59,111 bases of DNA, from positions 1 to 59,111 of the forward strand of contig NZ_JPMX01000014.1 in assembly GCF_000761485.1 (NCBI RefSeq), in the 5' to 3' direction. The notes beneath the pieces are model-generated. The model made no database searches and was not told the DNA's origin. It saw only the letters and a program-made list of their open reading frames with translations. The position numbers and the translations under genes are program-made. This DNA is from Modestobacter caceresii (GTDB lineage Bacteria; Actinomycetota; Actinomycetes; Mycobacteriales; Geodermatophilaceae). Positions 1-59,111 of this stretch are shown one piece after another. The stretch's first letter is position 1. Each line of letters starts with the position of its first letter.

Positions 1-289
1 GGTCGGCCTGGGCCTGCTCCAGCTGGACGACGTCGTCCCGCTGCCCCGGGTCGAGGGCATCCCGCTGCCGACGCTGCTGCTGGCCGGGGGGCTGCTCGCC
101 GGGTTGCTGCTGGCGCTGCTGGCCCGGCCACTGGTGCACGTCGGCGCCCGGAGACGGGCCGGACAGGTGCGGCGGCGGTTGCTGGACCGGGTCGGTGAGG
201 TGGCCGACGCGGAGGTGGCCGAGCCGCTCACCGAGGCCCGCGAGGACCACACCCGGTTCTGTGCGGCGGTGACCCGCGCTGGCAGCTAG
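1..289 (+). CDS. C-terminal end of a membrane GTPase-like protein (partial)
   Basis: The open frame enters from the left edge, so the start is missing; only about the last 95 codons are present. The visible part has a Leu/Ala/Gly-rich membrane segment (encoded around 75-130) followed by an Arg-rich amphipathic tail that ends in a TAG stop. The tail resembles the C-terminus of actinobacterial YfjP/Era-like GTPases that end in two membrane helices, but no G motif lies inside the window. The family call is therefore an inference from a short tail. It converges on the MFS gene and nearly touches it. Confidence 0.45.
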   Translation, partial: VGLGLLQLDDVVPLPRVEGIPLPTLLLAGGLLAGLLLALLARPLVHVGARRRAGQVRRRLLDRVGEVADAEVAEPLTEAREDHTRFCAAVTRAGS

Positions 290-1554
290 TCGAGGGCGGC
301 GGCGGGGGCCCGGTGCGCGGGCTCCCCGACCGGGGTGGCCGGCCGGCGCGCGTGCAGGGCCAGGCCGCCCACCGCCAGCAGGGCCAGCACGATGACGGCC
401 ACGCCGTACACCTGTGCCGTCCGCTCCAGGCCGACGTGCCCGGCCGCCACCCCCGCGGCGATCGCCGGCACGCTGAAGGCCAGGTAGCTGGCGGTGAAGA
501 CCGCCGACAGCAGGGCGGCCCGCTGCCCGGGGGCGACGCCCTGGGTGACGGTCGCCATCGCACCCAGGAAGGCGGTGCCGAAACCGAAGCCGGAGACCAC
601 CGCGGCGACGAAGAACAGCGTGAGCGACCCGGTGGTCAGCGCGGTCACGGTGCCGGCCACCCCGACGGCGAAGACCAGGGCGCCGACGACCATCGACCGG
701 GCCGGCGCGACCGTGCGCATCGACAGCGAGCCGACCAGGCCGGTGCCGTTGAGCGCGAGGATGACCAGGCTGCCGACGACGTGGTCCTGCACGTCGAAGA
801 CGCCGGCCACCAGCGACGGGCCGAGCGAGGCGTAGAGCCCGCCCAACGCCCAGGTGGCGACCAGGCAGGGCAGGACGACGACGAACGCCCGGCGCTGCGA
901 GGCGGGCACCTGGACGCTGGGCCGCAGCGACCGCGCCGCACCGGGCAGCCGGGGGGAGGACTCCGGCAGGAACACCCACACCCCGGCGGCCGCGGCCACG
1001 CACAGCACGGTGAGGACACCGAAGACCCAGCTGGTCGGTGCGGGCAGGAACTCGACCGCCAGCCCGGCGCTCACCGCGCCGACGGAGAGCCCCACCGCGG
1101 GGGACGCCGAGTTGACCAGGGCCCCCAGCGGCCGGTCCGGGCGCTGCAGGTCCAGCAGCGCCGCACCGAACGCGCCGGTCAGCGCCCCGGTGGCCAGCCC
1201 CTGGACGATGCGGGCCAGCAGCAGCCACTCCACCCCGTCGGCGGTCAGGAACAGCACCATCGAGACGGCCTCGAGCAGCAGCGCGACGGCGAGCACCGGG
1301 CGGCGACCCACGTGGTCCGACAGCGCCCCGACCACCAGCAGCGACAGCAGCAGGGCGAAGGCGTAGACGCCGAAGACGACGGTGATCAGGCCGGAGCCGA
1401 ACCCGAACTCCTCCGCGTAGACCCGGTACAGCGGCGAGGGCACCCCGGAGGCGGCGAGCATCAGGGTCAGCAGCACCGCCACCGTCCAGAAGGCGGCAGG
1501 CCGGCTGAGCTCACGACGGGGCACGAACCGATGCAAGCCGCAACGAGCCCGCAC
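286..1554 (-). CDS. MFS transporter
   Basis: A 12-helix major facilitator of about 420 residues. After the first two helices it carries the motif DHVGRRPVLAVAL, the classic MFS loop 2-3 signature. Hydrophobic helices fill the rest and there is no large soluble domain, so it is an inner-membrane secondary transporter, probably a drug or small-metabolite exporter; the substrate cannot be read from sequence. The start is uncertain: GTG at 1554 opens the longest frame, but GTG at 1524 (protein beginning VPRRELSRPAAFW) fits the usual MFS N-terminus better. Neither has a strong ribosome binding site. Confidence 0.85.
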   Translation of the reverse strand: MRARCGLHRFVPRRELSRPAAFWTVAVLLTLMLAASGVPSPLYRVYAEEFGFGSGLITVVFGVYAFALLLSLLVVGALSDHVGRRPVLAVALLLEAVSMVLFLTADGVEWLLLARIVQGLATGALTGAFGAALLDLQRPDRPLGALVNSASPAVGLSVGAVSAGLAVEFLPAPTSWVFGVLTVLCVAAAAGVWVFLPESSPRLPGAARSLRPSVQVPASQRRAFVVVLPCLVATWALGGLYASLGPSLVAGVFDVQDHVVGSLVILALNGTGLVGSLSMRTVAPARSMVVGALVFAVGVAGTVTALTTGSLTLFFVAAVVSGFGFGTAFLGAMATVTQGVAPGQRAALLSAVFTASYLAFSVPAIAAGVAAGHVGLERTAQVYGVAVIVLALLAVGGLALHARRPATPVGEPAHRAPAAALD

Positions 1555-1577
1555 TGTTCCCGCTGGCGGCTCCGCCC

Positions 1578-1637
1578 GGAGGCTCGTCCCGAGCTCCCGA
1601 GCTCCCGAGCTCGCGAGGGATGAGAGGGGCGGGGTCC
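1578..1637. repeat. GC-rich intergenic repeat, copy A
   Basis: The short gap between the MFS gene and cobIJ holds a sequence sharing the blocks GAGGCTCG, CCC, AGCTCGCG and GGG(A/G)TGAG, followed by AGGGGC and TCCT, with the hairpin at 6271-6310. Copy A also contains a small expansion in which GAGCTCCC is repeated. The left and right arms can pair only in part here. It is probably a degenerate member of the same terminator-like intergenic family. Confidence 0.45.
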
Positions 1638-1638
1638 T

Positions 1639-3135
1639 TCAGCAGCCGGGGTAGCGGCGGGAGGTGAAGACCTGACCGGACGGCGTCACCCGGGTCTGGG
1701 TGGAGCCGATCATCACCAGACACCGCATGTCGACGGACTCGGGGTCGAACTCGCCGAGGGTGGTCACGGTGACCGACTCCTCCGCGCCGCCGACGTCCCG
1801 GCCGATGACGACCACGGTCTCCGGCTTCTTGACCTCCAGCAGCGCCTGGTGCGCCTCGCCCAGCTGGTGTGGCCGGGCCTTGGAGCGCGGGTTGTAGAGC
1901 GCGATCACCAGGTCGGCGGCGGCCGCGTGCCGCAGCCGGTCCAGCACGACGTCCCAGGGCTTGAGGACGTCGGACAGCGAGATGACCGCGAAGTCGTGCC
2001 CGAGCGGTGCACCCACCCGCGAGGCCACCGCCTGCGCCGCGGTGAGCCCGGGCAGCACCCGCACCTGCACGTCGGGGAAGTCCTCGGCCGCCACCTCGAG
2101 CACCGCCGCGGCCATCGCGAACACGCCGGGGTCGCCGCTGGAGACGACGGCCACGCGCCGTCCGGACCGGGCCAGCTCCAGGGCGTGCGCGGCGCGCTCG
2201 GCCTCCACCCGGTTGTCGCTGGGGTGCCGGGTCTGCCGCGGGTTGGCCGGCACCCGGTCCAGGTAGGGGCCGTAGCCGACCAGGTCGTCGGCGCGGGCCA
2301 GCGCCTCGGCGGCCTCCGGCGTCGTCCAGCTGCGCTGCCCGGGGCCGAGGCCGACCACCACCACCTCGCCGGTGCGCACCTCGGCCTCACTGGCCTGTTC
2401 CGGTCCCGGGACCGGCCCGGTCAGCTCGCTGGGCAGCAGTGCGAGGGAGAAGTAGGGGACGGTGTCGGGGTCCACGTCCGCCAGCGGCATGGTGCGCTGC
2501 TGGGCGGTCGTCGCCCGCTCCACGTAGAAGGCGCGGTCGAGCACCCCGGCGGCCTCGAAGGCGTCGCGGACGTTGCGGAACGTGCGGCCGAGCTTCATCA
2601 CCGCGGCCGAGTCGGTGGTCGACAGCCACTCGGCGAGCTCGTCGGACGGCAGCGTGCCGGGCAGCACGGTGAGCACCTCGTCCCGCTCCACCAGCGGCCG
2701 GCCGAGCACCGCGGCCGCGCCGCTGACGCTGGTGACCCCGGGGACCACCTCGGTCGGGTACCGGTGCGCCAGCCGCTTGTGCATGTGCATGTACGAGCCG
2801 TAGAAGAACGGGTCGCCCTCGGCGAGGACGACGACGTCCCGGCCGGCGTCCAGGTGCGCGGCCAGCCGGGCGGCGGCGGCCTCGTAGAACTCGTCGATCG
2901 CGCCCTGGTAGCCGCCGGGGTGCGCGGTGGTCTCGGTGGTGACCGGATAGACCAGCAGCTCCTCGACCTGCCCCTCGCGCAGGTACGGCGCGGCCAGGGC
3001 CCGGGCAACCGAGCGGCCGTGCTGGGCGGCGTGGAAGGCGACGACGTCCGCGGCGCCGATCAGCCGGGCGGCCTTCACCGTCACCAGCTCCGGGTCGCCC
3101 GGCCCCAACCCGACCCCGTACAGCCGCCCGGTCAC
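1639..3135 (-). CDS. cobIJ: Fused precorrin-2 C20-methyltransferase / precorrin-3B C17-methyltransferase
   Basis: Two tetrapyrrole methylases lie in one chain of 498 residues. The CobI half (about 1-245) begins LYGVGLGPGDPELVTVKA, the glycine-rich SAM-binding loop. The CobJ half (about 255-498) begins VVVVGLGPGQRSWTTPEA and has the SSGDPGVFAMA loop of C17 methylases. Together they would add the C20 methyl to precorrin-2 and later the C17 methyl during ring contraction in the aerobic cobalamin pathway. CobIJ fusions are common in actinobacteria. The GTG at 3135 was chosen because the CobI fold starts there; the frame is open further upstream, but that stretch is the palindromic repeat and non-homologous sequence. 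It is third in the cobG-cobH-cobIJ operon. Confidence 0.93.
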   Translation of the reverse strand: MTGRLYGVGLGPGDPELVTVKAARLIGAADVVAFHAAQHGRSVARALAAPYLREGQVEELLVYPVTTETTAHPGGYQGAIDEFYEAAAARLAAHLDAGRDVVVLAEGDPFFYGSYMHMHKRLAHRYPTEVVPGVTSVSGAAAVLGRPLVERDEVLTVLPGTLPSDELAEWLSTTDSAAVMKLGRTFRNVRDAFEAAGVLDRAFYVERATTAQQRTMPLADVDPDTVPYFSLALLPSELTGPVPGPEQASEAEVRTGEVVVVGLGPGQRSWTTPEAAEALARADDLVGYGPYLDRVPANPRQTRHPSDNRVEAERAAHALELARSGRRVAVVSSGDPGVFAMAAAVLEVAAEDFPDVQVRVLPGLTAAQAVASRVGAPLGHDFAVISLSDVLKPWDVVLDRLRHAAAADLVIALYNPRSKARPHQLGEAHQALLEVKKPETVVVIGRDVGGAEESVTVTTLGEFDPESVDMRCLVMIGSTQTRVTPSGQVFTSRRYPGC

Positions 3136-3146
3136 CGGTGTCCCCC

Positions 3147-3174
3147 GTCCACCAAAATGGCCATTGTGGTGGTC
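3147..3174. repeat. 28-bp palindromic repeat, copy 1 (intergenic)
   Basis: An imperfect palindrome with outer arms like (G)TCCACCA and TGGTGGTC around the self-complementary core ATGGCCAT. It lies between cobH and the cobIJ start. It matches copy 2 (4296-4323) at 25 of 28 positions. No gene function is assigned. Confidence 0.7.
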
Positions 3175-3196
3175 ATCCGGCGCGTCTCGCGGCCCG

Positions 3197-3817
3197 TCAT
3201 TCGGCGGTGCTCGCGATCGCGTTGACGGCGGCGGCGGTGATGGCGCTGCCACCGCGCCGGCCGCGGACGGCGAGGAACTCCAGGTCCGAGGCGGCCAGCG
3301 CCTCCTTGGACTCGACCGCACCGATGAAGCCCACCGGGATGCCGATGACCGCAGCCGGGCGCGGGGCCCCGTCGCGGACCATCTCCAGCAGGTGGAACAG
3401 CGCGGTGGGGGCGTTGCCGATCGCGACGACGGCGCCGTCCAGCCGGTCCCCCCACAGGTGCATCGCCGCCGCGGTGCGGGTGGTGCCCATCTCCCGCGCC
3501 AGGTCGGGGGTGCGCGGGTCGTTGAGGGTGCAGACGACCTCGTTGAACGCCGGCAGCCGCTTCCGGGTCACGCCGGAGGCGACCATCTGGGCGTCGCACA
3601 GCACCGGGGCGCCGGACTCCAGCGCCTTGCGGCCGGCCAGGACGACGTCGGGGGAGAAGGCCACGTCGGCCACCAGGTCGACCTGCCCGCAGGCGTGGAT
3701 CATCCGGACGGCGACCTGGGCGACGTCCTCGGGCAGGCCCGACAGGTCGGCCTCGGCGCGGATGGTGGCGAAGGACTGCCGGTAGATCTCGGCGCCGTCG
3801 TGCTCGTAGGAGTACAT
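3197..3817 (-). CDS. cobH: Precorrin-8X methylmutase
   Basis: Moves the C11 methyl to C12, turning precorrin-8X into hydrogenobyrinate. The 206-residue product has the full family length. It contains the conserved stretches RMIHACGQVD, DAQMVASGV and AIGNAPTALFHLLE; the His in RMIHACGQ is the catalytic residue known in CobH/CbiC. The ATG at 3817 shares one base with the cobG stop (TGATG), so translation is probably coupled to cobG. Confidence 0.95.
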   Translation of the reverse strand: MYSYEHDGAEIYRQSFATIRAEADLSGLPEDVAQVAVRMIHACGQVDLVADVAFSPDVVLAGRKALESGAPVLCDAQMVASGVTRKRLPAFNEVVCTLNDPRTPDLAREMGTTRTAAAMHLWGDRLDGAVVAIGNAPTALFHLLEMVRDGAPRPAAVIGIPVGFIGAVESKEALAASDLEFLAVRGRRGGSAITAAAVNAIASTAE

Positions 3818-5019
3818 CAGTCCTCATCGATCCAGAGTTCGTAGCCGGACGGCGTCGCGACGACGTCGACGACCCCACCCTGCGGTCGGCCGCAGCGGCG
3901 CTCGCAGCCGGCCCAGTGCTGTCGGGCGCCGCCGGCGGGCAGCGTCCGGGTGGAGACGGCGGTGAGCGCGTCGGCGCGGACGTCGGCCAGCGACTTGGCG
4001 CAGCCCGGGCGGCCGGCGCAGGTGGTCACCTGCAGCCAGGGGCTCGCCTCGTCGAACACCATGCCGGTGCGGAACAGGTCGACAGCGGCGTCGTCCACGG
4101 CGTCCTCGGCCAGGTCGGGCACGACGACGCTGCGCCACGGCGTCAGCTGCACCTCGTCGGCGAGCCGGGCGAGGAGGTCGGCCTGGTCGGCGGTCAGCCG
4201 GCCCAGCGGGACGACGCCGATCAGCGCCGTCCGGCCGTCGACCTGCGTCGCGGCCCCGACCGGCCCCACCACCGCCGCCCCCGGCACCTCTACCCGACCA
4301 CCAAGATGGCCATTCTGGTGGTCGGGGAGGGCCAGGCGGGTGGCGACGCGGGTGGGGCCGTCGGCGAGCTCGGTCAGGCGCCAGGCGGTCGAGCCCTGGG
4401 CCGAGCGCTCGGCGAGGAAGGCTCGGGTGGCGTCGAGGGCGAGCGGCACCGCGTCGGCCGGGGAGCAGCGCAGGCCGGAGTCGACGCCGCCGAGGAGCAG
4501 GGCCACGGTGGCGGCGGAGAGGGCCAGCAGGCCGACGTCCCCACCGAGACCGGCGACGTCGCCCCGGCCGTCGTCCAGGGTCAGCAGGAAGCGGCCGGGC
4601 AGCTCGGCCAGCACGGGGTCGGCGCAGAGACCGGCGTCGAAGGCGCCGACCCACGGCCGGACGTCGACGTGCCCGCCCTCGGTCCGCCCGGACAGCGTGC
4701 TGGCCAGGACGTTGCGCACCCGCTCGTGCGTGGCGCTGGGCAGCAGCCCGGCCGTGGCCAGCCGCTCGCCCAGCTCGACCTCCGCGCCGGACGGCAGGCC
4801 GCGAAGCTGCAGGTTGCCCCGGCTGGTCAGCTCCAGGTGCCCGTCGCCGAGCTCCCGGGCCGCGGCCGCCAGCGCCTGCAGTTGCGCCGCGCTGATCGCC
4901 CCGCCCGGCACCCGGACCCGGGCCAGCCCGCCGTCCGCTGCGGCGTGGGTCTGCAGGGCGCCGGGGCAGGCGTCGACGCGGTCGCGCGGAGGGGAGACGG
5001 AGGCACCGGACGAAGACAT
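3817..5019 (-). CDS. cobG: Precorrin-3B synthase (CobG)
   Basis: An oxygen-using monooxygenase of the aerobic cobalamin route, related to sulfite/nitrite reductases and carrying a 4Fe-4S centre. It is 400 residues long. The N-terminal ferredoxin-like half includes LELTSRGNLQLRGL; the C-terminal half has the cluster cysteines in TTCAGRPGCAKS and GCERRCGRP. The ATG at 5019 follows the upstream palindrome by only 19 bases, so no independent promoter is obvious. A 28-bp palindromic element sits in frame in the linker between the halves (4296-4323) and is read as DHQNGHLGG. Presence of CobG points to the aerobic rather than the CbiD/CbiG route. Confidence 0.92.
   Translation of the reverse strand: MSSSGASVSPPRDRVDACPGALQTHAAADGGLARVRVPGGAISAAQLQALAAAARELGDGHLELTSRGNLQLRGLPSGAEVELGERLATAGLLPSATHERVRNVLASTLSGRTEGGHVDVRPWVGAFDAGLCADPVLAELPGRFLLTLDDGRGDVAGLGGDVGLLALSAATVALLLGGVDSGLRCSPADAVPLALDATRAFLAERSAQGSTAWRLTELADGPTRVATRLALPDHQNGHLGGRVEVPGAAVVGPVGAATQVDGRTALIGVVPLGRLTADQADLLARLADEVQLTPWRSVVVPDLAEDAVDDAAVDLFRTGMVFDEASPWLQVTTCAGRPGCAKSLADVRADALTAVSTRTLPAGGARQHWAGCERRCGRPQGGVVDVVATPSGYELWIDED
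4296..4323. repeat. 28-bp palindromic repeat, copy 2 (inside cobG, in frame)
   Basis: Arms GACCACCA and TGGTGGTC flank the core ATGGCCAT. It matches copy 1 at 3147-3174 except for three positions. It lies inside cobG, keeps the frame, and adds a short His/Gly-rich peptide between the two reductase half-domains. This resembles the behaviour of palindromic elements that insert in coding genes in other bacteria. Confidence 0.75.
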
Positions 5020-5038
5020 GGCGCTCGCGAGGCTACTT

Positions 5039-5070
5039 CCCGACGGCCCCGGTGCACCGGGGCCGTCGGG
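5039..5070. terminator. Perfect 32-bp palindrome between the DUF4383 gene and cobG
   Basis: CCCGACGGCCCCGGTG is followed directly by its exact reverse complement. As RNA this gives a 14-bp stem with a 4-base loop just downstream of the DUF4383 stop and just upstream of the cobG start. There is no U-tract, which is usual for actinobacterial terminators. Termination of the DUF4383 transcript is the simplest role; a leader structure for cobG is the alternative. Confidence 0.6.
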
Positions 5071-5084
5071 CCGGTCCTGCCGGA

Positions 5085-5798
5085 TCAGGTCAGCGACGTC
5101 CGGTCGGAGGACATCCAGACCCGCCGCCGGTCGGCCCGGGTGCGCACCTTCGCCATCGCGTCGACCCGCCGCTGCTGCTCGGCGGTGGCGCGGTGCTCGA
5201 CCACGGCCAGCTCGGCCTGTCGCATGTCCCGCTCGGCCGCCTCCTCCGCCGGGGTCTGCGGCAGCTGCGGGTCGAGGTCCTCGGGCGAGACCTCCGGGCC
5301 GGTGTCCTCCCGGTAGGGACTGTCGGCCGGCAGGTTCCCACTGATCCGGCCGTAGGCGCCGAGCGTCAGCAGCACGAGGCCGGCGCAGATGGAGAAGATG
5401 ACGTTGGCCATCGAGAACGCCAGCAGGTTCAGGTCGCCCTCCAGTACCGCCAGGTTCGCCAGCGCGGAGATCAGGAACAGCGCGCCGATCACCAGCATCA
5501 CGTTCGACACCGGGCGGGGGCCGAGGAACGCGGTGACCACCAGCACGAGCGCGGTGACCACCGAGATCGTGGAGAGCAGGCCGTTGGAGGACAGGCCGGC
5601 CACCTCGCCACCGTCGGTGGAGAAGTAGGCCAGCCCGTCGGCGAAGCCGAGCAGGCCGAAGGTGAGCAGGACCAGGGCCACGACCACCGCGCCGACGCGC
5701 TGCACGGTGTAGACCACCGACCCACCACCCTCGTCGGTCTGGTTCGCGTCGTCCGACCCGTTCGGCCGACGGTCTCGCAGGTTCTCGCGCACGCCCAT
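5085..5798 (-). CDS. DUF4383 four-helix membrane protein
   Basis: A 237-residue protein with a short polar N-terminus, four hydrophobic helices (about residues 28-165) and a charged C-terminal tail rich in Glu, Arg and Gln that looks helical. The helix pattern and the FADGLAYF motif fit DUF4383, a family of unknown function common in actinobacteria. The ATG at 5798 was chosen because the hydrophobic domain follows it closely; the frame is open upstream but crosses into the divergent TPR gene. Confidence 0.8.
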   Translation of the reverse strand: MGVRENLRDRRPNGSDDANQTDEGGGSVVYTVQRVGAVVVALVLLTFGLLGFADGLAYFSTDGGEVAGLSSNGLLSTISVVTALVLVVTAFLGPRPVSNVMLVIGALFLISALANLAVLEGDLNLLAFSMANVIFSICAGLVLLTLGAYGRISGNLPADSPYREDTGPEVSPEDLDPQLPQTPAEEAAERDMRQAELAVVEHRATAEQQRRVDAMAKVRTRADRRRVWMSSDRTSLT

Positions 5799-5931
5799 GG
5801 TTTGCCTCCGTCGTGTGGATGACCAGACGTCGGTGCTTCGTCGTCCGCTGCCCGGGTGGATGCGCCGCGTGCACGACACGCCGGGAAGAGCCGTGGGGAC
5901 GGCGCTGTTACGGGCCGGTGGAAGGAGCGTC

Positions 5932-6261
5932 ATGACCCAGCCGTACGAGATCGACCTGCACTCGGAGTACCTGCGCGCGGACCTGTTCCTGGCGATGGGC
6001 CAGCCCACGGAGGCCGCCCGCGTCCTGGAGGCGGTGCTCGCCGCCGAGCCGGACAACCAGGCGGCGCTGGAGCTGCTGGCCCGGAGCTACTTCGGCTCGG
6101 CCCAGCTCAGCCGCGCCGAGGAGACGCTGAGCCGGCTGGTGGAGCGGGCCCCGGCCAACGGCTGGGCCCGCCGCGCGCTCGCCCGCACCCTGGAGCGGCA
6201 GAGCCGGGGCGCGGACGCCGCCGTCCACCACCGGGTGGCCGACGCACTCGGCGCCGCCTGA
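5932..6261 (+). CDS. Tetratricopeptide repeat protein
   Basis: A 109-residue soluble protein. Two TPR-like helix pairs are visible: YLRADLFLAMGQPTEAARVL with EAVLAAEPDNQAALELLA, then the pair built on SAQLSRAEETLSRLVERAP. It is likely a small scaffold or adaptor; the partner is unknown. The ATG at 5932 is preceded by a GGAAGGAG ribosome binding site 4-5 bases away, which decides the start over upstream in-frame codons. It is transcribed away from the DUF4383 gene. Confidence 0.8.
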   Translation: MTQPYEIDLHSEYLRADLFLAMGQPTEAARVLEAVLAAEPDNQAALELLARSYFGSAQLSRAEETLSRLVERAPANGWARRALARTLERQSRGADAAVHHRVADALGAA

Positions 6262-6270
6262 CGGCCCCGT

Positions 6271-6310
6271 CCCGAGGCTCGCCCCCAGCTCGCGCGGGGT
6301 GAGCCTCGGG
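6271..6310. terminator. Bidirectional hairpin between TPR gene and phoD (repeat copy B)
   Basis: CCCGAGGCTCGCCCC (6271-6285) pairs with GGGGTGAGCCTCGGG (6296-6310) with one G-T mismatch across a 10-base loop. It sits between convergent genes, ideal for a two-way terminator. It shares its sequence blocks with 1578-1637, so it is also a member of a repeat family. Confidence 0.75.
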
Positions 6311-6323
6311 AGGGGCTCCTCCG

Positions 6324-7910
6324 TCAGGCCGGCGTCAGGTCGGTCGAGTGCAGCACCGCTCCGGCGACGTCGCGCAGCTGGACCGTCATGACCCCGCTGT
6401 GCCCGTCGATCCGGACGTGGCCGAGGAACTGGAGGCCGGCGCTCGGCGGCTGGTTCGGGCTGTCCGCCGCGCGGGACCAGACCACCTGGGGGCCGAAGGT
6501 GCCGTCGAGGTCGTTCGGTCCGAACGTGCCGGCGTGCAGCGGGCCGCTGACGAACTCCCAGAACGGGTCGAAGTCGGAGAACGAGGCCTTCTCCGGGTCG
6601 TAGAAGTGGGCCGCGGTGTAGTGGACGTCGGCGGTCAGCCACACCACGTTGCGGACCCTGCGGCGCTTCAGCTCCGACAGCAACCACGCCACCTCGAGCT
6701 CCCGTCCGGCGGGCGAGCCGGGAGCGTGGTTGGCGATGGCCTCCTGCGCGACCTCGCCGTCGGGCACCACCACGCCCAGCGGCATGTCGGAGGCCACCAC
6801 CTTCCACAGCGCGCAGGAGGCAGCCAGCTGGTCGGCGAGCCGGGTGAGCTGGTCGGTACCGAAGATCCGGGTCTCCGGCCCCTCCGTCGCCAGGTTGGCG
6901 GTGTTGGGCCCGCGGAACGAACGCAGGTCGAGCGCGAAGACGTCGACCAGCGGGCCGTAGGGGAGGACCCGGTCGATCCGGCTGCCGGAGAGCGGCATGT
7001 ACTCGCCGAACGCCTGGCGGGCGCGGGCGGCGAGGGTGTCGACGTCCTTGACCGTGTACCTGGCGTCGCTGCCCGTCGTCCCCAGGACCTCGCCGGGGTA
7101 CCAGTTGTTGGTCACCTCGTGGTCGTCCCACTGGACGAACTGCGGGACCTGGGCGGCGAACCGGCGCACGTTGTCGTCGATCAGGTTGTAGCGGTACTGA
7201 CCGCGGTACTCGTCCAGGGTCTCGGCGACCTTGCTCTTCGCCGGGGTGACCACGTTGCGCCACACCGTGCCGTCGGGGAGCTCGACCCGCTCCTCCAGCG
7301 GCCCGTCGGCGTACACGCTGTCGCCGGAGTGGATGAAGAAGTCCGGGTCCAGGAGGCGGACGGACTCGAAACCGGTCATGCCCCCGAGGTCGGGGTTGAT
7401 CCCCCAGCCCTGCCCCGCGACGTCGCCGGACCACGAGAAGCTGACGTCCCGGCGGTCGGCCGGGGCGGTGCGCAGCGTGCCCAGCAGGGGCTCGCAGGCG
7501 CGGCCGTGCTCCCCGACGAACCGGACGCGGTAGAACAGCTCGGTGCCGGCCGGCAGGCCACTGAGCGCCACCTTGCCGGTGAAGTCGGTGTCCGGGCCGA
7601 CGTCGACCCGCCAGCGGCCGCGCCGGCCGCGGAAGTCCTCGGTCCCGGCGACCTCGACCAGCATCCGAGCCGGCCGGTCGGTCTTCGACCAGATGATCCC
7701 GGACGTCGCGGTGACGTCGCCGCTCTGCACGCCCCACGACGTGGCGGGACGGTCGAACCGCTGAGCCGGCGCGGCGAACGCCCGCGGTGCCGGACCGAGC
7801 AGTGCGCCGGCGCCGGCAGCTCCGCCGACGGCGGCGGCCTGCATCAGCTGCCGTCGGGAGAGCGGTCGTGCCGGTGGCGAAGCGGGCGAGGTGTGTGGCT
7901 GATCGGACAT
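6324..7910 (-). CDS. PhoD-family alkaline phosphatase, Tat-exported
   Basis: A secreted phosphodiesterase/monoesterase of 528 residues. The N-terminus has a twin-arginine signal (LSRRQLMQAAAVGG, Arg19-Arg20) with likely cleavage after AFA near residue 46. A PhoD N-terminal beta domain follows, then the metallophosphatase with HSGDSVYADG, QWDDHEVTNNW and TADVHYTAAHFY, which supply Fe/Ca ligands. It would release phosphate from organic esters outside the membrane. The ATG at 7910 is the only start that gives a complete Tat signal. No Pho box was recognised upstream. Confidence 0.9.
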   Translation of the reverse strand: MSDQPHTSPASPPARPLSRRQLMQAAAVGGAAGAGALLGPAPRAFAAPAQRFDRPATSWGVQSGDVTATSGIIWSKTDRPARMLVEVAGTEDFRGRRGRWRVDVGPDTDFTGKVALSGLPAGTELFYRVRFVGEHGRACEPLLGTLRTAPADRRDVSFSWSGDVAGQGWGINPDLGGMTGFESVRLLDPDFFIHSGDSVYADGPLEERVELPDGTVWRNVVTPAKSKVAETLDEYRGQYRYNLIDDNVRRFAAQVPQFVQWDDHEVTNNWYPGEVLGTTGSDARYTVKDVDTLAARARQAFGEYMPLSGSRIDRVLPYGPLVDVFALDLRSFRGPNTANLATEGPETRIFGTDQLTRLADQLAASCALWKVVASDMPLGVVVPDGEVAQEAIANHAPGSPAGRELEVAWLLSELKRRRVRNVVWLTADVHYTAAHFYDPEKASFSDFDPFWEFVSGPLHAGTFGPNDLDGTFGPQVVWSRAADSPNQPPSAGLQFLGHVRIDGHSGVMTVQLRDVAGAVLHSTDLTPA

Positions 7911-8102
7911 CGGTGGCCCCCCTGGGTTCCGCGCTGGTGGTGGAACCCTGGGCCGTCGAGGAGGCGGCCGGACCACGGGTCGGCGACCGGCGGGCGAGGA
8001 CCGCGTGAACCGGCCGTGGACGGCCACGCGCTGTCCATGGAGGCTCCCGGCCTCGTCGTCCGGCGGGTGCTCGAGTTGCAGACCACCCGCCGGAGCGACG
8101 GG

Positions 8103-9713
8103 TCAGCGGTCCTCGACCGAGGGCGGCGGGTTCGGGGTGGTGCCGTCGACGCCCGTGGTGGCAGCGGTGCTGCCGCCCGTCGGGGAGGGCGTGATGCCCC
8201 GCTCGGCGACCGGCAGGAGCGCCCCGTGGGCCAGCCGCTCGCGGTAGCCGAACAGCTCCCGCTTCACCACCCGGCTCAGGATGTAGAGCCCGATGATGTT
8301 CGGCAGCGACATCAGGAAGATCATGCTGTCGGAGAAGCCGATCACCGCGTCGAGGGTCGAGGAGGCCCCGATGACGACGAAGATGCAGAAGATCAGCTTC
8401 CAGGTCCGGTCCACGAACATCGACTCGCCGAACAGGTAGGTCGACGCCTTCAGCCCGTAGTAGCTCCAGGCGAGCATCGTCGAGTAGGCGAACAGGATCA
8501 CCGCGACCGCCAGCACGACCGGGAACCAGCCCGCGACCGTCTCGAAGGCGGCCGACGTGGTCTCCACACCCGGGGCGCTGGTCTCGTCCGCCCAGGTGCC
8601 GGTGATCACGATGGCCAGCGCGGTCATCGTGCAGATGACGACGGTGTCGACGAAGGGCTCGAGGACCGCGACGTGCCCCTCGGTCGCCGGCTCGTTCGTC
8701 TTCACCGCGGAGTGGGCGATCGCGGCCGACCCCAGCCCGGCCTCGTTGCTGAACGCCGCCCGCCGGAAGCCCTGGATGAGCACGCCGACGACGCCGCCGA
8801 ACCCGGCCTCGGGGCTGAACGCCGTCCGGAGGATCTCCCACAGGGCGCTGGGGATCTGGGTGAAGTTCGAGAACAGGACGGCGAGGCAGGCCAGCACGTA
8901 GAAGACGGCCATGAACGGGACGAGCTTGTCGGTGACCCGGGCGATGCTCCGGATCCCGCCGATGATCACCGCCCCGACCAGGAGCGCGAGCACCAGGCCG
9001 AAGACGGCGCCGGCGGCCCCGAACCCGAGCCAGCCGTCCGCGCCGCCCGTCACCGACTGGGCCTGGGCGAAGGCCTGGTTGGCCTGGAACATGTTCCCGC
9101 CACCGACGGCGCCGCCCAGGGTGAAGATGCAGAACAGGACCGCGAGGACCTTGCCCAGCGTGCCCTTGCCCTTCTCCTTCAGCCCCTGGCTCAGGTAGTA
9201 CATGGGGCCACCGGAGACCCGGCCGTCGTCGTAGACCCTGCGGTACTTGACGCCGAGGGTGCACTCCACGCCCTTGGTGCACATGCCGACGAGGCCGGCG
9301 ATGATCATCCAGAAGGTCGCCCCCGGCCCGCCGAGGGAGATGGCCACCGCGACCCCGGCGATGTTGCCCAAGCCCACCGTCCCGGAGACGGCGGTCGCCA
9401 GCGCCTGGAAGTGGGTCACCTCACCGGCGTCCTCGGGGTCGTCGTACTTGCCCTTGATCAGCTGGATCGCATGGCCGAAGGCCCGGAACTGGAAGCCCTT
9501 CAGGTAGATGGTGAAGAAGATCCCGGCGACGACCAGCCAGACGACGATCAGCGGCAGCTCGACGCCCTCGTCGATGAAGTCCAGCGGGACGGCGGCGAAG
9601 ACGACGCCGGTGATGAACTCCGAGATCGGCGCGAAGACGTTGTCGACCTGCTCGTCGAACGTGGCGGCCAGCACCTCACGGGCAGGGACGTCGGAGAGGG
9701 CGAGCTGGGTCAT
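8103..9713 (-). CDS. Sodium:alanine symporter (AGCS family)
   Basis: A sodium-coupled importer of alanine or glycine, 536 residues with about 10-11 membrane helices. Family landmarks are ALATAVSGTVGLGNIAGVA (helix 2-3 substrate and Na+ site), GGPMYYL and FSNEAGLGSAAIAH. The C-terminus ends in a Pro/Thr-rich tail. Its start codon shares one base with the stop of the universal stress protein gene (TGATG), so the two form one translationally coupled unit. The stress protein could tune the transporter, though that is inference from position only. Confidence 0.92.
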   Translation of the reverse strand: MTQLALSDVPAREVLAATFDEQVDNVFAPISEFITGVVFAAVPLDFIDEGVELPLIVVWLVVAGIFFTIYLKGFQFRAFGHAIQLIKGKYDDPEDAGEVTHFQALATAVSGTVGLGNIAGVAVAISLGGPGATFWMIIAGLVGMCTKGVECTLGVKYRRVYDDGRVSGGPMYYLSQGLKEKGKGTLGKVLAVLFCIFTLGGAVGGGNMFQANQAFAQAQSVTGGADGWLGFGAAGAVFGLVLALLVGAVIIGGIRSIARVTDKLVPFMAVFYVLACLAVLFSNFTQIPSALWEILRTAFSPEAGFGGVVGVLIQGFRRAAFSNEAGLGSAAIAHSAVKTNEPATEGHVAVLEPFVDTVVICTMTALAIVITGTWADETSAPGVETTSAAFETVAGWFPVVLAVAVILFAYSTMLAWSYYGLKASTYLFGESMFVDRTWKLIFCIFVVIGASSTLDAVIGFSDSMIFLMSLPNIIGLYILSRVVKRELFGYRERLAHGALLPVAERGITPSPTGGSTAATTGVDGTTPNPPPSVEDR

Positions 9714-10150
9714 CACGGCACCACCAGGACGGGGACGGGGGAGAGCTGGATGAGGCTGCTCGGGGTGGACCCGAACAGCAGCGTGCGGACCCGGCTCTGC
9801 CCGATCCGACCGACGGTGATCCACGCTGCGTCGTGCTCACGGGCCAGGGAGACCAGCGTCTCGGCGGGGTGCCCGTGCCGGACGACGCCGTCGATCTGCA
9901 GGTCACCGGCGGCGGACAGCCGCGCGAGCGCCGGGTCGAGCACCCGCTCGCGGGCCGACCTCGCCTCGCGTTCCTTGTCGATCGTGCGGCGCTCGTTCTC
10001 CTCCGCCGTGGAGAACGAGTAGGGCGACCAGGGGACGACGCAGGCCAGCACCAGGCGCAGGTCGTGTCTGCGCGCCGCGTCGGCAGCGGCGTCGGCCGCT
10101 CGCCCGCTCGCCTCGCTCCCGTCGAGCCCAACGATGATCGATGCGGACAT
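9713..10150 (-). CDS. Universal stress protein (UspA family)
   Basis: A 145-residue single Usp domain. It begins with IIVGLDGSEASGRA and has the ATP-binding signature G-x2-G-x9-G-S as GRIGQSRVRTLLFGS, so it is the nucleotide-binding type. It is the first gene of a two-gene unit with the sodium/alanine symporter. Such paired Usp-transporter genes suggest regulation of uptake by nucleotide state, which is not proven here. Confidence 0.9.
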   Translation of the reverse strand: MSASIIVGLDGSEASGRAADAAADAARRHDLRLVLACVVPWSPYSFSTAEENERRTIDKEREARSARERVLDPALARLSAAGDLQIDGVVRHGHPAETLVSLAREHDAAWITVGRIGQSRVRTLLFGSTPSSLIQLSPVPVLVVP

Positions 10151-10339
10151 CGGGTGACCCCCAGCCGTCGCGGACGTTGCGGGAAAGTTAGTGCCAAGCA
10201 GCGGCCCACCGCCAGACGAGCCCGGACCTCGTCGTCCGAGCTGTGGTGTCCTGGTGACCGTGCGGCCGGCGTCCTCGACCGGCCGGCCGCACCGAATGCC
10301 CGCCCCGACTCGAGCACCGCTCGGCCAGGAGACCTCCCC

Positions 10340-10861
10340 ATGAACCGCCGCACCGTCCGCCGCACGCTGCTCGCCCTCCCGCTGTCGCTCGCCCTGTCCC
10401 TGCCGCTCGCCGCCTGCGCGAGCGGCGAGCCAGCCGGGTCGGCCGGGTCAGCGGTCGAGGAGGTGGCGGCCGAGGTCTCCACCGACCTCGGCGTGCGCCC
10501 CGAGGTGCCGGCGTCGGACGCGCCGGCGCCCACCGAGCTCGTCGTCGAGGACGTCGTCGTCGGGGACGGCGCCGAGGCCACCGAGGGCGCCGCCGCGCAG
10601 GTCAAGTACGTCGGCGGCTTCTACGAGTCCGGCGAGGAGTTCGACGCCTCCTGGGACCGGGGCGAGGACGAGACCCTGCCGGTCACCCTGGGGGCCGGCC
10701 AGGTCATCCCCGGCTTCGAGCAGGGCATCGAGGGCATGCAGGTCGGTGGCCGCCGGGTCGTCACCATCCCCAGCGAGCTCGGCTACGGCGACCAGGCCAG
10801 AGGGCCGATCCCCGCCGGGTCGACCCTGGTCTTCGTCCTCGACCTCGTCTCGGTGGACTGA
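10340..10861 (+). CDS. FKBP-type peptidyl-prolyl isomerase lipoprotein
   Basis: A secreted proline isomerase of 173 residues. The lipoprotein signal ends at LAAC with the lipid-modified Cys at residue 26. An acidic linker follows, then an FKBP domain with VKYVGGFYESGEEFDASWDR, VIPGFEQGIEGMQVGGRR and IPSELGYG, which line the active site. It probably assists folding of exported proteins on the outer face of the membrane. The ATG at 10340 follows CAGGAGACC, a good ribosome binding site. Confidence 0.93.
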   Translation: MNRRTVRRTLLALPLSLALSLPLAACASGEPAGSAGSAVEEVAAEVSTDLGVRPEVPASDAPAPTELVVEDVVVGDGAEATEGAAAQVKYVGGFYESGEEFDASWDRGEDETLPVTLGAGQVIPGFEQGIEGMQVGGRRVVTIPSELGYGDQARGPIPAGSTLVFVLDLVSVD

Positions 10862-10872
10862 CCCGGGCCCCG

Positions 10873-11297
10873 GTGGTCGCCGATCGCGACCACCGTCCCG
10901 GCCCGGGGCGGTGGTGGGCCCGCGGGCTGCTCGCCGGCTACCTGGCCCTCGGCGCCCTCGTGACGTTGTGGCCCACCCGGTGGGCGGGTTCTCCGGCCCG
11001 ATCGCCCGGGCCGTGCTGCAGGCCACCGGCCTCTCCTGGTCGGTGGTCTTCCCGCTGGTCGAGCGGGGCAGCAACGTGCTGCTGTTCGTCCCGCTGGCGC
11101 TGCTGTTGTGCTGGTCGCTGCCCCGATGGCCCCGGTGGGCGGTCTGGCTGACGTGCGTGGCCGGTTCGGTGGGCATCGAGCTCGTCCAGGCGCTGTTCCT
11201 GCCGGCGCGCTACCCGTCCCTGGTGGACATCGGCACCAACAGCACCGGCGCCGCGATCGGCGTCGGGCTGCACTGGCTGCTCACCCGCCGCCGCTGA
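10873..11297 (+). pseudogene. vanZ-like membrane protein, frameshifted
   Basis: The start GTG at 10873 encodes LLAGYLALGALVTLWPT, the first helix of VanZ-like proteins. In that frame the next residues are Arg/Pro/Ser-rich nonsense. One frame back, VGGFSGPIARAV, then ERGSNVLLFVPLALLL and GSVGIELVQALFLPAR continue the family exactly. One extra C in CCCACCCGG near 10973-10980 would restore WPTPVGGFSG. Either a sequencing error in a GC-rich run or a real single-base deletion explains this. VanZ-like proteins are membrane proteins of unclear function; some give teicoplanin resistance. Confidence 0.75.
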
Positions 11298-11307
11298 GCC
11301 CCGGCCG

Positions 11308-11907
11308 TCAGGACGTCGGCTGGTGCCCGGGTGCGACCGCGGCCAGCATCGCCTCGAGGACCTCCCGGCGCAGGAACGCCAGCCGCGCGCGCTTGGTCGG
11401 CAGCTCCACCTCGGGACCGAGCTCGAAGCCCGTCCGGCGCAGCCGCTCCAGGGCGCCCTCGTTCGCCGCGTCGGGCTCGACGACGACGCGCCGCACGGTC
11501 GGGTCCGCGAGCGCGACCGCCCCGAGGGCGGCGGCGAGCCGGAGGGTGAACCCCGGCTCCGGGGTCGTGGCGGGGGCCAGCAGCACGTGGATGCCGAGGT
11601 CGCCGGGCTCCACGTCGTACACCTCGCCCACCGGGTCGGCGGCCGGCTGGTAGGTCTGCAGCAGCCCCACCGGACGGCCCGCCACGGACACCAGCCAGGC
11701 GTGGTGGGTGTCCAGCGAGTCCACGTAGGCGTAGATGTCGCGCACCTGCTCCTCGGTGTGGTCGGTCATCCCCCAGAACCGGGCGCGCTCCTCCCGCACC
11801 CACGAGTGCACCAGCGGGGCGTCGCGGTCGGGGTCGAGCCGGCGCACCTCGAGGGTGCGGCCGTCCCCGAAGGGGTGGGTGCCCTCGGCGAGGCGGGCAT
11901 CGGTCAC
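11308..11907 (-). CDS. GNAT acyltransferase of the siderophore operon (second copy, DesH-like)
   Basis: A 199-residue acyl-CoA transferase of the IucB/RimJ-like type. DPDRDAPLVHSWV, the motif GDLGIHVLLAP and RRVVVEPDAANEGA line up with the other GNAT of the operon (15868-16461), so the two are paralogues. It probably acylates an N-hydroxy-amine or another amine for a hydroxamate siderophore, with a substrate range different from the first copy. The GTG start overlaps the penicillin-acylase stop by four bases (GTGA). It is the last gene of the six-gene minus-strand operon. Confidence 0.82.
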   Translation of the reverse strand: MTDARLAEGTHPFGDGRTLEVRRLDPDRDAPLVHSWVREERARFWGMTDHTEEQVRDIYAYVDSLDTHHAWLVSVAGRPVGLLQTYQPAADPVGEVYDVEPGDLGIHVLLAPATTPEPGFTLRLAAALGAVALADPTVRRVVVEPDAANEGALERLRRTGFELGPEVELPTKRARLAFLRREVLEAMLAAVAPGHQPTS

Positions 11908-14018
11908 GGGATTTCCTCAGGTCGGGCGGATGGGACGGGGATCAGGGAGCCACGGGCCCAGAGCGGGGTCTGGTCCTCGGCGTGCGGGCCGGGCACACCG
12001 TCGGCGCCCAGCGGGACCACCCAGCGGCTGGCGTCGCGGTCGGCGAGGTCCCAGACGTAGCGGGCCACCGGTCCGCGCAGGCACAGGTCGGTGAGCCCGG
12101 GCAGGCTCGCGGTCGCCAGGACGCAGTTGGTGTCGCCGTGCAGCGGCAGCCCGTCGGCGGGCCGGACGACGGTCTCCTCCCAGCCGGTGCCGTCGAGGGA
12201 GTGCACGGTCCGCAGCCGGTGCGTCGACCCCCAGGCCGGCGCAGGTGTGGTCGCGGCGTCGGCGAGGGCGTCGTGGACCAGCGCGTCGACGTCGACGCCG
12301 TGCCGGGGGAGGACGTCGAGCAGCCGCTCCAGCGCCGTCCCGACCCGCTCCACGGGGGACAGCCACGGCGCCAGCACCTCCGGGACGCCGGCCGGGTGGT
12401 GCAGCGGTGCCAACAGCGGGAGGTCCAGGACGCGCCGCACCAGGGCGCTCCGCCAGGCGGCGAAGGCCCCGGCGCCGCGGCTGTCGGCGGCCATCCGGCG
12501 GTCCCAGGACAACAGCTCCGCGTGCAGCCGGGCGGCGGGGGTGCCGGTCGCGGGTGCTGCGCTCCGGCGGAGGACGTCGAGCAGCCCGGTGGCGGGGGAG
12601 GCCGTGTCGACCAGCAGCTCGGCGAGGTCCCCGGCCCGCAGGCCGGTGCGGTCGCCGACGAGGGCCCGCAGCCGGGCGGCGCGGTTCGGTGGGGCGAAGA
12701 CCGTGCCGTACGGGACGACGTCCGGGCGCGCGTCGTTGGCGGTCACCGCGACGCCGTCCCAGGGCGCGCCGTCGGTGACCCGCAGCCCGGCGGGGGGAGG
12801 GCAGGAGCCGCGCCAGGCGTGCGCGTGGTCCCAGGCCGGGACCGGGTGCCAGCGGTTGCCGGCCGCCCGGTCGGGCACGCGGCCGGCGACCAGCTGGCGC
12901 ACGTCGCCGGTGGTGTCGGCGACCAGCACGCTGTTCACCGGCTCGACCCAGGAGGCGAGGGCGGCCTCGACGTCCCGGGCCGTGCGCGCCTGCAGCAGCC
13001 GCGGCAGCGCCTCGAACCCGAGCGCGGTGTCCACCCGGCTGGGCGCGCGCAGGCTCAGCGCCTCGGGCTCCGCACCGCCGGACCAGGACGGCACGACGAC
13101 CGGTCCGCGGGCGGTCTCCACGGTCTCCACGGTCACCGGCTCGCCGTCGCGGACGGCCAGCCGGACCGTCGCGGTGTCGGCCGGCTCCCAGCCGTCCGGC
13201 CCGAGGGCCAGCAGCCGGTCACCGTCGCGGCGCAGCCGTTCCCGGTAGAGGTCCTGGTGGACGGCCATCGCGTTCGTCACCGCCCAGGCCGCCGAGCCGG
13301 TGTGGCCGAAGTGGGCGACGCCGGGGACGCCGGGGAAGGCGAGCCCGACCACGTCGAGGGCCCCGGGCCCGTCCACCACCAGGTGCACCTGCTGGTAGAC
13401 GCCGGGGCGCTCCAGCACCCGGTGCGGGTCGCCGGCGACCAGGGGGAGTCCGGACGCCGTCCGGGACCCGGTCACCGCGACCGCGTTGCTGCCGTCGGGT
13501 GGGCCCAGCCCGAGCGCGGTGGCGAGGTCGGGCCCGAGCCGCGACCCGAAGGACCGCAGCAGGTGCCCACGCCAGACCGTCGTCCCCAGGGACCCGAACA
13601 GGACGTGGTGGACCAGGAAGACCCCCAGCGGGGTCCACGGCTGCCAGCCGCCGTGCCCGCCCCGGGGCAGGCCGAGCGCCTGCAGCTCCGGTGACCGCGC
13701 GGCGCCCTCGGCCAGGCCGTCGCGCACGCCCGCCACGTAGGCGGCGACCCACCGCCGGGTCGCCGGGTCCAGCGCGTCGTGGCAGCGGCGGGCGGTGTCG
13801 TCCAGTCGGGCGCGGGCGGCGAAGGTGTCCCAGGACAGCCCGGCCGCGCCGACGTGCGCGGCCAGCGTCGCCTCGCTGCGCCAGCGCTCGACCTCCAGCT
13901 GCCACGCGCGGTCGACGGCGGTGACCCGGCCCTGCGCCCAGGCGAGGTCGTCGATCGACCCGGCCCGCACCGTCGGCACGCCCCACGGGTCACGGGTCAC
14001 CCCGGCCGGGGCGGTCAC
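11904..14018 (-). CDS. Penicillin acylase family protein in the siderophore operon (DesG-like)
   Basis: An Ntn-hydrolase of 704 residues. The likely self-processing nucleophile is Ser177 in PDGSNAVAVTG, the G-S-N context seen in penicillin G acylases; the beta-chain motifs GVPGVAHFGHTGSAAWAVTNA and TANDARPDV follow. No signal peptide is present: the protein begins directly with the family's RDPWGVP motif, so it should be cytoplasmic, unlike periplasmic penicillin acylases. Embedded by GTGA overlaps between the NIS synthetase and a second GNAT, it may transfer or hydrolyse an acyl or aryl-acyl group on the siderophore. From memory, related genes (desG) accompany arylated desferrioxamine clusters. 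Confidence 0.88.
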   Translation of the reverse strand: MTAPAGVTRDPWGVPTVRAGSIDDLAWAQGRVTAVDRAWQLEVERWRSEATLAAHVGAAGLSWDTFAARARLDDTARRCHDALDPATRRWVAAYVAGVRDGLAEGAARSPELQALGLPRGGHGGWQPWTPLGVFLVHHVLFGSLGTTVWRGHLLRSFGSRLGPDLATALGLGPPDGSNAVAVTGSRTASGLPLVAGDPHRVLERPGVYQQVHLVVDGPGALDVVGLAFPGVPGVAHFGHTGSAAWAVTNAMAVHQDLYRERLRRDGDRLLALGPDGWEPADTATVRLAVRDGEPVTVETVETARGPVVVPSWSGGAEPEALSLRAPSRVDTALGFEALPRLLQARTARDVEAALASWVEPVNSVLVADTTGDVRQLVAGRVPDRAAGNRWHPVPAWDHAHAWRGSCPPPAGLRVTDGAPWDGVAVTANDARPDVVPYGTVFAPPNRAARLRALVGDRTGLRAGDLAELLVDTASPATGLLDVLRRSAAPATGTPAARLHAELLSWDRRMAADSRGAGAFAAWRSALVRRVLDLPLLAPLHHPAGVPEVLAPWLSPVERVGTALERLLDVLPRHGVDVDALVHDALADAATTPAPAWGSTHRLRTVHSLDGTGWEETVVRPADGLPLHGDTNCVLATASLPGLTDLCLRGPVARYVWDLADRDASRWVVPLGADGVPGPHAEDQTPLWARGSLIPVPSARPEEIP

Positions 14019-15871
14019 CGGGGCGGGGCCGGTGCGTGCCGAGCCGGTGCGTGCGGGGCGACCGGGTTGGCCAGCGTGCCGGCGTACTGCAGGGAGGACG
14101 CCTGGTCGGCCAGGTCGACCATCTGGAGCGTGTTCCGCAGCTGCAGCCGGTTCAGGCAGGAGTGCTGGAACTCCGGGGTGAAGAGGTCGAAGCGCCGGTG
14201 CAGGTCGGGGTGGGCGTCCCGGTGCGCCAGCAGGCAGTCGGCGACGCAGCGCCAGACCTCGTCGGCGGGTAGCAGCCCGTCGGCGTCCAGCACGCCGGCG
14301 AGGTAGCGCAGGAACCCGTCGAAGACGTCGGTGAAGACCGACAGCAGGCGCACGTCGTCGTCGTACGCGACCCGCACCCGCTCGACGCCGGATGGCAGCG
14401 GCCGGTCACCGAAGACGGCGACCTCCTCCCCGACGTCCTTCATCAGGACCCGGGTCGGCACCGAGTCGCGCAGCACGAGGATGACGTTCTCCCCGTGCGG
14501 CATGAAGGCGAGGTCCTGGGCGAGCAGGCAGTGCACGACGGGGCGGAGGTAGGCGTCGAGGTAGCGCCGCAGCCAGGTGCGCGGGTCCAGCCCCGAGTCG
14601 GCGACGAGACCGCCCACCAGCGAGCGGCCCTCGGTGTCCCGGTGCAGCAGCGCGGCCATGGTCATCGCCCGCTCGTCCGGCGCCAGCCGCGGCACCGGGC
14701 TCTCCCGCCACAGCGCCGCGACCATCCGCTGGTACGGCGAGCGCAGCCCGCGGGCGGCCATCCGGTGGTAGGCGTCGCCGGTGTAGCCGACCGACGCGAG
14801 CTCGCGCAGCACCCCGAACCCGCTGGCCACCAGCTCGGGGTCACCGGTGACGACCTCGGCGACCCAGTCGTTGATCGCCGGGGTCGCCCGCATGTAGGCC
14901 GGTGAGAGCCCGCGCAGGAAGCCCATGTTCTGGATCGCCAGCGCCGTCTTGACGTAGTGCCGGTCGGGGCGGTCGAGGTCGAAGAACGTCCGGATCGACT
15001 GCTGGGCCTGGTAGCGGTCCTCGCTGTGCCCCACCGGCACGAGGTCGCGCCGGCCGACGTCGGCGGCGAAGGTGACCGCCAGCCGGTGGTCCCACTGCCA
15101 GGGGTGCATCGGCAGGTAGCTGAAGTCGTCCGGGTCCAGCCCCAGCGACCGCAGCCGGTCGGCGAACCGCGCGAGCAGCTCCTCGCCGAGCTGCCCGGCG
15201 TAGAGCTGCTGCTCGTCGACGCCCTCCCCGCAGACGAGGTGGGTGTGCTCCCGGCGCGCCGCCAGCCAGACCAGCCGGATCGGGGCTCCGGCCTCGGGGG
15301 CGTAGGCGGCGGCGTCGGCCAGCCCGAAGCCGATGCGCCCGTTGTTGGCCACGAACGCCGGGTGCCCCTCGGTCATCGACCGCTCGACGGTCTGCAGGTC
15401 GGCGCGGGCCAGCTCCCGGGCGTCGGTGCGGCGGTGGTGCAGCTTCCACGCCGCACCGGCGAGGGTCGCGCTGACCTCCTCCAGGTAGGTGCCCAGCAGC
15501 TGGTCGGGGATGCCGAGGTCGTGCTGCAGCTCGTCGACCAGCGCCAGCGCGTCCAGCGGTGCGTCGACGCCATCTACGGTGCGGGACACCGACGCCGGGT
15601 CCACGTCCCAGTGCTCCAGCGGCAGCACCCGCGCGGCGAACCGGTACCGGACGTCCGCGGCGGTGCGCAGCGACCACCAGGTCCGGCCCAGGCCGTCGGC
15701 CGGCCCGCCGTCCGCCTCGGGGGTGACGAGTCGCTCGTGGCCGAACTCCGACAGCGCCTTGGTGACGACGTGCCGGTGCGCCCGGGCCATCGCCACCGGC
15801 TCGAGGTGCTCGGCGCCGAGCGGGACGGCGTCCGCCGACAGCTCGTCCCGCTCGGTCGTGGACGCGGTCAT
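14015..15871 (-). CDS. desD: NIS siderophore synthetase (IucA/IucC family, DesD-like)
   Basis: An ATP-dependent ligase that joins, and in DesD cyclises, hydroxamic-acid units. It is 618 residues long. The IucA/IucC domain shows TEGHPAFVANNGRIGF, the nucleotide-binding SYLPMHPWQWDH, SIRTFF and then the FhuF-like C-terminal half with MPHGENVILVLRD and LLMKD-type residues (RVLMKDVGEE). The ATG at 15871 overlaps the upstream GNAT stop as ATGA. Preceding genes supply an N-hydroxy-N-acyl diamine, so desferrioxamine-type chemistry is the best inference. Confidence 0.92.
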   Translation of the reverse strand: MTASTTERDELSADAVPLGAEHLEPVAMARAHRHVVTKALSEFGHERLVTPEADGGPADGLGRTWWSLRTAADVRYRFAARVLPLEHWDVDPASVSRTVDGVDAPLDALALVDELQHDLGIPDQLLGTYLEEVSATLAGAAWKLHHRRTDARELARADLQTVERSMTEGHPAFVANNGRIGFGLADAAAYAPEAGAPIRLVWLAARREHTHLVCGEGVDEQQLYAGQLGEELLARFADRLRSLGLDPDDFSYLPMHPWQWDHRLAVTFAADVGRRDLVPVGHSEDRYQAQQSIRTFFDLDRPDRHYVKTALAIQNMGFLRGLSPAYMRATPAINDWVAEVVTGDPELVASGFGVLRELASVGYTGDAYHRMAARGLRSPYQRMVAALWRESPVPRLAPDERAMTMAALLHRDTEGRSLVGGLVADSGLDPRTWLRRYLDAYLRPVVHCLLAQDLAFMPHGENVILVLRDSVPTRVLMKDVGEEVAVFGDRPLPSGVERVRVAYDDDVRLLSVFTDVFDGFLRYLAGVLDADGLLPADEVWRCVADCLLAHRDAHPDLHRRFDLFTPEFQHSCLNRLQLRNTLQMVDLADQASSLQYAGTLANPVAPHAPARHAPAPPR

Positions 15872-16461
15872 GCCAGCACCCGGCCCAGCTCGCTCGCCGC
15901 GAAGGACGCCGGGGTGCAGGTGCTCAGTGCCGCGGTCTTGTGCCCCAGGTCGACCAGGCCGTGCTCGACGAAGCCCGCCGCCCGGTTCTTCGCCCGGATC
16001 GCCGCGTTGCGCGCGTCCGGCTCGACGACCACCCGGCGCGCGCCCGGGCGGTCCAGGGCGAAGCGCACGACCGCCGCCATCACGGCCGAGGTCAGCCCGC
16101 GGACGGGTGGGGCCCCCTCGGCCGGCGGTGCGACGAGGACGTGCATCCCGACGTCGCCGGGCTCGGCCGCCCAGACGCCGACCAGCTCCCGGTGGCGGGG
16201 GTCGTAGGTCTCGGCGAGGAACGCCGGGGTCCCGTCGACCCGGCCCAGCCACGCGTCGTGGTGCGGGTCGGCGGTGATCGCGGCGTAGGCGGTCCGCACC
16301 GCTGCCGGCTCGGCGCCCTGCATGAGCCAGTAGACCGAGCGCGGGTGGGTGACCCAGGAGTGCAGCAGGTCCAGGTCGCGGTCGACGTCCAGCGGTTCCA
16401 GGGTCAGCACCCCGACGGTCGTGCGGACCGACCAGGGGGGCGCGGCGGGGGCGGCGCTCAT
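15868..16461 (-). CDS. desC: GNAT acyltransferase (DesC-like)
   Basis: Transfers acetyl or succinyl from CoA to an N-hydroxy diamine. The product has 197 residues. The IucB-type GNAT core shows LDVDRDLDLLHSWVTHP, ELVGVWAAEPGDVGMHVLVAP and RRVVVEPDARNAAIRAKN, the last being the CoA-binding helix region. It lies directly between the N-hydroxylase and the NIS synthetase with ATGA overlaps on both sides, the same order as desBCD in Streptomyces. Confidence 0.88.
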   Translation of the reverse strand: MSAAPAAPPWSVRTTVGVLTLEPLDVDRDLDLLHSWVTHPRSVYWLMQGAEPAAVRTAYAAITADPHHDAWLGRVDGTPAFLAETYDPRHRELVGVWAAEPGDVGMHVLVAPPAEGAPPVRGLTSAVMAAVVRFALDRPGARRVVVEPDARNAAIRAKNRAAGFVEHGLVDLGHKTAALSTCTPASFAASELGRVLA

Positions 16462-17819
16462 CGCAGGGCCCCGGTCGCCGTCAGCCCCGCCTCGTCGGGC
16501 AGCGCGTCGGCGTCCTCGGCGTCCTCGAGCTCGACCCCGAACTCCTGGTAGGCGATGTGCTGCTCGACCGGGTAGACCTCCCGGCCGCACATCGCGTTGA
16601 GGATCACCGAGTTCCGGTAGGGGCCCATGCCGAGGTCGGGCGCGGTGAGGCTGTGGGTGTGCTCCTCGGCGTTCTGCACGAAGACCTCCCGGCCGGTGGT
16701 GTCCACCGCGTAGTCCAGCGCCACGTCGTACCGGCCGTGCGCGTCCCACCGGATCCGGTCGCGGATCGGGTCCAGGAACGCCGGCACCCGGGACCGGTAG
16801 CCGGTGGCGAGGACGAGCCCCCGCGTCGACCGGCTGACCGTGCGCCCCTGCTCGGCGTGGTGCAGCCGCAGCTCGTAGCGCCGCTGCTCGGCGTCCCAGT
16901 GGGCGCCGACCACCTCGACGCCGGTGTGCAGCGACGAGGGCACCGCGCCGCGTCGTCCGGTGCGGTAGAGGGTGTCGTAGATGGCGTCCACGAGGGTGCC
17001 GCTGATGCCCTTGTAGAGGTGGCGCTGCTCGCGGGCGAGGGCGTCGCGGCGCCCCATCGGCAGGGCGTGGTGGTACCGGGCGTACTCCGGCGAGGTCATC
17101 TCCAGGGTCAGCTTCGTGTACTCCATGGGGAAGAACCGGGGGGAGCGGGTGAGCCAGTCGACGCGGTACCCGAGCCGGTCGGCGTCGGTGAGCAGGTCGA
17201 GGTACACCTCCGCGGCGCTCTGCCCGCTGCCCACGACCGTCACGTGCCCGAGGGTCTGCAGCTCCTCCTTGTGCTCCAGGTAGGCCGAGGAGTGCCAGGC
17301 CGGGCCGGGGAGCTCCCGCACCGGCTCGGGGACCCACGGCGCCGTCCCGACGCCGAGGACCAGCCGCCGGCCCAGGTGCACCTCCGGCTCACCCGAGCGG
17401 ACGTCGCGGGCGTGCACCCGGTAGACCCCGGCGGCGGCGTCGTGCTCGACCCGCTCGACGCGCCGGCCCCATCGCAGCCCGGGCACCCGCTCGGCGACCC
17501 AGCGGCAGTAGGCGTCGTACTCCGCGCGCAGCGGGTGGAAGTCCTCGCGGATGTAGAAGGGGTAGAGCCGGCCGGTCGCCTTGAGGTGCGCCAGGAAGGA
17601 GTACGGCGACGTCGGGTCGGCCATGGTCACCAGGTCGGCGAGGAACGGGACCTGGAGGGTGGTGCCCTCGATCATCATCCCGGGGTGCCAGGAGAACTCC
17701 TCGTGCTCGTCGAGGAAGACGCCGGACAGGTCGGGCACCGGGGCGGTGAGCGCGGCCAGGCCGAGGTTGAACGGCCCGATGCCGACGGCGACGAAGTCGT
17801 GCACGGGGTCGGTGCTCAT
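16458..17819 (-). CDS. desB: Lysine/ornithine N-monooxygenase (DesB-like)
   Basis: FAD- and NADPH-dependent N-hydroxylase of the SidA/IucD/PvdA family, 453 residues. Visible motifs are VGIGPFNLGLAAL (FAD), WHPGMMIEGTTLQVPFLADL (substrate region), VVGSGQSAAEVYLDLL (NADPH) and the LATGYR motif near the C-terminus. In this context the substrate is probably cadaverine made by the neighbouring decarboxylase. ATGA overlaps tie it to the genes on both sides. Confidence 0.93.
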   Translation of the reverse strand: MSTDPVHDFVAVGIGPFNLGLAALTAPVPDLSGVFLDEHEEFSWHPGMMIEGTTLQVPFLADLVTMADPTSPYSFLAHLKATGRLYPFYIREDFHPLRAEYDAYCRWVAERVPGLRWGRRVERVEHDAAAGVYRVHARDVRSGEPEVHLGRRLVLGVGTAPWVPEPVRELPGPAWHSSAYLEHKEELQTLGHVTVVGSGQSAAEVYLDLLTDADRLGYRVDWLTRSPRFFPMEYTKLTLEMTSPEYARYHHALPMGRRDALAREQRHLYKGISGTLVDAIYDTLYRTGRRGAVPSSLHTGVEVVGAHWDAEQRRYELRLHHAEQGRTVSRSTRGLVLATGYRSRVPAFLDPIRDRIRWDAHGRYDVALDYAVDTTGREVFVQNAEEHTHSLTAPDLGMGPYRNSVILNAMCGREVYPVEQHIAYQEFGVELEDAEDADALPDEAGLTATGALR

Positions 17820-19330
17820 GCCGGGGCCTGCCCGCCGGCCAGCACCAGCGCCGCCGCGGGGGTCACCGCGGACTCCGCGACCAGGTCCTCGCCGGCCGCC
17901 CGGACCAGGTCGACCACCGCGCGGACGTCCGCCCGGGTGGTCGCCGGGTTCAGCAGGGTCAGCTTCAGCCACGGGCGCCCGTCGACGACGGTGCGGGCGA
18001 CGACCGCCTCCCCCTCGTCGAACAACCGCTCGCGGATGCCGGCGACGAGCAGGTCGGCGGCGGCCGGGTCGAGCGGGCCGTCGGGGCCGATGGGCCGGTG
18101 CCGGAACAGGACGGTGCTCAGCGACGGTGCGCTGTGCACCTCGATGTCCGGGGCGGCGCAGAGGTCCTCGTGGACCTGCACGGCGAGGTCCAGGCAGGTG
18201 TCGAAGGCCTCGCCGATCGCGTCGGCCCCCATGGCGCGCAGCGTCACCCACAGCTTGAGCGCGTCGAAGCGCCGGGTGGTCTGCAGGCTCCGGTCGACCT
18301 GGTTCGGCGCGCGCTCACCGCGCGGGTTGAGGTACGCCGCGTGGTGGGTGACGTGCCGCAGCGTCGCGCCGTCGCGGACCAGCACCGCCGAGGACGCCAC
18401 CGGCTGGAAGAAGGTCTTGTGGAAGTCCACGGTCACCGAGTCGGCGCGTTCGATGCCGTCGAGCAGGTGCCGGCGGCGGCGGGACGCCAGCAGCCCGCCG
18501 CCGTACGCGGCGTCGACGTGCAGCCACGCGCCGACCTCCGTGCAGACGTCGGCCACCGCGGGGAGCGGGTCGATCCGGCCGAGGTCGGTGGTGCCGGCGG
18601 TGACGGACACCGCCATGACGACGTCGCCGGCGTCCCGGACCCGGGCGGCGACCTGACGCAGCGCGGCGGGGTCCATCCGGTGCCGCTCGTCGGTCGGCAC
18701 CGTGAGCACCGCGTCGGTGCCGAGCCCGAGCAGGCGTGCGGCCTTGCCGACGCTGAAGTGGGCCTGGTCGGTGGCCAGCACCCGCAGCCGCGCACCCGGG
18801 GGCAGCACGCCGCCCGGCAGCGCGGCGAGCGCCTCGTCCCGGGCCAGCAGCAGCGCGTGCAGGTTGGACTGGGTGCCGCCGCTGGTGAACACGCCGTCCG
18901 CAGCGGGGCCCAGGCCGGCACGGCCGGCGGCCCAGGCGACGAGCCGGCGCTCCATCAGGGTGGCCGTCGTCGACTGGTCGTAGGTGTCGACCGAGGTGTT
19001 GACCGCGGAGGCGAGCAGGTCCGCCGCCAGGGCCGGGATCGCGACCGGGCAGTTGAGGTGGGCCACGTAGCCGGGCTCGTGGAACCACACCGCGTGCTCG
19101 AGGTAGATCCGGGAGGTCTCCTTGAGGGCGGAGAACGTGTCGCCGAGCGGGGCCTCGAGGTCGACCCCGGCCACGAGCTCCTCGAGGTCCTGCTGCGGCA
19201 CGCCCGAGCGGGGGCGGCGGACCACCCGCACGCGGTCGGTGAGCGCGCCGAGCGCCGCGGTGACGACCGCGGCGTAGTGGTCGACCGTCTCGCCCGAGAA
19301 CAGGTGTGCGGTCGGCGTGTGCTCCGTCAC
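17816..19330 (-). CDS. desA: PLP-dependent decarboxylase (lysine decarboxylase, DesA-like)
   Basis: A group II decarboxylase of 504 residues and the first gene of the siderophore operon. The PLP-binding lysine is Lys305 in VTVDFHKTFFQP. HVDAAYGGGLL gives the Asp that contacts the ring nitrogen, and TSGGTQSNLHALLLARD binds the phosphate. It would make cadaverine from lysine (or another diamine). The GTG at 19330 follows AAGGGCTCGTTC; the iron box lies only 15 bases upstream, so DtxR/IdeR binding would block initiation. Confidence 0.88.
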   Translation of the reverse strand: MTEHTPTAHLFSGETVDHYAAVVTAALGALTDRVRVVRRPRSGVPQQDLEELVAGVDLEAPLGDTFSALKETSRIYLEHAVWFHEPGYVAHLNCPVAIPALAADLLASAVNTSVDTYDQSTTATLMERRLVAWAAGRAGLGPAADGVFTSGGTQSNLHALLLARDEALAALPGGVLPPGARLRVLATDQAHFSVGKAARLLGLGTDAVLTVPTDERHRMDPAALRQVAARVRDAGDVVMAVSVTAGTTDLGRIDPLPAVADVCTEVGAWLHVDAAYGGGLLASRRRRHLLDGIERADSVTVDFHKTFFQPVASSAVLVRDGATLRHVTHHAAYLNPRGERAPNQVDRSLQTTRRFDALKLWVTLRAMGADAIGEAFDTCLDLAVQVHEDLCAAPDIEVHSAPSLSTVLFRHRPIGPDGPLDPAAADLLVAGIRERLFDEGEAVVARTVVDGRPWLKLTLLNPATTRADVRAVVDLVRAAGEDLVAESAVTPAAALVLAGGQAPA

Positions 19331-19344
19331 GAACGAGCCCTTCC

Positions 19345-19363
19345 GTAGGTTAGCCTCCCCTAA
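19345..19363. promoter_or_regulatory. DtxR/IdeR-type iron box
   Basis: Read on the minus strand, TTAGGGGAGGCTAACCTAC matches the iron-box consensus TTAGGTTAGGCTAACCTAA at 16 of 19 positions. It sits between the divergent siderophore-synthesis operon and the siderophore-interacting protein gene, so one site could repress both when iron is plentiful. Confidence 0.8.
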
Positions 19364-19439
19364 ACACGGCGGACGGTACACGGGGCTCGGACCCGGTGCG
19401 CGGGGGTCCTGCCGGGGGTGACGGCGAGAGGGACGAGCG

Positions 19440-20171
19440 ATGCAGCACGGCTGGGAGGGCGTGGTCCTCAAGGCGCTGCGCGGTAAGGACTTCGTCCTCA
19501 CCGTGCGCGGGAGCGAGCAGGTCGGCGAGCAGTACCAGCGGGTCCGGGTCTCCGACGGCGGGCTGCTCGCCGCCTGCCCGCCGCATCCGGCGATGTGGGT
19601 CCGGCTGTGGTTCGAACACGAGGGGCGCGCCCACCAGCGGGCGTACACGCTCGTCGATCCGGACCCGGCGGCGGGCACCTTCGACCTCGAGTTCGCCCTG
19701 CACGACGGTCCGGCCGCGCACTGGTCCGTCGCGGTGCAGCCCGGCGGCACCATCGAGGCGACGGTGCAGGGCACACGCGAGGCCGAGCCACCCCCGGCGA
19801 CCCGGGTGGTGCACCTCGTCGGTGACCCGGCGTCCCTGCCGGCGGTGAACTCGCTGCTCGACGCCCACCCGACGACGCCCGCGCGGGTCTGGCTGGAGGC
19901 CGGGCACCCGGCCGACCGCGACCTCCCCGTGCGCGCCCGGGCCGGGCACGAGGTGGTGTGGGTCGACCGCGACGGCGCCGCCCCCGGGCAGGCGCTGCAG
20001 GCCGCCGTGACGGGCGCCTGGGCGGGGGACGCGGCAGCCGACCCGGCGCAGGACTGGTTCTGGGTGGCCTGCGAGGCCGCCGCCGCCCGGGCGCTGACCA
20101 AGCACCTGCGCCGTGACCTCGGCGTGGCCAAAGACCGCGTGTCCTCCCTCGCCTACTGGCGCGCGACGTGA
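19440..20171 (+). CDS. Siderophore-interacting protein (FAD ferric-siderophore reductase)
   Basis: A cytoplasmic flavin reductase that frees iron from imported siderophores by reducing Fe(III). The 243-residue product has an N-terminal FAD-binding barrel with the RAYTLVDPD motif (R-x-Y-T flavin contact) and a C-terminal NAD(P)H domain ending FWVACEAAAARALTKHLR, typical of the SIP family. It starts a plus-strand operon with two MFS transporters and shares the iron box with the divergent biosynthesis operon. Confidence 0.92.
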   Translation: MQHGWEGVVLKALRGKDFVLTVRGSEQVGEQYQRVRVSDGGLLAACPPHPAMWVRLWFEHEGRAHQRAYTLVDPDPAAGTFDLEFALHDGPAAHWSVAVQPGGTIEATVQGTREAEPPPATRVVHLVGDPASLPAVNSLLDAHPTTPARVWLEAGHPADRDLPVRARAGHEVVWVDRDGAAPGQALQAAVTGAWAGDAAADPAQDWFWVACEAAAARALTKHLRRDLGVAKDRVSSLAYWRAT

Positions 20172-21412
20172 CCGCGCCGTCCGCACCCGCCGTCGCCGAG
20201 ACGTCCCCGGTGGCGGTGGGCCGGCCGCCGTGGGCCCTGCTCACCACCCTCTGGGTCACCCAGTACGTCGGCATCGGCTTCCTCACCGTCGGGCTGGTCG
20301 CGATCCTGCGGGCCGACGGCGTCTCCCTCGCCGACCTCTCGCTCGTCTCGCTGCTGGGCCTCGCCTGGCCGCTCAAGCTGCTCTGGGCGCCGCTGCTGGA
20401 CCGGTACGGGTCCCGGCGGCTCGGGCACCACCGCTCCTGGCTGCTCGCCCTGCAGAGCGCGATGGTCCTGGCGCTGCTGGCGCTGCTGCCCTTCGACGAC
20501 CCGGGCGCCTCGCTCGGCCCGCTCGTGGTCGTCTGCGCCGTCTACGTGCTGCTGTCGGCGACCCAGGACGTGGCCGCCGACGCCCTCGCCGTCCGGCTGC
20601 TGCGTCCGGAGGACCGCGGCCTCGGCAACGGGGTCCAGGTGGGTGCCAGCTACGTCGGCACCGTGCTCGGCGGTGGACTCTGCGTCCTGGTGTACGACCG
20701 CGCCGGGTGGACCGCGGCCGTGCTGCTGCTCGCCGCCCTCACCCTGGTCGCGCTCGTGGTCGTGCTCCGGTTCCGTGAGCCGGAGCGCGACCCCCGGGTG
20801 CCCGGGAGCGCGGCGTGGGGTGCGTTGATCGGGGTGTTCCGCCGTCCCGGCGTGCCGGTCTGGGCGCTGGGCGTCGTGCCGCTCGTCTACGGCGGCGCGG
20901 CCGGGGTGTACGCCCTGCCCAGCGCGGCGCTGGTGGACGCCGGGTGGTCCCTCACCCGCATCGGCGTGGTCACCGGCGTCGTCGTCAGCGTGCCCGCGGC
21001 GCTGGCCGGCCCGCTCGCGGGGTGGCTGGTCCGCCGCTGGGGCCGGGCCGCGGTGCTCGTCGGCGGTGGCGTCGCCCTGGCGCTGTCGACGGCCGGGCTG
21101 GTCCCGCTGCTCCTCGGGTCGGCGCCGCTCACCGGCACGGTGGTGGCGCTCAGCGGCTTCCTCGTCGCGTACACCGCGCTGAACGTGGTGGTCTACACGG
21201 TGAGCATGGACCTCTCCCGCCCGGCCACGGCGGGCACCGACTTCACCACGCTCACCACGGTCCCGCTGCTCGCCTCCTTCCTCACCGCCTCCGCCGCGCT
21301 CGCCACGGCGGCGCTCGTCGGGTACGTCGCCTCGGCGGCCCTGTGGTGCGGCGTCACCCTGGTCGGGGTGGTGCTCGGCGTGCGGTGGTTGCGAGCCGCG
21401 CCGCTCCGGTGA
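20168..21412 (+). CDS. MFS transporter, RhtX/FptX-like siderophore importer
   Basis: A 12-helix permease of 414 residues. The N-terminal stretch WVTQYVGIGFLTVGLVAILR and GLAWPLKLLWAPLLDRYG resembles the AmpG/RhtX/FptX branch of the MFS, whose members carry siderophores across the inner membrane with a single protein. The GTG start overlaps the SIP stop by four bases (GTGA). The location after a ferric-siderophore reductase supports uptake; a muropeptide-type substrate is the alternative. Confidence 0.82.
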   Translation: MTAPSAPAVAETSPVAVGRPPWALLTTLWVTQYVGIGFLTVGLVAILRADGVSLADLSLVSLLGLAWPLKLLWAPLLDRYGSRRLGHHRSWLLALQSAMVLALLALLPFDDPGASLGPLVVVCAVYVLLSATQDVAADALAVRLLRPEDRGLGNGVQVGASYVGTVLGGGLCVLVYDRAGWTAAVLLLAALTLVALVVVLRFREPERDPRVPGSAAWGALIGVFRRPGVPVWALGVVPLVYGGAAGVYALPSAALVDAGWSLTRIGVVTGVVVSVPAALAGPLAGWLVRRWGRAAVLVGGGVALALSTAGLVPLLLGSAPLTGTVVALSGFLVAYTALNVVVYTVSMDLSRPATAGTDFTTLTTVPLLASFLTASAALATAALVGYVASAALWCGVTLVGVVLGVRWLRAAPLR

Positions 21413-22749
21413 CCACGGTCCCGGCCGACCGGACGGCGGTGGACCCGCCCCGGCGGCTGCCGCTGCTCGCGGTCGAGGCGGCGACCCTGCTCTCCGGCAC
21501 GGCCAACGGGGTCACCGCCGTCGTCCTGCCGTGGCTCGTCCTGGAGCGCGGCGGCGGCGCGGCGGGCGCCGGCCTCGTCGCCGCGGGGACGGCGCTGCCG
21601 CTGGTGCTCACCGCGGTGCTCGCCGGCGTCGTCGTCGACCGGGTCGGCCGGCGGCGGGTGTCGGTGGTCTCCGACGTGGTCTCCGCGGCCGCGGTCGCCG
21701 CGATCCCGCTGCTGGAGCTGGCGACGGGCGGGCTGGGGCTGGGTGCGGTGGTCGCGCTGGCCGCCCTCGGGGCCCTGCTCGACCCGGCCGGCGTGACCGC
21801 GCGCGAGGCGATGCTCCCCGAGGCCGCCGCGGCCGCCCGACTCCCGCTCTCCCGGGTCAACGGCGTCCACGAGGCGGTGTGGGGGTCGGCGTTCTTCATC
21901 GGGCCGGCGGTCGGCGGCGTGCTGATCGGGCTGGTCGGCGCGGTCCCGGCGCTGTGGGCCACGGCGGTCGCCTTCGCGCTGTCGGTCCTCGTCGTGGCCT
22001 TCGTCCGGGTCCCCGGCGGCGGGCAGCCGGAGCCCCGCACGGAGTCCTCCGGCAGCGCGGTCCGGCGCGTCCTCACCGACACCGCCGAGGGGATCGGCGT
22101 GCTCCGCCGCGACCGCCTCGTGCGGTGCGCCGCCCTGGTCGCCGTCCTGGTCTCGGCGACCTACCTGCCGATCTCGGCGGTGCTGCTGCCGGTGCTGTTC
22201 GAGGAGCAGGGCGCCCCCGGCCGGCTCGGCCTGCTGCTCCTGGTGATGAGCGGCGGCTGGGTGCTCGGGAGCCTGCTGCAGGGTGCGCTGGGCCACCGGC
22301 TGCCCCGCAGCGTCGTGCTCCGGGTCGCCACCGTGGGGGCGTCGGTCGCGCTCGTGCCGTTCGTGGCCCTGCCGCCCTACCCGGTCCTGCTCGGCTGCGG
22401 CGCGCTCGCCGGGCTGCTGTTCGGCCCGATCAACCCGCTGGTCAACCTGGCCTTCCAGCGCCGGGTGCCCACGCACCTGCGCGGGCGGGTGCTCGGGATC
22501 GTCGCCTCCGGCGCGTACGCCGCGGGGCCGGCCGGCTACCTGGCGGCCGGCGTGCTCGTCGACACCACCGGGCTGCGCGCGGCCTTCGCCGTCTTCGTCG
22601 GCGCCGTCGTCTTCGCCGGCCTCTCCGTGCTGGTGATGCGCCCGCTCCGGGAGCTCGACGACCTGTCGGACGGGGAGGGGCCTCCGCCGGGTCTGCCGGC
22701 CGCGGCCGGGCCGGTGCTGCCCGAGCCCCGGGCATCGGCAGCCCGGTAG
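21409..22749 (+). CDS. MFS transporter, EntS-like siderophore exporter
   Basis: A 446-residue MFS_3-type permease. It carries the loop motif DRVGRRRVSVVSD and a helix pattern like the enterobactin exporter EntS, and ends in a Pro/Ala-rich cytoplasmic tail. With the importer-like MFS just upstream (GTGA overlap at 21409), the operon would hold both directions of siderophore traffic. The upstream extension of the open frame runs through the previous gene in another frame and is not coding. Confidence 0.85.
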   Translation: MTTVPADRTAVDPPRRLPLLAVEAATLLSGTANGVTAVVLPWLVLERGGGAAGAGLVAAGTALPLVLTAVLAGVVVDRVGRRRVSVVSDVVSAAAVAAIPLLELATGGLGLGAVVALAALGALLDPAGVTAREAMLPEAAAAARLPLSRVNGVHEAVWGSAFFIGPAVGGVLIGLVGAVPALWATAVAFALSVLVVAFVRVPGGGQPEPRTESSGSAVRRVLTDTAEGIGVLRRDRLVRCAALVAVLVSATYLPISAVLLPVLFEEQGAPGRLGLLLLVMSGGWVLGSLLQGALGHRLPRSVVLRVATVGASVALVPFVALPPYPVLLGCGALAGLLFGPINPLVNLAFQRRVPTHLRGRVLGIVASGAYAAGPAGYLAAGVLVDTTGLRAAFAVFVGAVVFAGLSVLVMRPLRELDDLSDGEGPPPGLPAAAGPVLPEPRASAAR

Positions 22750-22763
22750 CGTCTCCGGCACAT

Positions 22764-22868
22764 CACGGCAGTGCGCGAGGAAGCCGGTGCGAACCCGGCG
22801 CGGTCCCGCCACTGTGAGCCCCGGCGTCGTCGAGATGCGGGGGCGAGCCAGACACTCCGGCTGCCGTG
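22764..22868 (+). promoter_or_regulatory. Cobalamin riboswitch upstream of cobN
   Basis: The B12-box core is plain: GAGGAAGCCGGTG, then GGTCCCGCCACTGTGA, then GCGAGCCAGACAC. An 8-bp P1 stem closes it: CACGGCAG (22764-22771) pairs exactly with CTGCCGTG (22861-22868). About 40 bases further on is the cobN GTG with GAGGGAGG as ribosome binding site. A GGGG/CCCC hairpin (about 22880-22893) lies between, so control of translation start or termination before cobN is likely. Confidence 0.93.
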
Positions 22869-22908
22869 CTCGACGACCCGGGGCGCGGACCCCGAGGGAG
22901 GCACCGAC

Positions 22909-25900
22909 GTGAGCTCACGCACCTTCACCCTGCTCTCCACCTCCGACACCGACCTGCTGGCGGCCCGAGCCAGCGACTCGTCGTGGCGGCTGGGCAACCC
23001 CTACCGCGCCGGCGACCTCGCCGAGTTCGCCGCCGGCACCGATCTCGTCGTGGTCCGCATCCTGGGGTCCCGCCGGAAGTACGAGGACATGGTCGCGCCC
23101 CTGTTGGGCCTGGGCGTCCCGGTGGTCGTGCTGGGTGGTGAGCAGCTGCCCGACGCCGAGCTGATGGAACTCTCGACCGTCCCGATGGGCGTGGCCACCG
23201 AGGCGCACGCCTACCTGGCCCAGGGCGGCCCGGACAACATGGTGCAGCTGCACCGCTTCCTGGCCGACACGGTGCTGCTGGACGGCGAGGGCTTCGACGC
23301 CCCGGCCGTCGCCCCGGACTGGGGCCTGCTGGACCGCCCGACCAGCTCGACCGGCCCGCGGATCGCCGTCCTCTACTACCGGGCGCACCACCTGGCCGGG
23401 AACACCGCGTTCGTGCACACGCTGTGCGAGGCGATCGAGACCGCCGGCGGCGTGCCGGTGCCGGTCTACACCGCGTCCCTGCGGTCGGTGGACCCGGAGA
23501 TGCTCGACGTGCTGCGCACGGTCGACGCGATGGTCGTCACGGTCCTGGCGGCCGGCGGCTCGAAGCCCGCCACCGCCTCCGCCGGTGGGGACGACGGCGC
23601 CTGGGACGTCGGCGAGCTGGCCCGCCTCGACGTGCCGGTGATCCAGGGCCTGGTGCTCGGCACCCCGCGGGCGACCTGGGCGGCCAACGACGACGGGCTC
23701 TCCCCGCTGGACGTCGGCAACCAGGTCGCCATCCCGGAGTTCGACGGCCGGATCATCAGCGTGCCGTTCTCCTTCAAGGAGGCCGACGAGGAGGGCCTGA
23801 CCTCCTACGTGCCCGACCCCGAGCGGGCCGCCCGGGTGGCCGGCACCGCCGTCGCGCACGCCCGGCTGCGGCACACCGCCCCGGCCGACCGCAAGATCGT
23901 GGTGATGCTGTCGGCGTACCCGACCAAGCACGCCCGGATCGGCAACGCGGTCGGCCTGGACACCCCCGCCTCGGTGGTCCGGCTGCTGGCCGCGATGGCC
24001 GGGCAGGGCTACGACATCGGCCCGTTCGACGGCGAGGGCGCCCTGCCCGGCGTCGCCGACCTGGACGGCGACCGGCTGGTGCACGCCCTCATCGAGGCCG
24101 GCGGCCAGGACCCGGACTGGCTGACCGCGGAGCAGCTGTCCGGCAACCCGGTGCGCATCCCGGCCGCAGAGTACCGCCGGTTCTTCGACACCCTCCCCGC
24201 CGAGCTGACCGACCGGATGGTGGAGCACTGGGGGCCGCCGCCCGGTGAGCTCTTCGTGGACCCGACCGACGACTGCATCGTCTTCGCCGCGCTGCGCGCC
24301 GGCAACGTCGTGGTGATGGTCCAGCCGCCGCGCGGCTTCGGGGAGAACCCGATCGCGATCTACCACGACCCCGACCTGCCGCCGTCGCACCACTACCTGG
24401 CCGCCTACCACTGGCTGCGCTCGTCCTTCGGCGCGCACGCGGTCGTGCACGTGGGCAAGCACGGCAACCTGGAGTGGATGCCCGGCAAGACCGTCGGGCT
24501 GTCGGCGTCCTGCGCGCCGGACGCAGCGCTGGGCGACCTGCCGATGGTCTACCCGTTCCTGGTCAACGACCCGGGCGAGGGCTCGCAGGCCAAGCGGCGC
24601 GCGCACGCGGTGCTGGTCGACCACATGGTGCCGCCGATGGCCCGCGCCGAGACCTACGGCGACATCGCCCGGCTGGAGCAACTGCTCGACGAGCACGCCA
24701 ACATCGCCGCGATGGACCCGCCCAAGCTGCCCGCCGTCCGGCAGCAGATCTGGACGCTGATCCAGGCCGCCAAGCTCGACCACGACCTCGGCCTGGACGA
24801 CCGGCCGCACGACGCCGAGTTCGACGAGATGATCCTGCACGTCGACGGCTGGCTGTGTGCCATCAAGGACAGCCAGATCCGCGACGGGCTGCACGTCTTC
24901 GGCTCCCCGCCGGAGGGCGACGCCCGCGTGGGCCTGGTGCTGGCGATCCTGCGGGCCCGGCAGATCTGGGGCGGCTCGGTCGCCATGCCCGGCCTGCGCG
25001 AGGCACTCGGCCTGGTGGAGGACGGCTCGGCCGGGCTGCACGAGACCGATGAGGTCGAGGCCCGGGCGCTCGCCCTGGTCACCGCGATGGAGGCGGCCGG
25101 CTGGACCGCCGACGCCGTCGAGCCCACCGTCGCCGAGGTGCTGGGCGGGCCGCACGCCGAGGTCAGCCGGGTGCTCGACTTCGCGGTCGCCGAGGTCGTG
25201 CCGCGGCTGGCGAAGACCACCGACGAGATCGACATGGCCCTGCACGCCCTGGACGGCGGCTACGTGCCGGCCGGCCCGTCGGGCTCGCCGCTGCGCGGCC
25301 TGGTCAACGTGCTGCCGACCGGTCGCAACTTCTACTCCGTCGACCCGCGCGCGGTGCCCTCCCGGCTCGCCTGGGAGACCGGGCAGGGCCTGGCCGAGTC
25401 GCTGGTCGAGCGCTACGTCACCGAGACCGGGGCGCACCCGCGTTCGGTGGGGCTCTCCGTGTGGGGCACCTCGGCGATGCGCACCTCCGGCGACGACGTC
25501 GCGCAGGTGCTGGCGCTGCTCGGCGTCCGGCCGGTCTGGGACGAGGCCTCGCGCCGGGTGACGAAGCTGGAGCCGATCCCGCTCGGTGAGCTGGGCCGGC
25601 CGCGGATCGACGTCACGGTGCGCATCTCCGGGTTCTTCCGGGACGCCTTCCCGCACGTGGTGACGATGCTCGACGACGCGGTCACCCTGGCCGCGGGGCT
25701 GGACGAGACGCCGGAGCAGAACTTCGTCCGCGCCCACGTGGACGCCGACGTCGCCGAGCACGGGGACCGCCGGCGCGCCACCACCCGGGTCTTCGGCTCC
25801 AAGCCCGGTGCCTACGGGGCCGGGCTGCTGTCGCTGATCGACAGCCGGGACTGGCGCACCGACGCGGACCTGGCCGAGGTCTACGCGGTGTGGGGCGGCT

Positions 25901-26526
25901 ACGCCTACGGCCGGGACCTCGACGGTGTGCAGGCCCGCCCGGACATGGAGACCGCCTACCGGCGGATCGCGGTGGCGGCGAAGAACATCGACACCCGCGA
26001 GCACGACATCGCCGACTCCGACGACTACTTCCAGTACCACGGCGGGATGGTCGCCACGGTGCGCGCGCTGACCGGCAGCTCACCGAAGGCCTACATCGGC
26101 GACTCGACCCGCCCCGAGCACGTGCGCACCCGTTCGCTGGTCGAGGAGACCTCGCGGGTGTTCCGGGCCCGGGTGGTGAACCCCAAGTGGCTGGCCGCCA
26201 TGCGCCGGCACGGCTACAAGGGCGCGTTCGAGATGGCCGCCACGGTCGACTACCTGTTCGGCTACGACGCCACCACCGGTGTGGTCGCGGACTGGATGTA
26301 CGAGAAGCTGGCGCAGAGCTACGTCCTCGACCCGGAGAACCGGGCGTTCATGGAGCAGTCGAACCCCTGGGCGCTGCACGGGATCGCCGAGCGGCTGCTG
26401 GAGGCGGTCGACCGGAAGATGTGGGCCGACCCCGACCCGGCGCTGCTGGCCGAGCTGCAGCAGGCCTACCTGGACACCGAGGGCGACCTCGAGGGCGGCG
26501 ACACCCCGGCCCAGCAACCGGTCTGA
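22909..26526 (+). CDS. cobN: Cobaltochelatase large subunit CobN
   Basis: Inserts Co(II) into hydrogenobyrinate a,c-diamide in the aerobic cobalamin pathway, with CobS/CobT-type AAA partners that are not in this window. The product has 1205 residues, near normal for the family. The CobN/magnesium-chelatase H signature HVGKHGNLEWMPGKTVGLS is near residue 515. The C-terminal domain follows DSDDYFQYHGGM, with SRVFRARVVNPKWLAAM. GTG at 22909 has the GAGGGAGG ribosome binding site 7 bases upstream. Expression should fall when B12 is abundant because of the riboswitch. Confidence 0.95.
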   Translation: MSSRTFTLLSTSDTDLLAARASDSSWRLGNPYRAGDLAEFAAGTDLVVVRILGSRRKYEDMVAPLLGLGVPVVVLGGEQLPDAELMELSTVPMGVATEAHAYLAQGGPDNMVQLHRFLADTVLLDGEGFDAPAVAPDWGLLDRPTSSTGPRIAVLYYRAHHLAGNTAFVHTLCEAIETAGGVPVPVYTASLRSVDPEMLDVLRTVDAMVVTVLAAGGSKPATASAGGDDGAWDVGELARLDVPVIQGLVLGTPRATWAANDDGLSPLDVGNQVAIPEFDGRIISVPFSFKEADEEGLTSYVPDPERAARVAGTAVAHARLRHTAPADRKIVVMLSAYPTKHARIGNAVGLDTPASVVRLLAAMAGQGYDIGPFDGEGALPGVADLDGDRLVHALIEAGGQDPDWLTAEQLSGNPVRIPAAEYRRFFDTLPAELTDRMVEHWGPPPGELFVDPTDDCIVFAALRAGNVVVMVQPPRGFGENPIAIYHDPDLPPSHHYLAAYHWLRSSFGAHAVVHVGKHGNLEWMPGKTVGLSASCAPDAALGDLPMVYPFLVNDPGEGSQAKRRAHAVLVDHMVPPMARAETYGDIARLEQLLDEHANIAAMDPPKLPAVRQQIWTLIQAAKLDHDLGLDDRPHDAEFDEMILHVDGWLCAIKDSQIRDGLHVFGSPPEGDARVGLVLAILRARQIWGGSVAMPGLREALGLVEDGSAGLHETDEVEARALALVTAMEAAGWTADAVEPTVAEVLGGPHAEVSRVLDFAVAEVVPRLAKTTDEIDMALHALDGGYVPAGPSGSPLRGLVNVLPTGRNFYSVDPRAVPSRLAWETGQGLAESLVERYVTETGAHPRSVGLSVWGTSAMRTSGDDVAQVLALLGVRPVWDEASRRVTKLEPIPLGELGRPRIDVTVRISGFFRDAFPHVVTMLDDAVTLAAGLDETPEQNFVRAHVDADVAEHGDRRRATTRVFGSKPGAYGAGLLSLIDSRDWRTDADLAEVYAVWGGYAYGRDLDGVQARPDMETAYRRIAVAAKNIDTREHDIADSDDYFQYHGGMVATVRALTGSSPKAYIGDSTRPEHVRTRSLVEETSRVFRARVVNPKWLAAMRRHGYKGAFEMAATVDYLFGYDATTGVVADWMYEKLAQSYVLDPENRAFMEQSNPWALHGIAERLLEAVDRKMWADPDPALLAELQQAYLDTEGDLEGGDTPAQQPV

Positions 26527-26540
26527 GCGCCGGTCCCTGG

Positions 26541-26610
26541 GTCCCCACACGATCAGGTCACCTGGTCGTGTGGGGACCTACCCGGTGGTCTGCGGCGGGG
26601 TAGGTCCCCA
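26541..26610. other. Three-armed alternative hairpin region behind cobN
   Basis: Arm A (26541-26558) and arm B (26560-26577) form a near-perfect 18-bp palindrome around one base, with a single mismatch. The right end of arm B plus six more bases (26571-26583) is also the perfect 13-bp partner of arm C (26598-26610). A-B and B-C pairing exclude each other. It may be a terminator for cobN, a repeat element, or a switch before the next gene. Confidence 0.7.
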
Positions 26611-26676
26611 CAGCGCGAGGTAGGACGCCGGGCAGCGCAGCGATGACTCTGTCGGCGTCCGGCGGTCTACTGCTGC

Positions 26677-27756
26677 ATGGCGACGACTCTGCTGGCGATC
26701 GGCACGCGCAAGGGGCTCTGGCTCGCGACGAGTGAGGACCGGCGCAGCTGGTCGCTCTCCGCACCACACTTCCTGATGACCGAGGTGCCGAGCATCGGCA
26801 TCGACACCCGCGACGGGCGCACCCGGCTGATGGTCGGGGTGCGGTCGGAGCACTTCGGTCCGACGGTCCTGCACTCCGACGACCTGGGCGCGAGCTGGGA
26901 CGAGCCGGCCGGTGGGGCGATCCGGTTCCCGGCCGACACCGGGGCCGCCGTCGAGCGGATCTGGCAGCTGCGCCCGGACTCCGCCGACCGGCCCGGGGTC
27001 GTCTGGGCCGGCTGCGAGCCGATCTCGGTCTGGCGCTCGGACGACGGCGGGGAGTCCTTCGAGCTGTGCCGCGGGCTGTGGGACCACCCGCATCGCAGCG
27101 AGTGGGGCGCGGGCTACGGCGGTGCGGCGGCGCACTCCGTCGTCCCCGGGCCCGAGGGCACGGTGCACGTGGCGATGAGCACCGGCGGCGTCTACCGGAC
27201 GCGGGACGGCGGGGGCTCCTGGCAGCCGCGCAACTCCGGCATCTCGGCGTACTTCATGCCCGGTCCGGCACCGGAGTTCGGGCAGTGCGTGCACAAGATC
27301 GCTCGGGACGCCGCGGACCCACGGAGGCTGTACGCGCAGAACCACCACGGCGTGTACCGGTCCGACGACGACGGCGACTCGTGGACGTCGATCGCCGACG
27401 GGCTGCCCTCCGACTTCGGCTTCGCGATGCTCGCCGACCCGCGCCGGGGCGGGCGGATCTGGGTGGTCCCGCTGGTCGCCGACGGTGAGCGGATCCCGCC
27501 GGACGGCGAGCTGGCCGTGCACCGCAGCGACGACGCCGGCTCCACCTGGCGCCGGCTCGACACCGGGCTGCCCACGCACGAGTACAACGCGGTGCTGCGG
27601 GACGCCGCCTGCGTGGACGCCGGTGACCCGGTGGGCGTCTACGTCGGCACCCGCGGCGGCGAGGTGTACGCCAGCGCCGACGAGGGGGAGTCGTTCAGCA
27701 CGGTCACCTCCCACCTGCCCGACGTGCTGTGCGTGCGGGCGGCGGTGCTGCCGTGA
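26677..27756 (+). CDS. BNR/VPS10-type beta-propeller protein (exo-sialidase-like fold)
   Basis: A 359-residue protein with several BNR Asp-box repeats, for example SDDGGESFEL, TRDGGGSWQP, SDDDGDSWTS, SDDAGSTWRR and SADEGESFST. Together they predict a beta-propeller. There is no signal peptide, so it is probably cytoplasmic. The N-terminus LLAIGTRKGLWLATS is typical of an actinobacterial family often annotated as WD40/YVTN or sialidase-like, with no proven enzymatic role. It overlaps the MoaD-like gene by four bases (GTGA). Confidence 0.85.
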   Translation: MATTLLAIGTRKGLWLATSEDRRSWSLSAPHFLMTEVPSIGIDTRDGRTRLMVGVRSEHFGPTVLHSDDLGASWDEPAGGAIRFPADTGAAVERIWQLRPDSADRPGVVWAGCEPISVWRSDDGGESFELCRGLWDHPHRSEWGAGYGGAAAHSVVPGPEGTVHVAMSTGGVYRTRDGGGSWQPRNSGISAYFMPGPAPEFGQCVHKIARDAADPRRLYAQNHHGVYRSDDDGDSWTSIADGLPSDFGFAMLADPRRGGRIWVVPLVADGERIPPDGELAVHRSDDAGSTWRRLDTGLPTHEYNAVLRDAACVDAGDPVGVYVGTRGGEVYASADEGESFSTVTSHLPDVLCVRAAVLP

Positions 27757-28037
27757 CCGTCCGGGTGCTGCTGCCGAGGCTGCTGGCCGACTGCACCGGC
27801 GGCCGGACGTCGATGTCGCTGGACCTGCCCGAGCCGGCGACGGTCCGCGCCCTGCTCGACGCGCTGGCCACCGAGCACCCGGTGTTCGACCGGCGGGTGC
27901 GCGACGAGACCGGGGCGCTGCGCCGGCACGTCAACGTCTACGTCGACGGCGAGGAGGTCCGGCGGCTCTCCGGTCTGGTCACCCCGGTGCCGGCCGGCGC
28001 GGAGGTGATGGTCGTGCAGTCCGTGGCTGGTGGCTGA
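27753..28037 (+). CDS. MoaD/ThiS-family sulfur-carrier-like protein
   Basis: A 94-residue ubiquitin-fold protein. It begins VRVLLPRLLADCTGG, and the C-terminus is VVQSVAGG, ending in the Gly-Gly that MoaD and ThiS use for adenylation and thiocarboxylation. Translation is coupled to the BNR propeller gene. The same pairing recurs in actinobacteria as far as I recall, so the carrier may act with or on the propeller protein rather than in molybdopterin synthesis. Confidence 0.87.
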   Translation: MTVRVLLPRLLADCTGGRTSMSLDLPEPATVRALLDALATEHPVFDRRVRDETGALRRHVNVYVDGEEVRRLSGLVTPVPAGAEVMVVQSVAGG

Positions 28038-28106
28038 CCGCGACGACGCGCCGCGATCCGGCTGGCCAGCAGGTTACGAGTTGATGACGGCGGTCACACC
28101 TCTTCC

Positions 28107-28310
28107 ATGAGCATCCTCGGCAGGTTGATGGGCACGGCAGGGAACACCGCGTCACGGAGCGCGCGTGGTGGACGTTCGGCCACCCGGGGCACCGCCGGTC
28201 GGCGCCGGACCGGGACGGCCGGAGGTGGGATGGGGCGTGGCCGGGCCGCCTCGCCCGCCGCCTCCGGCGGCCTGAGCCGGGTCCTCGGCTCACTCACCCG
28301 TCGCCGGTGA
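28107..28310 (+). CDS. Small basic hypothetical protein
   Basis: A 67-residue, Arg/Gly/Ser/Thr-rich protein that starts MSILGRLMGTA and ends LGSLTRRR. Third positions are GC-rich in this frame, which weakly supports coding. There is no recognisable domain and no clear ribosome binding site before the ATG. A reverse-strand frame of similar size covers the same DNA and cannot be excluded. Function unknown. Confidence 0.4.
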   Translation: MSILGRLMGTAGNTASRSARGGRSATRGTAGRRRTGTAGGGMGRGRAASPAASGGLSRVLGSLTRRR

Positions 28311-28316
28311 CCGCGC

Positions 28317-29111
28317 TCAGCTGAGCAGGCCGGCGGCGGCGAGCAGGGTGACCGCCGCCGTCACCTCACCCATGGCGCCCATGACGTCGCCGTTCACGCC
28401 ACCCAGCCGGGCGCGGGCCCGGGAGAACAGCGCCTCGGACGACGCCAGCCCGACCGCGACGGCGGCGACCAGCCCGAGTGCGGCGGCGACTCCCTCGGCG
28501 CCGGCGAGCAGCGCGCCGACGGCCGCTGCCGTGGCGGTGCTCAGGGCGGCACCGGCCAGCCAGCCCCGGGACACCGTGCCGGCGACCGCCTGGCCCAACG
28601 ACGAGCCCGCCGCGATCGGCACACCGGGCAGGCCGGTGCGGGCCATCGCCACCCGGGCGGTGACCGTCGCGATCGGGAGTGCGAGCCAGCCGCCGTCCAG
28701 GGTGAGCAGGTGGGCCAGGCCGGCGACCTGCAGCAACAGGGTCAGCACCAACGTGACCACGCCGAAGGGGCCGACGTCCCCGGCGCGCATCACCGCCAGC
28801 GCCTTCTCCCGGCCGCGCAGCGGGCCCAGCCCGTCGGCGGTGTCGGCCAGCCCGTCCAGGTGCAGCCCGCGGGTGAGCCCGGCCAGGACGGCGACGCCGA
28901 GCACCGCGCCGACCAGTGGGCTGGCCGCACGACCGGCGGCCCAGGCGATTGCGGCCGCCACGCCCCCCAGCACCAGGCCGACCAGCGGCGCCCAGGGCAG
29001 CACCCCGCGGGCCGAGGCGGCGGCCGGCACCCGCAGGCTGGTCAGCAGCGCGAAGGACTCCGCCGGCCCGGTCCAGGGGCGGCGGGTCGCGGGCTGGTCC
29101 GGTGAGTTCAT
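28317..29111 (-). CDS. cobS: Adenosylcobinamide-GDP ribazoletransferase (cobalamin synthase)
   Basis: A membrane enzyme that joins adenosylcobinamide-GDP with alpha-ribazole to give adenosylcobalamin (phosphate). The 264-residue product has several membrane helices and the active-site motif GLHLDGLADTADGL, with GDVGPFGV and RARLGGVNGDVMGA, all typical of CobS/CobV. The ATG at 29111 overlaps the cobU stop as ATGA. Confidence 0.95.
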   Translation of the reverse strand: MNSPDQPATRRPWTGPAESFALLTSLRVPAAASARGVLPWAPLVGLVLGGVAAAIAWAAGRAASPLVGAVLGVAVLAGLTRGLHLDGLADTADGLGPLRGREKALAVMRAGDVGPFGVVTLVLTLLLQVAGLAHLLTLDGGWLALPIATVTARVAMARTGLPGVPIAAGSSLGQAVAGTVSRGWLAGAALSTATAAAVGALLAGAEGVAAALGLVAAVAVGLASSEALFSRARARLGGVNGDVMGAMGEVTAAVTLLAAAGLLS

Positions 29112-29671
29112 CGCAACCGCTGGGGAAGCCCGGCGACCACGAACCACACCTCGTCGGCGGTCGAGGCGAGCCGCTGGTTGACCGTGCCCAGCGTGTCCCG
29201 GAAGAGCCGACCGGCCCGGGTCTCCGGCACCACGCCGAGCCCCACCTCGTCGCTGACCGCCACCACGTGCGCCGGCGTCATCACCCAGTTGTCGACCAGC
29301 GCATCGCAGCGCTGGTCCAGCCGGTCGCGGGCCGCGGCGGCGTCCGCGGGGGAGCCCGCAGCGTGCGCCCCGGTCGCGTCGACGGCGTCCCAGATGCCGG
29401 TCTCGTCCATCAGCGCGGCCACCCAGGTGGTGACGCTGTCGACCAGCACCGCACCCTGGCGCAGCAGCTCCGACGGCGCGGTCGTCTCCACCGTCGTCCA
29501 CCCGGCCGGGCGGCGGGCGCGGTGGGCGGCGACCCGCGCCGACCACTCGGCGTCGGTCTCGTCGACGACGGAGGTTGCGAGGTACGTGACCTCGTCCCAG
29601 CCGGCCAGCAGCTGCTCGGCGTGCGCGGACTTGCCCGACCGGGAGCCGCCGAGCACGAGCACCCTGGTCAC
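29108..29671 (-). CDS. cobU: Adenosylcobinamide kinase / adenosylcobinamide-phosphate guanylyltransferase
   Basis: Phosphorylates adenosylcobinamide and transfers GMP to it. The product has 187 residues. It starts with the P-loop VLVLGGSRSGKSAHAEQLL, has the guanylylated His in RVAAHRARRP, and the AVSDEVGLGVVPETRAGRLFRD signature. The GTG at 29671 overlaps the next gene's stop (GTGA). It is the middle gene of the nucleotide-loop operon. Confidence 0.95.
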   Translation of the reverse strand: MTRVLVLGGSRSGKSAHAEQLLAGWDEVTYLATSVVDETDAEWSARVAAHRARRPAGWTTVETTAPSELLRQGAVLVDSVTTWVAALMDETGIWDAVDATGAHAAGSPADAAAARDRLDQRCDALVDNWVMTPAHVVAVSDEVGLGVVPETRAGRLFRDTLGTVNQRLASTADEVWFVVAGLPQRLR

Positions 29672-30231
29672 GTCAGCACCAGCGTCGTGACCGTGCCGTT
29701 GTGCGGGGTGACCCCCGGCAGCTGGTCGGGCCCGAGCCCGGCGACCACCGCCTGGGCGGCCCGGATCGTGTCCCCGTGGGTGACCAGGGCCACGACCGCG
29801 GCCGGCGGCTCGGCGCGCAGTCGATCGAGGTAGCCGGCGACCCGGGAGTGCAGCTGGGCGAGGCTCTCCCCGCCCTCGGCCGACCAGTGCGGGTCGGTCC
29901 AGTCGACGACGTCCCACAGCTCACGGGAGGGCCGCCCCTCGAGCACGCCGTAGCCCTGCTCGCGCAGCGCCGGGGTGGTGCTGAGGGGCAGCCCGGTGGC
30001 CGCGGCGCAGTGCTCGGCGGTCTGCACGGCGCGGTGCAGGTCGCTGGAGACGAGGGCGCCGGGGCCACCGCCGTCGCGGGTGAGCGCGGCGAGATCGGCG
30101 GCGGCCTGCGCCGCCTGCTGGTGGCCGAGCTCGGTCAGCGGCACGTGCGCGGTCTGGCCCTGCATCAGCCCGGCGGCGTTCCACTCGCTCTGGCCGTGCC
30201 GGACGAGGAGCAGGGTCAGGGGAGCGGCCAT
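29668..30231 (-). CDS. cobC: Histidine phosphatase (CobC-like alpha-ribazole phosphatase)
   Basis: A 187-residue phosphoglycerate-mutase-fold phosphatase. The catalytic motif is LLLVRHGQSEWN, with the second active-site His in ALVTHGDTIRAA. First gene of the operon with cobU and cobS, which suggests removal of the 5'-phosphate from alpha-ribazole phosphate or adenosylcobalamin phosphate. A general phosphatase is possible, since the family is broad, but the operon supports CobC. Confidence 0.85.
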   Translation of the reverse strand: MAAPLTLLLVRHGQSEWNAAGLMQGQTAHVPLTELGHQQAAQAAADLAALTRDGGGPGALVSSDLHRAVQTAEHCAAATGLPLSTTPALREQGYGVLEGRPSRELWDVVDWTDPHWSAEGGESLAQLHSRVAGYLDRLRAEPPAAVVALVTHGDTIRAAQAVVAGLGPDQLPGVTPHNGTVTTLVLT

Positions 30232-30307
30232 GGTGGTTGGGAGCGTAGGCGCCGGGTCGCGGAGGGCGGCGGGAGACCTGCCGCCCCGGACTCGTACCGT
30301 CGCAGCC

Positions 30308-31105
30308 GTGACGATCCCGCTGCGCCCCGGCGCCGGCCGGGCCCCCCGGCCCGCCGCGCGCCCGACCGGCCCCGACCCGCTCGCCCCGCTGCTGGAGCTG
30401 CCCGGCGTCGCCGCGGCGGCCGAGGGCGCACGTGCCGCGGTGGACCGCCTGCTCGGCCACAAGGTGCTCCGCCGCGAGTCGGCCGGGGTCAGCGCGGAGT
30501 CGGCGCTGCGCGGTGCCCGGGCGTCGGCCGCGCTGGAGGGCGTGGACCGGCCGCTGGCGGACCTGCGCGCCGGCGAGGTGACCGACCCGGTCGTCCAGGG
30601 TGCGCTGCGGGTCTCGGTGGGCCTCGGCTCGATGGTGGAGACCTGGGAGCGGGCACCCGGTCAGGTGCTCGCCCGGCTGCACGTCCTGGCCGCCACGGAC
30701 CTCGCCGAGCCGGCCGACCTGGGTCGGCCGAGCGGCGCGGCCGGTCCGCGGTTGGGTGGGCTCTTCTCCCTGATCACCGGTGCGACCACGGTCCCGGCCG
30801 TGGTGGTGGCCGGGGTGGTGCACGGCGAGCTGGCCGCGCTGGCGCCCTTCGGGGTGCAGGACGGCGTGGTCGCCCGCGCCGCTGCCCGGCTGGTCATCAT
30901 CAGCCGGGGCCTGGACCGCAAGGCGGTCTCTGTGCCGGAGGTCGGGTTCGCCGAGCTGGGCCGGGACGCCTACGAGGCTGCGCTGGCGGGCTACCGGTCC
31001 GGCGGCCCGGCCGGGGTGGCCGGCTGGCTCGTGCACTGCTGCCGCGCCACCGAGCACGGCGCCACCGAGGGCCTGGCGATCTGCGAGAGCCTGCTCCGCG
31101 GCTGA
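30308..31105 (+). CDS. Fic-like protein with degenerate active site
   Basis: A 265-residue protein. The N-terminal ALEGVDRPLADL resembles the Fic N-terminal helix. The core HGELAALAPFGVQDGVVARAAARL follows the HPFx(D/E)GNGRxxR layout near residue 172, but the Gly-Asn-Gly-Arg is replaced by Gly-Val-Val-Ala-Arg. The ATP-binding loop is thus altered and AMP transfer may be lost or changed. It is often labelled 'oxidoreductase' in actinobacteria, without support from the sequence. The GTG at 30308 is divergent from cobC. Confidence 0.65.
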   Translation: MTIPLRPGAGRAPRPAARPTGPDPLAPLLELPGVAAAAEGARAAVDRLLGHKVLRRESAGVSAESALRGARASAALEGVDRPLADLRAGEVTDPVVQGALRVSVGLGSMVETWERAPGQVLARLHVLAATDLAEPADLGRPSGAAGPRLGGLFSLITGATTVPAVVVAGVVHGELAALAPFGVQDGVVARAAARLVIISRGLDRKAVSVPEVGFAELGRDAYEAALAGYRSGGPAGVAGWLVHCCRATEHGATEGLAICESLLRG

Positions 31106-31156
31106 GCACGACAGCGCCGTCCTGCGGCTCCGCTGCGGCACGACCAGACTGGGCGG

Positions 31157-32146
31157 ATGCGCTTCCTCGAGGTCGATGGTCTGGGACAGGTCAGCCGGGT
31201 CGGACTCGGCACCTGGCAGTTCGGCTCCCGGGAATGGGGCTACGGCGACGACTACGCCGTCGGCGCGGCGCGTGACATCGTCCGGCGGGCCCGCGAACTG
31301 GGCGTCACGCTGTTCGACACCGCCGAGGTGTACGGCTTCGGCCGCAGCGAGAAGATCCTGGCCGAGGCGCTCGGTGCGGACCGGGCCGAGGTGGTCGTCG
31401 CCAGCAAGGTCCTCCCGGTGGCGCCGTTCCCGGCGGTCGTCCGCAACCGCGCGGCCGGGAGCGCCCGCCGGCTGCAGCTCGACCGGATCCCGCTCTACCA
31501 GGTGCACCAGGCCAACCCGCTGGTGCCGGACTCGGTGATCATGCCGGGCATGCGTGCCCTCCTCGACGAGGGCGTGATCGGTGCCGTCGGGGTCTCCAAC
31601 TACTCGCTGGAGCGCTGGCAGGCGGCCGACCGCGCGCTGGGCAGCCCGGTGGTGAGCAACCAGGTCCAGTTCTCCCTGGCGCACGCCGGGCCCCTGACCG
31701 ACCTGGTGCCCTTCGCCGAGCGCGAGGACCGGGTGGTCATCGCCTACAGCCCGCTCGCCCAGGGCCTGCTGGGCGGCCGCTACTCCGCCGACCACCGGCC
31801 CGGGGGCGTCCGGGCGATGAACCCGCTGTTCGGCACCGAGAACCTGAGCCGGGCCGAGCCGCTCCTCCAGCTGCTCAGGGACGTGGCCGCTGCGCACCAG
31901 GCGAAGCCGGCCCAGGTGGCGCTGGCCTGGCTCCTCGGCCTGCCGCAGGTCGTCGTGATCCCGGGGGCGTCCAGCGTCGAGCAGCTGGAGTCCAACGTGG
32001 CGGCCGCCGAGCTGGAGCTGACGCCGGCGGAGCAGCAGGCACTGACCACCGCCGCGCAGGACTTCCAGCCGGTCTCCACCGCCCGCACGGTCGTGGACCA
32101 GGTGCGCGAGAAGGTCGCCGAGGTGCGCAGCCGCGTCGGCGGCTGA
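31157..32146 (+). CDS. Aldo/keto reductase
   Basis: A 329-residue NADPH-dependent reductase of the AKR fold. Visible are FDTAEVYGFGRSEKI (the catalytic Asp and Tyr), VVVASKVLP (the catalytic Lys), YQVHQANPL (His), and the cofactor loop VVIPGASSVEQLESN. The substrate is unknown; carbonyl detoxification is typical of this subfamily. The ATG at 31157 fits the conserved N-terminus RFLEVDGLGQVSRVGLGTW. Confidence 0.92.
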   Translation: MRFLEVDGLGQVSRVGLGTWQFGSREWGYGDDYAVGAARDIVRRARELGVTLFDTAEVYGFGRSEKILAEALGADRAEVVVASKVLPVAPFPAVVRNRAAGSARRLQLDRIPLYQVHQANPLVPDSVIMPGMRALLDEGVIGAVGVSNYSLERWQAADRALGSPVVSNQVQFSLAHAGPLTDLVPFAEREDRVVIAYSPLAQGLLGGRYSADHRPGGVRAMNPLFGTENLSRAEPLLQLLRDVAAAHQAKPAQVALAWLLGLPQVVVIPGASSVEQLESNVAAAELELTPAEQQALTTAAQDFQPVSTARTVVDQVREKVAEVRSRVGG

Positions 32147-32166
32147 GTCGAGGCCGGCCCCTGCGG

Positions 32167-33030
32167 TCAGGCCCCGCGGCGCCGACGGCGACCGGCCGGG
32201 GGCAGCACGACCGGTGCGGTGAGCGCGAGGCCGGCGGCCGGGAGCGCCCGCAGCGTGCGCCGCCGGGCGAACCAGGCCAGCCCGGCCACGGCGGCCCCGA
32301 CGCCGACCGCGGCACTGGTGACGACCGGCGTCCGGGCGCCGGAGAACCGCGAACGCAGGGTGACCGGGCGGGTGAACTCGAGCACCGGCCAGCCCCGTTC
32401 GACGGCGGCCTTGCGCAGCCCGCGGTCGGGGTTGACGGCGGTGGGGTGGCCGACCGCCTCGAGCATCGGCAGGTCGGTGATCGAGTCGCTGTAGGCCCAG
32501 CAGTCGGCCAGGTCCCAGCCCTTCTCGGCGGCCACCTCGCGCATCGCGGCGGCCTTGTTCTCGCCGTAGGCGTAGTAGTCGATCTCGCCGGTGTACTTCC
32601 CGTCGACGGTGACCATCCGGGTGGCGACGACGCGGTCGACCCCGAGCATCTCGCCGATCGGCTCCACCATCTCCGCACCGCTGCTGGAGACGATGACGAT
32701 CTCCCGGCCGGCCGCCTGGTGTTCCTCGATCAGGTCGGCGGCCTCCGCGTAGACGAGCGGGTCGACGATGCCGTGCAGCGTCTCCCGCACGATCTCGTGC
32801 ACGACGGCGACGTCCCAGCCCGTGGTCATCGCGGTGATCTGTCGCCGCATCCGCTCCATCTGGTCGGCGTCGGCGCCGGCCAGGGAGAAGACGAACTGCG
32901 CGTAGGCGCCCTTGAGGACGGCTCGCCGGTTGATCAGCCCACCCTGGAAGAACGGTCGTCCGAAGGCCAACGTGCTGGACTTCGCGATGACCGTCTTGTC
33001 CAGGTCGAAGAACGCCGCAGCGCGGGTCAC
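32167..33030 (-). CDS. HAD-IB family hydrolase with C-terminal membrane segment
   Basis: A phosphatase of the haloacid dehalogenase superfamily, 287 residues. Motif I is AAFFDLDKTVIA (nucleophile Asp and Asp+2), motif II is IVSSSGAEMVEP, and motif IV is WAYSDSITDLPMLE. A hydrophobic segment near residues 240-258 and an Arg-rich tail end the protein, so it may sit at the membrane. It resembles the SerB-like/CicA group found next to Tad pilus genes in actinobacteria. The GTG at 33030 is favoured; a GTG three codons upstream is also possible. Confidence 0.88.
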   Translation of the reverse strand: MTRAAAFFDLDKTVIAKSSTLAFGRPFFQGGLINRRAVLKGAYAQFVFSLAGADADQMERMRRQITAMTTGWDVAVVHEIVRETLHGIVDPLVYAEAADLIEEHQAAGREIVIVSSSGAEMVEPIGEMLGVDRVVATRMVTVDGKYTGEIDYYAYGENKAAAMREVAAEKGWDLADCWAYSDSITDLPMLEAVGHPTAVNPDRGLRKAAVERGWPVLEFTRPVTLRSRFSGARTPVVTSAAVGVGAAVAGLAWFARRRTLRALPAAGLALTAPVVLPPAGRRRRRGA

Positions 33031-33155
33031 ATCGCACACGGTAAGGGGATCGGCAGTCCAGGGGGTCGGGCACACCGCCGTCCACACCCGGAGGGGTTGT
33101 CCACAGATGCCGTCCGGGACTGGGCCGGCGCCGACCGGCCCGCTGCGCTGGGCGG

Positions 33156-34250
33156 GTGTCCGCTGCCTCGCGAGCCCCCGGCTCCGCGCCCGTCGCCCCC
33201 GCCCACCCGCTGGTCCTGAGCACCGACTCCGGCCTGCTCGACGACCTGCTCCGGCTGCTCGCCGCCGCCGGTGCCACCGCTGAGCTGACCACGGGAGGGG
33301 GTGCGCTCCGCCGCGCCCACCGGCACGCGCCGCTGGTGCTCCTCGGCGCCGAGGTGCTGGGCAGTGCGCCGGTGCGGGCGCTGCCGCGGCGCCCCGGGGT
33401 GCTGGTGATCGCCGCCGGTGAACCCGCGGCCGAGGTGTGGCCGGCGGCCGTCGAGCTCGGCGCCGAACGGGTGGTGGTGCTGCCCCGCGAGGAGGCGTGG
33501 CTGGTGGAGCGGGTGGCCGCGGCGGTGCAGGCCCCCGCCCGGCCGGGCTGGCTGACCGTGGTCGGCGGAGCCTGCGGCGGTGCCGGCGCGAGCACCCTGG
33601 CGACGGCGCTCGCGGTGGCCGCGGGCAGCGCGGCCGACGGCGGCGTGCTGCTGGTGGACGGCGACGGCTGGGCCGCCGGCCTGGACCTGCTGCTCGGGGC
33701 GGAACGGGAGCCCGGGCTGCGCTGGCCGGAGCTGGCCGGGGTGAGTGGACGGGTGGCCGGTCCGGCGCTCGCCGCCGCCCTGCCCGAGGTCGCCGGGGTC
33801 GCGGTGCTCTCCGCCTCCCGGGAGCACCCCCAGGAGCTGCCGGCCGAGGCCCTGCTCGCCGTCTGCGCGGGTGCCCGGGCCAGCGGGTGCGGCGTCGTGC
33901 TCGACCTCCCCGTCCGCAGCCCCGCGGCCGAGGTGCTCCTGGCCGAGGCCGACCTCAGCGTCCTGCTCGTACCGGCGCGGCTGCGGGCCGGAGCCGCCGC
34001 CCGCGCCCTGCTGGAGGGGGACCAGCGGCCCTGGTCGGGGGCGCTCGTGGTCAGCCGGCCGGTCCCCGGGGGCCTGAGCCGCGCCGAGGTGGCCGACGTG
34101 GTCGGCCGGCCGGTCTTCGCCGAGCTCGCCGCCGACCGGTCGGCGGCACCGCGCAGCGAACGGGGCGAACCGCCGTCCGTGGCCGCCCGGTCCCCGCTCG
34201 GCGGGCTCAGCCGGCTGCTCCTCGCCGAGCTGGCCGGGCGGGCGGCGTGA
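33156..34250 (+). CDS. ssd: Ssd/TadZ-like septum-site or pilus-localisation ATPase
   Basis: A MinD/ParA-superfamily protein of 364 residues at the head of the Tad operon. A response-regulator-like N-terminal domain precedes the nucleotide fold. The P-loop reads VVGGACGGAGASTLATALA, and both lysines of the MinD deviant Walker motif are missing, as in other actinobacterial Ssd proteins. LLVDGDGWAAGLDLLLG is the Walker A-prime region. It probably positions the pilus machine or affects septum placement. It overlaps tadA by four bases (GTGA). Confidence 0.82.
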   Translation: MSAASRAPGSAPVAPAHPLVLSTDSGLLDDLLRLLAAAGATAELTTGGGALRRAHRHAPLVLLGAEVLGSAPVRALPRRPGVLVIAAGEPAAEVWPAAVELGAERVVVLPREEAWLVERVAAAVQAPARPGWLTVVGGACGGAGASTLATALAVAAGSAADGGVLLVDGDGWAAGLDLLLGAEREPGLRWPELAGVSGRVAGPALAAALPEVAGVAVLSASREHPQELPAEALLAVCAGARASGCGVVLDLPVRSPAAEVLLAEADLSVLLVPARLRAGAAARALLEGDQRPWSGALVVSRPVPGGLSRAEVADVVGRPVFAELAADRSAAPRSERGEPPSVAARSPLGGLSRLLLAELAGRAA

Positions 34251-35401
34251 TCGTGGAGTCGGCGCCTCCACTGGTGGAGCGGGTCCGCGCCAGGCTGGCC
34301 ACCGGTGTGGGCGCCCCCAGCCCGGCGGTCGTGGCGGCCCTGGTCCGCGAGGAGTCCGGCGGCCTGCTGGGCGACCGCGGGGTGCTCGACGCGGTCCGGG
34401 CCGCCACCGACGAGCTGGCCGGGGCCGGCGTGCTGGAGCCGCTGCTGCGCACGCCCGGCGTCACCGACGTGCTGGTGAACGGGCCGGACGAGGTGTGGAT
34501 CGACCGGGGCGAGGGACTGGAGCCGGTCGACGTCCGGTTCCCCGACGAGGCGGCCGTCCGCCGGCTGGCGGTGCGGCTGGCCGCCGCTGCCGGCCGCCGG
34601 CTCGACGACGCGGCGTCGTGGGTCGACGCCGGCCTGCCCGACGGCACCCGGCTGCACGCGGTCCTGCCGCCGGTGTCCGGGGCGGGCACCTGCCTGTCCC
34701 TGCGGGTGCTGCGCCGGGCGGCGCTCTCCTTCGCCGACCTCTCCGACCGGGGCGCCCTGCCCGGCGCCAGCGCCGAGCTGCTGGCGGCCGCCGTCCGGGC
34801 GCGGCTGGCGTTCCTGGTCACCGGCGGCACGGGCACCGGGAAGACGACGGTCCTCTCCGCACTCCTCGGGCTGGTCGCTCCCGGGGAACGGCTGGTGCTC
34901 TGCGAGGACGCACCCGAGCTGACCCCACGGCACCCGCACGTCGTCCGGCTGCTCACCCGGCCGGCCAACGTCGAGGCCGCCGGCGCGGTCACGCTGCGGG
35001 ACCTGGTGCGGCAGGCCCTGCGGATGCGCCCGGACCGGCTGGTCGTCGGCGAGGTCCGCGGCGCCGAGGTGGTCGACCTGCTCGCCGCCCTGAACACCGG
35101 GCACGACGGCGGCTGCGGCACGGTGCACGTCAACCGGGCCGCGGACCTGCCGGCCCGGCTCGAGGCCCTCGGCGGTGCGGCCGGCCTGGGTCGGGCCGCG
35201 GTGCACAGCCAGGCGGCGGCCGCGCTCGTGCTCGTCGTGCACCTGCGGCGGGGCCCGGCGGGGCGGGGCGTGGCCGAGCTGGGGGTGGTCCGGCGACGGG
35301 GAGAGCTGATCGAGGTGGCCGCGGGCTGGCGGGCCGACGGCGGCCCCACCCCGGCGCGCGGGGAGCTCGCCGACCTGCTCGGCGTCCGGGTGCCCGGATG
35401 A
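34247..35401 (+). CDS. tadA: TadA pilus-assembly/secretion ATPase (CpaF type)
   Basis: The hexameric motor of the Tad/Flp pilus secretion system. It is 384 residues long, with an N-terminal helical domain, then TDVLVNGPDEVWIDRG, the Walker A FLVTGGTGTGKTTVLSALLG, the Asp box LCEDAPEL, the Walker B region RLVVGEVRGAE and the His box LNTGHDGGCGTVH. GTG at 34247 overlaps ssd (GTGA), and its end overlaps tadB (ATGA). Confidence 0.95.
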   Translation: MIVESAPPLVERVRARLATGVGAPSPAVVAALVREESGGLLGDRGVLDAVRAATDELAGAGVLEPLLRTPGVTDVLVNGPDEVWIDRGEGLEPVDVRFPDEAAVRRLAVRLAAAAGRRLDDAASWVDAGLPDGTRLHAVLPPVSGAGTCLSLRVLRRAALSFADLSDRGALPGASAELLAAAVRARLAFLVTGGTGTGKTTVLSALLGLVAPGERLVLCEDAPELTPRHPHVVRLLTRPANVEAAGAVTLRDLVRQALRMRPDRLVVGEVRGAEVVDLLAALNTGHDGGCGTVHVNRAADLPARLEALGGAAGLGRAAVHSQAAAALVLVVHLRRGPAGRGVAELGVVRRRGELIEVAAGWRADGGPTPARGELADLLGVRVPG

Positions 35402-36195
35402 GCCCGGCCCTGCTGGTCCTCGGGGTCGCGCTGCTGGCCTGGCCCTCGGGCGCCGCCGGCCGGCCGCGACGGCTCACCGAGCCGGGGTGGGGTGGGGCGC
35501 GTCCGGACCTCCGCGCTCTGGCCGGTGGCCCGGCTGGGCCGTGGGTGTTCGCGCTGGTGAGCGGGGGAGCCGGGGCGTTGCTGTCCACCCCGGTCGTGGC
35601 CGCGCTCGCGGCCGTCTGCGGTGTCGTCGCCGGCCGGGCCCTGCAGGCGCGCGGCCGGACCGCCGCCGGAGAGCGGCGTACCCGGGCCCTGGTGGAGGCG
35701 CTCGGCGTGCTGGCCGCGGAGGTGCGAGCCGGGCGACCGCTCCCGGAGGCGGCCACCACCGCGGTCGACGGCTGCCCGGACGCCGGCATGGCGCGGGCGC
35801 TCGAGCCGGTCCTGCGACTGGGCGACCCGCCGACGGGGCCGGCGAGGGACGAGTCGGCCCGGGCGCTCGTGCGGATCGCGGCCGCGGTGCGGTTGAGCAC
35901 CCGCACCGGCTGCTCGCTGGCCGGGGTGGTCACCGCCGTCGAGGACGACCTGCGGGCCCGGCTGCGGGCCGGGGAGGAGTTGCGCTCCGCGGTCGCCGGG
36001 CCGCGGGCCAGCGCCACCGTGCTCGCCGGTCTCCCGTTGCTCGGCCTGCTGATGGGCAGCGGGGTGGGTGCCGATCCCTGGCGGGTGCTCACCACCACCG
36101 GCGCGGGGACGGCGCTGCTGGTGCTCGGCGTGGCCCTGGAACTGGCCGGGCTGACCTGGTCGGCGCGGCTGGTCCGGCGGGCGGTGGCGCAGTGA
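35398..36195 (+). CDS. tadB: TadB-like pilus platform protein (T2SS F family)
   Basis: A 265-residue inner-membrane protein with N-terminal helices, a cytoplasmic helical T2SSF domain (AEVRAGRPLPEAATTA, AVRLSTRTGCSLAGVV) and two C-terminal helices. It works with TadC as the platform on which TadA assembles the pilus. ATGA overlap with tadA and GTGA overlap with tadC place it in the operon. Confidence 0.9.
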   Translation: MSPALLVLGVALLAWPSGAAGRPRRLTEPGWGGARPDLRALAGGPAGPWVFALVSGGAGALLSTPVVAALAAVCGVVAGRALQARGRTAAGERRTRALVEALGVLAAEVRAGRPLPEAATTAVDGCPDAGMARALEPVLRLGDPPTGPARDESARALVRIAAAVRLSTRTGCSLAGVVTAVEDDLRARLRAGEELRSAVAGPRASATVLAGLPLLGLLMGSGVGADPWRVLTTTGAGTALLVLGVALELAGLTWSARLVRRAVAQ

Positions 36196-36926
36196 ACGGT
36201 GTCTGGGCCGTCCTGGTCCTGGCCGGCGCGGTGCTGCTGTGGGTGCCGCCCGGGGCCGGCCGCCGGGACCGGGTGCGGTCACTGCTCGCCGTCCCCGGGG
36301 ACGGCGGTCGTCCGTGGCGGTCGACGAGCGGCCCACCCGGGGCGGCGCGACGCCGTGTGGAGGCGGGTCTGGGTGGGCTGGCGGCCTTCCTGGTGCTCGG
36401 TGCCGGGCTGCCGGCCGCGCTGGTCGGACTGGGCCTGGTCGCAGGGCTGGACCGGCTGCTCCGGCGGTCCGGTGCGCCACCGGCCGTCGCCGACTCCCTC
36501 GCCCGGGACCTGCCGGTGGCCTGCGACCTGCTCGCCGTCTGCCTCGCGGCCGGCACCCCGGTCGGGTCGGCCGTCGCGGCCGTCGGGGAGGCCGTGCCCG
36601 GCCCGCTCGGCGACCGGCTGGTCGAGGTGGGCGCGCTGTACCGGCTGGGCGCGGCCCCGCGCCGGGTCTGGACCGGAGCGCCACCGCCGGTCGACGCGCT
36701 GGCGCGCACGGTGGTGCGGGCCGGGGAGTCGGGGTCGGCGGTCGTCCCGGCCCTGCAGCGGCTCGCCGCCGACCTGCGCAGCGCCGGCCGCAGCCAGACC
36801 GAGGCCGCGGTGCAGCGGGCGGGGGTGTGGGTGCTGGCGCCGCTGGGGCTGTGCTTCCTGCCCGCCTTCCTGTGCCTGGGCGTCGTCCCGATGGTGCTGG
36901 GCATCGGCGGCGACGTCTTCGGCTGA
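36192..36926 (+). CDS. tadC: TadC-like pilus platform protein (T2SS F family)
   Basis: A 244-residue membrane protein. Two N-terminal helices are followed by the T2SSF domain, with DLPVACDLLAVCLAAGTPVG, VVRAGESGSAVVPALQRLA, and a C-terminal hydrophobic pair ending GVVPMVLGIG. It pairs with TadB. A 141-base gap follows before the pilin gene, which has its own strong ribosome binding site. Confidence 0.9.
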   Translation: MNGVWAVLVLAGAVLLWVPPGAGRRDRVRSLLAVPGDGGRPWRSTSGPPGAARRRVEAGLGGLAAFLVLGAGLPAALVGLGLVAGLDRLLRRSGAPPAVADSLARDLPVACDLLAVCLAAGTPVGSAVAAVGEAVPGPLGDRLVEVGALYRLGAAPRRVWTGAPPPVDALARTVVRAGESGSAVVPALQRLAADLRSAGRSQTEAAVQRAGVWVLAPLGLCFLPAFLCLGVVPMVLGIGGDVFG

Positions 36927-37067
36927 GTCACGGTCACCACCGTCGTGCCGGGCGGCGTCCACAATCACGGGCGTCCTCCACAACCCGGCCGCAGCGACCG
37001 GGGACTGCCCTCGCCGGCGCCAGGCTCGGGTCGACGGACCGGCAGGCGGTCCGGCGGAGGAGGACAC

Positions 37068-37304
37068 ATGGAGATCCAGCCGGAGAACGAGGAACGGACC
37101 ACCGGACGCCGGCGCTCGGCGCTGGCCCAGCGTTGGTCGGAGTCCTGCGTAGCCGGCGAGGAGGGCATGAGCACCGCCGAGTACGCCGTCGGCACGGTGG
37201 CCGCCTGCGCCTTCGCCGCCGTGCTCTACCAGGTGGTCACCGGCGGATCGGTGGTCGCGGCGCTGGGCGAGCTCGTGCAGACCGCGCTCGCCACGCTCGC
37301 CTGA
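37068..37304 (+). CDS. Flp-type prepilin (DUF4244)
   Basis: A 78-residue small pilin. A charged leader is cut before MSTAEYAVGTVAACAFAAVL: the sequence EEG|MSTAEYA has the Gly and the Glu+5 that prepilin peptidases need. One hydrophobic helix follows. This is probably the main Tad pilus subunit. The ATG at 37068 has a GGAGGAGG ribosome binding site, the strongest in the operon, in keeping with high expression. Confidence 0.88.
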   Translation: MEIQPENEERTTGRRRSALAQRWSESCVAGEEGMSTAEYAVGTVAACAFAAVLYQVVTGGSVVAALGELVQTALATLA

Positions 37305-37310
37305 GTCGAC

Positions 37311-37697
37311 GTGTCGACACCCGACCGCACCGGCCGGTCCGGCGGCTCCCGGGAGGCCGGGATGGTGACCGCGGAGACCGCCGTGGTGCTGCCCGTGCTC
37401 CTGTTGGTGCTGGCCGGGGCGGTGGCGGCGGTCGTCGTGGTCGGTGCCCAGCTGCGCTGCGTGGACGCCGCCCGGGAAGGGGCCCGGGCGGCGGCGCGCG
37501 GCGAGCCGGCGGCCGTGGTGCACGAGCTGGCGGCGCAGGCCGCGCCCGATGGGGCGACCACGGACCTGGCCGTGGGGGAGACGGTGCGGGTCACCGTCGC
37601 GGCCACGGTCGCCCCGCTGGGGCCGCTGCCCTGGCGGGTGGAGGTCACGGCGACGGCGACGGGCGTCCGCGAACCGGCGGCAGGCGGTTCGCCATGA
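37311..37697 (+). CDS. TadE-like minor pseudopilin
   Basis: A 128-residue TadE-family protein. The leader ends REAGMVTAETAVVLPVLLLVL, a prepilin-type N-helix with Glu at the fifth mature position, followed by a soluble beta-rich domain with RCVDAAREGARAAARG. It is a minor subunit or assembly factor of the Tad pilus. The GTG at 37311 lies 6 bases after the pilin stop, and the next gene overlaps it by four bases. Confidence 0.88.
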   Translation: MSTPDRTGRSGGSREAGMVTAETAVVLPVLLLVLAGAVAAVVVVGAQLRCVDAAREGARAAARGEPAAVVHELAAQAAPDGATTDLAVGETVRVTVAATVAPLGPLPWRVEVTATATGVREPAAGGSP

Positions 37698-38092
37698 CCG
37701 GGCCCGAGCCGGCCGACGACGGGGAGCGCGGCTCGGCCACCGTGTGGATGGTCGCGCTGGCCGGGCTGCTGGCACTGGTCGGCGTCGCCACGGTGCTCGT
37801 CGGAACCGCGGTCGTGGGGCGGCACCGCGCCACCTCGGCGGCCGACCTCGCCGCCCTGGCCGCCGCTGGCCGGGCCGTGCTGGGCGACCCGGCCGCCTGC
37901 GCGGTCGCCGAGGAGATCGCCGCGGCGAACGAGGCCGTCGTGGACTCGTGCGCCGTCACCGCCGGCGCGGTCGTCGAGCTGCGGGTGCACGTCCCGGTCC
38001 GGCTGGGTCCGCTCGGCGTCGTGGACGCCCCGGCCCGGGCGCGCGCCGGCCCGGCACCGCCAGGGACCGGGTCAGCAGACCCAGGGACCCGG
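37694..38092 (+). CDS. TadE/TadG-like pseudopilin (Rv3654c type), no stop found
   Basis: Starts MTGPEPADDGERGSATVWMV and has the conserved helix LLALVGVATVLVGTAVVGRH, the motif SAADLAALAAAGRAV and a C-terminal AVVELRVHVPVRLG stretch, matching Rv3654c-like proteins of about 115-140 residues. A stop is expected just after ARARAGPAPP near 38060, but none occurs in this frame before 43090, since it runs antisense through the helicase gene and joins hppA in frame. The right end given here is where the helicase gene ends on the other strand; the true end is unknown. Confidence 0.7.
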
Positions 38093-40633
38093 TCAGAAGA
38101 CGAGGTCGTCGGGGTCGGAGCCGGTCGCACCGGCGTCGGCGGCGGAGCCGGTCGCACCGACGTCGGCGGCGGGGTCGGTCACGGCCGGGGCGCTGGTGCC
38201 GAACAGGCCCGATCGCGGCGCCGGGCGGCGGGTCACCTCCGCCTCCTCGGCCGTCAGCTCCGGTGCGCCGGCCAGCTCGTCCAGCACCACGTCGAGCACC
38301 CGGACCGCGCCGGCCTTGTCCAGCGGGTCGTTGCCGTTGCCGCACTTGGGCGACTGCACGCACGAGGGGCAGCCGGACTCGCACTCGCAGCTGGCCACCG
38401 TGGCCCGGGTCGCCTGCAGCCAGTCCCGCAGCACCGCGTACCCGCGCTCGGCGAAACCGGCCCCGCCCGGGTGGCCGTCGTAGACCACGATCGTGGCCGC
38501 GCCGGTGTCCGGGTGCAGGGCGGTGGAGACCCCGCCGAGGTCCCAGCGGTCGCAGGTCGCCAGCAGCGGCAGCAACCCGATCGCGGCGTGCTCGGCCGCG
38601 TGCAGCGAGCCGGGCAGTGCCGCGTCGTCGACGTCGGCGCGGGCGATCGCCCGCTCGTCCAGCGTCAGCCACACCGCCCGGGTGCGCAGCTGGCGGGGCG
38701 GCAGGTCCAGCGGGAACTCGGCGAGCACCTCGCCGGTGCCCAGCCGCCGCCGCTGGTACGCCACGACCTGGTTGGTCACGTCCACGACGCCGGTGTGCGC
38801 GGTGACCGTGCCCAGCCGGCGGGTGCGGTCGGTGGCGACGATCGACAGGTCCACGGTGTCCCGGGCCACCGTCGTCCACTCCGGGCTCTCCGGGTGCACC
38901 ACCGCGCAGGCGTCCTCCACGTCGAGTTCGTCGACCACGTAGGTCTCGCCGCGGTGCACGTAGAGCGCGCCGGTGTGCACGGTCGCGTGCGAGGCGTCGC
39001 CGTCGACCGTGCCCAGCAGCCGGCCGGTCGAGCCCTCGATGATCGACACCGGCGCGGCACCGCTGCCGCGGATGTCCACGTCCGGCCGGCCACGCCCGGC
39101 CCAGTACCAGCCGGTGGGGCGGGTGCGCAGCAGCCCCTCGGCGACCAGCTCCGCCACCTGCGCCTCGGCCACCTCGCCGCCGAAGTCCGCCAGGTCGGCG
39201 TGGGTGAGCGGCAGTTCTGCGGCGGCACAGCACAGCTGCGGGCCCAGCACGTAGGGGTTGGCCGGGTCGGTGACGGTCGCCTCGACGGGCCGGCCGAACA
39301 CCGCCCGCGGGTGGTGGGCCAGGTAGTGGTCCAGCGGGTCGTCCCGGGCGACGAACACGACGAGCGACTCGCGCTGGGCCCGCCCCGCCCGCCCGGCCTG
39401 CTGCCACATCGAGGCCAGCGTGCCCGGGTAGCCGGCGAGCACGACGGCGTCGAGCCCGGCGATGTCGATCCCCAGCTCCAGGGCGTTCGTGGTCGCCACC
39501 CCCAGCAGCACCCCGGTCGACAGCGCCCGCTCCAGCTCCCGCCGCTCCTCGGGCAGGTATCCACCGCGGTAGGAGTCGACCCGGGAGACCAGGTCCGACC
39601 GGCCGCGGGAGCGCAGGATCGCCCGCGCCTGCTCGGCGACGGACTCCGCGCCGCGGCGGGACCGCACGAACGCCAGCGTGCGGGCGTTCTGCTCGACCAG
39701 GTCGGCCAGCAGCCCGGCTGCGTCAGCGGCCGCCGACCGGCGCAGCGGCGCACCGTGCTCGCCGGTCCGCTCCGTCAGCGGCGGCTCCCACAGCGCGAAG
39801 GTCGCACCCGGACGCGGCGAGCCGTCCTCGGTGACAGCCGTGACCGGGGCACCGACCAGCCGGCCGGCGGCCAGCGCCGGGTCGGCCACGGTCGCCGACG
39901 CCAGTACGAACACCGGGTCGGCGCCGTAGCGGCGGCAGATCCGCCGCAGCCGGCGCAGCACGTGCCCGACGTGCGAGCCGAACACGCCCCGGTAGGCGTG
40001 GCACTCGTCCACGACCACGTAGGCGACCCGGCGCAGCGTGCTCGACCACTTCTGGTGGGCAGGGAGCACTCCCCGGTGCAGCATGTCGGGGTTGGTCACG
40101 ATCCAGCGCGAGTGCCGCCGCACCCACTCGCGCTCCTCCATCGGGGTGTCGCCGTCGTAGGCCGCCGGCCGCACCGAGGAGTCGGCCAGCTCGGCGACGG
40201 AGGCCAGCTGGTCCCGGGCCAGGGCCTTGGTGGGGGCGAGGTAGAGCACGCAGGCGCGCGGGTCGTCGGCGAGCTCGGTCAGCGCGGGCAGCTGGTAGGC
40301 CAGGGACTTGCCCGACGCCGTCCCGGTGGCGACGACGACGTGGCTGCCGGCTCGCGCCAGTTCGGCCGCCTCGACCTGGTGGCTGAAGGGCGCCGGCACG
40401 CCGCGCTCGGTCAGCCGGTCGCGCAGCGGCGTCCCGACCCACTCCGGCCACTCCGCCAGCCGGCTGGGGCGGGCCGGGAGCCGGTGGACGTGGGTCACGG
40501 GGTCGTCGTCGGCATCGGTGCCGGACAGCAGGGCCTCGAGCAGCTCGGTACCCGGCAGCGCGCCACCGGCCGGGTCGGGCACCGACTCCGGCGGCGCGTC
40601 CGCGGGTGGCCGGACGGAGCGCAGGGACGTCAC
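38093..40633 (-). CDS. DEAD/DEAH helicase of the MrfA/Hrq1 family (DUF1998)
   Basis: A DNA repair helicase of 846 residues. Helicase motifs include HQVEAAELARAGSHVVVATG, the Walker A GTASGKSLAYQ, the DEAH-type box VVVDECHAYRG, SATVADP and the C-terminal QQAGRAGRAQ. The C-terminal DUF1998 zinc module has four cysteines in CECESGCPSCVQSPKCGN. MrfA in Bacillus and Hrq1 in yeast act on crosslinked DNA, so a crosslink-repair role is likely. The C-terminus has a low-complexity GATGSAADAGATG tail. GTG at 40633 is used; GTG at 40636 is adjacent. Confidence 0.92.
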   Translation of the reverse strand: MTSLRSVRPPADAPPESVPDPAGGALPGTELLEALLSGTDADDDPVTHVHRLPARPSRLAEWPEWVGTPLRDRLTERGVPAPFSHQVEAAELARAGSHVVVATGTASGKSLAYQLPALTELADDPRACVLYLAPTKALARDQLASVAELADSSVRPAAYDGDTPMEEREWVRRHSRWIVTNPDMLHRGVLPAHQKWSSTLRRVAYVVVDECHAYRGVFGSHVGHVLRRLRRICRRYGADPVFVLASATVADPALAAGRLVGAPVTAVTEDGSPRPGATFALWEPPLTERTGEHGAPLRRSAAADAAGLLADLVEQNARTLAFVRSRRGAESVAEQARAILRSRGRSDLVSRVDSYRGGYLPEERRELERALSTGVLLGVATTNALELGIDIAGLDAVVLAGYPGTLASMWQQAGRAGRAQRESLVVFVARDDPLDHYLAHHPRAVFGRPVEATVTDPANPYVLGPQLCCAAAELPLTHADLADFGGEVAEAQVAELVAEGLLRTRPTGWYWAGRGRPDVDIRGSGAAPVSIIEGSTGRLLGTVDGDASHATVHTGALYVHRGETYVVDELDVEDACAVVHPESPEWTTVARDTVDLSIVATDRTRRLGTVTAHTGVVDVTNQVVAYQRRRLGTGEVLAEFPLDLPPRQLRTRAVWLTLDERAIARADVDDAALPGSLHAAEHAAIGLLPLLATCDRWDLGGVSTALHPDTGAATIVVYDGHPGGAGFAERGYAVLRDWLQATRATVASCECESGCPSCVQSPKCGNGNDPLDKAGAVRVLDVVLDELAGAPELTAEEAEVTRRPAPRSGLFGTSAPAVTDPAADVGATGSAADAGATGSDPDDLVF

Positions 40634-40695
40634 CACCCCACTGTCACACCGGTGCGCAACCCACTGCCCGGGCCACCTGGCCGGATGACGTCCCA

Positions 40696-40711
40696 TGTGA
40701 ACTGGATCACA
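40696..40711. promoter_or_regulatory. CRP/GlxR-type binding site
   Basis: TGTGAACTGGATCACA is a perfect TGTGA-N6-TCACA palindrome, the consensus of CRP-family regulators (GlxR, Cmr or Crp in actinobacteria). It lies in the gap between the divergent helicase gene (63 bases to its start) and hppA (118 bases). Confidence 0.75.
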
Positions 40712-40828
40712 TCGGGGTCTGGCGGCGGGCCTGCCTCCTGCGGCACAGTGCGTCCCACGCCGGGCCCTCCCGCGCGAGAGCTCGGGGGCGGCTGGCCGGT
40801 GCGCGCCCCACCTCGCCACGGAGGAACC

Positions 40829-43090
40829 ATGCCCGACGCCGACCTGTCCGGAGGAGACCTCGCCCTGGTGGCGATCGCGCTCCTCATCTCCCTCGCCGCC
40901 CTCGGCTTCGCCGCCTGGCTGGTCCGCGCGGTCCTGGCCGCCGACCAGGGCACGGCGTCGATGCAGGAGATCGCGAAGGCGATCCAGGAGGGCGCCGGGG
41001 CCTACCTGAGACGGCAGTACCGCACGCTCGCCGTCTTCGCCGCCATCGTCTTCGGGTTGCTGCTCCTGCTCCCGGTGGCCGACGGCGGCCTGGGCACCCG
41101 GCTGGGCCGCGCGGCCTTCTTCCTCGTCGGGGCCGCGTTCTCCGCCGCGGTCGGCTTCATCGGGATGACCCTGGCCACCCGCGGCAACGTCCGGGTGGCG
41201 GCCGCGGCGGCCGCCGGTGGGCACCGGCCCGCCTTCCGCATCGCGTTCCGCACCGGCGGCGTCTGCGGGATGATCACCGTGGGCCTGGGGCTCTTCGGGG
41301 CCTCGCTGGCGCTGCTGCTGTTCCGGGACACCGCGCCGATCGTGCTGGAGGGCTTCGGCTTCGGCGGCGCGCTGCTGGCGATGTTCATGCGGGTCGGCGG
41401 CGGCATCTTCACCAAGGCCGCCGACGTCGGCGCGGACCTGGTCGGCAAGGTCGAGGCCGGCATCCCGGAGGACGACCCGCGCAACGCCGCGACGATCGCG
41501 GACAACGTCGGGGACAACGTCGGCGACTGCGCGGGCATGGCCGCCGACCTCTTCGAGTCCTATGCGGTGACGCTGGTGGCCGCGCTGATCCTCGGCCAGG
41601 TGTTCTTCGGGCCGGTGGGCATGGTCTTCCCGCTGGTGGTGGCCGCGATCGGGGTGATCGCCTCCGTGGTCGGCATCCTGGCCAGCAACCCGGGCAGCAA
41701 CGACCGGAACTGGATGTCCCCGATCAACCGCGGCTTCTTCGTCTCCGCCGCCGTCTCCCTGGTGCTGGTCGCCGCCGCGTCCTTCACCGTCCTGCCCACG
41801 ATCTCCGACGGGCTGGACATCGCGGTCAGCCCGCAGGTGCTCGGCTTCCTGTCCGTCCTCATCGGCATCGTGCTGGCCGCGGCGATCCAGCAGCTCACCG
41901 GCTACTTCACCGAGACCTCTCGCCGGCCCGTCCGCGACGTCGGCCGCAGCTCGCTCACCGGCCCGGCGACGGTGATCCTCTCCGGCATCTCCCTGGGCCT
42001 GGAGTCGGCCGTCTACGCCGCGTTGCTCATCGGCACCGCCGTCTACGGCGCCTTCCTCATCGGCGGCGCCGCGGCGCTGTACGCGGTCGCGCTGGCCGGC
42101 TGCGGGCTGCTCACCACCGCCGGGGTCATCGTCTCGATGGACACCTTCGGCCCGGTGAGCGACAACGCGCAGGGCATCGCGGAGATGTCCGGGGACATCG
42201 ACGAGGAGGGCGCCCAGGTCCTCACCGACCTCGACGCCGTCGGCAACACCACCAAGGCGATCACCAAGGGCATCGCGATCGCCACCGCCGTGCTGGCGGC
42301 CACCGCGCTGTTCGGCTCCTACAACGCCAGCCTCATCGACGCGCTGGACGACGCCGGGACCGAGCTCGGCGACGCGCTCACCCTGGTCTCACCGAACAAC
42401 GTCGTCGGCGCCGTGGTCGGCGCGGCCGTCGTGTTCCTCTTCTCCGGGCTGGCGATCAGCGCGGTGTCGCGGGCCGCCGGCCGGGTGGTGTTCGAGGTGC
42501 GCGAACAGTTCCGCACCCACCCCGGGATCATGGACTACAGCGAGCGCCCCGACTACAGCCGCGTGGTCGACATCTGCACCCGGGACTCGCTGCGCGAACT
42601 GGCCACCCCCGGTCTGCTCGCCGTCCTGGCCCCGGTGGCGGTCGGCTTCGGTCTCGGCTTCGGCCCGCTGGCCGCCTACCTGGTCGGCGCGATCGCGACC
42701 GGCACGCTCATGGCGGTGTTCCTGTCCAACTCCGGCGGCGCCTGGGACAACGCCAAGAAGATGGTCGAGGACGGCGCCCACGGCGGGAAGGGCAGCCAGG
42801 CCCACGCGGCGACCATCATCGGCGACACCGTCGGCGACCCGTTCAAGGACACCGCCGGCCCGGCCATCAACCCGCTGATCAAGGTGATGAACCTGGTCGC
42901 GCTGCTGATCGCCCCGGCCGTCGTCGGGCTGTCCGTCGGCGAGGACGCCAACACCGTGTTGCGGCTGGCGATCGCCATCGGGGCGACCCTGGTGATCGCG
43001 GCGGCCGTGGTGGTCAGCAAGCGGCGGTCCAGCGTCGTGGGCGGCGAGACCGACGCGACGGCCGGGACGCTGACCACCAGCGCCCCCTGA
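40829..43090 (+). CDS. hppA: Membrane-bound proton-pumping pyrophosphatase
   Basis: Couples pyrophosphate hydrolysis to proton transport. It has 753 residues and about 15-16 membrane helices. Active-site loops are GGGIFTKAADVGADLVGK and the acidic DNVGDNVGDCAGMAADLFE (PPi and Mg2+ sites), then GDTVGDPFKDTAGPAINPL. GNTTKAITKG near residue 475 has Lys where K+-dependent enzymes have Ala, so this is the K+-independent type. The ATG at 40829 follows GGAGGAACC. The open frame upstream is antisense to the helicase gene and not part of the protein. Confidence 0.97.
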   Translation: MPDADLSGGDLALVAIALLISLAALGFAAWLVRAVLAADQGTASMQEIAKAIQEGAGAYLRRQYRTLAVFAAIVFGLLLLLPVADGGLGTRLGRAAFFLVGAAFSAAVGFIGMTLATRGNVRVAAAAAAGGHRPAFRIAFRTGGVCGMITVGLGLFGASLALLLFRDTAPIVLEGFGFGGALLAMFMRVGGGIFTKAADVGADLVGKVEAGIPEDDPRNAATIADNVGDNVGDCAGMAADLFESYAVTLVAALILGQVFFGPVGMVFPLVVAAIGVIASVVGILASNPGSNDRNWMSPINRGFFVSAAVSLVLVAAASFTVLPTISDGLDIAVSPQVLGFLSVLIGIVLAAAIQQLTGYFTETSRRPVRDVGRSSLTGPATVILSGISLGLESAVYAALLIGTAVYGAFLIGGAAALYAVALAGCGLLTTAGVIVSMDTFGPVSDNAQGIAEMSGDIDEEGAQVLTDLDAVGNTTKAITKGIAIATAVLAATALFGSYNASLIDALDDAGTELGDALTLVSPNNVVGAVVGAAVVFLFSGLAISAVSRAAGRVVFEVREQFRTHPGIMDYSERPDYSRVVDICTRDSLRELATPGLLAVLAPVAVGFGLGFGPLAAYLVGAIATGTLMAVFLSNSGGAWDNAKKMVEDGAHGGKGSQAHAATIIGDTVGDPFKDTAGPAINPLIKVMNLVALLIAPAVVGLSVGEDANTVLRLAIAIGATLVIAAAVVVSKRRSSVVGGETDATAGTLTTSAP

Positions 43091-43363
43091 GGGCCATGGC
43101 CTGCGCCCGGATGCTGGGACGACGGTGGCCCGGCACCTCGGTCAGCTGGCATGTCCGGTGAACACCGCGGTGCCCGAGCCGCTGTCGGTGAGTTCGACGT
43201 CCGCGCCGGTCCCTTGGTCCGAGGACGTTGGCCGTCCGGTCCGAGAAGGGCGCCCACGAGGACGGCTTCTCCACGAGTAGCGCCCATCGGGGTCATGCCG
43301 ATGATGGAGGTGTCGCATCGCTGACCTACCCCGGTGAAGAGCCAGCTGGCCCGATCGACGGGC
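43091..43363. other. Gap between hppA and the accessory island
   Basis: No complete gene is visible in this 273-base stretch. On the minus strand, 43142-43210 reads as the end of a lost protein (see the separate entry). No terminator-like inverted repeat was found behind hppA. Confidence 0.5.
43142..43210 (-). pseudogene. Possible remnant of a TasA/camelysin-like protein
   Basis: Read on the minus strand this gives ADVELTDSGSGTAVFTGHAS before a TGA stop. The piece VELTDSGSGTAVF is close to IDLTDNDAGTAMF in the TasA-like protein at 46393-47028. No intact upstream portion or start is visible. It may be the edge of a decayed paralogue; the match is short. Confidence 0.3.
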
Positions 43364-44038
43364 TCAGCCCCAGTCCAACACCAGTTCAGCCGCTGTGCCG
43401 GTGTTCTGCCGGGCATCGTAGGTCTGTTCGTACTGGGTGCTCGAGTCCTCGTTTCGGTCCTTGAGCATGAAGCCGTTGTTGCCCTGGGCGTATTGGGCGC
43501 TGACGTGGTCGAAGACACCCCACACCTGCCAGCCGGCACCGCTCAGGATGCTGCCGCCGATGGGGAATCCGACACCGGCGGGCTGGTTCGCCCAGTTGAT
43601 CGTCGTCTCCGACCACGTCGCTGCGACCGGGTCACCCCGAAGGACGTCGATCACCCGTTCGACGTTCGGCTGGCGGTTGTAGACCCGGAGGGTGGCTGCG
43701 GTGAGCTCACACCCGGCCGGTACCGCCGGCAGGTCGAACCGGATCCACGTGCGCACGTTGCGCGAGAGGACTGATCGGACGCGCAGCAGCGAGTCGCTGT
43801 CGTAGTTGCTGGTTGGGGAGTTCTGGTCGGTGTAGGAGTCGCCGACGGCGATCCGGGTGGTCGACCCCGGAGTCGTGCAGAAACTCGCGGCGGCGCTGAT
43901 CGAGTTGCCGCTGTCGTCGGTGGTCGCCGTGAAGGCGCCCGCGACCGGGTTCTGCGCCAGCAGCACCGTCAGGCCCGCCGCGACCAGCGCCGCGAGCGTC
44001 CGGGAGGCCCACCGTACGCGGCGGCGAGCCGGGCTCAC
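43364..44038 (-). CDS. DNRLRE-domain secreted protein with SipW-type signal
   Basis: A 224-residue exported protein. The signal segment LAALVAAGLTVLLAQNPVAG is followed by AFTATTDDSGNSISAA, the (A)F-x-A-x-T-(D)-x-(G)N pattern seen after SipW-type signal peptides. The rest matches DNRLRE domains, with LRVYNRQPNVERVIDVLRGD and WSETTINWANQPAG, which form beta-sandwich surface modules. A similar AF(T/N)A motif occurs in the TasA-like protein of the same cluster, so both are probable substrates of the nearby signal peptidase. The start is GTG at 44038, 73 bases after the GGDEF gene. Confidence 0.8.
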   Translation of the reverse strand: MSPARRRVRWASRTLAALVAAGLTVLLAQNPVAGAFTATTDDSGNSISAAASFCTTPGSTTRIAVGDSYTDQNSPTSNYDSDSLLRVRSVLSRNVRTWIRFDLPAVPAGCELTAATLRVYNRQPNVERVIDVLRGDPVAATWSETTINWANQPAGVGFPIGGSILSGAGWQVWGVFDHVSAQYAQGNNGFMLKDRNEDSSTQYEQTYDARQNTGTAAELVLDWG

Positions 44039-44111
44039 GAGTTCGCCTCGCTAGCACTCGTCGGCCTCGTTCGCGTAGCTGGTGTGCCCATGCGGGAGCC
44101 CGCACGCACGC

Positions 44112-45680
44112 TCACGCCGGTGCCCCGGCCAGCTCGCCCTGCGCAGACCCGCCGGCCTTCTTGCTGCGCTTCACCTCGTACATGAGCTGGTCGGCGCAGC
44201 CGAGCAGCGCGTCGAGATCCCGCTCGCCGTCATCGGCGTGTGCGACCCCGATGCTCACGCCGATCCGGGCCATTCCCGCCTCCAGGAGGAACGGCCGGTC
44301 CAGGTCGGCCTCGATCCGCCGGCCGAGACCGGCGAGGTCCTCGTCCGAGGCGCCGGGCACGACGACGACGAACTCGTCACCACCCATCCGGCCGAGCACG
44401 CTGCCCGAGCGCAGGCCGCCCTCCAGTCGCCTCGCCACCTGCTCCAAGAGCTCATCGCCGGCGGCGTGGCCGAGGGTGTCGTTGACACCCTTGAAGCCGT
44501 CCAGATCGCAGAACAGCACGCCGAGGCGGCCGGGCAGCTGCTCGGCGCGCAGCACCAGACCTCGGCGGTTGAGCAGGCCGGTCAACTGGTCGCGGGTGGC
44601 CTGCTCCTCGAAGGTCTGCTTCAGCTGTTCCAACTGCTGGACGAGCATGGCGTTGGCCAACGCGACCCGCGCCTGGGCCACCAGCAGGTCGAGTGCATCC
44701 AGGCGACGGGTCACCTCTTCGGCAGAGCCGACGACCACGGCGGTGAACGTGTAGGGAGTTCCGCCGGGGACCGTCAGCTGACGGGTCAGGACGGCGGACC
44801 GGTCTTCCGCATCCGGCGTGGTGGCGGTGGCAGGCGTCCCCCCACCGGGCCCGTCCCCGGCCACGGAGGGCACCGACTGCGCATCGCCCGCGGCCGCGAG
44901 CAGCGGCTGGGCGTGCCGGCCCGCTCCGGGGTCGATGACCGTGGCACCGATCGCGCCGAGCCGCTGAGCGCCGGTCACCAGCTGCACGAGCACCGCATCC
45001 CCATCCAGCGGGAAGATGTCCGCGGTGATGGCGGAGAGGTCGCCCAGCAGCCGGGCGCGGTCGTCGGCCGCCGTACGCGCCTCGGCAAGTCGACCGACCT
45101 GGGCGACGAGGTGCTCGGCCAGCATGGCCACGGGGATGGTGGCGAGCAGCAAGGTCGGCATGGCGATGACCAGGACGCCGAATGCCTCGTCCGGGACCTG
45201 ACCGGGAAGAGTCATGACGAGCGCGCCAAGGAGCACCGACGACGCCGTCCACAGTCCCGCCAGCCCCGTCAGGCCGAACCACAGGGCCGCTTCCAGAAAC
45301 GGGAGCATCAGCAGGACGAGCGCGAAGGACTGCGGCGGGAGGCCGGCCAGGCCCACCACCCCGAGCACCACCACGGCGTCGGCCACCGTGCCCGCCAGCG
45401 CCAGCTTCGACCGCCGGCCCGCTGCCGCCGTGGCGGCGCGGGCGGTGAGCAGAGCGACCAGCAGGAGGATCGCGGCGGCACCGCCGGCCAGGGGGAAGGC
45501 GAGGTCGCGACCGAGGGGCCCACCCGCCGCCGGACGATGGCCCGCGCCACCGACCAGCAGCAGGGCTACCGCGATGAGCCGGATCTGGCCAATGGCCCGC
45601 TCGGCGACCGAGCGCCCACCCTGGCGGCTGTCGTCATGGTCGGGTCGGCCGGCAGCACTGGTGAACGGGTGACGGGTCAT
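44112..45680 (-). CDS. Membrane diguanylate cyclase (GGDEF domain)
   Basis: Makes the second messenger c-di-GMP. It has 522 residues: about five membrane helices (about 30-190), a linker domain of about 120 residues that may be GAF-like, then the GGDEF domain with DQLTGLLNRRGL, FCDLDGFKGVNDTLGH and the intact catalytic motif RMGGDEFVVV near residue 433. The inhibitory RxxD site before GGDEF reads RSGS, so product feedback is probably lost. The ATG at 45680 overlaps the signal peptidase stop as ATGA, coupling its translation to the export unit. Confidence 0.92.
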   Translation of the reverse strand: MTRHPFTSAAGRPDHDDSRQGGRSVAERAIGQIRLIAVALLLVGGAGHRPAAGGPLGRDLAFPLAGGAAAILLLVALLTARAATAAAGRRSKLALAGTVADAVVVLGVVGLAGLPPQSFALVLLMLPFLEAALWFGLTGLAGLWTASSVLLGALVMTLPGQVPDEAFGVLVIAMPTLLLATIPVAMLAEHLVAQVGRLAEARTAADDRARLLGDLSAITADIFPLDGDAVLVQLVTGAQRLGAIGATVIDPGAGRHAQPLLAAAGDAQSVPSVAGDGPGGGTPATATTPDAEDRSAVLTRQLTVPGGTPYTFTAVVVGSAEEVTRRLDALDLLVAQARVALANAMLVQQLEQLKQTFEEQATRDQLTGLLNRRGLVLRAEQLPGRLGVLFCDLDGFKGVNDTLGHAAGDELLEQVARRLEGGLRSGSVLGRMGGDEFVVVVPGASDEDLAGLGRRIEADLDRPFLLEAGMARIGVSIGVAHADDGERDLDALLGCADQLMYEVKRSKKAGGSAQGELAGAPA

Positions 45681-46414
45681 GAGAGGCCTTTCAGCAGCTG
45701 GAGAGTGCGGGCGGCAGCAACACCGCTCTGTCCGGCGAGCCGTTCGTGGACGAGGTCGTGCAGGTCCTCCGACAGCAGGCGGCTGCTGTCTGTACGTCGG
45801 TCGCTGGGATGCGCGCCAGCACGGTCCAACAGGACCTCGGCGGGGTTCACCCGTTGGGCGGCCGCCCACGGGTCGAAGGCGGGGTCGAAGGCCCGGGGGG
45901 CCAGTGCCAGCAGGACCAGGAGGGTGATCCCGGCGGCGGCGAGCGGAAGCGCCCGGCCCTCGTGCAACCACAGGGACGGTCGTCCGATCCACGGCACCGC
46001 GAGGACCGCAGCTCCGCGGACGTCCGCCACCGCGACCGGGGCGCTGTCGACATCGACGTTGGCGTCGCCGCGGGTCCGGAAGGTCCCGTCGGGCAGCTCT
46101 TCGACGATCCGGTGCAGGATCCGGTCGCTCTCGGATCGGCCGTAGAGGACGACCGTGTCGGGGCCCAGGTCCGCGGATGACACCGGTCGGATCATGACCA
46201 CGTCGCCGGGGCTCACCAGGGGGGTCATCGAGCCGGAGGTCACCAGCGTCGGCGCCCAGCCGAGGAAGGCCCAGGGCAGGGCGATCCACAGAGCCAGACT
46301 GGCCACCATGGAGATGGCCAGCATGCTCACGGTGCCGGCCGCGTAGAGGGCCGGCCGGAGCCAGGCCCTGGTGGGGGACCCGAGGGCGCCGGTCAGCTGG
46401 TGCGCGTTTCCCAC
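45677..46414 (-). CDS. SipW-type signal peptidase I
   Basis: An ER/SipW-type signal peptidase of 245 residues. The nucleophile is Ser62 in TSGSMTPLVSPGDVV, and a His (His101 in RILHRIVEE) stands in place of the usual Lys, which marks the SipW class. GDANVDVDSAPV supplies the Asp region. Membrane helices lie before and after the catalytic domain. It is likely to process the TasA-like and DNRLRE proteins. Its GTG start lies 22 bases inside the end of the TasA-like gene. Confidence 0.92.
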   Translation of the reverse strand: MGNAHQLTGALGSPTRAWLRPALYAAGTVSMLAISMVASLALWIALPWAFLGWAPTLVTSGSMTPLVSPGDVVMIRPVSSADLGPDTVVLYGRSESDRILHRIVEELPDGTFRTRGDANVDVDSAPVAVADVRGAAVLAVPWIGRPSLWLHEGRALPLAAAGITLLVLLALAPRAFDPAFDPWAAAQRVNPAEVLLDRAGAHPSDRRTDSSRLLSEDLHDLVHERLAGQSGVAAARTLQLLKGLS

Positions 46415-47028
46415 GTGAACCCGAACGTCGAGGTCTGGCCCTCGGCCGCCTGGTCATCCTGCACGGAGACGCGGAAGCGGAAGGTCCGCGTCTCCGGGTT
46501 GGCGACCGGGTCCCAGGTGTTCAGGCCGGCGCCATAGCTGCTGTGCGCCGTCGCGAAGCCCGCAAGGGTTCCGGTGTACAGGGTGGCGGTGGAGGAGAAG
46601 TTGGTGCAGCTCCGGAATGCGTCCGTGGTGTCGGCACCGATGTCGACGGTCAGGTTCAGGTAGGGCGCCAACCCCCCGGTCGGCGCCGATGTCGCATACA
46701 GCAGCACCGCGCCCGGGTCAACTGTGCCGGTGTAGGTGACGTCGATGCAGCGGTCCACGGGAGTGGCCCCGGGGACGAGGCCGGTGACGTTCGCGAACAT
46801 CGCGGTGCCGGCGTCGTTGTCGGTCAGGTCGATGGCCCCAGCGCTGACCTGGTTGGGAGAGTTCTCGGTCTGGGCGTTGAAGGCGGCCCGGGACGACGTG
46901 ACGACGAGCAGAGCGACCAGGATGAACGACAGTGCGAGTGCACACAGCTGCAGCGCCAGGCCGTTCAGTGAACGCCTGACACCCAGTCGGGTCAGGATCC
47001 CGGCCGGGCGGGCCGCTGGCGAGTTCAT
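46393..47028 (-). CDS. TasA/camelysin-like secreted protein
   Basis: A 211-residue exported protein and the first gene of the island operon. The long signal anchor ends LLVVTSSRAAFNAQTENS, the SipW-type cleavage pattern. The mature part starts AIDLTDNDAGTAMFANVTGL, like TasA/CalY family N-termini, followed by a beta-rich domain with CIDVTYTGT and a single disulfide candidate. TasA forms matrix fibres in Bacillus; the actinobacterial relatives are uncharacterised as far as I know. Start chosen at ATG 47028; GTG at 47085 is an alternative. Confidence 0.78.
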   Translation of the reverse strand: MNSPAARPAGILTRLGVRRSLNGLALQLCALALSFILVALLVVTSSRAAFNAQTENSPNQVSAGAIDLTDNDAGTAMFANVTGLVPGATPVDRCIDVTYTGTVDPGAVLLYATSAPTGGLAPYLNLTVDIGADTTDAFRSCTNFSSTATLYTGTLAGFATAHSSYGAGLNTWDPVANPETRTFRFRVSVQDDQAAEGQTSTFGFTWETRTS

Positions 47029-47257
47029 GCCCAGATCGTCGGAGTGCGACCGCGGAACCTTGAGCGTCTGCAGCTTGATACCCACAAGGGGTGATCCGCC
47101 GACCGCGCCGGTGCCGCGCGGGGACCAGGGCGACGGCGGCCGCTGGCTGTGGATACCAGCTGCGGGTGTGGACGACGGCACCCGTACCGGCCACCGGTCT
47201 CCCTAGCGTTCCCGGCGTCGGTCCTTCCCCGGGGCCGCTGTCGCGCCGGGAGGCCAC

Positions 47258-47581
47258 GTGTCCCATCTGATCTCCGTCCAGCTCGACGCGCTGGCCGCCT
47301 TGCTGGCGGAGCTGACCGCACTGGGTGCTGAGCTCGGAGAGGACGGCGAGCTGACCGCAGCGACCGGGCGGTCGCTGGGCACCGCGTTGGACGGCCCGGT
47401 GGGGGTGTCGGCCGCCGCGGCCGGCGCGGGCTGGGCGGGCGCGTTGACCGCCCTGACTGCCCGGACGCTTGCGGTCGCGGCGACCCTGGAAGCGGCGCTG
47501 GGGGCCTACCGGAGAGCGGATGCCGGGATCGCCGGCCGGATCGACCCGGGCTGGGCCGGCCGGGTGCCGGTGCCGCGGTGA
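47258..47581 (+). CDS. Small helical WXG100-like protein
   Basis: A 107-residue Ala/Leu/Gly-rich protein predicted to be helical: VQLDALAALLAELTALGAEL, then a helix with AAAGAGWAGALTALTARTL. It has a Trp-Ala-Gly where WXG100 proteins have Trp-x-Gly. It overlaps the DUF1023 hydrolase gene by four bases (GTGA). In other actinobacteria such small helical partners precede DUF1023 enzymes. ESX-type secretion is possible, but no ESX machinery is present here. Confidence 0.6.
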   Translation: MSHLISVQLDALAALLAELTALGAELGEDGELTAATGRSLGTALDGPVGVSAAAAGAGWAGALTALTARTLAVAATLEAALGAYRRADAGIAGRIDPGWAGRVPVPR

Positions 47582-49140
47582 CGACGATGGTCGAACTCGC
47601 GGACTGGGACGTCCCACAGCTGCGGGGAGCCGTGGTCACCCTTGGCGTGGTGGCCGAGCGACTGGTGCCGTGGCGGCACCGGCTGGACGCACTGGGCCGG
47701 CAGCTCGGTGCGGCGGAGTGCTGGTCGGGTCCGGCCGGGACGGTGGCCGCTGCGGCGCTCGTCGAGCTGTCCACGGTCGCCTCGGTCGTCGGTGGGGCGC
47801 TGGCGGCCTCGCTGGCCGACCTGGCCGGGCTGAGCGCCGCCGCGGACGAGGCGCAGGAGCTCGCCGCCGAGGCCCTGGCGGTCGCGACCGCCGGTGGGGT
47901 CGGTCTGGACGGCGCCGGCCGGGCGGTCGGGGTCCCCGCGCCGCCCTCCCCGGCGATGGCGCCGGACCAGTTGGCCGACGTCGAGTCCGCCCGGACCGCC
48001 GCGGTGCTCGCCGAGGCCAGGGCCGAGGAGGCCGGTGTCGCGGCAGCCCGGGCGCAGGCGTGTGCCGGGGCCGCCCTCGAGCCGCTGGCGCAGCTCGGTG
48101 CAGTCGCCGTCCCGGTGCCGGACCGCTTCGCCGACCTGGTCGGCCGGTTGCTGCCGGTGCGGACGCCGCAGGTGCCGGCCACGGCCGGCCCCCAGGACGC
48201 GGCGGCCTGGTGGGCGGGCCTGACGGCAGCTGGGCAGCTGCTGGCGATCGACGGGCAGCCAGGAGTCGTCGGCGCCCTGGACGGGCTGCCGGCCTGGGCG
48301 CGCGACCAGGCGAACCGGGCCAACCTGGTGGCGGCGCTGGCCCACCTCCCGCCGGGGACGGCCGGCCACGACACGGCCGACGCGGTGCGGCGCGCTCTCG
48401 CCGCGGTGGCGGCCGGTGGCGCCGAGGCCCAGCTCCTGCAGTTCGACCCGGCGATCGGCCTGGTGGCCCTGTCCGTCGGCGACCTGGACACCGCTGCGGC
48501 CGTGGGCGTGCTCGTCCCGGGCATCAACACCACGCCCGTCGACGACCTGGCCGAGCTGGTGGGGGACGCCAGGGACGTCGCGGCGGCCGCGGCGACGGCC
48601 GCCCCGGGCCTGGCCGTGGCCACGGTCGCCTGGCTGGGTTACCAGACCCCCAGGACGCGCTCAGCCTGGACGCCCGGAGCGGCCGGCTGGGGCGGCCGAG
48701 CGCTCGACCGGGCCCTCGACGGGCTCGCTGCCGCCCGTACTGCGCCGGACGGCGTGAGCCCCCCGGCCGGTGGCCGGGCAGCCGCTGTGCCGGCGCCCCC
48801 ACGGACGACGGTGCTGGCGCACAGCTACGGCACGGTGGTCGCGGGGAAGGCGGCGCGTGCACCGGGCCGGCTGGCCGCCGATGCACTCGTCCTGCTCGGC
48901 AGCCCCGGGTTGGCCGGCCAGGTCGAGGAACTGGAGGCGTCGGAGGTGTACGGCGCCTGGTCGCCGGCTGACCCGGTCTCCTGGCTGGAGTGGTTCGGTG
49001 ACACCCCGGCCGACCCCTCGTTCGGCGACGTCCCCCTGCCCACCGACCCGACCCAGGGGCACACCGAGTACTACGACCGCGACCGCCCGACGCTGGCCGC
49101 GATCGGCGAGGTCGTCGCCGGCACCCGGGAGCCGCGATGA
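47578..49140 (+). CDS. Alpha/beta hydrolase of the DUF1023 family with WXG-like N-terminus
   Basis: A 520-residue protein. The first 200 residues are Ala-rich helices like a WXG100/LXG region. The C-terminal half is a DUF1023 alpha/beta hydrolase with the nucleophile elbow TTVLAHSYGTVVAGKAA (Ser in H-S-Y-G), GPGINTTP-type oxyanion strand (VLVPGINTT) and PADPVSW near the catalytic Asp. The substrate is unknown; lipid or peptide ester hydrolysis has been suggested for the family. It is translationally coupled to the WXG-like gene. Confidence 0.8.
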   Translation: MTTMVELADWDVPQLRGAVVTLGVVAERLVPWRHRLDALGRQLGAAECWSGPAGTVAAAALVELSTVASVVGGALAASLADLAGLSAAADEAQELAAEALAVATAGGVGLDGAGRAVGVPAPPSPAMAPDQLADVESARTAAVLAEARAEEAGVAAARAQACAGAALEPLAQLGAVAVPVPDRFADLVGRLLPVRTPQVPATAGPQDAAAWWAGLTAAGQLLAIDGQPGVVGALDGLPAWARDQANRANLVAALAHLPPGTAGHDTADAVRRALAAVAAGGAEAQLLQFDPAIGLVALSVGDLDTAAAVGVLVPGINTTPVDDLAELVGDARDVAAAAATAAPGLAVATVAWLGYQTPRTRSAWTPGAAGWGGRALDRALDGLAAARTAPDGVSPPAGGRAAAVPAPPRTTVLAHSYGTVVAGKAARAPGRLAADALVLLGSPGLAGQVEELEASEVYGAWSPADPVSWLEWFGDTPADPSFGDVPLPTDPTQGHTEYYDRDRPTLAAIGEVVAGTREPR

Positions 49141-49337
49141 CCTGCCGATCGGCGCCGGGAACAGTGACCGCCGTCATCCGTTGGAGGTGGGACGGCGGGC
49201 GCGTTCCGGTTCACCGATCGGCCTCCCGGTCGCGCGGTGGCCTACCGTGGCGTCGCCGAGCGGGTACAGCCCGCTCTGCCCCGTGCGCGACCGGGTCCTC
49301 CCCGGCGCCTGCACCAGCACCCCCCGACAGGAGCACC

Positions 49338-52220
49338 GTGCCGCCCACCAAGACCACGAAGTCAGCCCCCAGCACCGGCGACCGCGCGCCGCGCAAGCGT
49401 GCCGCCGCGGCCGGAGGCAAGCCGCTGGTCATCGTGGAGTCGCCGACCAAGGCGAACAAGATCGCGGGCTACCTCGGCAGCGACTACGTCGTCGAGGCCA
49501 GCGTCGGGCACATCCGCGACCTGCCGCGCAACGCCGCCGACGTGCCGGCTGCGCACAAGGGCGAGTCCTGGGCCCGGCTGGGCGTCGACGTCGACAACGG
49601 CTTCGCCCCGCTCTACGTGGTCAGCCCCGACCGCAGGCAGCAGGTGACCCGGCTGAAGCAGCTGGTCAAGGAAGCGAGCGAGATCTACCTCGCCACCGAT
49701 GAGGACCGCGAGGGCGAGGCCATCGCCTGGCACCTGATCGACACGCTCAAGCCCACCGTGCCCGTCCGCCGGATGGTGTTCCACGAGATCACCCGCGAGG
49801 CGATCGCCCGCGCCGTGGCGAATCCGCGCGAGCTGGACACCGCGCTGGTCGACGCCCAGGAGACCCGCCGCATCCTCGACCGGCTCTACGGCTACGAGGT
49901 CTCCCCGGTGCTGTGGAAGAAGGTGCTGCCGAAGCTGTCGGCCGGCCGCGTGCAGTCGGTCGCCACCCGGATCGTGGTGGAGCGCGAGCGGGCCCGGATG
50001 CGGTTCACCGCCGCGGACTACTGGAGCCTCGACGGCCTGTTCGAGGTCGCCCAGCAGCGCGCCGGCGCCGACGCCGGTGAGCCGACGACCCTGCGGGCGC
50101 GGCTGGTGACCGTGGACGACAGCCGGGTGGCCACCGGCAAGGACTTCGACGCAGACACCGGCTCGGTGACCAGCAACGTCGTCCACCTCGACGAGGCCGG
50201 CGCCCGCGGCCTGGCAGCCCGGCTGGAAGGTCGCGCGGTCACGGTCAGCCGGGTCGACGAACGGGACTACACCCGCAAGCCCTACGCCCCCTTCATCACC
50301 TCGAGCCTGCAGATGGAGGCCGGCCGCAAGTTCGGCTGGTCGTCGGCCCAGGTGATGCGGGTGGCCCAGCGGCTGTACGAGAACGGCCACATCACCTACA
50401 TGCGGACCGACTCGACCAACCTGTCCAGCGAGGCGATCAGCGCCGCCCGCCGGCAGGCCGCCGAGCTGTACGGCGACGCCTACGTGCCGGCCGAGCCGCG
50501 CCGCTATGCGACGAAGGACAAGGGCGCCCAGGAGGCGCACGAGGCCATCCGTCCCGCCGGTGACTCCTTCCGCACGCCCGGCCAGCTGGCCGCGCAGCTG
50601 GCCCGCGACGAGTTCCGGCTCTACGAGCTCATCTGGCAGCGCACCGTCGCCTCCCAGATGGCCAACGCCGTGGGCAAGACGCTGAGCATCCGGCTCGCCG
50701 GCAGCTCCAGCACCGGTGAGGCCGTCGAGTTCACCGCCTCGGGCCGCACGATCACCTTCCCGGGGTTCCTGCGGGCCTACGTCGAGGGCAAGGACGAGGG
50801 GTCCGGCAACGACGACGAGGCCGACGACAGCGAGCGCCGGCTGCCCCGGGTCGAGCGCGGTCAGCAGCTGGACACCCGCGAGCTGGACCCCAAGGGGCAC
50901 ACCACCAGCCCGCCGGCCCGCTACACCGAGCCGAGCCTCACCGCCCGCCTGCAGGAGCTGCGGATCGGCCGGCCGTCGACCTACGCGTCGATCATGCAGA
51001 CCATCCAGGACCGCGGGTACGTGTGGAAGAAGGGCTCGGCGCTGGTGCCGACCTTCATCGCCTTCGCGGTGGTCAACCTGCTCGAGCAGCACTTCGGCCA
51101 GCTCGTCGACTACGACTTCACCGCCCTGCTGGAGGAGGAGCTCGACGAGATCGCCGCCGGTCAGCTCGGCCGGGTCGACTGGCTCACCGAGTTCTACTTC
51201 GGGGGCGAGGGCCAGCACGCCGGCGGCATCGGCGCCTCCGGTGGGCTGAAGTCCGTCATCGGTCAGCGGCTGGAGGAGATCGACGCCCGCGGCGTCAACT
51301 CCATCCCGCTGCGGGCGGTGGCGCCCAACGGCGACCCGGTCGTCGTGCGGGTCGGCCGGTACGGCCCCTACCTGCAGGCCGGCGGTGAGGACGGCGCCCG
51401 GGTGAGCATCCCCGAGGAGATCGCGCCCGACGAGCTGACCAGCGAGAAGGTCCTCGAGCTGCTCAACGCCCCCTCCTCGGACCGGGAGCTGGGCACCGAC
51501 CCGGAGTCCGGCTTCCCGGTGGCGGTGAAGGCCGGCCGGTACGGCCCCTACGTCACCACGCTGGTGCCCGAGGGCAGCAAGGAGACCCCGCGGACGGCCA
51601 GCCTGTTCAAGACCATGACGCCGGAGACGGTCACCCTGGAGCAGGCACTGCAGCTGCTCACCCTGCCGCGCTCGATCGGCAAGGACGCCGAGGGCGAGGA
51701 GATCCAGGCGCTCAACGGCCGCTACGGGCCCTACATCAAGAAGGGCACCGACTCGCGTTCGCTGGAGAGCGAGGAGGCGCTCTTCACCATCACCCTCGAC
51801 GAGGCGCTGGCGATCTTCGCCCAGCCCAAGCAGCGGGGCCGGGCCGCGGCCAAGGCGCCGCTCAAGGAGCTGGGCGCGGACCCGGTCAGCCAGGGCCAGG
51901 TCACGGTGCGCGAGGGCCGCTTCGGCCCCTACGTCACCGACGGCGAGCACAACGCCAGCCTGCGCAAGGGCGACGAGGTCGAGACGATCACCCTGGAGCG
52001 GGCGGCCGAGCTGCTCGCCGACCGCCGTGAGCGGGCACCGGTGAAGAAGAAGGCGGCCAAGAAGACCGCCGCGAAGAAGGCGCCGGCGAAGAAGGCGGCC
52101 GCCAAGAAGGCCACGGCGAAGAAGACGACGGCGAAGTCGACGACGGCGAAGTCGGCGGCGGCCGGGAAGACGGCGGAGACCGCAGCCGACGTCGCGGTCA
52201 AGGTGCCGGCCGGCAGCTGA
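49338..52220 (+). CDS. topA: DNA topoisomerase I
   Basis: Relaxes negative supercoils. The product has 960 residues. The TOPRIM domain begins KPLVIVESPTKANKIAGYLG and has ATDEDREGEAIAWHL. The catalytic Tyr is near residue 354 in ITYMRTDSTN. Several C-terminal repeats RYGPY (for example VGRYGPYLQAGG, AGRYGPYVTT, NGRYGPYIKK, EGRFGPYVTD) replace zinc fingers, as in other actinobacteria. A Lys/Ala-rich tail (about 904-950) should bind DNA. The GTG at 49338 is preceded by ACAGGAGCACC; the upstream open frame is not conserved. Confidence 0.97.
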   Translation: MPPTKTTKSAPSTGDRAPRKRAAAAGGKPLVIVESPTKANKIAGYLGSDYVVEASVGHIRDLPRNAADVPAAHKGESWARLGVDVDNGFAPLYVVSPDRRQQVTRLKQLVKEASEIYLATDEDREGEAIAWHLIDTLKPTVPVRRMVFHEITREAIARAVANPRELDTALVDAQETRRILDRLYGYEVSPVLWKKVLPKLSAGRVQSVATRIVVERERARMRFTAADYWSLDGLFEVAQQRAGADAGEPTTLRARLVTVDDSRVATGKDFDADTGSVTSNVVHLDEAGARGLAARLEGRAVTVSRVDERDYTRKPYAPFITSSLQMEAGRKFGWSSAQVMRVAQRLYENGHITYMRTDSTNLSSEAISAARRQAAELYGDAYVPAEPRRYATKDKGAQEAHEAIRPAGDSFRTPGQLAAQLARDEFRLYELIWQRTVASQMANAVGKTLSIRLAGSSSTGEAVEFTASGRTITFPGFLRAYVEGKDEGSGNDDEADDSERRLPRVERGQQLDTRELDPKGHTTSPPARYTEPSLTARLQELRIGRPSTYASIMQTIQDRGYVWKKGSALVPTFIAFAVVNLLEQHFGQLVDYDFTALLEEELDEIAAGQLGRVDWLTEFYFGGEGQHAGGIGASGGLKSVIGQRLEEIDARGVNSIPLRAVAPNGDPVVVRVGRYGPYLQAGGEDGARVSIPEEIAPDELTSEKVLELLNAPSSDRELGTDPESGFPVAVKAGRYGPYVTTLVPEGSKETPRTASLFKTMTPETVTLEQALQLLTLPRSIGKDAEGEEIQALNGRYGPYIKKGTDSRSLESEEALFTITLDEALAIFAQPKQRGRAAAKAPLKELGADPVSQGQVTVREGRFGPYVTDGEHNASLRKGDEVETITLERAAELLADRRERAPVKKKAAKKTAAKKAPAKKAAAKKATAKKTTAKSTTAKSAAAGKTAETAADVAVKVPAGS

Positions 52221-52239
52221 GCTCGGACGGAGGGCGCGG

Positions 52240-52983
52240 GTGGACGGCTGGGAGCAGCGGCGGACGTCGTTCGGCGCGGTCGCGGCCGACTACGCCGCCC
52301 TCCGGCCGACCTACCCGGCCGACGTGGTCGGGTTCCTGCTCGGCGACGCCCCGCGCCGGGTGCTCGACCTCGGTGCGGGCACCGGCCTGCTCACCGACCG
52401 CCTGGTTGCCGCCGGGCACGAGGTGGTCGCCGTCGACCTGTCCGGGGAGATGCTGGCGCAGCTGCGGGAGCGTCTGCCCCAGGTGCGTGCGGCCACCGGG
52501 GGAGCGGAGTCGATCCCACTGCCCGACTCCGACGTGGACGCCGTCGTCGCCGGGCAGGCCGCGCACTGGTTCGACGTCGTCCCCGCGGCCGCCGAGCTGC
52601 GCCGGGTGCTCCGGCGGGGCGGGGTGGTCGGCCTGGTCTGGAACACCCGGGACGAGCGGGTGCCGTGGGTGCGCGCCCTCGGTGAGCTGCTCGCCGACGA
52701 GGCCCGGGACCACGAGGCCGACCAGACGGTGGTGCACCGGTTCGCTGCCGAGCTGCCCGCCGAGGTGGCGGTGGCCGACTCCGCCGTCGCGCAGCGGGTG
52801 ACCCCCGAGCAGGTCGTCGCCGGCATCGGCACCCGCAGCTACGTGGCGATGATGTCCGACGACCGGCGGGCGGAGTTCCTCGGTCAGGTGCGTGAGCTGC
52901 TGGCCACCCATCCCGACACCCGGGGGTCCGCGCAGCTCGAGCTGCCGTACACCACCCGGGCGTACCGGCTCACCCCGCGCTGA
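52240..52983 (+). CDS. SAM-dependent methyltransferase
   Basis: A class I methyltransferase of 247 residues. The SAM loop is VLDLGAGTGLLTDRLVAAG, with VVAVDLSGEML as the second strand. GQAAHWFD is typical of the UbiE/Coq5-like (Methyltransf_11) group. The substrate is unknown. It starts with GTG 20 bases after topA and may ride on its transcript. Its last 14 bases overlap the next, convergent methyltransferase gene. Confidence 0.88.
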   Translation: MDGWEQRRTSFGAVAADYAALRPTYPADVVGFLLGDAPRRVLDLGAGTGLLTDRLVAAGHEVVAVDLSGEMLAQLRERLPQVRAATGGAESIPLPDSDVDAVVAGQAAHWFDVVPAAAELRRVLRRGGVVGLVWNTRDERVPWVRALGELLADEARDHEADQTVVHRFAAELPAEVAVADSAVAQRVTPEQVVAGIGTRSYVAMMSDDRRAEFLGQVRELLATHPDTRGSAQLELPYTTRAYRLTPR

Positions 52984-53788
52984 GCCCACGAGTCGGTCGG
53001 CGCCCGACGACGAACACCCGGCGGAAGGGGAGCACCGTCGTCCCGTCGGGGCGTGGGGGGTGTGCCCGACGCAGGGCGGCGGCGTACTCGGCGGTGAACT
53101 CGGCGGCGTCGGCTGGGGCGAGGCGCGCCAGCACCGGGCGGAGGACGGTGCCGGACACCCAGTGCAGGACCGGGTCCTCCCCGGTCAGCACGTGCAGGTA
53201 GGTGGTCTCCCAGGCATCGACGGCCAGTCCCGCCGCGGTGAGCACCTCCAGGTAGCCCGCCGGGTCCAGCACCGCACGCGGGTCCAGTGCGACCTCCGCA
53301 CCGGGGGAGAGCCGACCTGCCCACCGCGGACCGGTGATCAGCTCGGCCAGCAGTGCGTGGGTGGGTGCCCGCTGGTTGCCGGGCACCTGCACCGCGAGCC
53401 ATCCGCCGGGGGCCAGTGCGTCCGCCCAGCCCGGGAGCAGGTCGGCGTGCCCGGGCACCCAGTGCAGTGCGGCGTTGCTGACCAGCACGTCGACCGGCCC
53501 GTCCGGCCGCCAGTCGCGCAGGTCACGCTGGAGGAACGTCAGCCTGCCGGGCACGGCGTGGTCCGCGGCGGCCGCGAGCATCGCCGGTGAGCTGTCCACG
53601 CCGACGACCCGGGCGCCGGGCCAGCGCCGGGCCAGCGTGGCGGTGGCCGAGCCGTCGCCGCAACCGAGGTCCACGACCACCTTCGGGGCCTCCGCGCCGA
53701 TCCGGGCCAGCAGCTCCGCGAAGGGGCGGGCTCGCTCGCCGGCGAAGCGCAGGTAGGTGCCCGGGTCCCAGCTGCCGCGGTCGTCCAC
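52970..53788 (-). CDS. tam: Trans-aconitate 2-methyltransferase-like protein
   Basis: A SAM methyltransferase of 272 residues. The N-terminus WDPGTYLRFAGERARPFAELL and the SAM loop VVDLGCGDGSATATLA, with SNAALHWVPGHADLLPGW, match Tam enzymes, which methylate trans-aconitate formed spontaneously from cis-aconitate. Start GTG 53788. It is convergent with the other methyltransferase gene. A different small acid as substrate is possible. Confidence 0.88.
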   Translation of the reverse strand: MDDRGSWDPGTYLRFAGERARPFAELLARIGAEAPKVVVDLGCGDGSATATLARRWPGARVVGVDSSPAMLAAAADHAVPGRLTFLQRDLRDWRPDGPVDVLVSNAALHWVPGHADLLPGWADALAPGGWLAVQVPGNQRAPTHALLAELITGPRWAGRLSPGAEVALDPRAVLDPAGYLEVLTAAGLAVDAWETTYLHVLTGEDPVLHWVSGTVLRPVLARLAPADAAEFTAEYAAALRRAHPPRPDGTTVLPFRRVFVVGRRPTRGLSAG

Positions 53789-53864
53789 GGCCGCAGGCTA
53801 GCGCCGGAGGCACCTGGCCCGGAGGAGTGGAAATCGCCCGGACTCGTCGGTCCCGACCGGTACG

Positions 53865-56303
53865 GTGACCGAGCCGAGGCCACGACACGGCCACGTCCCG
53901 CGGCGCTCCGGTGCCGCCACACCCCGGGGGTCTTCGATCAGCTCCGACCCGACGGACCGCCCGTCCCCGGGTGGCTCGTCCGCTGCGACGCCGGCGGACG
54001 ACGGGAGCCGCCCGCCGCCCGGCGCCGCGCCAGGCTCGCGTGGTGTCGAGGACGACGGTGCCGGGACGGCACCGGCCGCAGTGCCCCCGGACGGGCTCCC
54101 GGCGGCCGGCGCACCCACCCCGGACAGCGCCGGCGTACCGCTGCTCTCGCCGCCGGACGACGCCCCGGGTGACGACCGGTCCGGCGCGGACGACGAGGAG
54201 CACCCCGGCGCCGGAGCGGTCGGTCAGGTCGCGAAGATGCGCGCGGTGCTGCGGGTGCGCGACTTCCGCAAGCTGTGGCTGTCCATGTCGCTGTCCAGCT
54301 TCGGCGACTGGCTCGGGCTGCTGGCGATCACCGCGACCGCCACCACGCTGGTCGACGGTTACATGGCCAGCAACCTGGCCCTCAGCGGCGTGCTGCTCTT
54401 CCGGCTGCTGCCGGCGCTCGTGCTCGGGCCGCTGGCCGGGGTCTTCGCCGACCGGTTCGACCGACGCAAGACGATGGTGCTCACCGACGTCTTCCGGTTC
54501 GGCCTCTTCGCCTCCATCCCGCTGGTCGACAACCTGATCTGGCTGTTCATCGCGCAGTTCCTCATCGAGGTGGTCAGCCTCTTCTGGACCCCGGCCAAGG
54601 ACGCCGCCGTCCCGAACATGCTCCGCAAGGACCAGTTGGAGCCGGCGAACCAGCTGTCCCTGATCACCACCTACGGGATCACCCCGGTGCTCGCCGGTGG
54701 CGTCTACGCGATGCTCAACACCTCCGGTGGCCGGCTGAGCCAGCTGCTCCCCGGGCTCGACCAGATCGCCCTCGCGCTCTACCTGAACGCGCTGACCTTC
54801 CTGGTCGCGGCCTTCGTGATCTGGAACCTGCCCTCGATCAGCGGTCGCCGGGCCGCCCGGCCCGAGGCGCCGCAGGAGAGCTTCCTCGGCTCGCTGAAGG
54901 CGGGCTTCTCCTTCGCCGGCCACACCCGTCTGGTCCGCGGGCTGATCCTCGGGATCACCGGGGCCTTCGCCGCTGCCGGCGCGATCATCGCGACCGGGCA
55001 GTTCTACGTGACCGCCCTCGGTGGGGGGCAGGCGGCCTACGGGCTGCTCTTCGGGGCGGTCTTCGTCGGCCTCGGCCTGGGCATCGGCCTGGGCCCCAGC
55101 ATCGCCCACGACCTCGCCCGGGAGCGGATCTTCGGGGTGGCCATCGTGGGCGCCGGGATCGCCGTGCTGCTCATGTCCTGGATCGCCACGTTGTGGGTGG
55201 CGCTGCTGCTGGTCGTGCTGATGGGCTTCTTCGCCGGCATCGCCTACCTGGCCGGCTTCACCCTGCTCGGCACGGAGGTAGACGACGCGATCCGAGGCCG
55301 CACGTTCGCGATCGTCCAGTCCCTCGTCCGCGCCTCGCTGATCCTCTCCCTCGCGACGGTGCCGATCGGCGTGGGCGTGATCGGTCAGAACCAGGTCGAC
55401 GTCGGCGTCCTGACGCTGGCGGTCACCGGGGAGCGGGTCATGCTCTTCGTGGCCGGCCTGCTGGCCGTCGGCGTCGGCGTGGTCGCCTACCGGCAGATGG
55501 ACGACGGCCGTCCGGTGCCGCTGCTGGCCGACGTCGTCACCGCTCTGCGCCGGGACACCACCGCGCGGCGTCGGCTGGCCGGGGGCGGGGTGTTCATCGC
55601 CTTCGAGGGCGGCGAGGGGGCGGGCAAGTCGACGCAGGTGCGCCGCCTGCAGGAGTGGCTGACCGGGGAGGGCCTGGTCGCCCGGACCACCCGCGAACCG
55701 GGCGGGACGGCGCTGGGCGGGAAGGTCCGGGCGCTCCTGCTGGACCCGGCCAGTGCCGGGCTGTCGCCGCGGGCCGAGGCCCTGATGTACGCCGCCGACC
55801 GCGCGCAGCACGTGCACGACGTCCTCCGCCCGGCGCTGGACGCAGGTGAGGTGGTGATCACCGACCGGTTCGTGGACAGCTCGCTGGCCTACCAGGGCGC
55901 CGGCCGCACGATCCCGATGGACGACGTCCGCTCGATCTCCCGCTGGGCCACCCAGGGGCTGCGGCCGGACCTCACCCTGCTCCTGGACCTGCCACCGGAG
56001 GTCGGCCTGGCCCGGGCCCGGGGGCGGGCCGCAGCAGACCGGCTGGAGTCGGAGTCGTTGGACTTCCACCAGCGGGTCCGCCGCACGTTCCTCGCCCTGG
56101 CCGAGGCCGAGCCCGACCGCTACCTGGTGCTCGACGCCCGTCGGCCACCGGAGGAGATCGCCGCCGCCATCCGCACCCGGGTGAGCGTGCTGCTGGAGGG
56201 CCTGCCGCTGCAGCAGCTCACGGCCGACGTCTCGGTGCCGCACAGCCGCCGCGGCGGCGACCACGTCGTCCAGACGGGGTCGACGCCCGACCTGCACCCC
56301 TGA
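53865..56303 (+). CDS. tmk: Fused MFS transporter / dTMP kinase
   Basis: One 812-residue chain. Residues 1-125 are a Pro/Ala/Asp-rich disordered tail. About 128-560 form a 12-helix MFS domain with LGPLAGVFADRFDRRKTMVLT. From about 575 a complete thymidylate kinase follows: P-loop FIAFEGGEGAGKSTQ, TTREPGGTALG, DRFVDSSLAYQGAGR and the LID with RGRAAADRLE. The kinase turns dTMP to dTDP and is essential. Such fusions occur in several actinobacteria. The GTG at 53865 is the first in frame; the disordered tail makes the exact start uncertain. Confidence 0.93.
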   Translation: MTEPRPRHGHVPRRSGAATPRGSSISSDPTDRPSPGGSSAATPADDGSRPPPGAAPGSRGVEDDGAGTAPAAVPPDGLPAAGAPTPDSAGVPLLSPPDDAPGDDRSGADDEEHPGAGAVGQVAKMRAVLRVRDFRKLWLSMSLSSFGDWLGLLAITATATTLVDGYMASNLALSGVLLFRLLPALVLGPLAGVFADRFDRRKTMVLTDVFRFGLFASIPLVDNLIWLFIAQFLIEVVSLFWTPAKDAAVPNMLRKDQLEPANQLSLITTYGITPVLAGGVYAMLNTSGGRLSQLLPGLDQIALALYLNALTFLVAAFVIWNLPSISGRRAARPEAPQESFLGSLKAGFSFAGHTRLVRGLILGITGAFAAAGAIIATGQFYVTALGGGQAAYGLLFGAVFVGLGLGIGLGPSIAHDLARERIFGVAIVGAGIAVLLMSWIATLWVALLLVVLMGFFAGIAYLAGFTLLGTEVDDAIRGRTFAIVQSLVRASLILSLATVPIGVGVIGQNQVDVGVLTLAVTGERVMLFVAGLLAVGVGVVAYRQMDDGRPVPLLADVVTALRRDTTARRRLAGGGVFIAFEGGEGAGKSTQVRRLQEWLTGEGLVARTTREPGGTALGGKVRALLLDPASAGLSPRAEALMYAADRAQHVHDVLRPALDAGEVVITDRFVDSSLAYQGAGRTIPMDDVRSISRWATQGLRPDLTLLLDLPPEVGLARARGRAAADRLESESLDFHQRVRRTFLALAEAEPDRYLVLDARRPPEEIAAAIRTRVSVLLEGLPLQQLTADVSVPHSRRGGDHVVQTGSTPDLHP

Positions 56304-56305
56304 AG

Positions 56306-56326
56306 GCCCCGTCCGACGCACGGGGC
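56306..56326. terminator. Hairpin after tmk
   Basis: GCCCCGT (56306-56312) pairs with ACGGGGC (56320-56326) across a 7-base loop, three bases behind the tmk stop. It is short and has no U-tract, so only partial termination before holB is likely. Confidence 0.45.
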
Positions 56327-56370
56327 GGGGCTCGGGGCGGGGCCGGGACCGACTGAGGGAGGATGACGAC

Positions 56371-57549
56371 GTGACGGTCGCTGGGGTGTGGGCCGACGTG
56401 GTGGGCCAGCCGGCGGTGGTGGCCGAGCTGCAGGCCGCGGTGGCCCAGCCGGGGGCGATGACCCACGCCTGGCTCTTCACCGGGCCGCCCGGCTCCGGGC
56501 GCTCGGTCGCCGCCCGCGCCTTCGCCGCTGCCCTGCAGTGCCCGGCCGGGGGTGACGGCACCTGCCACGCCTGCCGGACCGTGCTGGCCGGCAGCCATGC
56601 CGACGTGCACCGCGTCGTGCCCGAGGGGCTGTCCATCGGGGTCGCCGAGGTGCGGCAGATCGTCCGGACCGCGGGCCGGGCGCCGTCCCAGGGCCGCTGG
56701 CAGATCGTCGTGGTCGAGGACGCCGACCGGATGACCGAGCAGGCCTCCAACACCGTGCTGAAGATGCTGGAGGAGCCGCCGCCGCGGACGGTCTTCCTGC
56801 TCTGCGCGCCCTCGCTGCACCCTGACGACGTGCCGGTCACCATCCGCTCCCGCTGCCGGGTGGTGGCGCTGCGCACCCCGCGGATCGACGCGGTCACCGA
56901 GGTGCTGGTCCGCCGGGACGGCATCGACCCGGCCCTGGCCGCCTGGTCCGCGGCGGCCGCCGGCGGGCACGTCGGGCGGGCCCGGCACCTGGCCCAGGAC
57001 GAGTCGGCCCGGCTGGCGCGCAAGGCGGTGCTGGACATCCCGCTGTCGCTGGTCTCGCTCGCGGCCTGCCTGCACGCCGCCGACGACCTGGTCGGCACGG
57101 CCAAGGACGAGTCGGACAAGACCGTCGCCGAGGTCGACGCGGTCGAGACCGACGCCGTCAAGGCCAGCCTGGGTGTGGGCGCGCGCGGGCCGGGGGTGGC
57201 TGCCGCCAGTCGCGGGGCCGGTCAGCTCAAGGAGCTGGAGACGCGGCAGAAGCGGCGGGCCACCCGGATCGGCCGGGACTCCCTGGACCGGGCGCTGGTC
57301 GACCTGGCGGCGCTGTACCGGGACGCACTGGTGATCAGCTCGATGGCGGGGACGGCGGGGGAGCTGACGCTGCCGCTGGCCCACCCGGACCGCCGGGCCG
57401 AGGCGGTGGAGCTGGCCCGCCGGATCGGCGCCGAGGGGGCGCTGCGCCGGATCGACGCGGTGCTGGCCGCGCGCACCGCCCTGGAGCAGAACGTGAAGCC
57501 GCAGATCGCCGTGGAGGCGCTCACCGTCGCCCTCCGCCTGCCCGCCTGA
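56371..57549 (+). CDS. holB: DNA polymerase III subunit delta prime
   Basis: A clamp-loader subunit of 392 residues. The N-terminal AAA+ domain starts WADVVGQPAVVAELQAAV. The P-loop GPPGSGRS has Arg in place of Lys, as expected for a non-hydrolysing delta prime. VVVEDADRMTEQASNTVLKMLEEPP is the Walker B and sensor region. The zinc module CPAGGDGTCHACRTV has three cysteines where four are normal. The middle holds an Asp/Glu/Val-rich insert (about 235-285). tmk-holB order is conserved in actinobacteria. Confidence 0.95.
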   Translation: MTVAGVWADVVGQPAVVAELQAAVAQPGAMTHAWLFTGPPGSGRSVAARAFAAALQCPAGGDGTCHACRTVLAGSHADVHRVVPEGLSIGVAEVRQIVRTAGRAPSQGRWQIVVVEDADRMTEQASNTVLKMLEEPPPRTVFLLCAPSLHPDDVPVTIRSRCRVVALRTPRIDAVTEVLVRRDGIDPALAAWSAAAAGGHVGRARHLAQDESARLARKAVLDIPLSLVSLAACLHAADDLVGTAKDESDKTVAEVDAVETDAVKASLGVGARGPGVAAASRGAGQLKELETRQKRRATRIGRDSLDRALVDLAALYRDALVISSMAGTAGELTLPLAHPDRRAEAVELARRIGAEGALRRIDAVLAARTALEQNVKPQIAVEALTVALRLPA

Positions 57550-57621
57550 ACCGCCCCGCCACCCCGGCGGGGGTGTCGCAGGAGGGGGGGTGGCGGTGCC
57601 GTAAGCTCACTCGCGCAGTCC

Positions 57622-57694
57622 GCCGCCTTAGCTCAGTCGGTAGAGCGTCTCACTCGTAATGAGAAGGTCGTCGGTTCGATTCCGACAGGCGGCT
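57622..57694 (+). tRNA. tRNA-Thr (CGT)
   Basis: A 73-base cloverleaf. The acceptor stem GCCGCCT pairs with AGGCGGC, the D arm is GCTC/GAGC, the anticodon stem TCTCA/TGAGA encloses loop CTCGTAA, and GTTCGAT is the T loop. The anticodon CGT (57655-57657) reads ACG threonine codons. The terminal CCA is not encoded. Confidence 0.97.
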
Positions 57695-57783
57695 CCCCTT
57701 CCCCCTCCGTCTCCGATCCAGGTGGGCGCGCCTCGTCGGTGCGCCGCAGGAGGCCGGCGTCGACAGCGGTCCCCGGATGCGGA

Positions 57784-57815
57784 ACGGCGGCGCACCCGGG
57801 TGGGTGCGCCGCCGT
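57784..57815. terminator. Strong bidirectional hairpin between tRNA-Thr and ppa
   Basis: ACGGCGGCGCACCC (57784-57797) pairs perfectly with GGGTGCGCCGCCGT (57802-57815) over a 4-base loop. It lies behind ppa on the minus strand and behind the tRNA on the plus strand, so it can end both transcripts. Confidence 0.85.
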
Positions 57816-57852
57816 CTGGTCGGTGCGTGTCCGGCGAGGTCCGCCGGTGGGG

Positions 57853-58347
57853 TCAGTGCTGTCGGGGGGTGTCGATGGCGCGCTGCCGGGAGGCCTCGAT
57901 CTCGGCCTCGGCCTCGGCGCGCCCGACCCACTCGGCACCCTCGACCGACTTGCCCGGCTCGAGGTCCTTGTAGGTCTCGAAGAAGTGCTGGATCTCCAGC
58001 CGGTCGAACTCCGAGACGTCGTTGATGTCCTGGAGGTGGGCCATCCGGGGGTCGGTCGCCGGGACGGTGAGGACCTTGTCGTCCCCGCCGGCCTCGTCGG
58101 TCATCCGGAACATCCCGATGGCCCGGCAGGTGATGAGGCACCCGGGGAACGTCGGTTCCTCCAGGAGCACGAGGGCATCGAGTGGGTCACCGTCCATTCC
58201 GAGCGTCTCCTCGATGTACCCGTAGTCGGCGGGGTACCGGGTCGAGGTGAACAGCATCCGGTCCAGGCGGATGCGTCCGGTGGCGTGGTCCAGCTCGTAC
58301 TTGTTCCGCTGGCCCTTGGGGATCTCTACCGTCACGTCGAACTGCAC
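57853..58347 (-). CDS. ppa: Inorganic pyrophosphatase (family I)
   Basis: A soluble Mg2+-dependent pyrophosphatase of 164 residues. Landmarks are [28 protein letters not shown] and the active-site signature [11 protein letters not shown] with the catalytic Asp residues. It ends in an acidic helix. It removes pyrophosphate from biosynthesis in the cytoplasm, complementing the membrane pump HppA. Start GTG at 58347; divergent from the Ala/Glu-rich gene. Confidence 0.97.
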
Positions 58348-58401
58348 GCCGATAGTGTGTCGTACGACTGTCCGCCCCGTCGGCGGAGGTCACTCCAGGG
58401 G

Positions 58402-59111
58402 GTGGGAGAGATCTCGGCGAGTCCGCGTGACGAGCAGTCGGGGGAGCCGGCGGACGGCCCGGAGGTGGCGTCCTCGGCGGCCGTCAACGGCGACGCGGCG
58501 ACGTCCGATCCGTCGGTCCCGGCCGCCACGGAGCCCACCACGGAGCCCACCGCGAGCACCGCGGACGACGTCGAGGGTCCGGCTGCACCCGCGGGTGCGG
58601 AGTCGGACGAGGCGAGGGCCGAGCCGGAGCCCGTCGAGTCGGGGCCCGTCGAGCCGGACGCCGAGCCGGCACACCCGGAGACCACGGCTGCGGCCACGCC
58701 GGAGCAGGCAGCCGAGCCGTCGGTGTCCGAGCAGCCGGCGTCCGAGCGGGCCACGGAACAGCCGGCCCCGCAGGTGACCGACGAGGCTGCCGAGGCACGC
58801 CGCGTCGCCGCGGAACAGGCGGCCGCCGACCTGGCCGCGGTGAAGCGGTGGGCGGCCGAGCGGGCCGCCGCCGAGCGCGCGGCGGCCGAGGACGCCGAGC
58901 GTGCTGCCGCCGCCCAGGCCGAGCTCGACGAGGCCGACGTCGAACGTGTCCGGGCCGAGCAGGCCGCCGCCGACCTCGCGGCCGTCCGGGAGTGGGCGGC
59001 CCAGCAGGCCGCCGCGGAGCGAGCCGCCGAGGAGCAGGCCGCTGCCGAGCGAGCCGCGGTCGAGGAGGCCGAGGCGGCGCGCGTCGCGGCCGAGCGGGCG
59101 GCCGTCGAGCA
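58402..59111 (+). CDS. Ala/Glu-rich coiled-coil protein, N-terminal part (runs off the end)
   Basis: The frame opens with GTG at 58402 and stays open to the right edge, over 236 codons. Residues 1-125 are acidic and low-complexity (Glu, Pro, Ala, Ser). From about residue 130 the repeats EQAAADLAAVKRWAAERAA and EQAAADLAAVREWAAQQAA form a long charged coiled coil. In actinobacteria the gene beside ppa is often dacB, a D-Ala-D-Ala carboxypeptidase, so this may be an extended N-terminus of such an enzyme. No catalytic domain is visible, so the function stays open. Confidence 0.7.
   Translation, partial: MGEISASPRDEQSGEPADGPEVASSAAVNGDAATSDPSVPAATEPTTEPTASTADDVEGPAAPAGAESDEARAEPEPVESGPVEPDAEPAHPETTAAATPEQAAEPSVSEQPASERATEQPAPQVTDEAAEARRVAAEQAAADLAAVKRWAAERAAAERAAAEDAERAAAAQAELDEADVERVRAEQAAADLAAVREWAAQQAAAERAAEEQAAAERAAVEEAEAARVAAERAAVE

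Follow-up and report, generated by a model that had tools for sequence, protein, structure and literature searches.

Why should the gene for a membrane diguanylate cyclase (DGC) be built into an operon for a TasA-like protein and a signal peptidase in Modestobacter caceresii? Most of what is known of TasA fibres comes from Bacillus, and the operon considered here is assembled from parts of known kinds; what is new is the wiring, namely a promoter element before tasA and a c-di-GMP enzyme within the operon. It occupies positions 47028-43364 on the minus strand of the window, our term for the entire 59,111-nt stretch of DNA analysed, and consists of four genes in the order tasA-like, sipW-like, GGDEF and DNRLRE, each found where the first-pass annotation had placed it. 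We favour, with moderate confidence, the reading that this is an accessory TasA-fibre operon which, as its sequence features suggest, would belong to a flagellar-type, c-di-GMP-linked regulon and would bring its own DGC as a feedback element.

The first gene (46393..47028, minus strand) encodes a protein of 211 residues with a signal helix at approximately residues 21-48 and a β-sandwich at approximately 65-211. Structural likeness to TasA had been proposed as a check, and a fold search with the structure model ranks the TasA fibre (8AUR) first, which supports the assignment as a TasA-fold secreted protein; archaeal bundling pili and the 0406/thread filament (7UEG, 7PNB) give a weaker match than TasA, level with unrelated entries. 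The protein might alternatively act, once secreted, as a camelysin-type (M73) enzyme or effector and not as a fibre subunit, as its sole Pfam match at E ≤ 1 is to PF12389, a family named metallo-endopeptidase. That match is weak and not significant (E 0.076; 13.3 bits, with the cut-off at 22.5), and the protein is named here for its TasA fold, not as an M73 member by sequence, because its score falls below the cut-off, one that is passed by a TasA locus on contig C60 of the same genome. We regard an M73-type enzyme as highly improbable.

The second gene (45677..46414, minus strand) encodes a peptidase of 245 residues with a C-terminal tail of about 65 residues that is conserved in six of seven aligned copies. 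Because it misses both curated cut-offs, that of TIGR02228 narrowly (E 2.8e-13; 50.0 bits versus 51.85) and that of NF046067 by far (E 1.7e-10; 40.8 bits versus 190), the peptidase is filed only as SipW-type and not as an equivalog of Bacillus SipW; Pfam gives no match at E ≤ 1. Ser62, His101 and the stretch Gly116-Asn119 are invariant in 7/7 aligned copies, and we take Ser62 and His101 to be a catalytic Ser-His pair instead of Ser-Lys. The last gene (43364..44038, minus strand) encodes a secreted protein that matches both CBM96 (PF24517; E 2.7e-20; 73.3 bits against a cut-off of 26) and DNRLRE (NF033679; 78.4 bits against 34). The AF(T/N)A(T/Q)T pattern that the two secreted proteins had been said to share after the signal helix is real. 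Its Phe lies at P2' of the signal peptidase cut predicted before Ala49-Phe50 of the TasA-like protein, is invariant in 12/12 aligned TasA-type proteins and in 5/5 aligned CBM96 partners, and is present in all 120 listed of 740 TasA homologues, as judged from the alignment because a regular expression for the motif misses 27 of those 120. One to three proteins with this Phe are found as neighbours of the peptidase copies and are candidate substrates. Aromatic residues at P2' hinder LepB, and in Bacillus TasA, which likewise has Phe at P2', much of the LepB block is due to a Trp at P2 (PMC10269814), where the window protein has Arg47 and no Trp.

The known operons of B. subtilis (tapA-sipW-tasA) and B. 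cereus (tasA/calY-sipW) also set a TasA-fold protein beside a Ser-His SipW-type peptidase, whereas here, unlike in the Bacillus operon, tasA comes first and overlaps sipW. To our knowledge, the Bacillus TasA operon has no DGC or CBM96 gene. Control in Bacillus is by the repressor SinR (PMC5864091), in contrast to the flagellar-like element found here, and what overexpression of ydaJ-N does to tapA-sipW-tasA is described as still to be clarified (PMC5422440). Among the matches listed from the open-licence literature, no title or start of an abstract dealt with a TasA-SipW operon bearing a DGC or with TasA/SipW in Geodermatophilaceae.

The genes of the operon are tightly packed. The tasA-like and sipW-like reading frames overlap by 22 nt, tasA-like being first, and the sipW stop overlaps the start of the DGC gene (44112..45680, minus strand) in an ATGA at 45680/45677. 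This overlap, which had been noted earlier as translational coupling, recurs in all seven copies contained on one contig (ATGA, n = 4; GTGA, n = 3), and since these copies, the window's included, also keep the order tasA-sipW-DGC, the grouping is more than chance. Separate occurrence of the genes in related genomes, which the first-pass annotation had held to count against a unit, was thus not what we found. The operon is carried by 8 of 112 genomes of the Geodermatophilaceae, whose members live in soil and on desert rock, and the sensor half of its DGC occurs in exactly these eight, those with a close SipW; a sample of 397 genomes from the whole order contains it in six, all Geodermatophilaceae. 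Its absence from every family genome without the operon bears out the proposal of a dedicated DGC.

The lower GC content reported for the unit was also confirmed, at 71.2% against 75.1% for the window, a value as low as is seen in only 1.6% of equal-length segments; at third codon positions every one of the four has a GC fraction of 0.88, whereas 39 other genes stand at 0.961 ± 0.019 (z −4.1 to −4.4). The operon is accessory, given this deficit of 4 s.d. and a site that is empty in 21 of 23 genomes of the genus. It also looks to have been moved horizontally, as its composition, a tree conflict (p-AU 0.045) and the empty sites suggest. Block transfer alone could keep the genes linked, and the DGC could then be a co-inherited passenger that has no specific role for the fibre and feeds the general c-di-GMP pool of genomes which encode 24-38 GGDEF proteins each (seven genomes tested). 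A mere passenger would hardly be expected to retain its stop-start overlap in 7/7 copies across three or more different chromosomal neighbourhoods, never to leave a trace of its sensor half outside the operon in 112 genomes, or to stand under a promoter element shared with other c-di-GMP genes.

The passenger explanation is further weakened by a second set of TasA-SipW operons (type B), which in 15 genomes carry a different DGC with a gap of −4 nt in 13/15 as called; the Geodermatophilus obscurus genome (G048) contains such an operon. The two DGC groups are split by a 100/98 branch in the GGDEF tree, their profile alignment spans the GGDEF half only, and a single clade for both is rejected at a modest p-AU of 0.025. 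Because the type-B DGC sits on this separate branch, c-di-GMP enzymes were probably recruited to TasA-SipW operons at least twice. A directly adjacent same-strand GGDEF gene is found at 23 of 56 TasA loci, which at the above number of GGDEF proteins per genome makes linkage by chance implausible, with the caveat that relatives are not independent. Type-D adjacency, in which a large GGDEF or GGDEF-EAL gene lies near TasA (L107, L108, L121), was not taken as support; the L108 enzyme clusters with GGDEF genes that lie elsewhere. The type-C loci of Geodermatophilaceae, which encode a SipW-LamG fusion, likewise combine a TasA gene with a SipW-type peptidase and a secreted lectin-like portion, and differ in that this portion (Laminin_G_3) and the peptidase form a single protein. 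Here the passenger explanation gains some ground, in that 24 of 25 such loci are without a directly adjacent same-strand GGDEF gene; no GGDEF gene at all was called beside 29 wider-class SipW loci (flanks of approximately 1.5 kb), so TasA-SipW can work without a DGC. Taken together, we consider a passenger DGC distinctly unlikely and prefer one that serves its operon.

The DGC itself (522 aa) matches GGDEF (PF00990; E 1.5e-34), and its structure model displays five long N-terminal helices, a mixed middle domain, a long helix and the GGDEF domain. The 50 entries listed from a fold search with this model are all GGDEF proteins and give no evidence of a new fold in the sensor half. The GGDEF motif is intact in the window protein, and GG[D/E]EF is intact in 117 of 120 listed homologues, the motif not being found in three; the I-site RxxD is present in only 2 of the 117 and lost in the other 115, as in the window. 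With its I-site lost, the enzyme should escape shut-off by its own product at that site. The same loss could befit a GGDEF protein that is a sensor or protein-protein switch instead of an active cyclase, perhaps one gating the co-translated peptidase through its conserved C-terminal tail. Such a switch is difficult to reconcile with the intact motif in all 117 homologues, the loss of the I-site speaks against product binding there, and the 120 homologues listed of 150, the longest being 570 aa, include no apparent fusion of SipW with the DGC. We judge a catalytically inactive switch quite improbable and retain the DGC as a putative active cyclase.

The feature that would place this cyclase in a regulon is a flagellar-like promoter element at 47036..47063 (minus strand), comprised of TCAA (47063-47060), a 16-nt spacer and TCCGACGA (47043-47036). 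As TCAA-N16-NCCGAY it precedes tasA in 7 of 8 copies with the same spacing, 34-35 nt upstream of the ATG, and was not found in the G076 operon copy; the tasA start is predicted to be leaderless or nearly so. The published criterion for WhiG/flagellar promoters is a −35 of TAAA and a −10 of GCCGATAA with no more than two mismatches in all (PMC8325347). The window element, with TCAA and TCCGACGA, has 4 mismatches in 12 bases and the best of the related copies (L037, L038, L041) have 3, and because this limit is exceeded, the element is called flagellar-like and not a WhiG promoter. TCAAG-N15-GCCGAT occurs 21 times in 865 kb versus 0 in 20 simulations, a loose form lies upstream of 32/160 TasA, SipW or substrate genes versus 5/624 other genes (four of these five being substrates missed by the sorting rule), and nine whole genomes yield 55 matches versus 4 for a reversed-pattern control; the motif counts are not independent in phylogenetic terms, and the loci had been picked for TasA.

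Genes for SipW-type substrates in other loci also have related elements in front of them, and among the matches in the nine whole genomes the 30 loci listed show the element ahead of genes that include EAL (n = 2), GGDEF (n = 1), GGDEF-EAL (n = 2), PilZ (n = 1) and FlbD (n = 2), the element preceding FlbD in L262 and L281. Flagellar genes as a control give a mixed picture: in L244/L250 and L248 a GCCGAG form precedes the sigma gene that neighbours flagellin, but most flagellin genes lack the element, the one form ahead of flagellin being TGAA in a single genome (L246/L250), and the listing has no related element for the loci L245, L247, L249 and L252. A degenerate inverted repeat at 47079..47094 (minus strand), here TCACCCCTTGTGGGTA with a 5-nt spacer, is a possible operator and is kin to CACCC-N4-GGGTG, a pattern that the window's own copy does not fit; this pattern has 25 sites in 865 kb, 19 of which are no more than 300 nt upstream of a TasA gene. 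The c-di-GMP regulator BldD was considered for this repeat and no claim is made, since the half-sites resemble the BldD box and the spacing (4 versus 1) does not. Rfam gave no c-di-GMP riboswitch match at E ≤ 1 in 42900-47700.

A route from c-di-GMP back to such an element may exist in RsiG, a c-di-GMP-dependent inhibitor of WhiG that is reported from 16/16 Geodermatophilaceae species examined (PMC8325347). The WhiG model scores above cut-off in 4/4 genomes tested, and because a second flagellar-type sigma is also present, WhiG need not be the reader of the element. The RsiG motif gave no match near whiG or in the loci of at least 1 kb that were scanned, and rsiG may lie elsewhere. In Rubrobacter radiotolerans, the RsiG-(c-di-GMP)-WhiG regulon likewise has flagellar-type promoters before surface-filament and DGC/PDE genes (PMC8325347); its filaments are type IV pili, whereas those proposed here are TasA/SipW fibres and the window's element falls below the criterion of that paper.

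In the mechanism that we favour, transcription would start from the flagellar-like element just upstream of tasA. The TasA-like subunit and the CBM96 protein, and in some relatives a second TasA-like protein, would be exported, presumably by Sec; the part of SipW is processing. The operon's own Ser-His peptidase would then cut at the site with Phe at P2', and the subunits may polymerise outside the cell, as their fold suggests. Once the operon is on, the co-translated membrane DGC would make c-di-GMP, for which RsiG-WhiG is the probable receiver, making the DGC a putative feedback element on the fibre regulon, a role that we infer together with its sign. Of the fibre-export system with built-in c-di-GMP control envisaged in the first-pass annotation, the c-di-GMP link would persist in the form of shared transcription control and DGC feedback and not as DGC control over export or processing, and "export" proves too strong a word.

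A functional amyloid has been described in Geodermatophilus obscurus, with no gene named in the available text of that source (PMC3035280). In its broadest form, the proposal would have one flagellar-class (WhiG) regulon of Geodermatophilaceae, gated by c-di-GMP via RsiG, run flagella, c-di-GMP enzymes and SipW-processed TasA fibres, with the DGC of the fibre operons, recruited at least twice, as feedback; the regulon would underlie the switch between the motile R-form and the aggregated C-form, and TasA-like proteins would be the extracellular amyloid of G. obscurus. This broad form is speculative and, on balance, rather unlikely. If the wiring described here is true, an actinobacterial family has connected TasA fibres to a flagellar-type, c-di-GMP-linked regulon, which would provide a candidate both for the amyloid of G. 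obscurus and for the control of its cycle between C-form and R-form.

The four genes of the operon, re-derived from the DNA, are arranged in tandem on the minus strand at 47028-43364, where the first-pass annotation had placed them: a tasA-like gene (47028-46393), a sipW-like gene (46414-45677), a diguanylate cyclase (DGC) gene (45680-44112) and a CBM96/DNRLRE gene (44038-43364). There is a 22-nt overlap between the tasA-like and sipW-like genes, and the sipW-like and DGC genes share an ATGA, as the first-pass annotation noted. By sequence, the parts fall short of the curated thresholds for M73 and for Bacillus SipW, and are therefore filed as TasA-fold and SipW-type only. The operon probably works like a TasA-SipW matrix system, to which it adds the cyclase, the CBM96 partner and a flagellar-like promoter element as new parts. 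Among the listed titles and abstract starts of the open-licence PMC literature, neither a TasA-SipW operon with a DGC nor any TasA/SipW in Geodermatophilaceae was found.

Within the family, a peptidase search of 112 genomes returned eight at 50-100% identity, the source genome counted in, above a lower tier at 29-46%. The sensor half of the DGC (residues 1-345) is present in those eight and in none of the others, and an order-wide draw matched it in 6/397 genomes, all six Geodermatophilaceae. As protein-search queries, the TasA alignment gave at least 740 matches and the sensor half at least 150, with 120 listed for each. The order tasA-sipW-DGC (type A) is kept in all seven copies on a single contig, and in each of them the end of sipW runs into the start of the DGC gene, through ATGA (four) or GTGA (three); the eighth copy, in genome G016, is split across two contig ends (L042, L097) and stands outside this count. 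The CBM96 gene accompanies the window copy, L038, L040, L041, L043 and L097 but was not found in L037 and L039. A second TasA-like protein is extra in the four copies labelled g3 and in L097. The SipW C-terminal tail (window 45877-45677, residues about 180-245), kept in six of seven aligned copies and diverged in genome G076, could serve as a docking place for the DGC.

The operon is indeed less GC-rich than its neighbours, third-position GC of each of its genes being 4.1-4.4 s.d. under that of the 39 other window genes. At the position beside the 107-aa gene at 47258, surveyed in 23 genus genomes including the source genome, the operon occurs in two (window, G093), hppA is the direct neighbour in 19 and a helicase in two (G090, G099). 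The hppA/47258-gene junction (window 43091-43363 and 47029-47257) is variable among genus genomes, and in G093 a helicase takes the place that hppA has beside the window's operon. The topA of the window is 92% identical to that of G093 and 82-84% to those of the other six carriers, whereas its SipW shows nearly the same identity to G093 (68%) as to the g3 copies (67-70%). The joined tree groups the window with the g3 copies (support 95/95) and rejects a window-G093 grouping (p-AU 0.045). The G093 copy is only slightly GC-poorer than its surroundings (75.0 vs 76.5%). From these comparisons, horizontal transfer of the operon is likely, but not strongly shown.

A cyclase beside TasA is not confined to type A. 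Sixty family loci, which cover the places with TasA matches as far as the two hit lists could be reconciled, were annotated with our own gene caller and profiles, and a TasA gene was called in 56; in 23 of these, a same-strand GGDEF gene is the direct neighbour of a TasA or SipW gene. These comprise the six type-A copies other than the window's, 15 type-B operons (TasA-SipW-TasA2-GGDEF, with a TasA2-GGDEF gap of -4 in 13 as called) and two loci with large GGDEF(-EAL) neighbours, which were left out of the support for the association. A tree built from 70 GGDEF domains (seven type A; 13 type B, two duplicate sequences having been removed; three type D, i.e. large GGDEF(-EAL) genes near TasA; and 47 from elsewhere) separates type-A from type-B cyclases by a 100/98 branch, and a single clade for both is rejected (p-AU 0.025). 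Their profiles align over residues 296-508 only, leaving the sensor halves unaligned. Type A has lost the Asp of the product-inhibition site, RxxD being kept in 2 of the 117 homologues, among 120 listed, in which the GGDEF motif was found; L109, the single type-B protein inspected, retains RxxD.

Other SipW loci take a different form. In SipW-LamG fusions (type C), a SipW-type peptidase continues in frame into an additional helix, in many cases a site resembling AxF, the predicted cleavage pattern of SipW-type substrates, and LamG domains (Laminin_G_3 by Pfam in both proteins tested). They number 28 proteins at 25 of the 60 family loci (L044-L054, L095, L098 and others) and recur at 11 of 29 loci in the wider class (L185, L189-L193, L195, L197, L199-L201); apparently, to judge from the sequences, signal peptidase and its own substrate are encoded as a single chain. 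The source genome carries a second locus on contig C60 (L055:7572-10855), with an M73 protein (PF12389 above cut-off) and a SipW-type peptidase. Next to these two are a small AxF protein and what inspection alone suggests to be a histidine kinase and response regulators.

Upstream of tasA, seven of eight type-A copies carry TCAA-N16-NCCGA(T/C) 34-35 nt before the ATG. A stop codon intervenes between element and ATG in L037 and the distance differs by one in L041, so the element is not a coding constraint. Against the flagellar/WhiG consensus, given in the available part of PMC8325347 as TAAA + GCCGATAA with up to two mismatches, the window has four mismatches and the best relatives three; hence the name flagellar-like. 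Across 61 stretches totalling 865 kb, TCAAG-N15-GCCGAT was counted 21 times vs 0 in 20 first-order simulations, the loci being TasA-chosen and the relatives not independent; the looser TCAAG-N15-NCCGAY occurs 27 times (simulated mean 1.95, maximum 5). TCA[AGT]-N15/16-[GC]CCGAT precedes 32/160 TasA/SipW/LamG/CBM96/AxF genes vs 5/624 others, with the same TasA-chosen loci and non-independent relatives; four of the five are substrates missed by the classification rule, one assigned by likeness to its L116 counterpart.

The 865 kb set also contains 25 sites of an inverted repeat, CACCC-N4-GGGTG. Nineteen of these precede TasA genes (types A, B and C) by no more than 300 nt (L040, L049-L054, L099, L109, L111-L116, L123-L126), and so do all nine sites of the strict form TCACCC-N4-GGGTGA. 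A degenerate form lies at 47094-47079 in the window. The repeat is a candidate operator.

Across nine whole genomes the strict promoter pattern gave 55 matches vs 4 for the reversed control. Thirty loci were returned, and a downstream gene was called in 25: c-di-GMP genes (two EAL, one GGDEF, two GGDEF-EAL, one PilZ), two flagellar FlbD, three OmpR-type regulators, two GAF proteins and four TasA/AxF loci, two of them the same region. The remaining eight are one hexapeptide and one glycosyltransferase protein, three genes lacking any Pfam match, a gene start 408 nt off and two matches within genes. Before the OmpR-type regulators (L264, L279 and L280, from G029, G026 and G028), TCAAG-N15-GCCGAT runs on as CACCCG each time, and a response regulator resembling them, by reading, lies near the C60 locus. 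The flagellar-locus control was mixed: a GCCGAG form stands upstream of the flagellin-adjoining sigma gene (L244/L250, L248), and before flagellin itself the one form listed is TGAA, in a single genome. In four of four genomes the WhiG model scores above cut-off, and a second flagellar-type sigma, a weaker match, adjoins flagellin. The available part of PMC8325347 reports RsiG, the c-di-GMP-dependent inhibitor of WhiG, in 16/16 Geodermatophilaceae species, and WhiG promoters upstream of pilus and DGC/PDE genes in Rubrobacter; that regulon follows the same logic, with promoters before surface-filament and c-di-GMP enzyme genes.

Geodermatophilus obscurus G-20 strongly produces an extracellular functional amyloid and cycles between a C-form and an R-form with motile zoospores, according to the part of PMC3035280 available, which names no gene for the amyloid. 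The WO2 antibody signal need not originate from TasA. Genome G048, taken as that strain, has a type-B operon (L116) and a further TasA locus (L117) bearing two copies of the strict promoter element, and its TasA-like proteins are candidates, not a result, for the proteins behind this amyloid.
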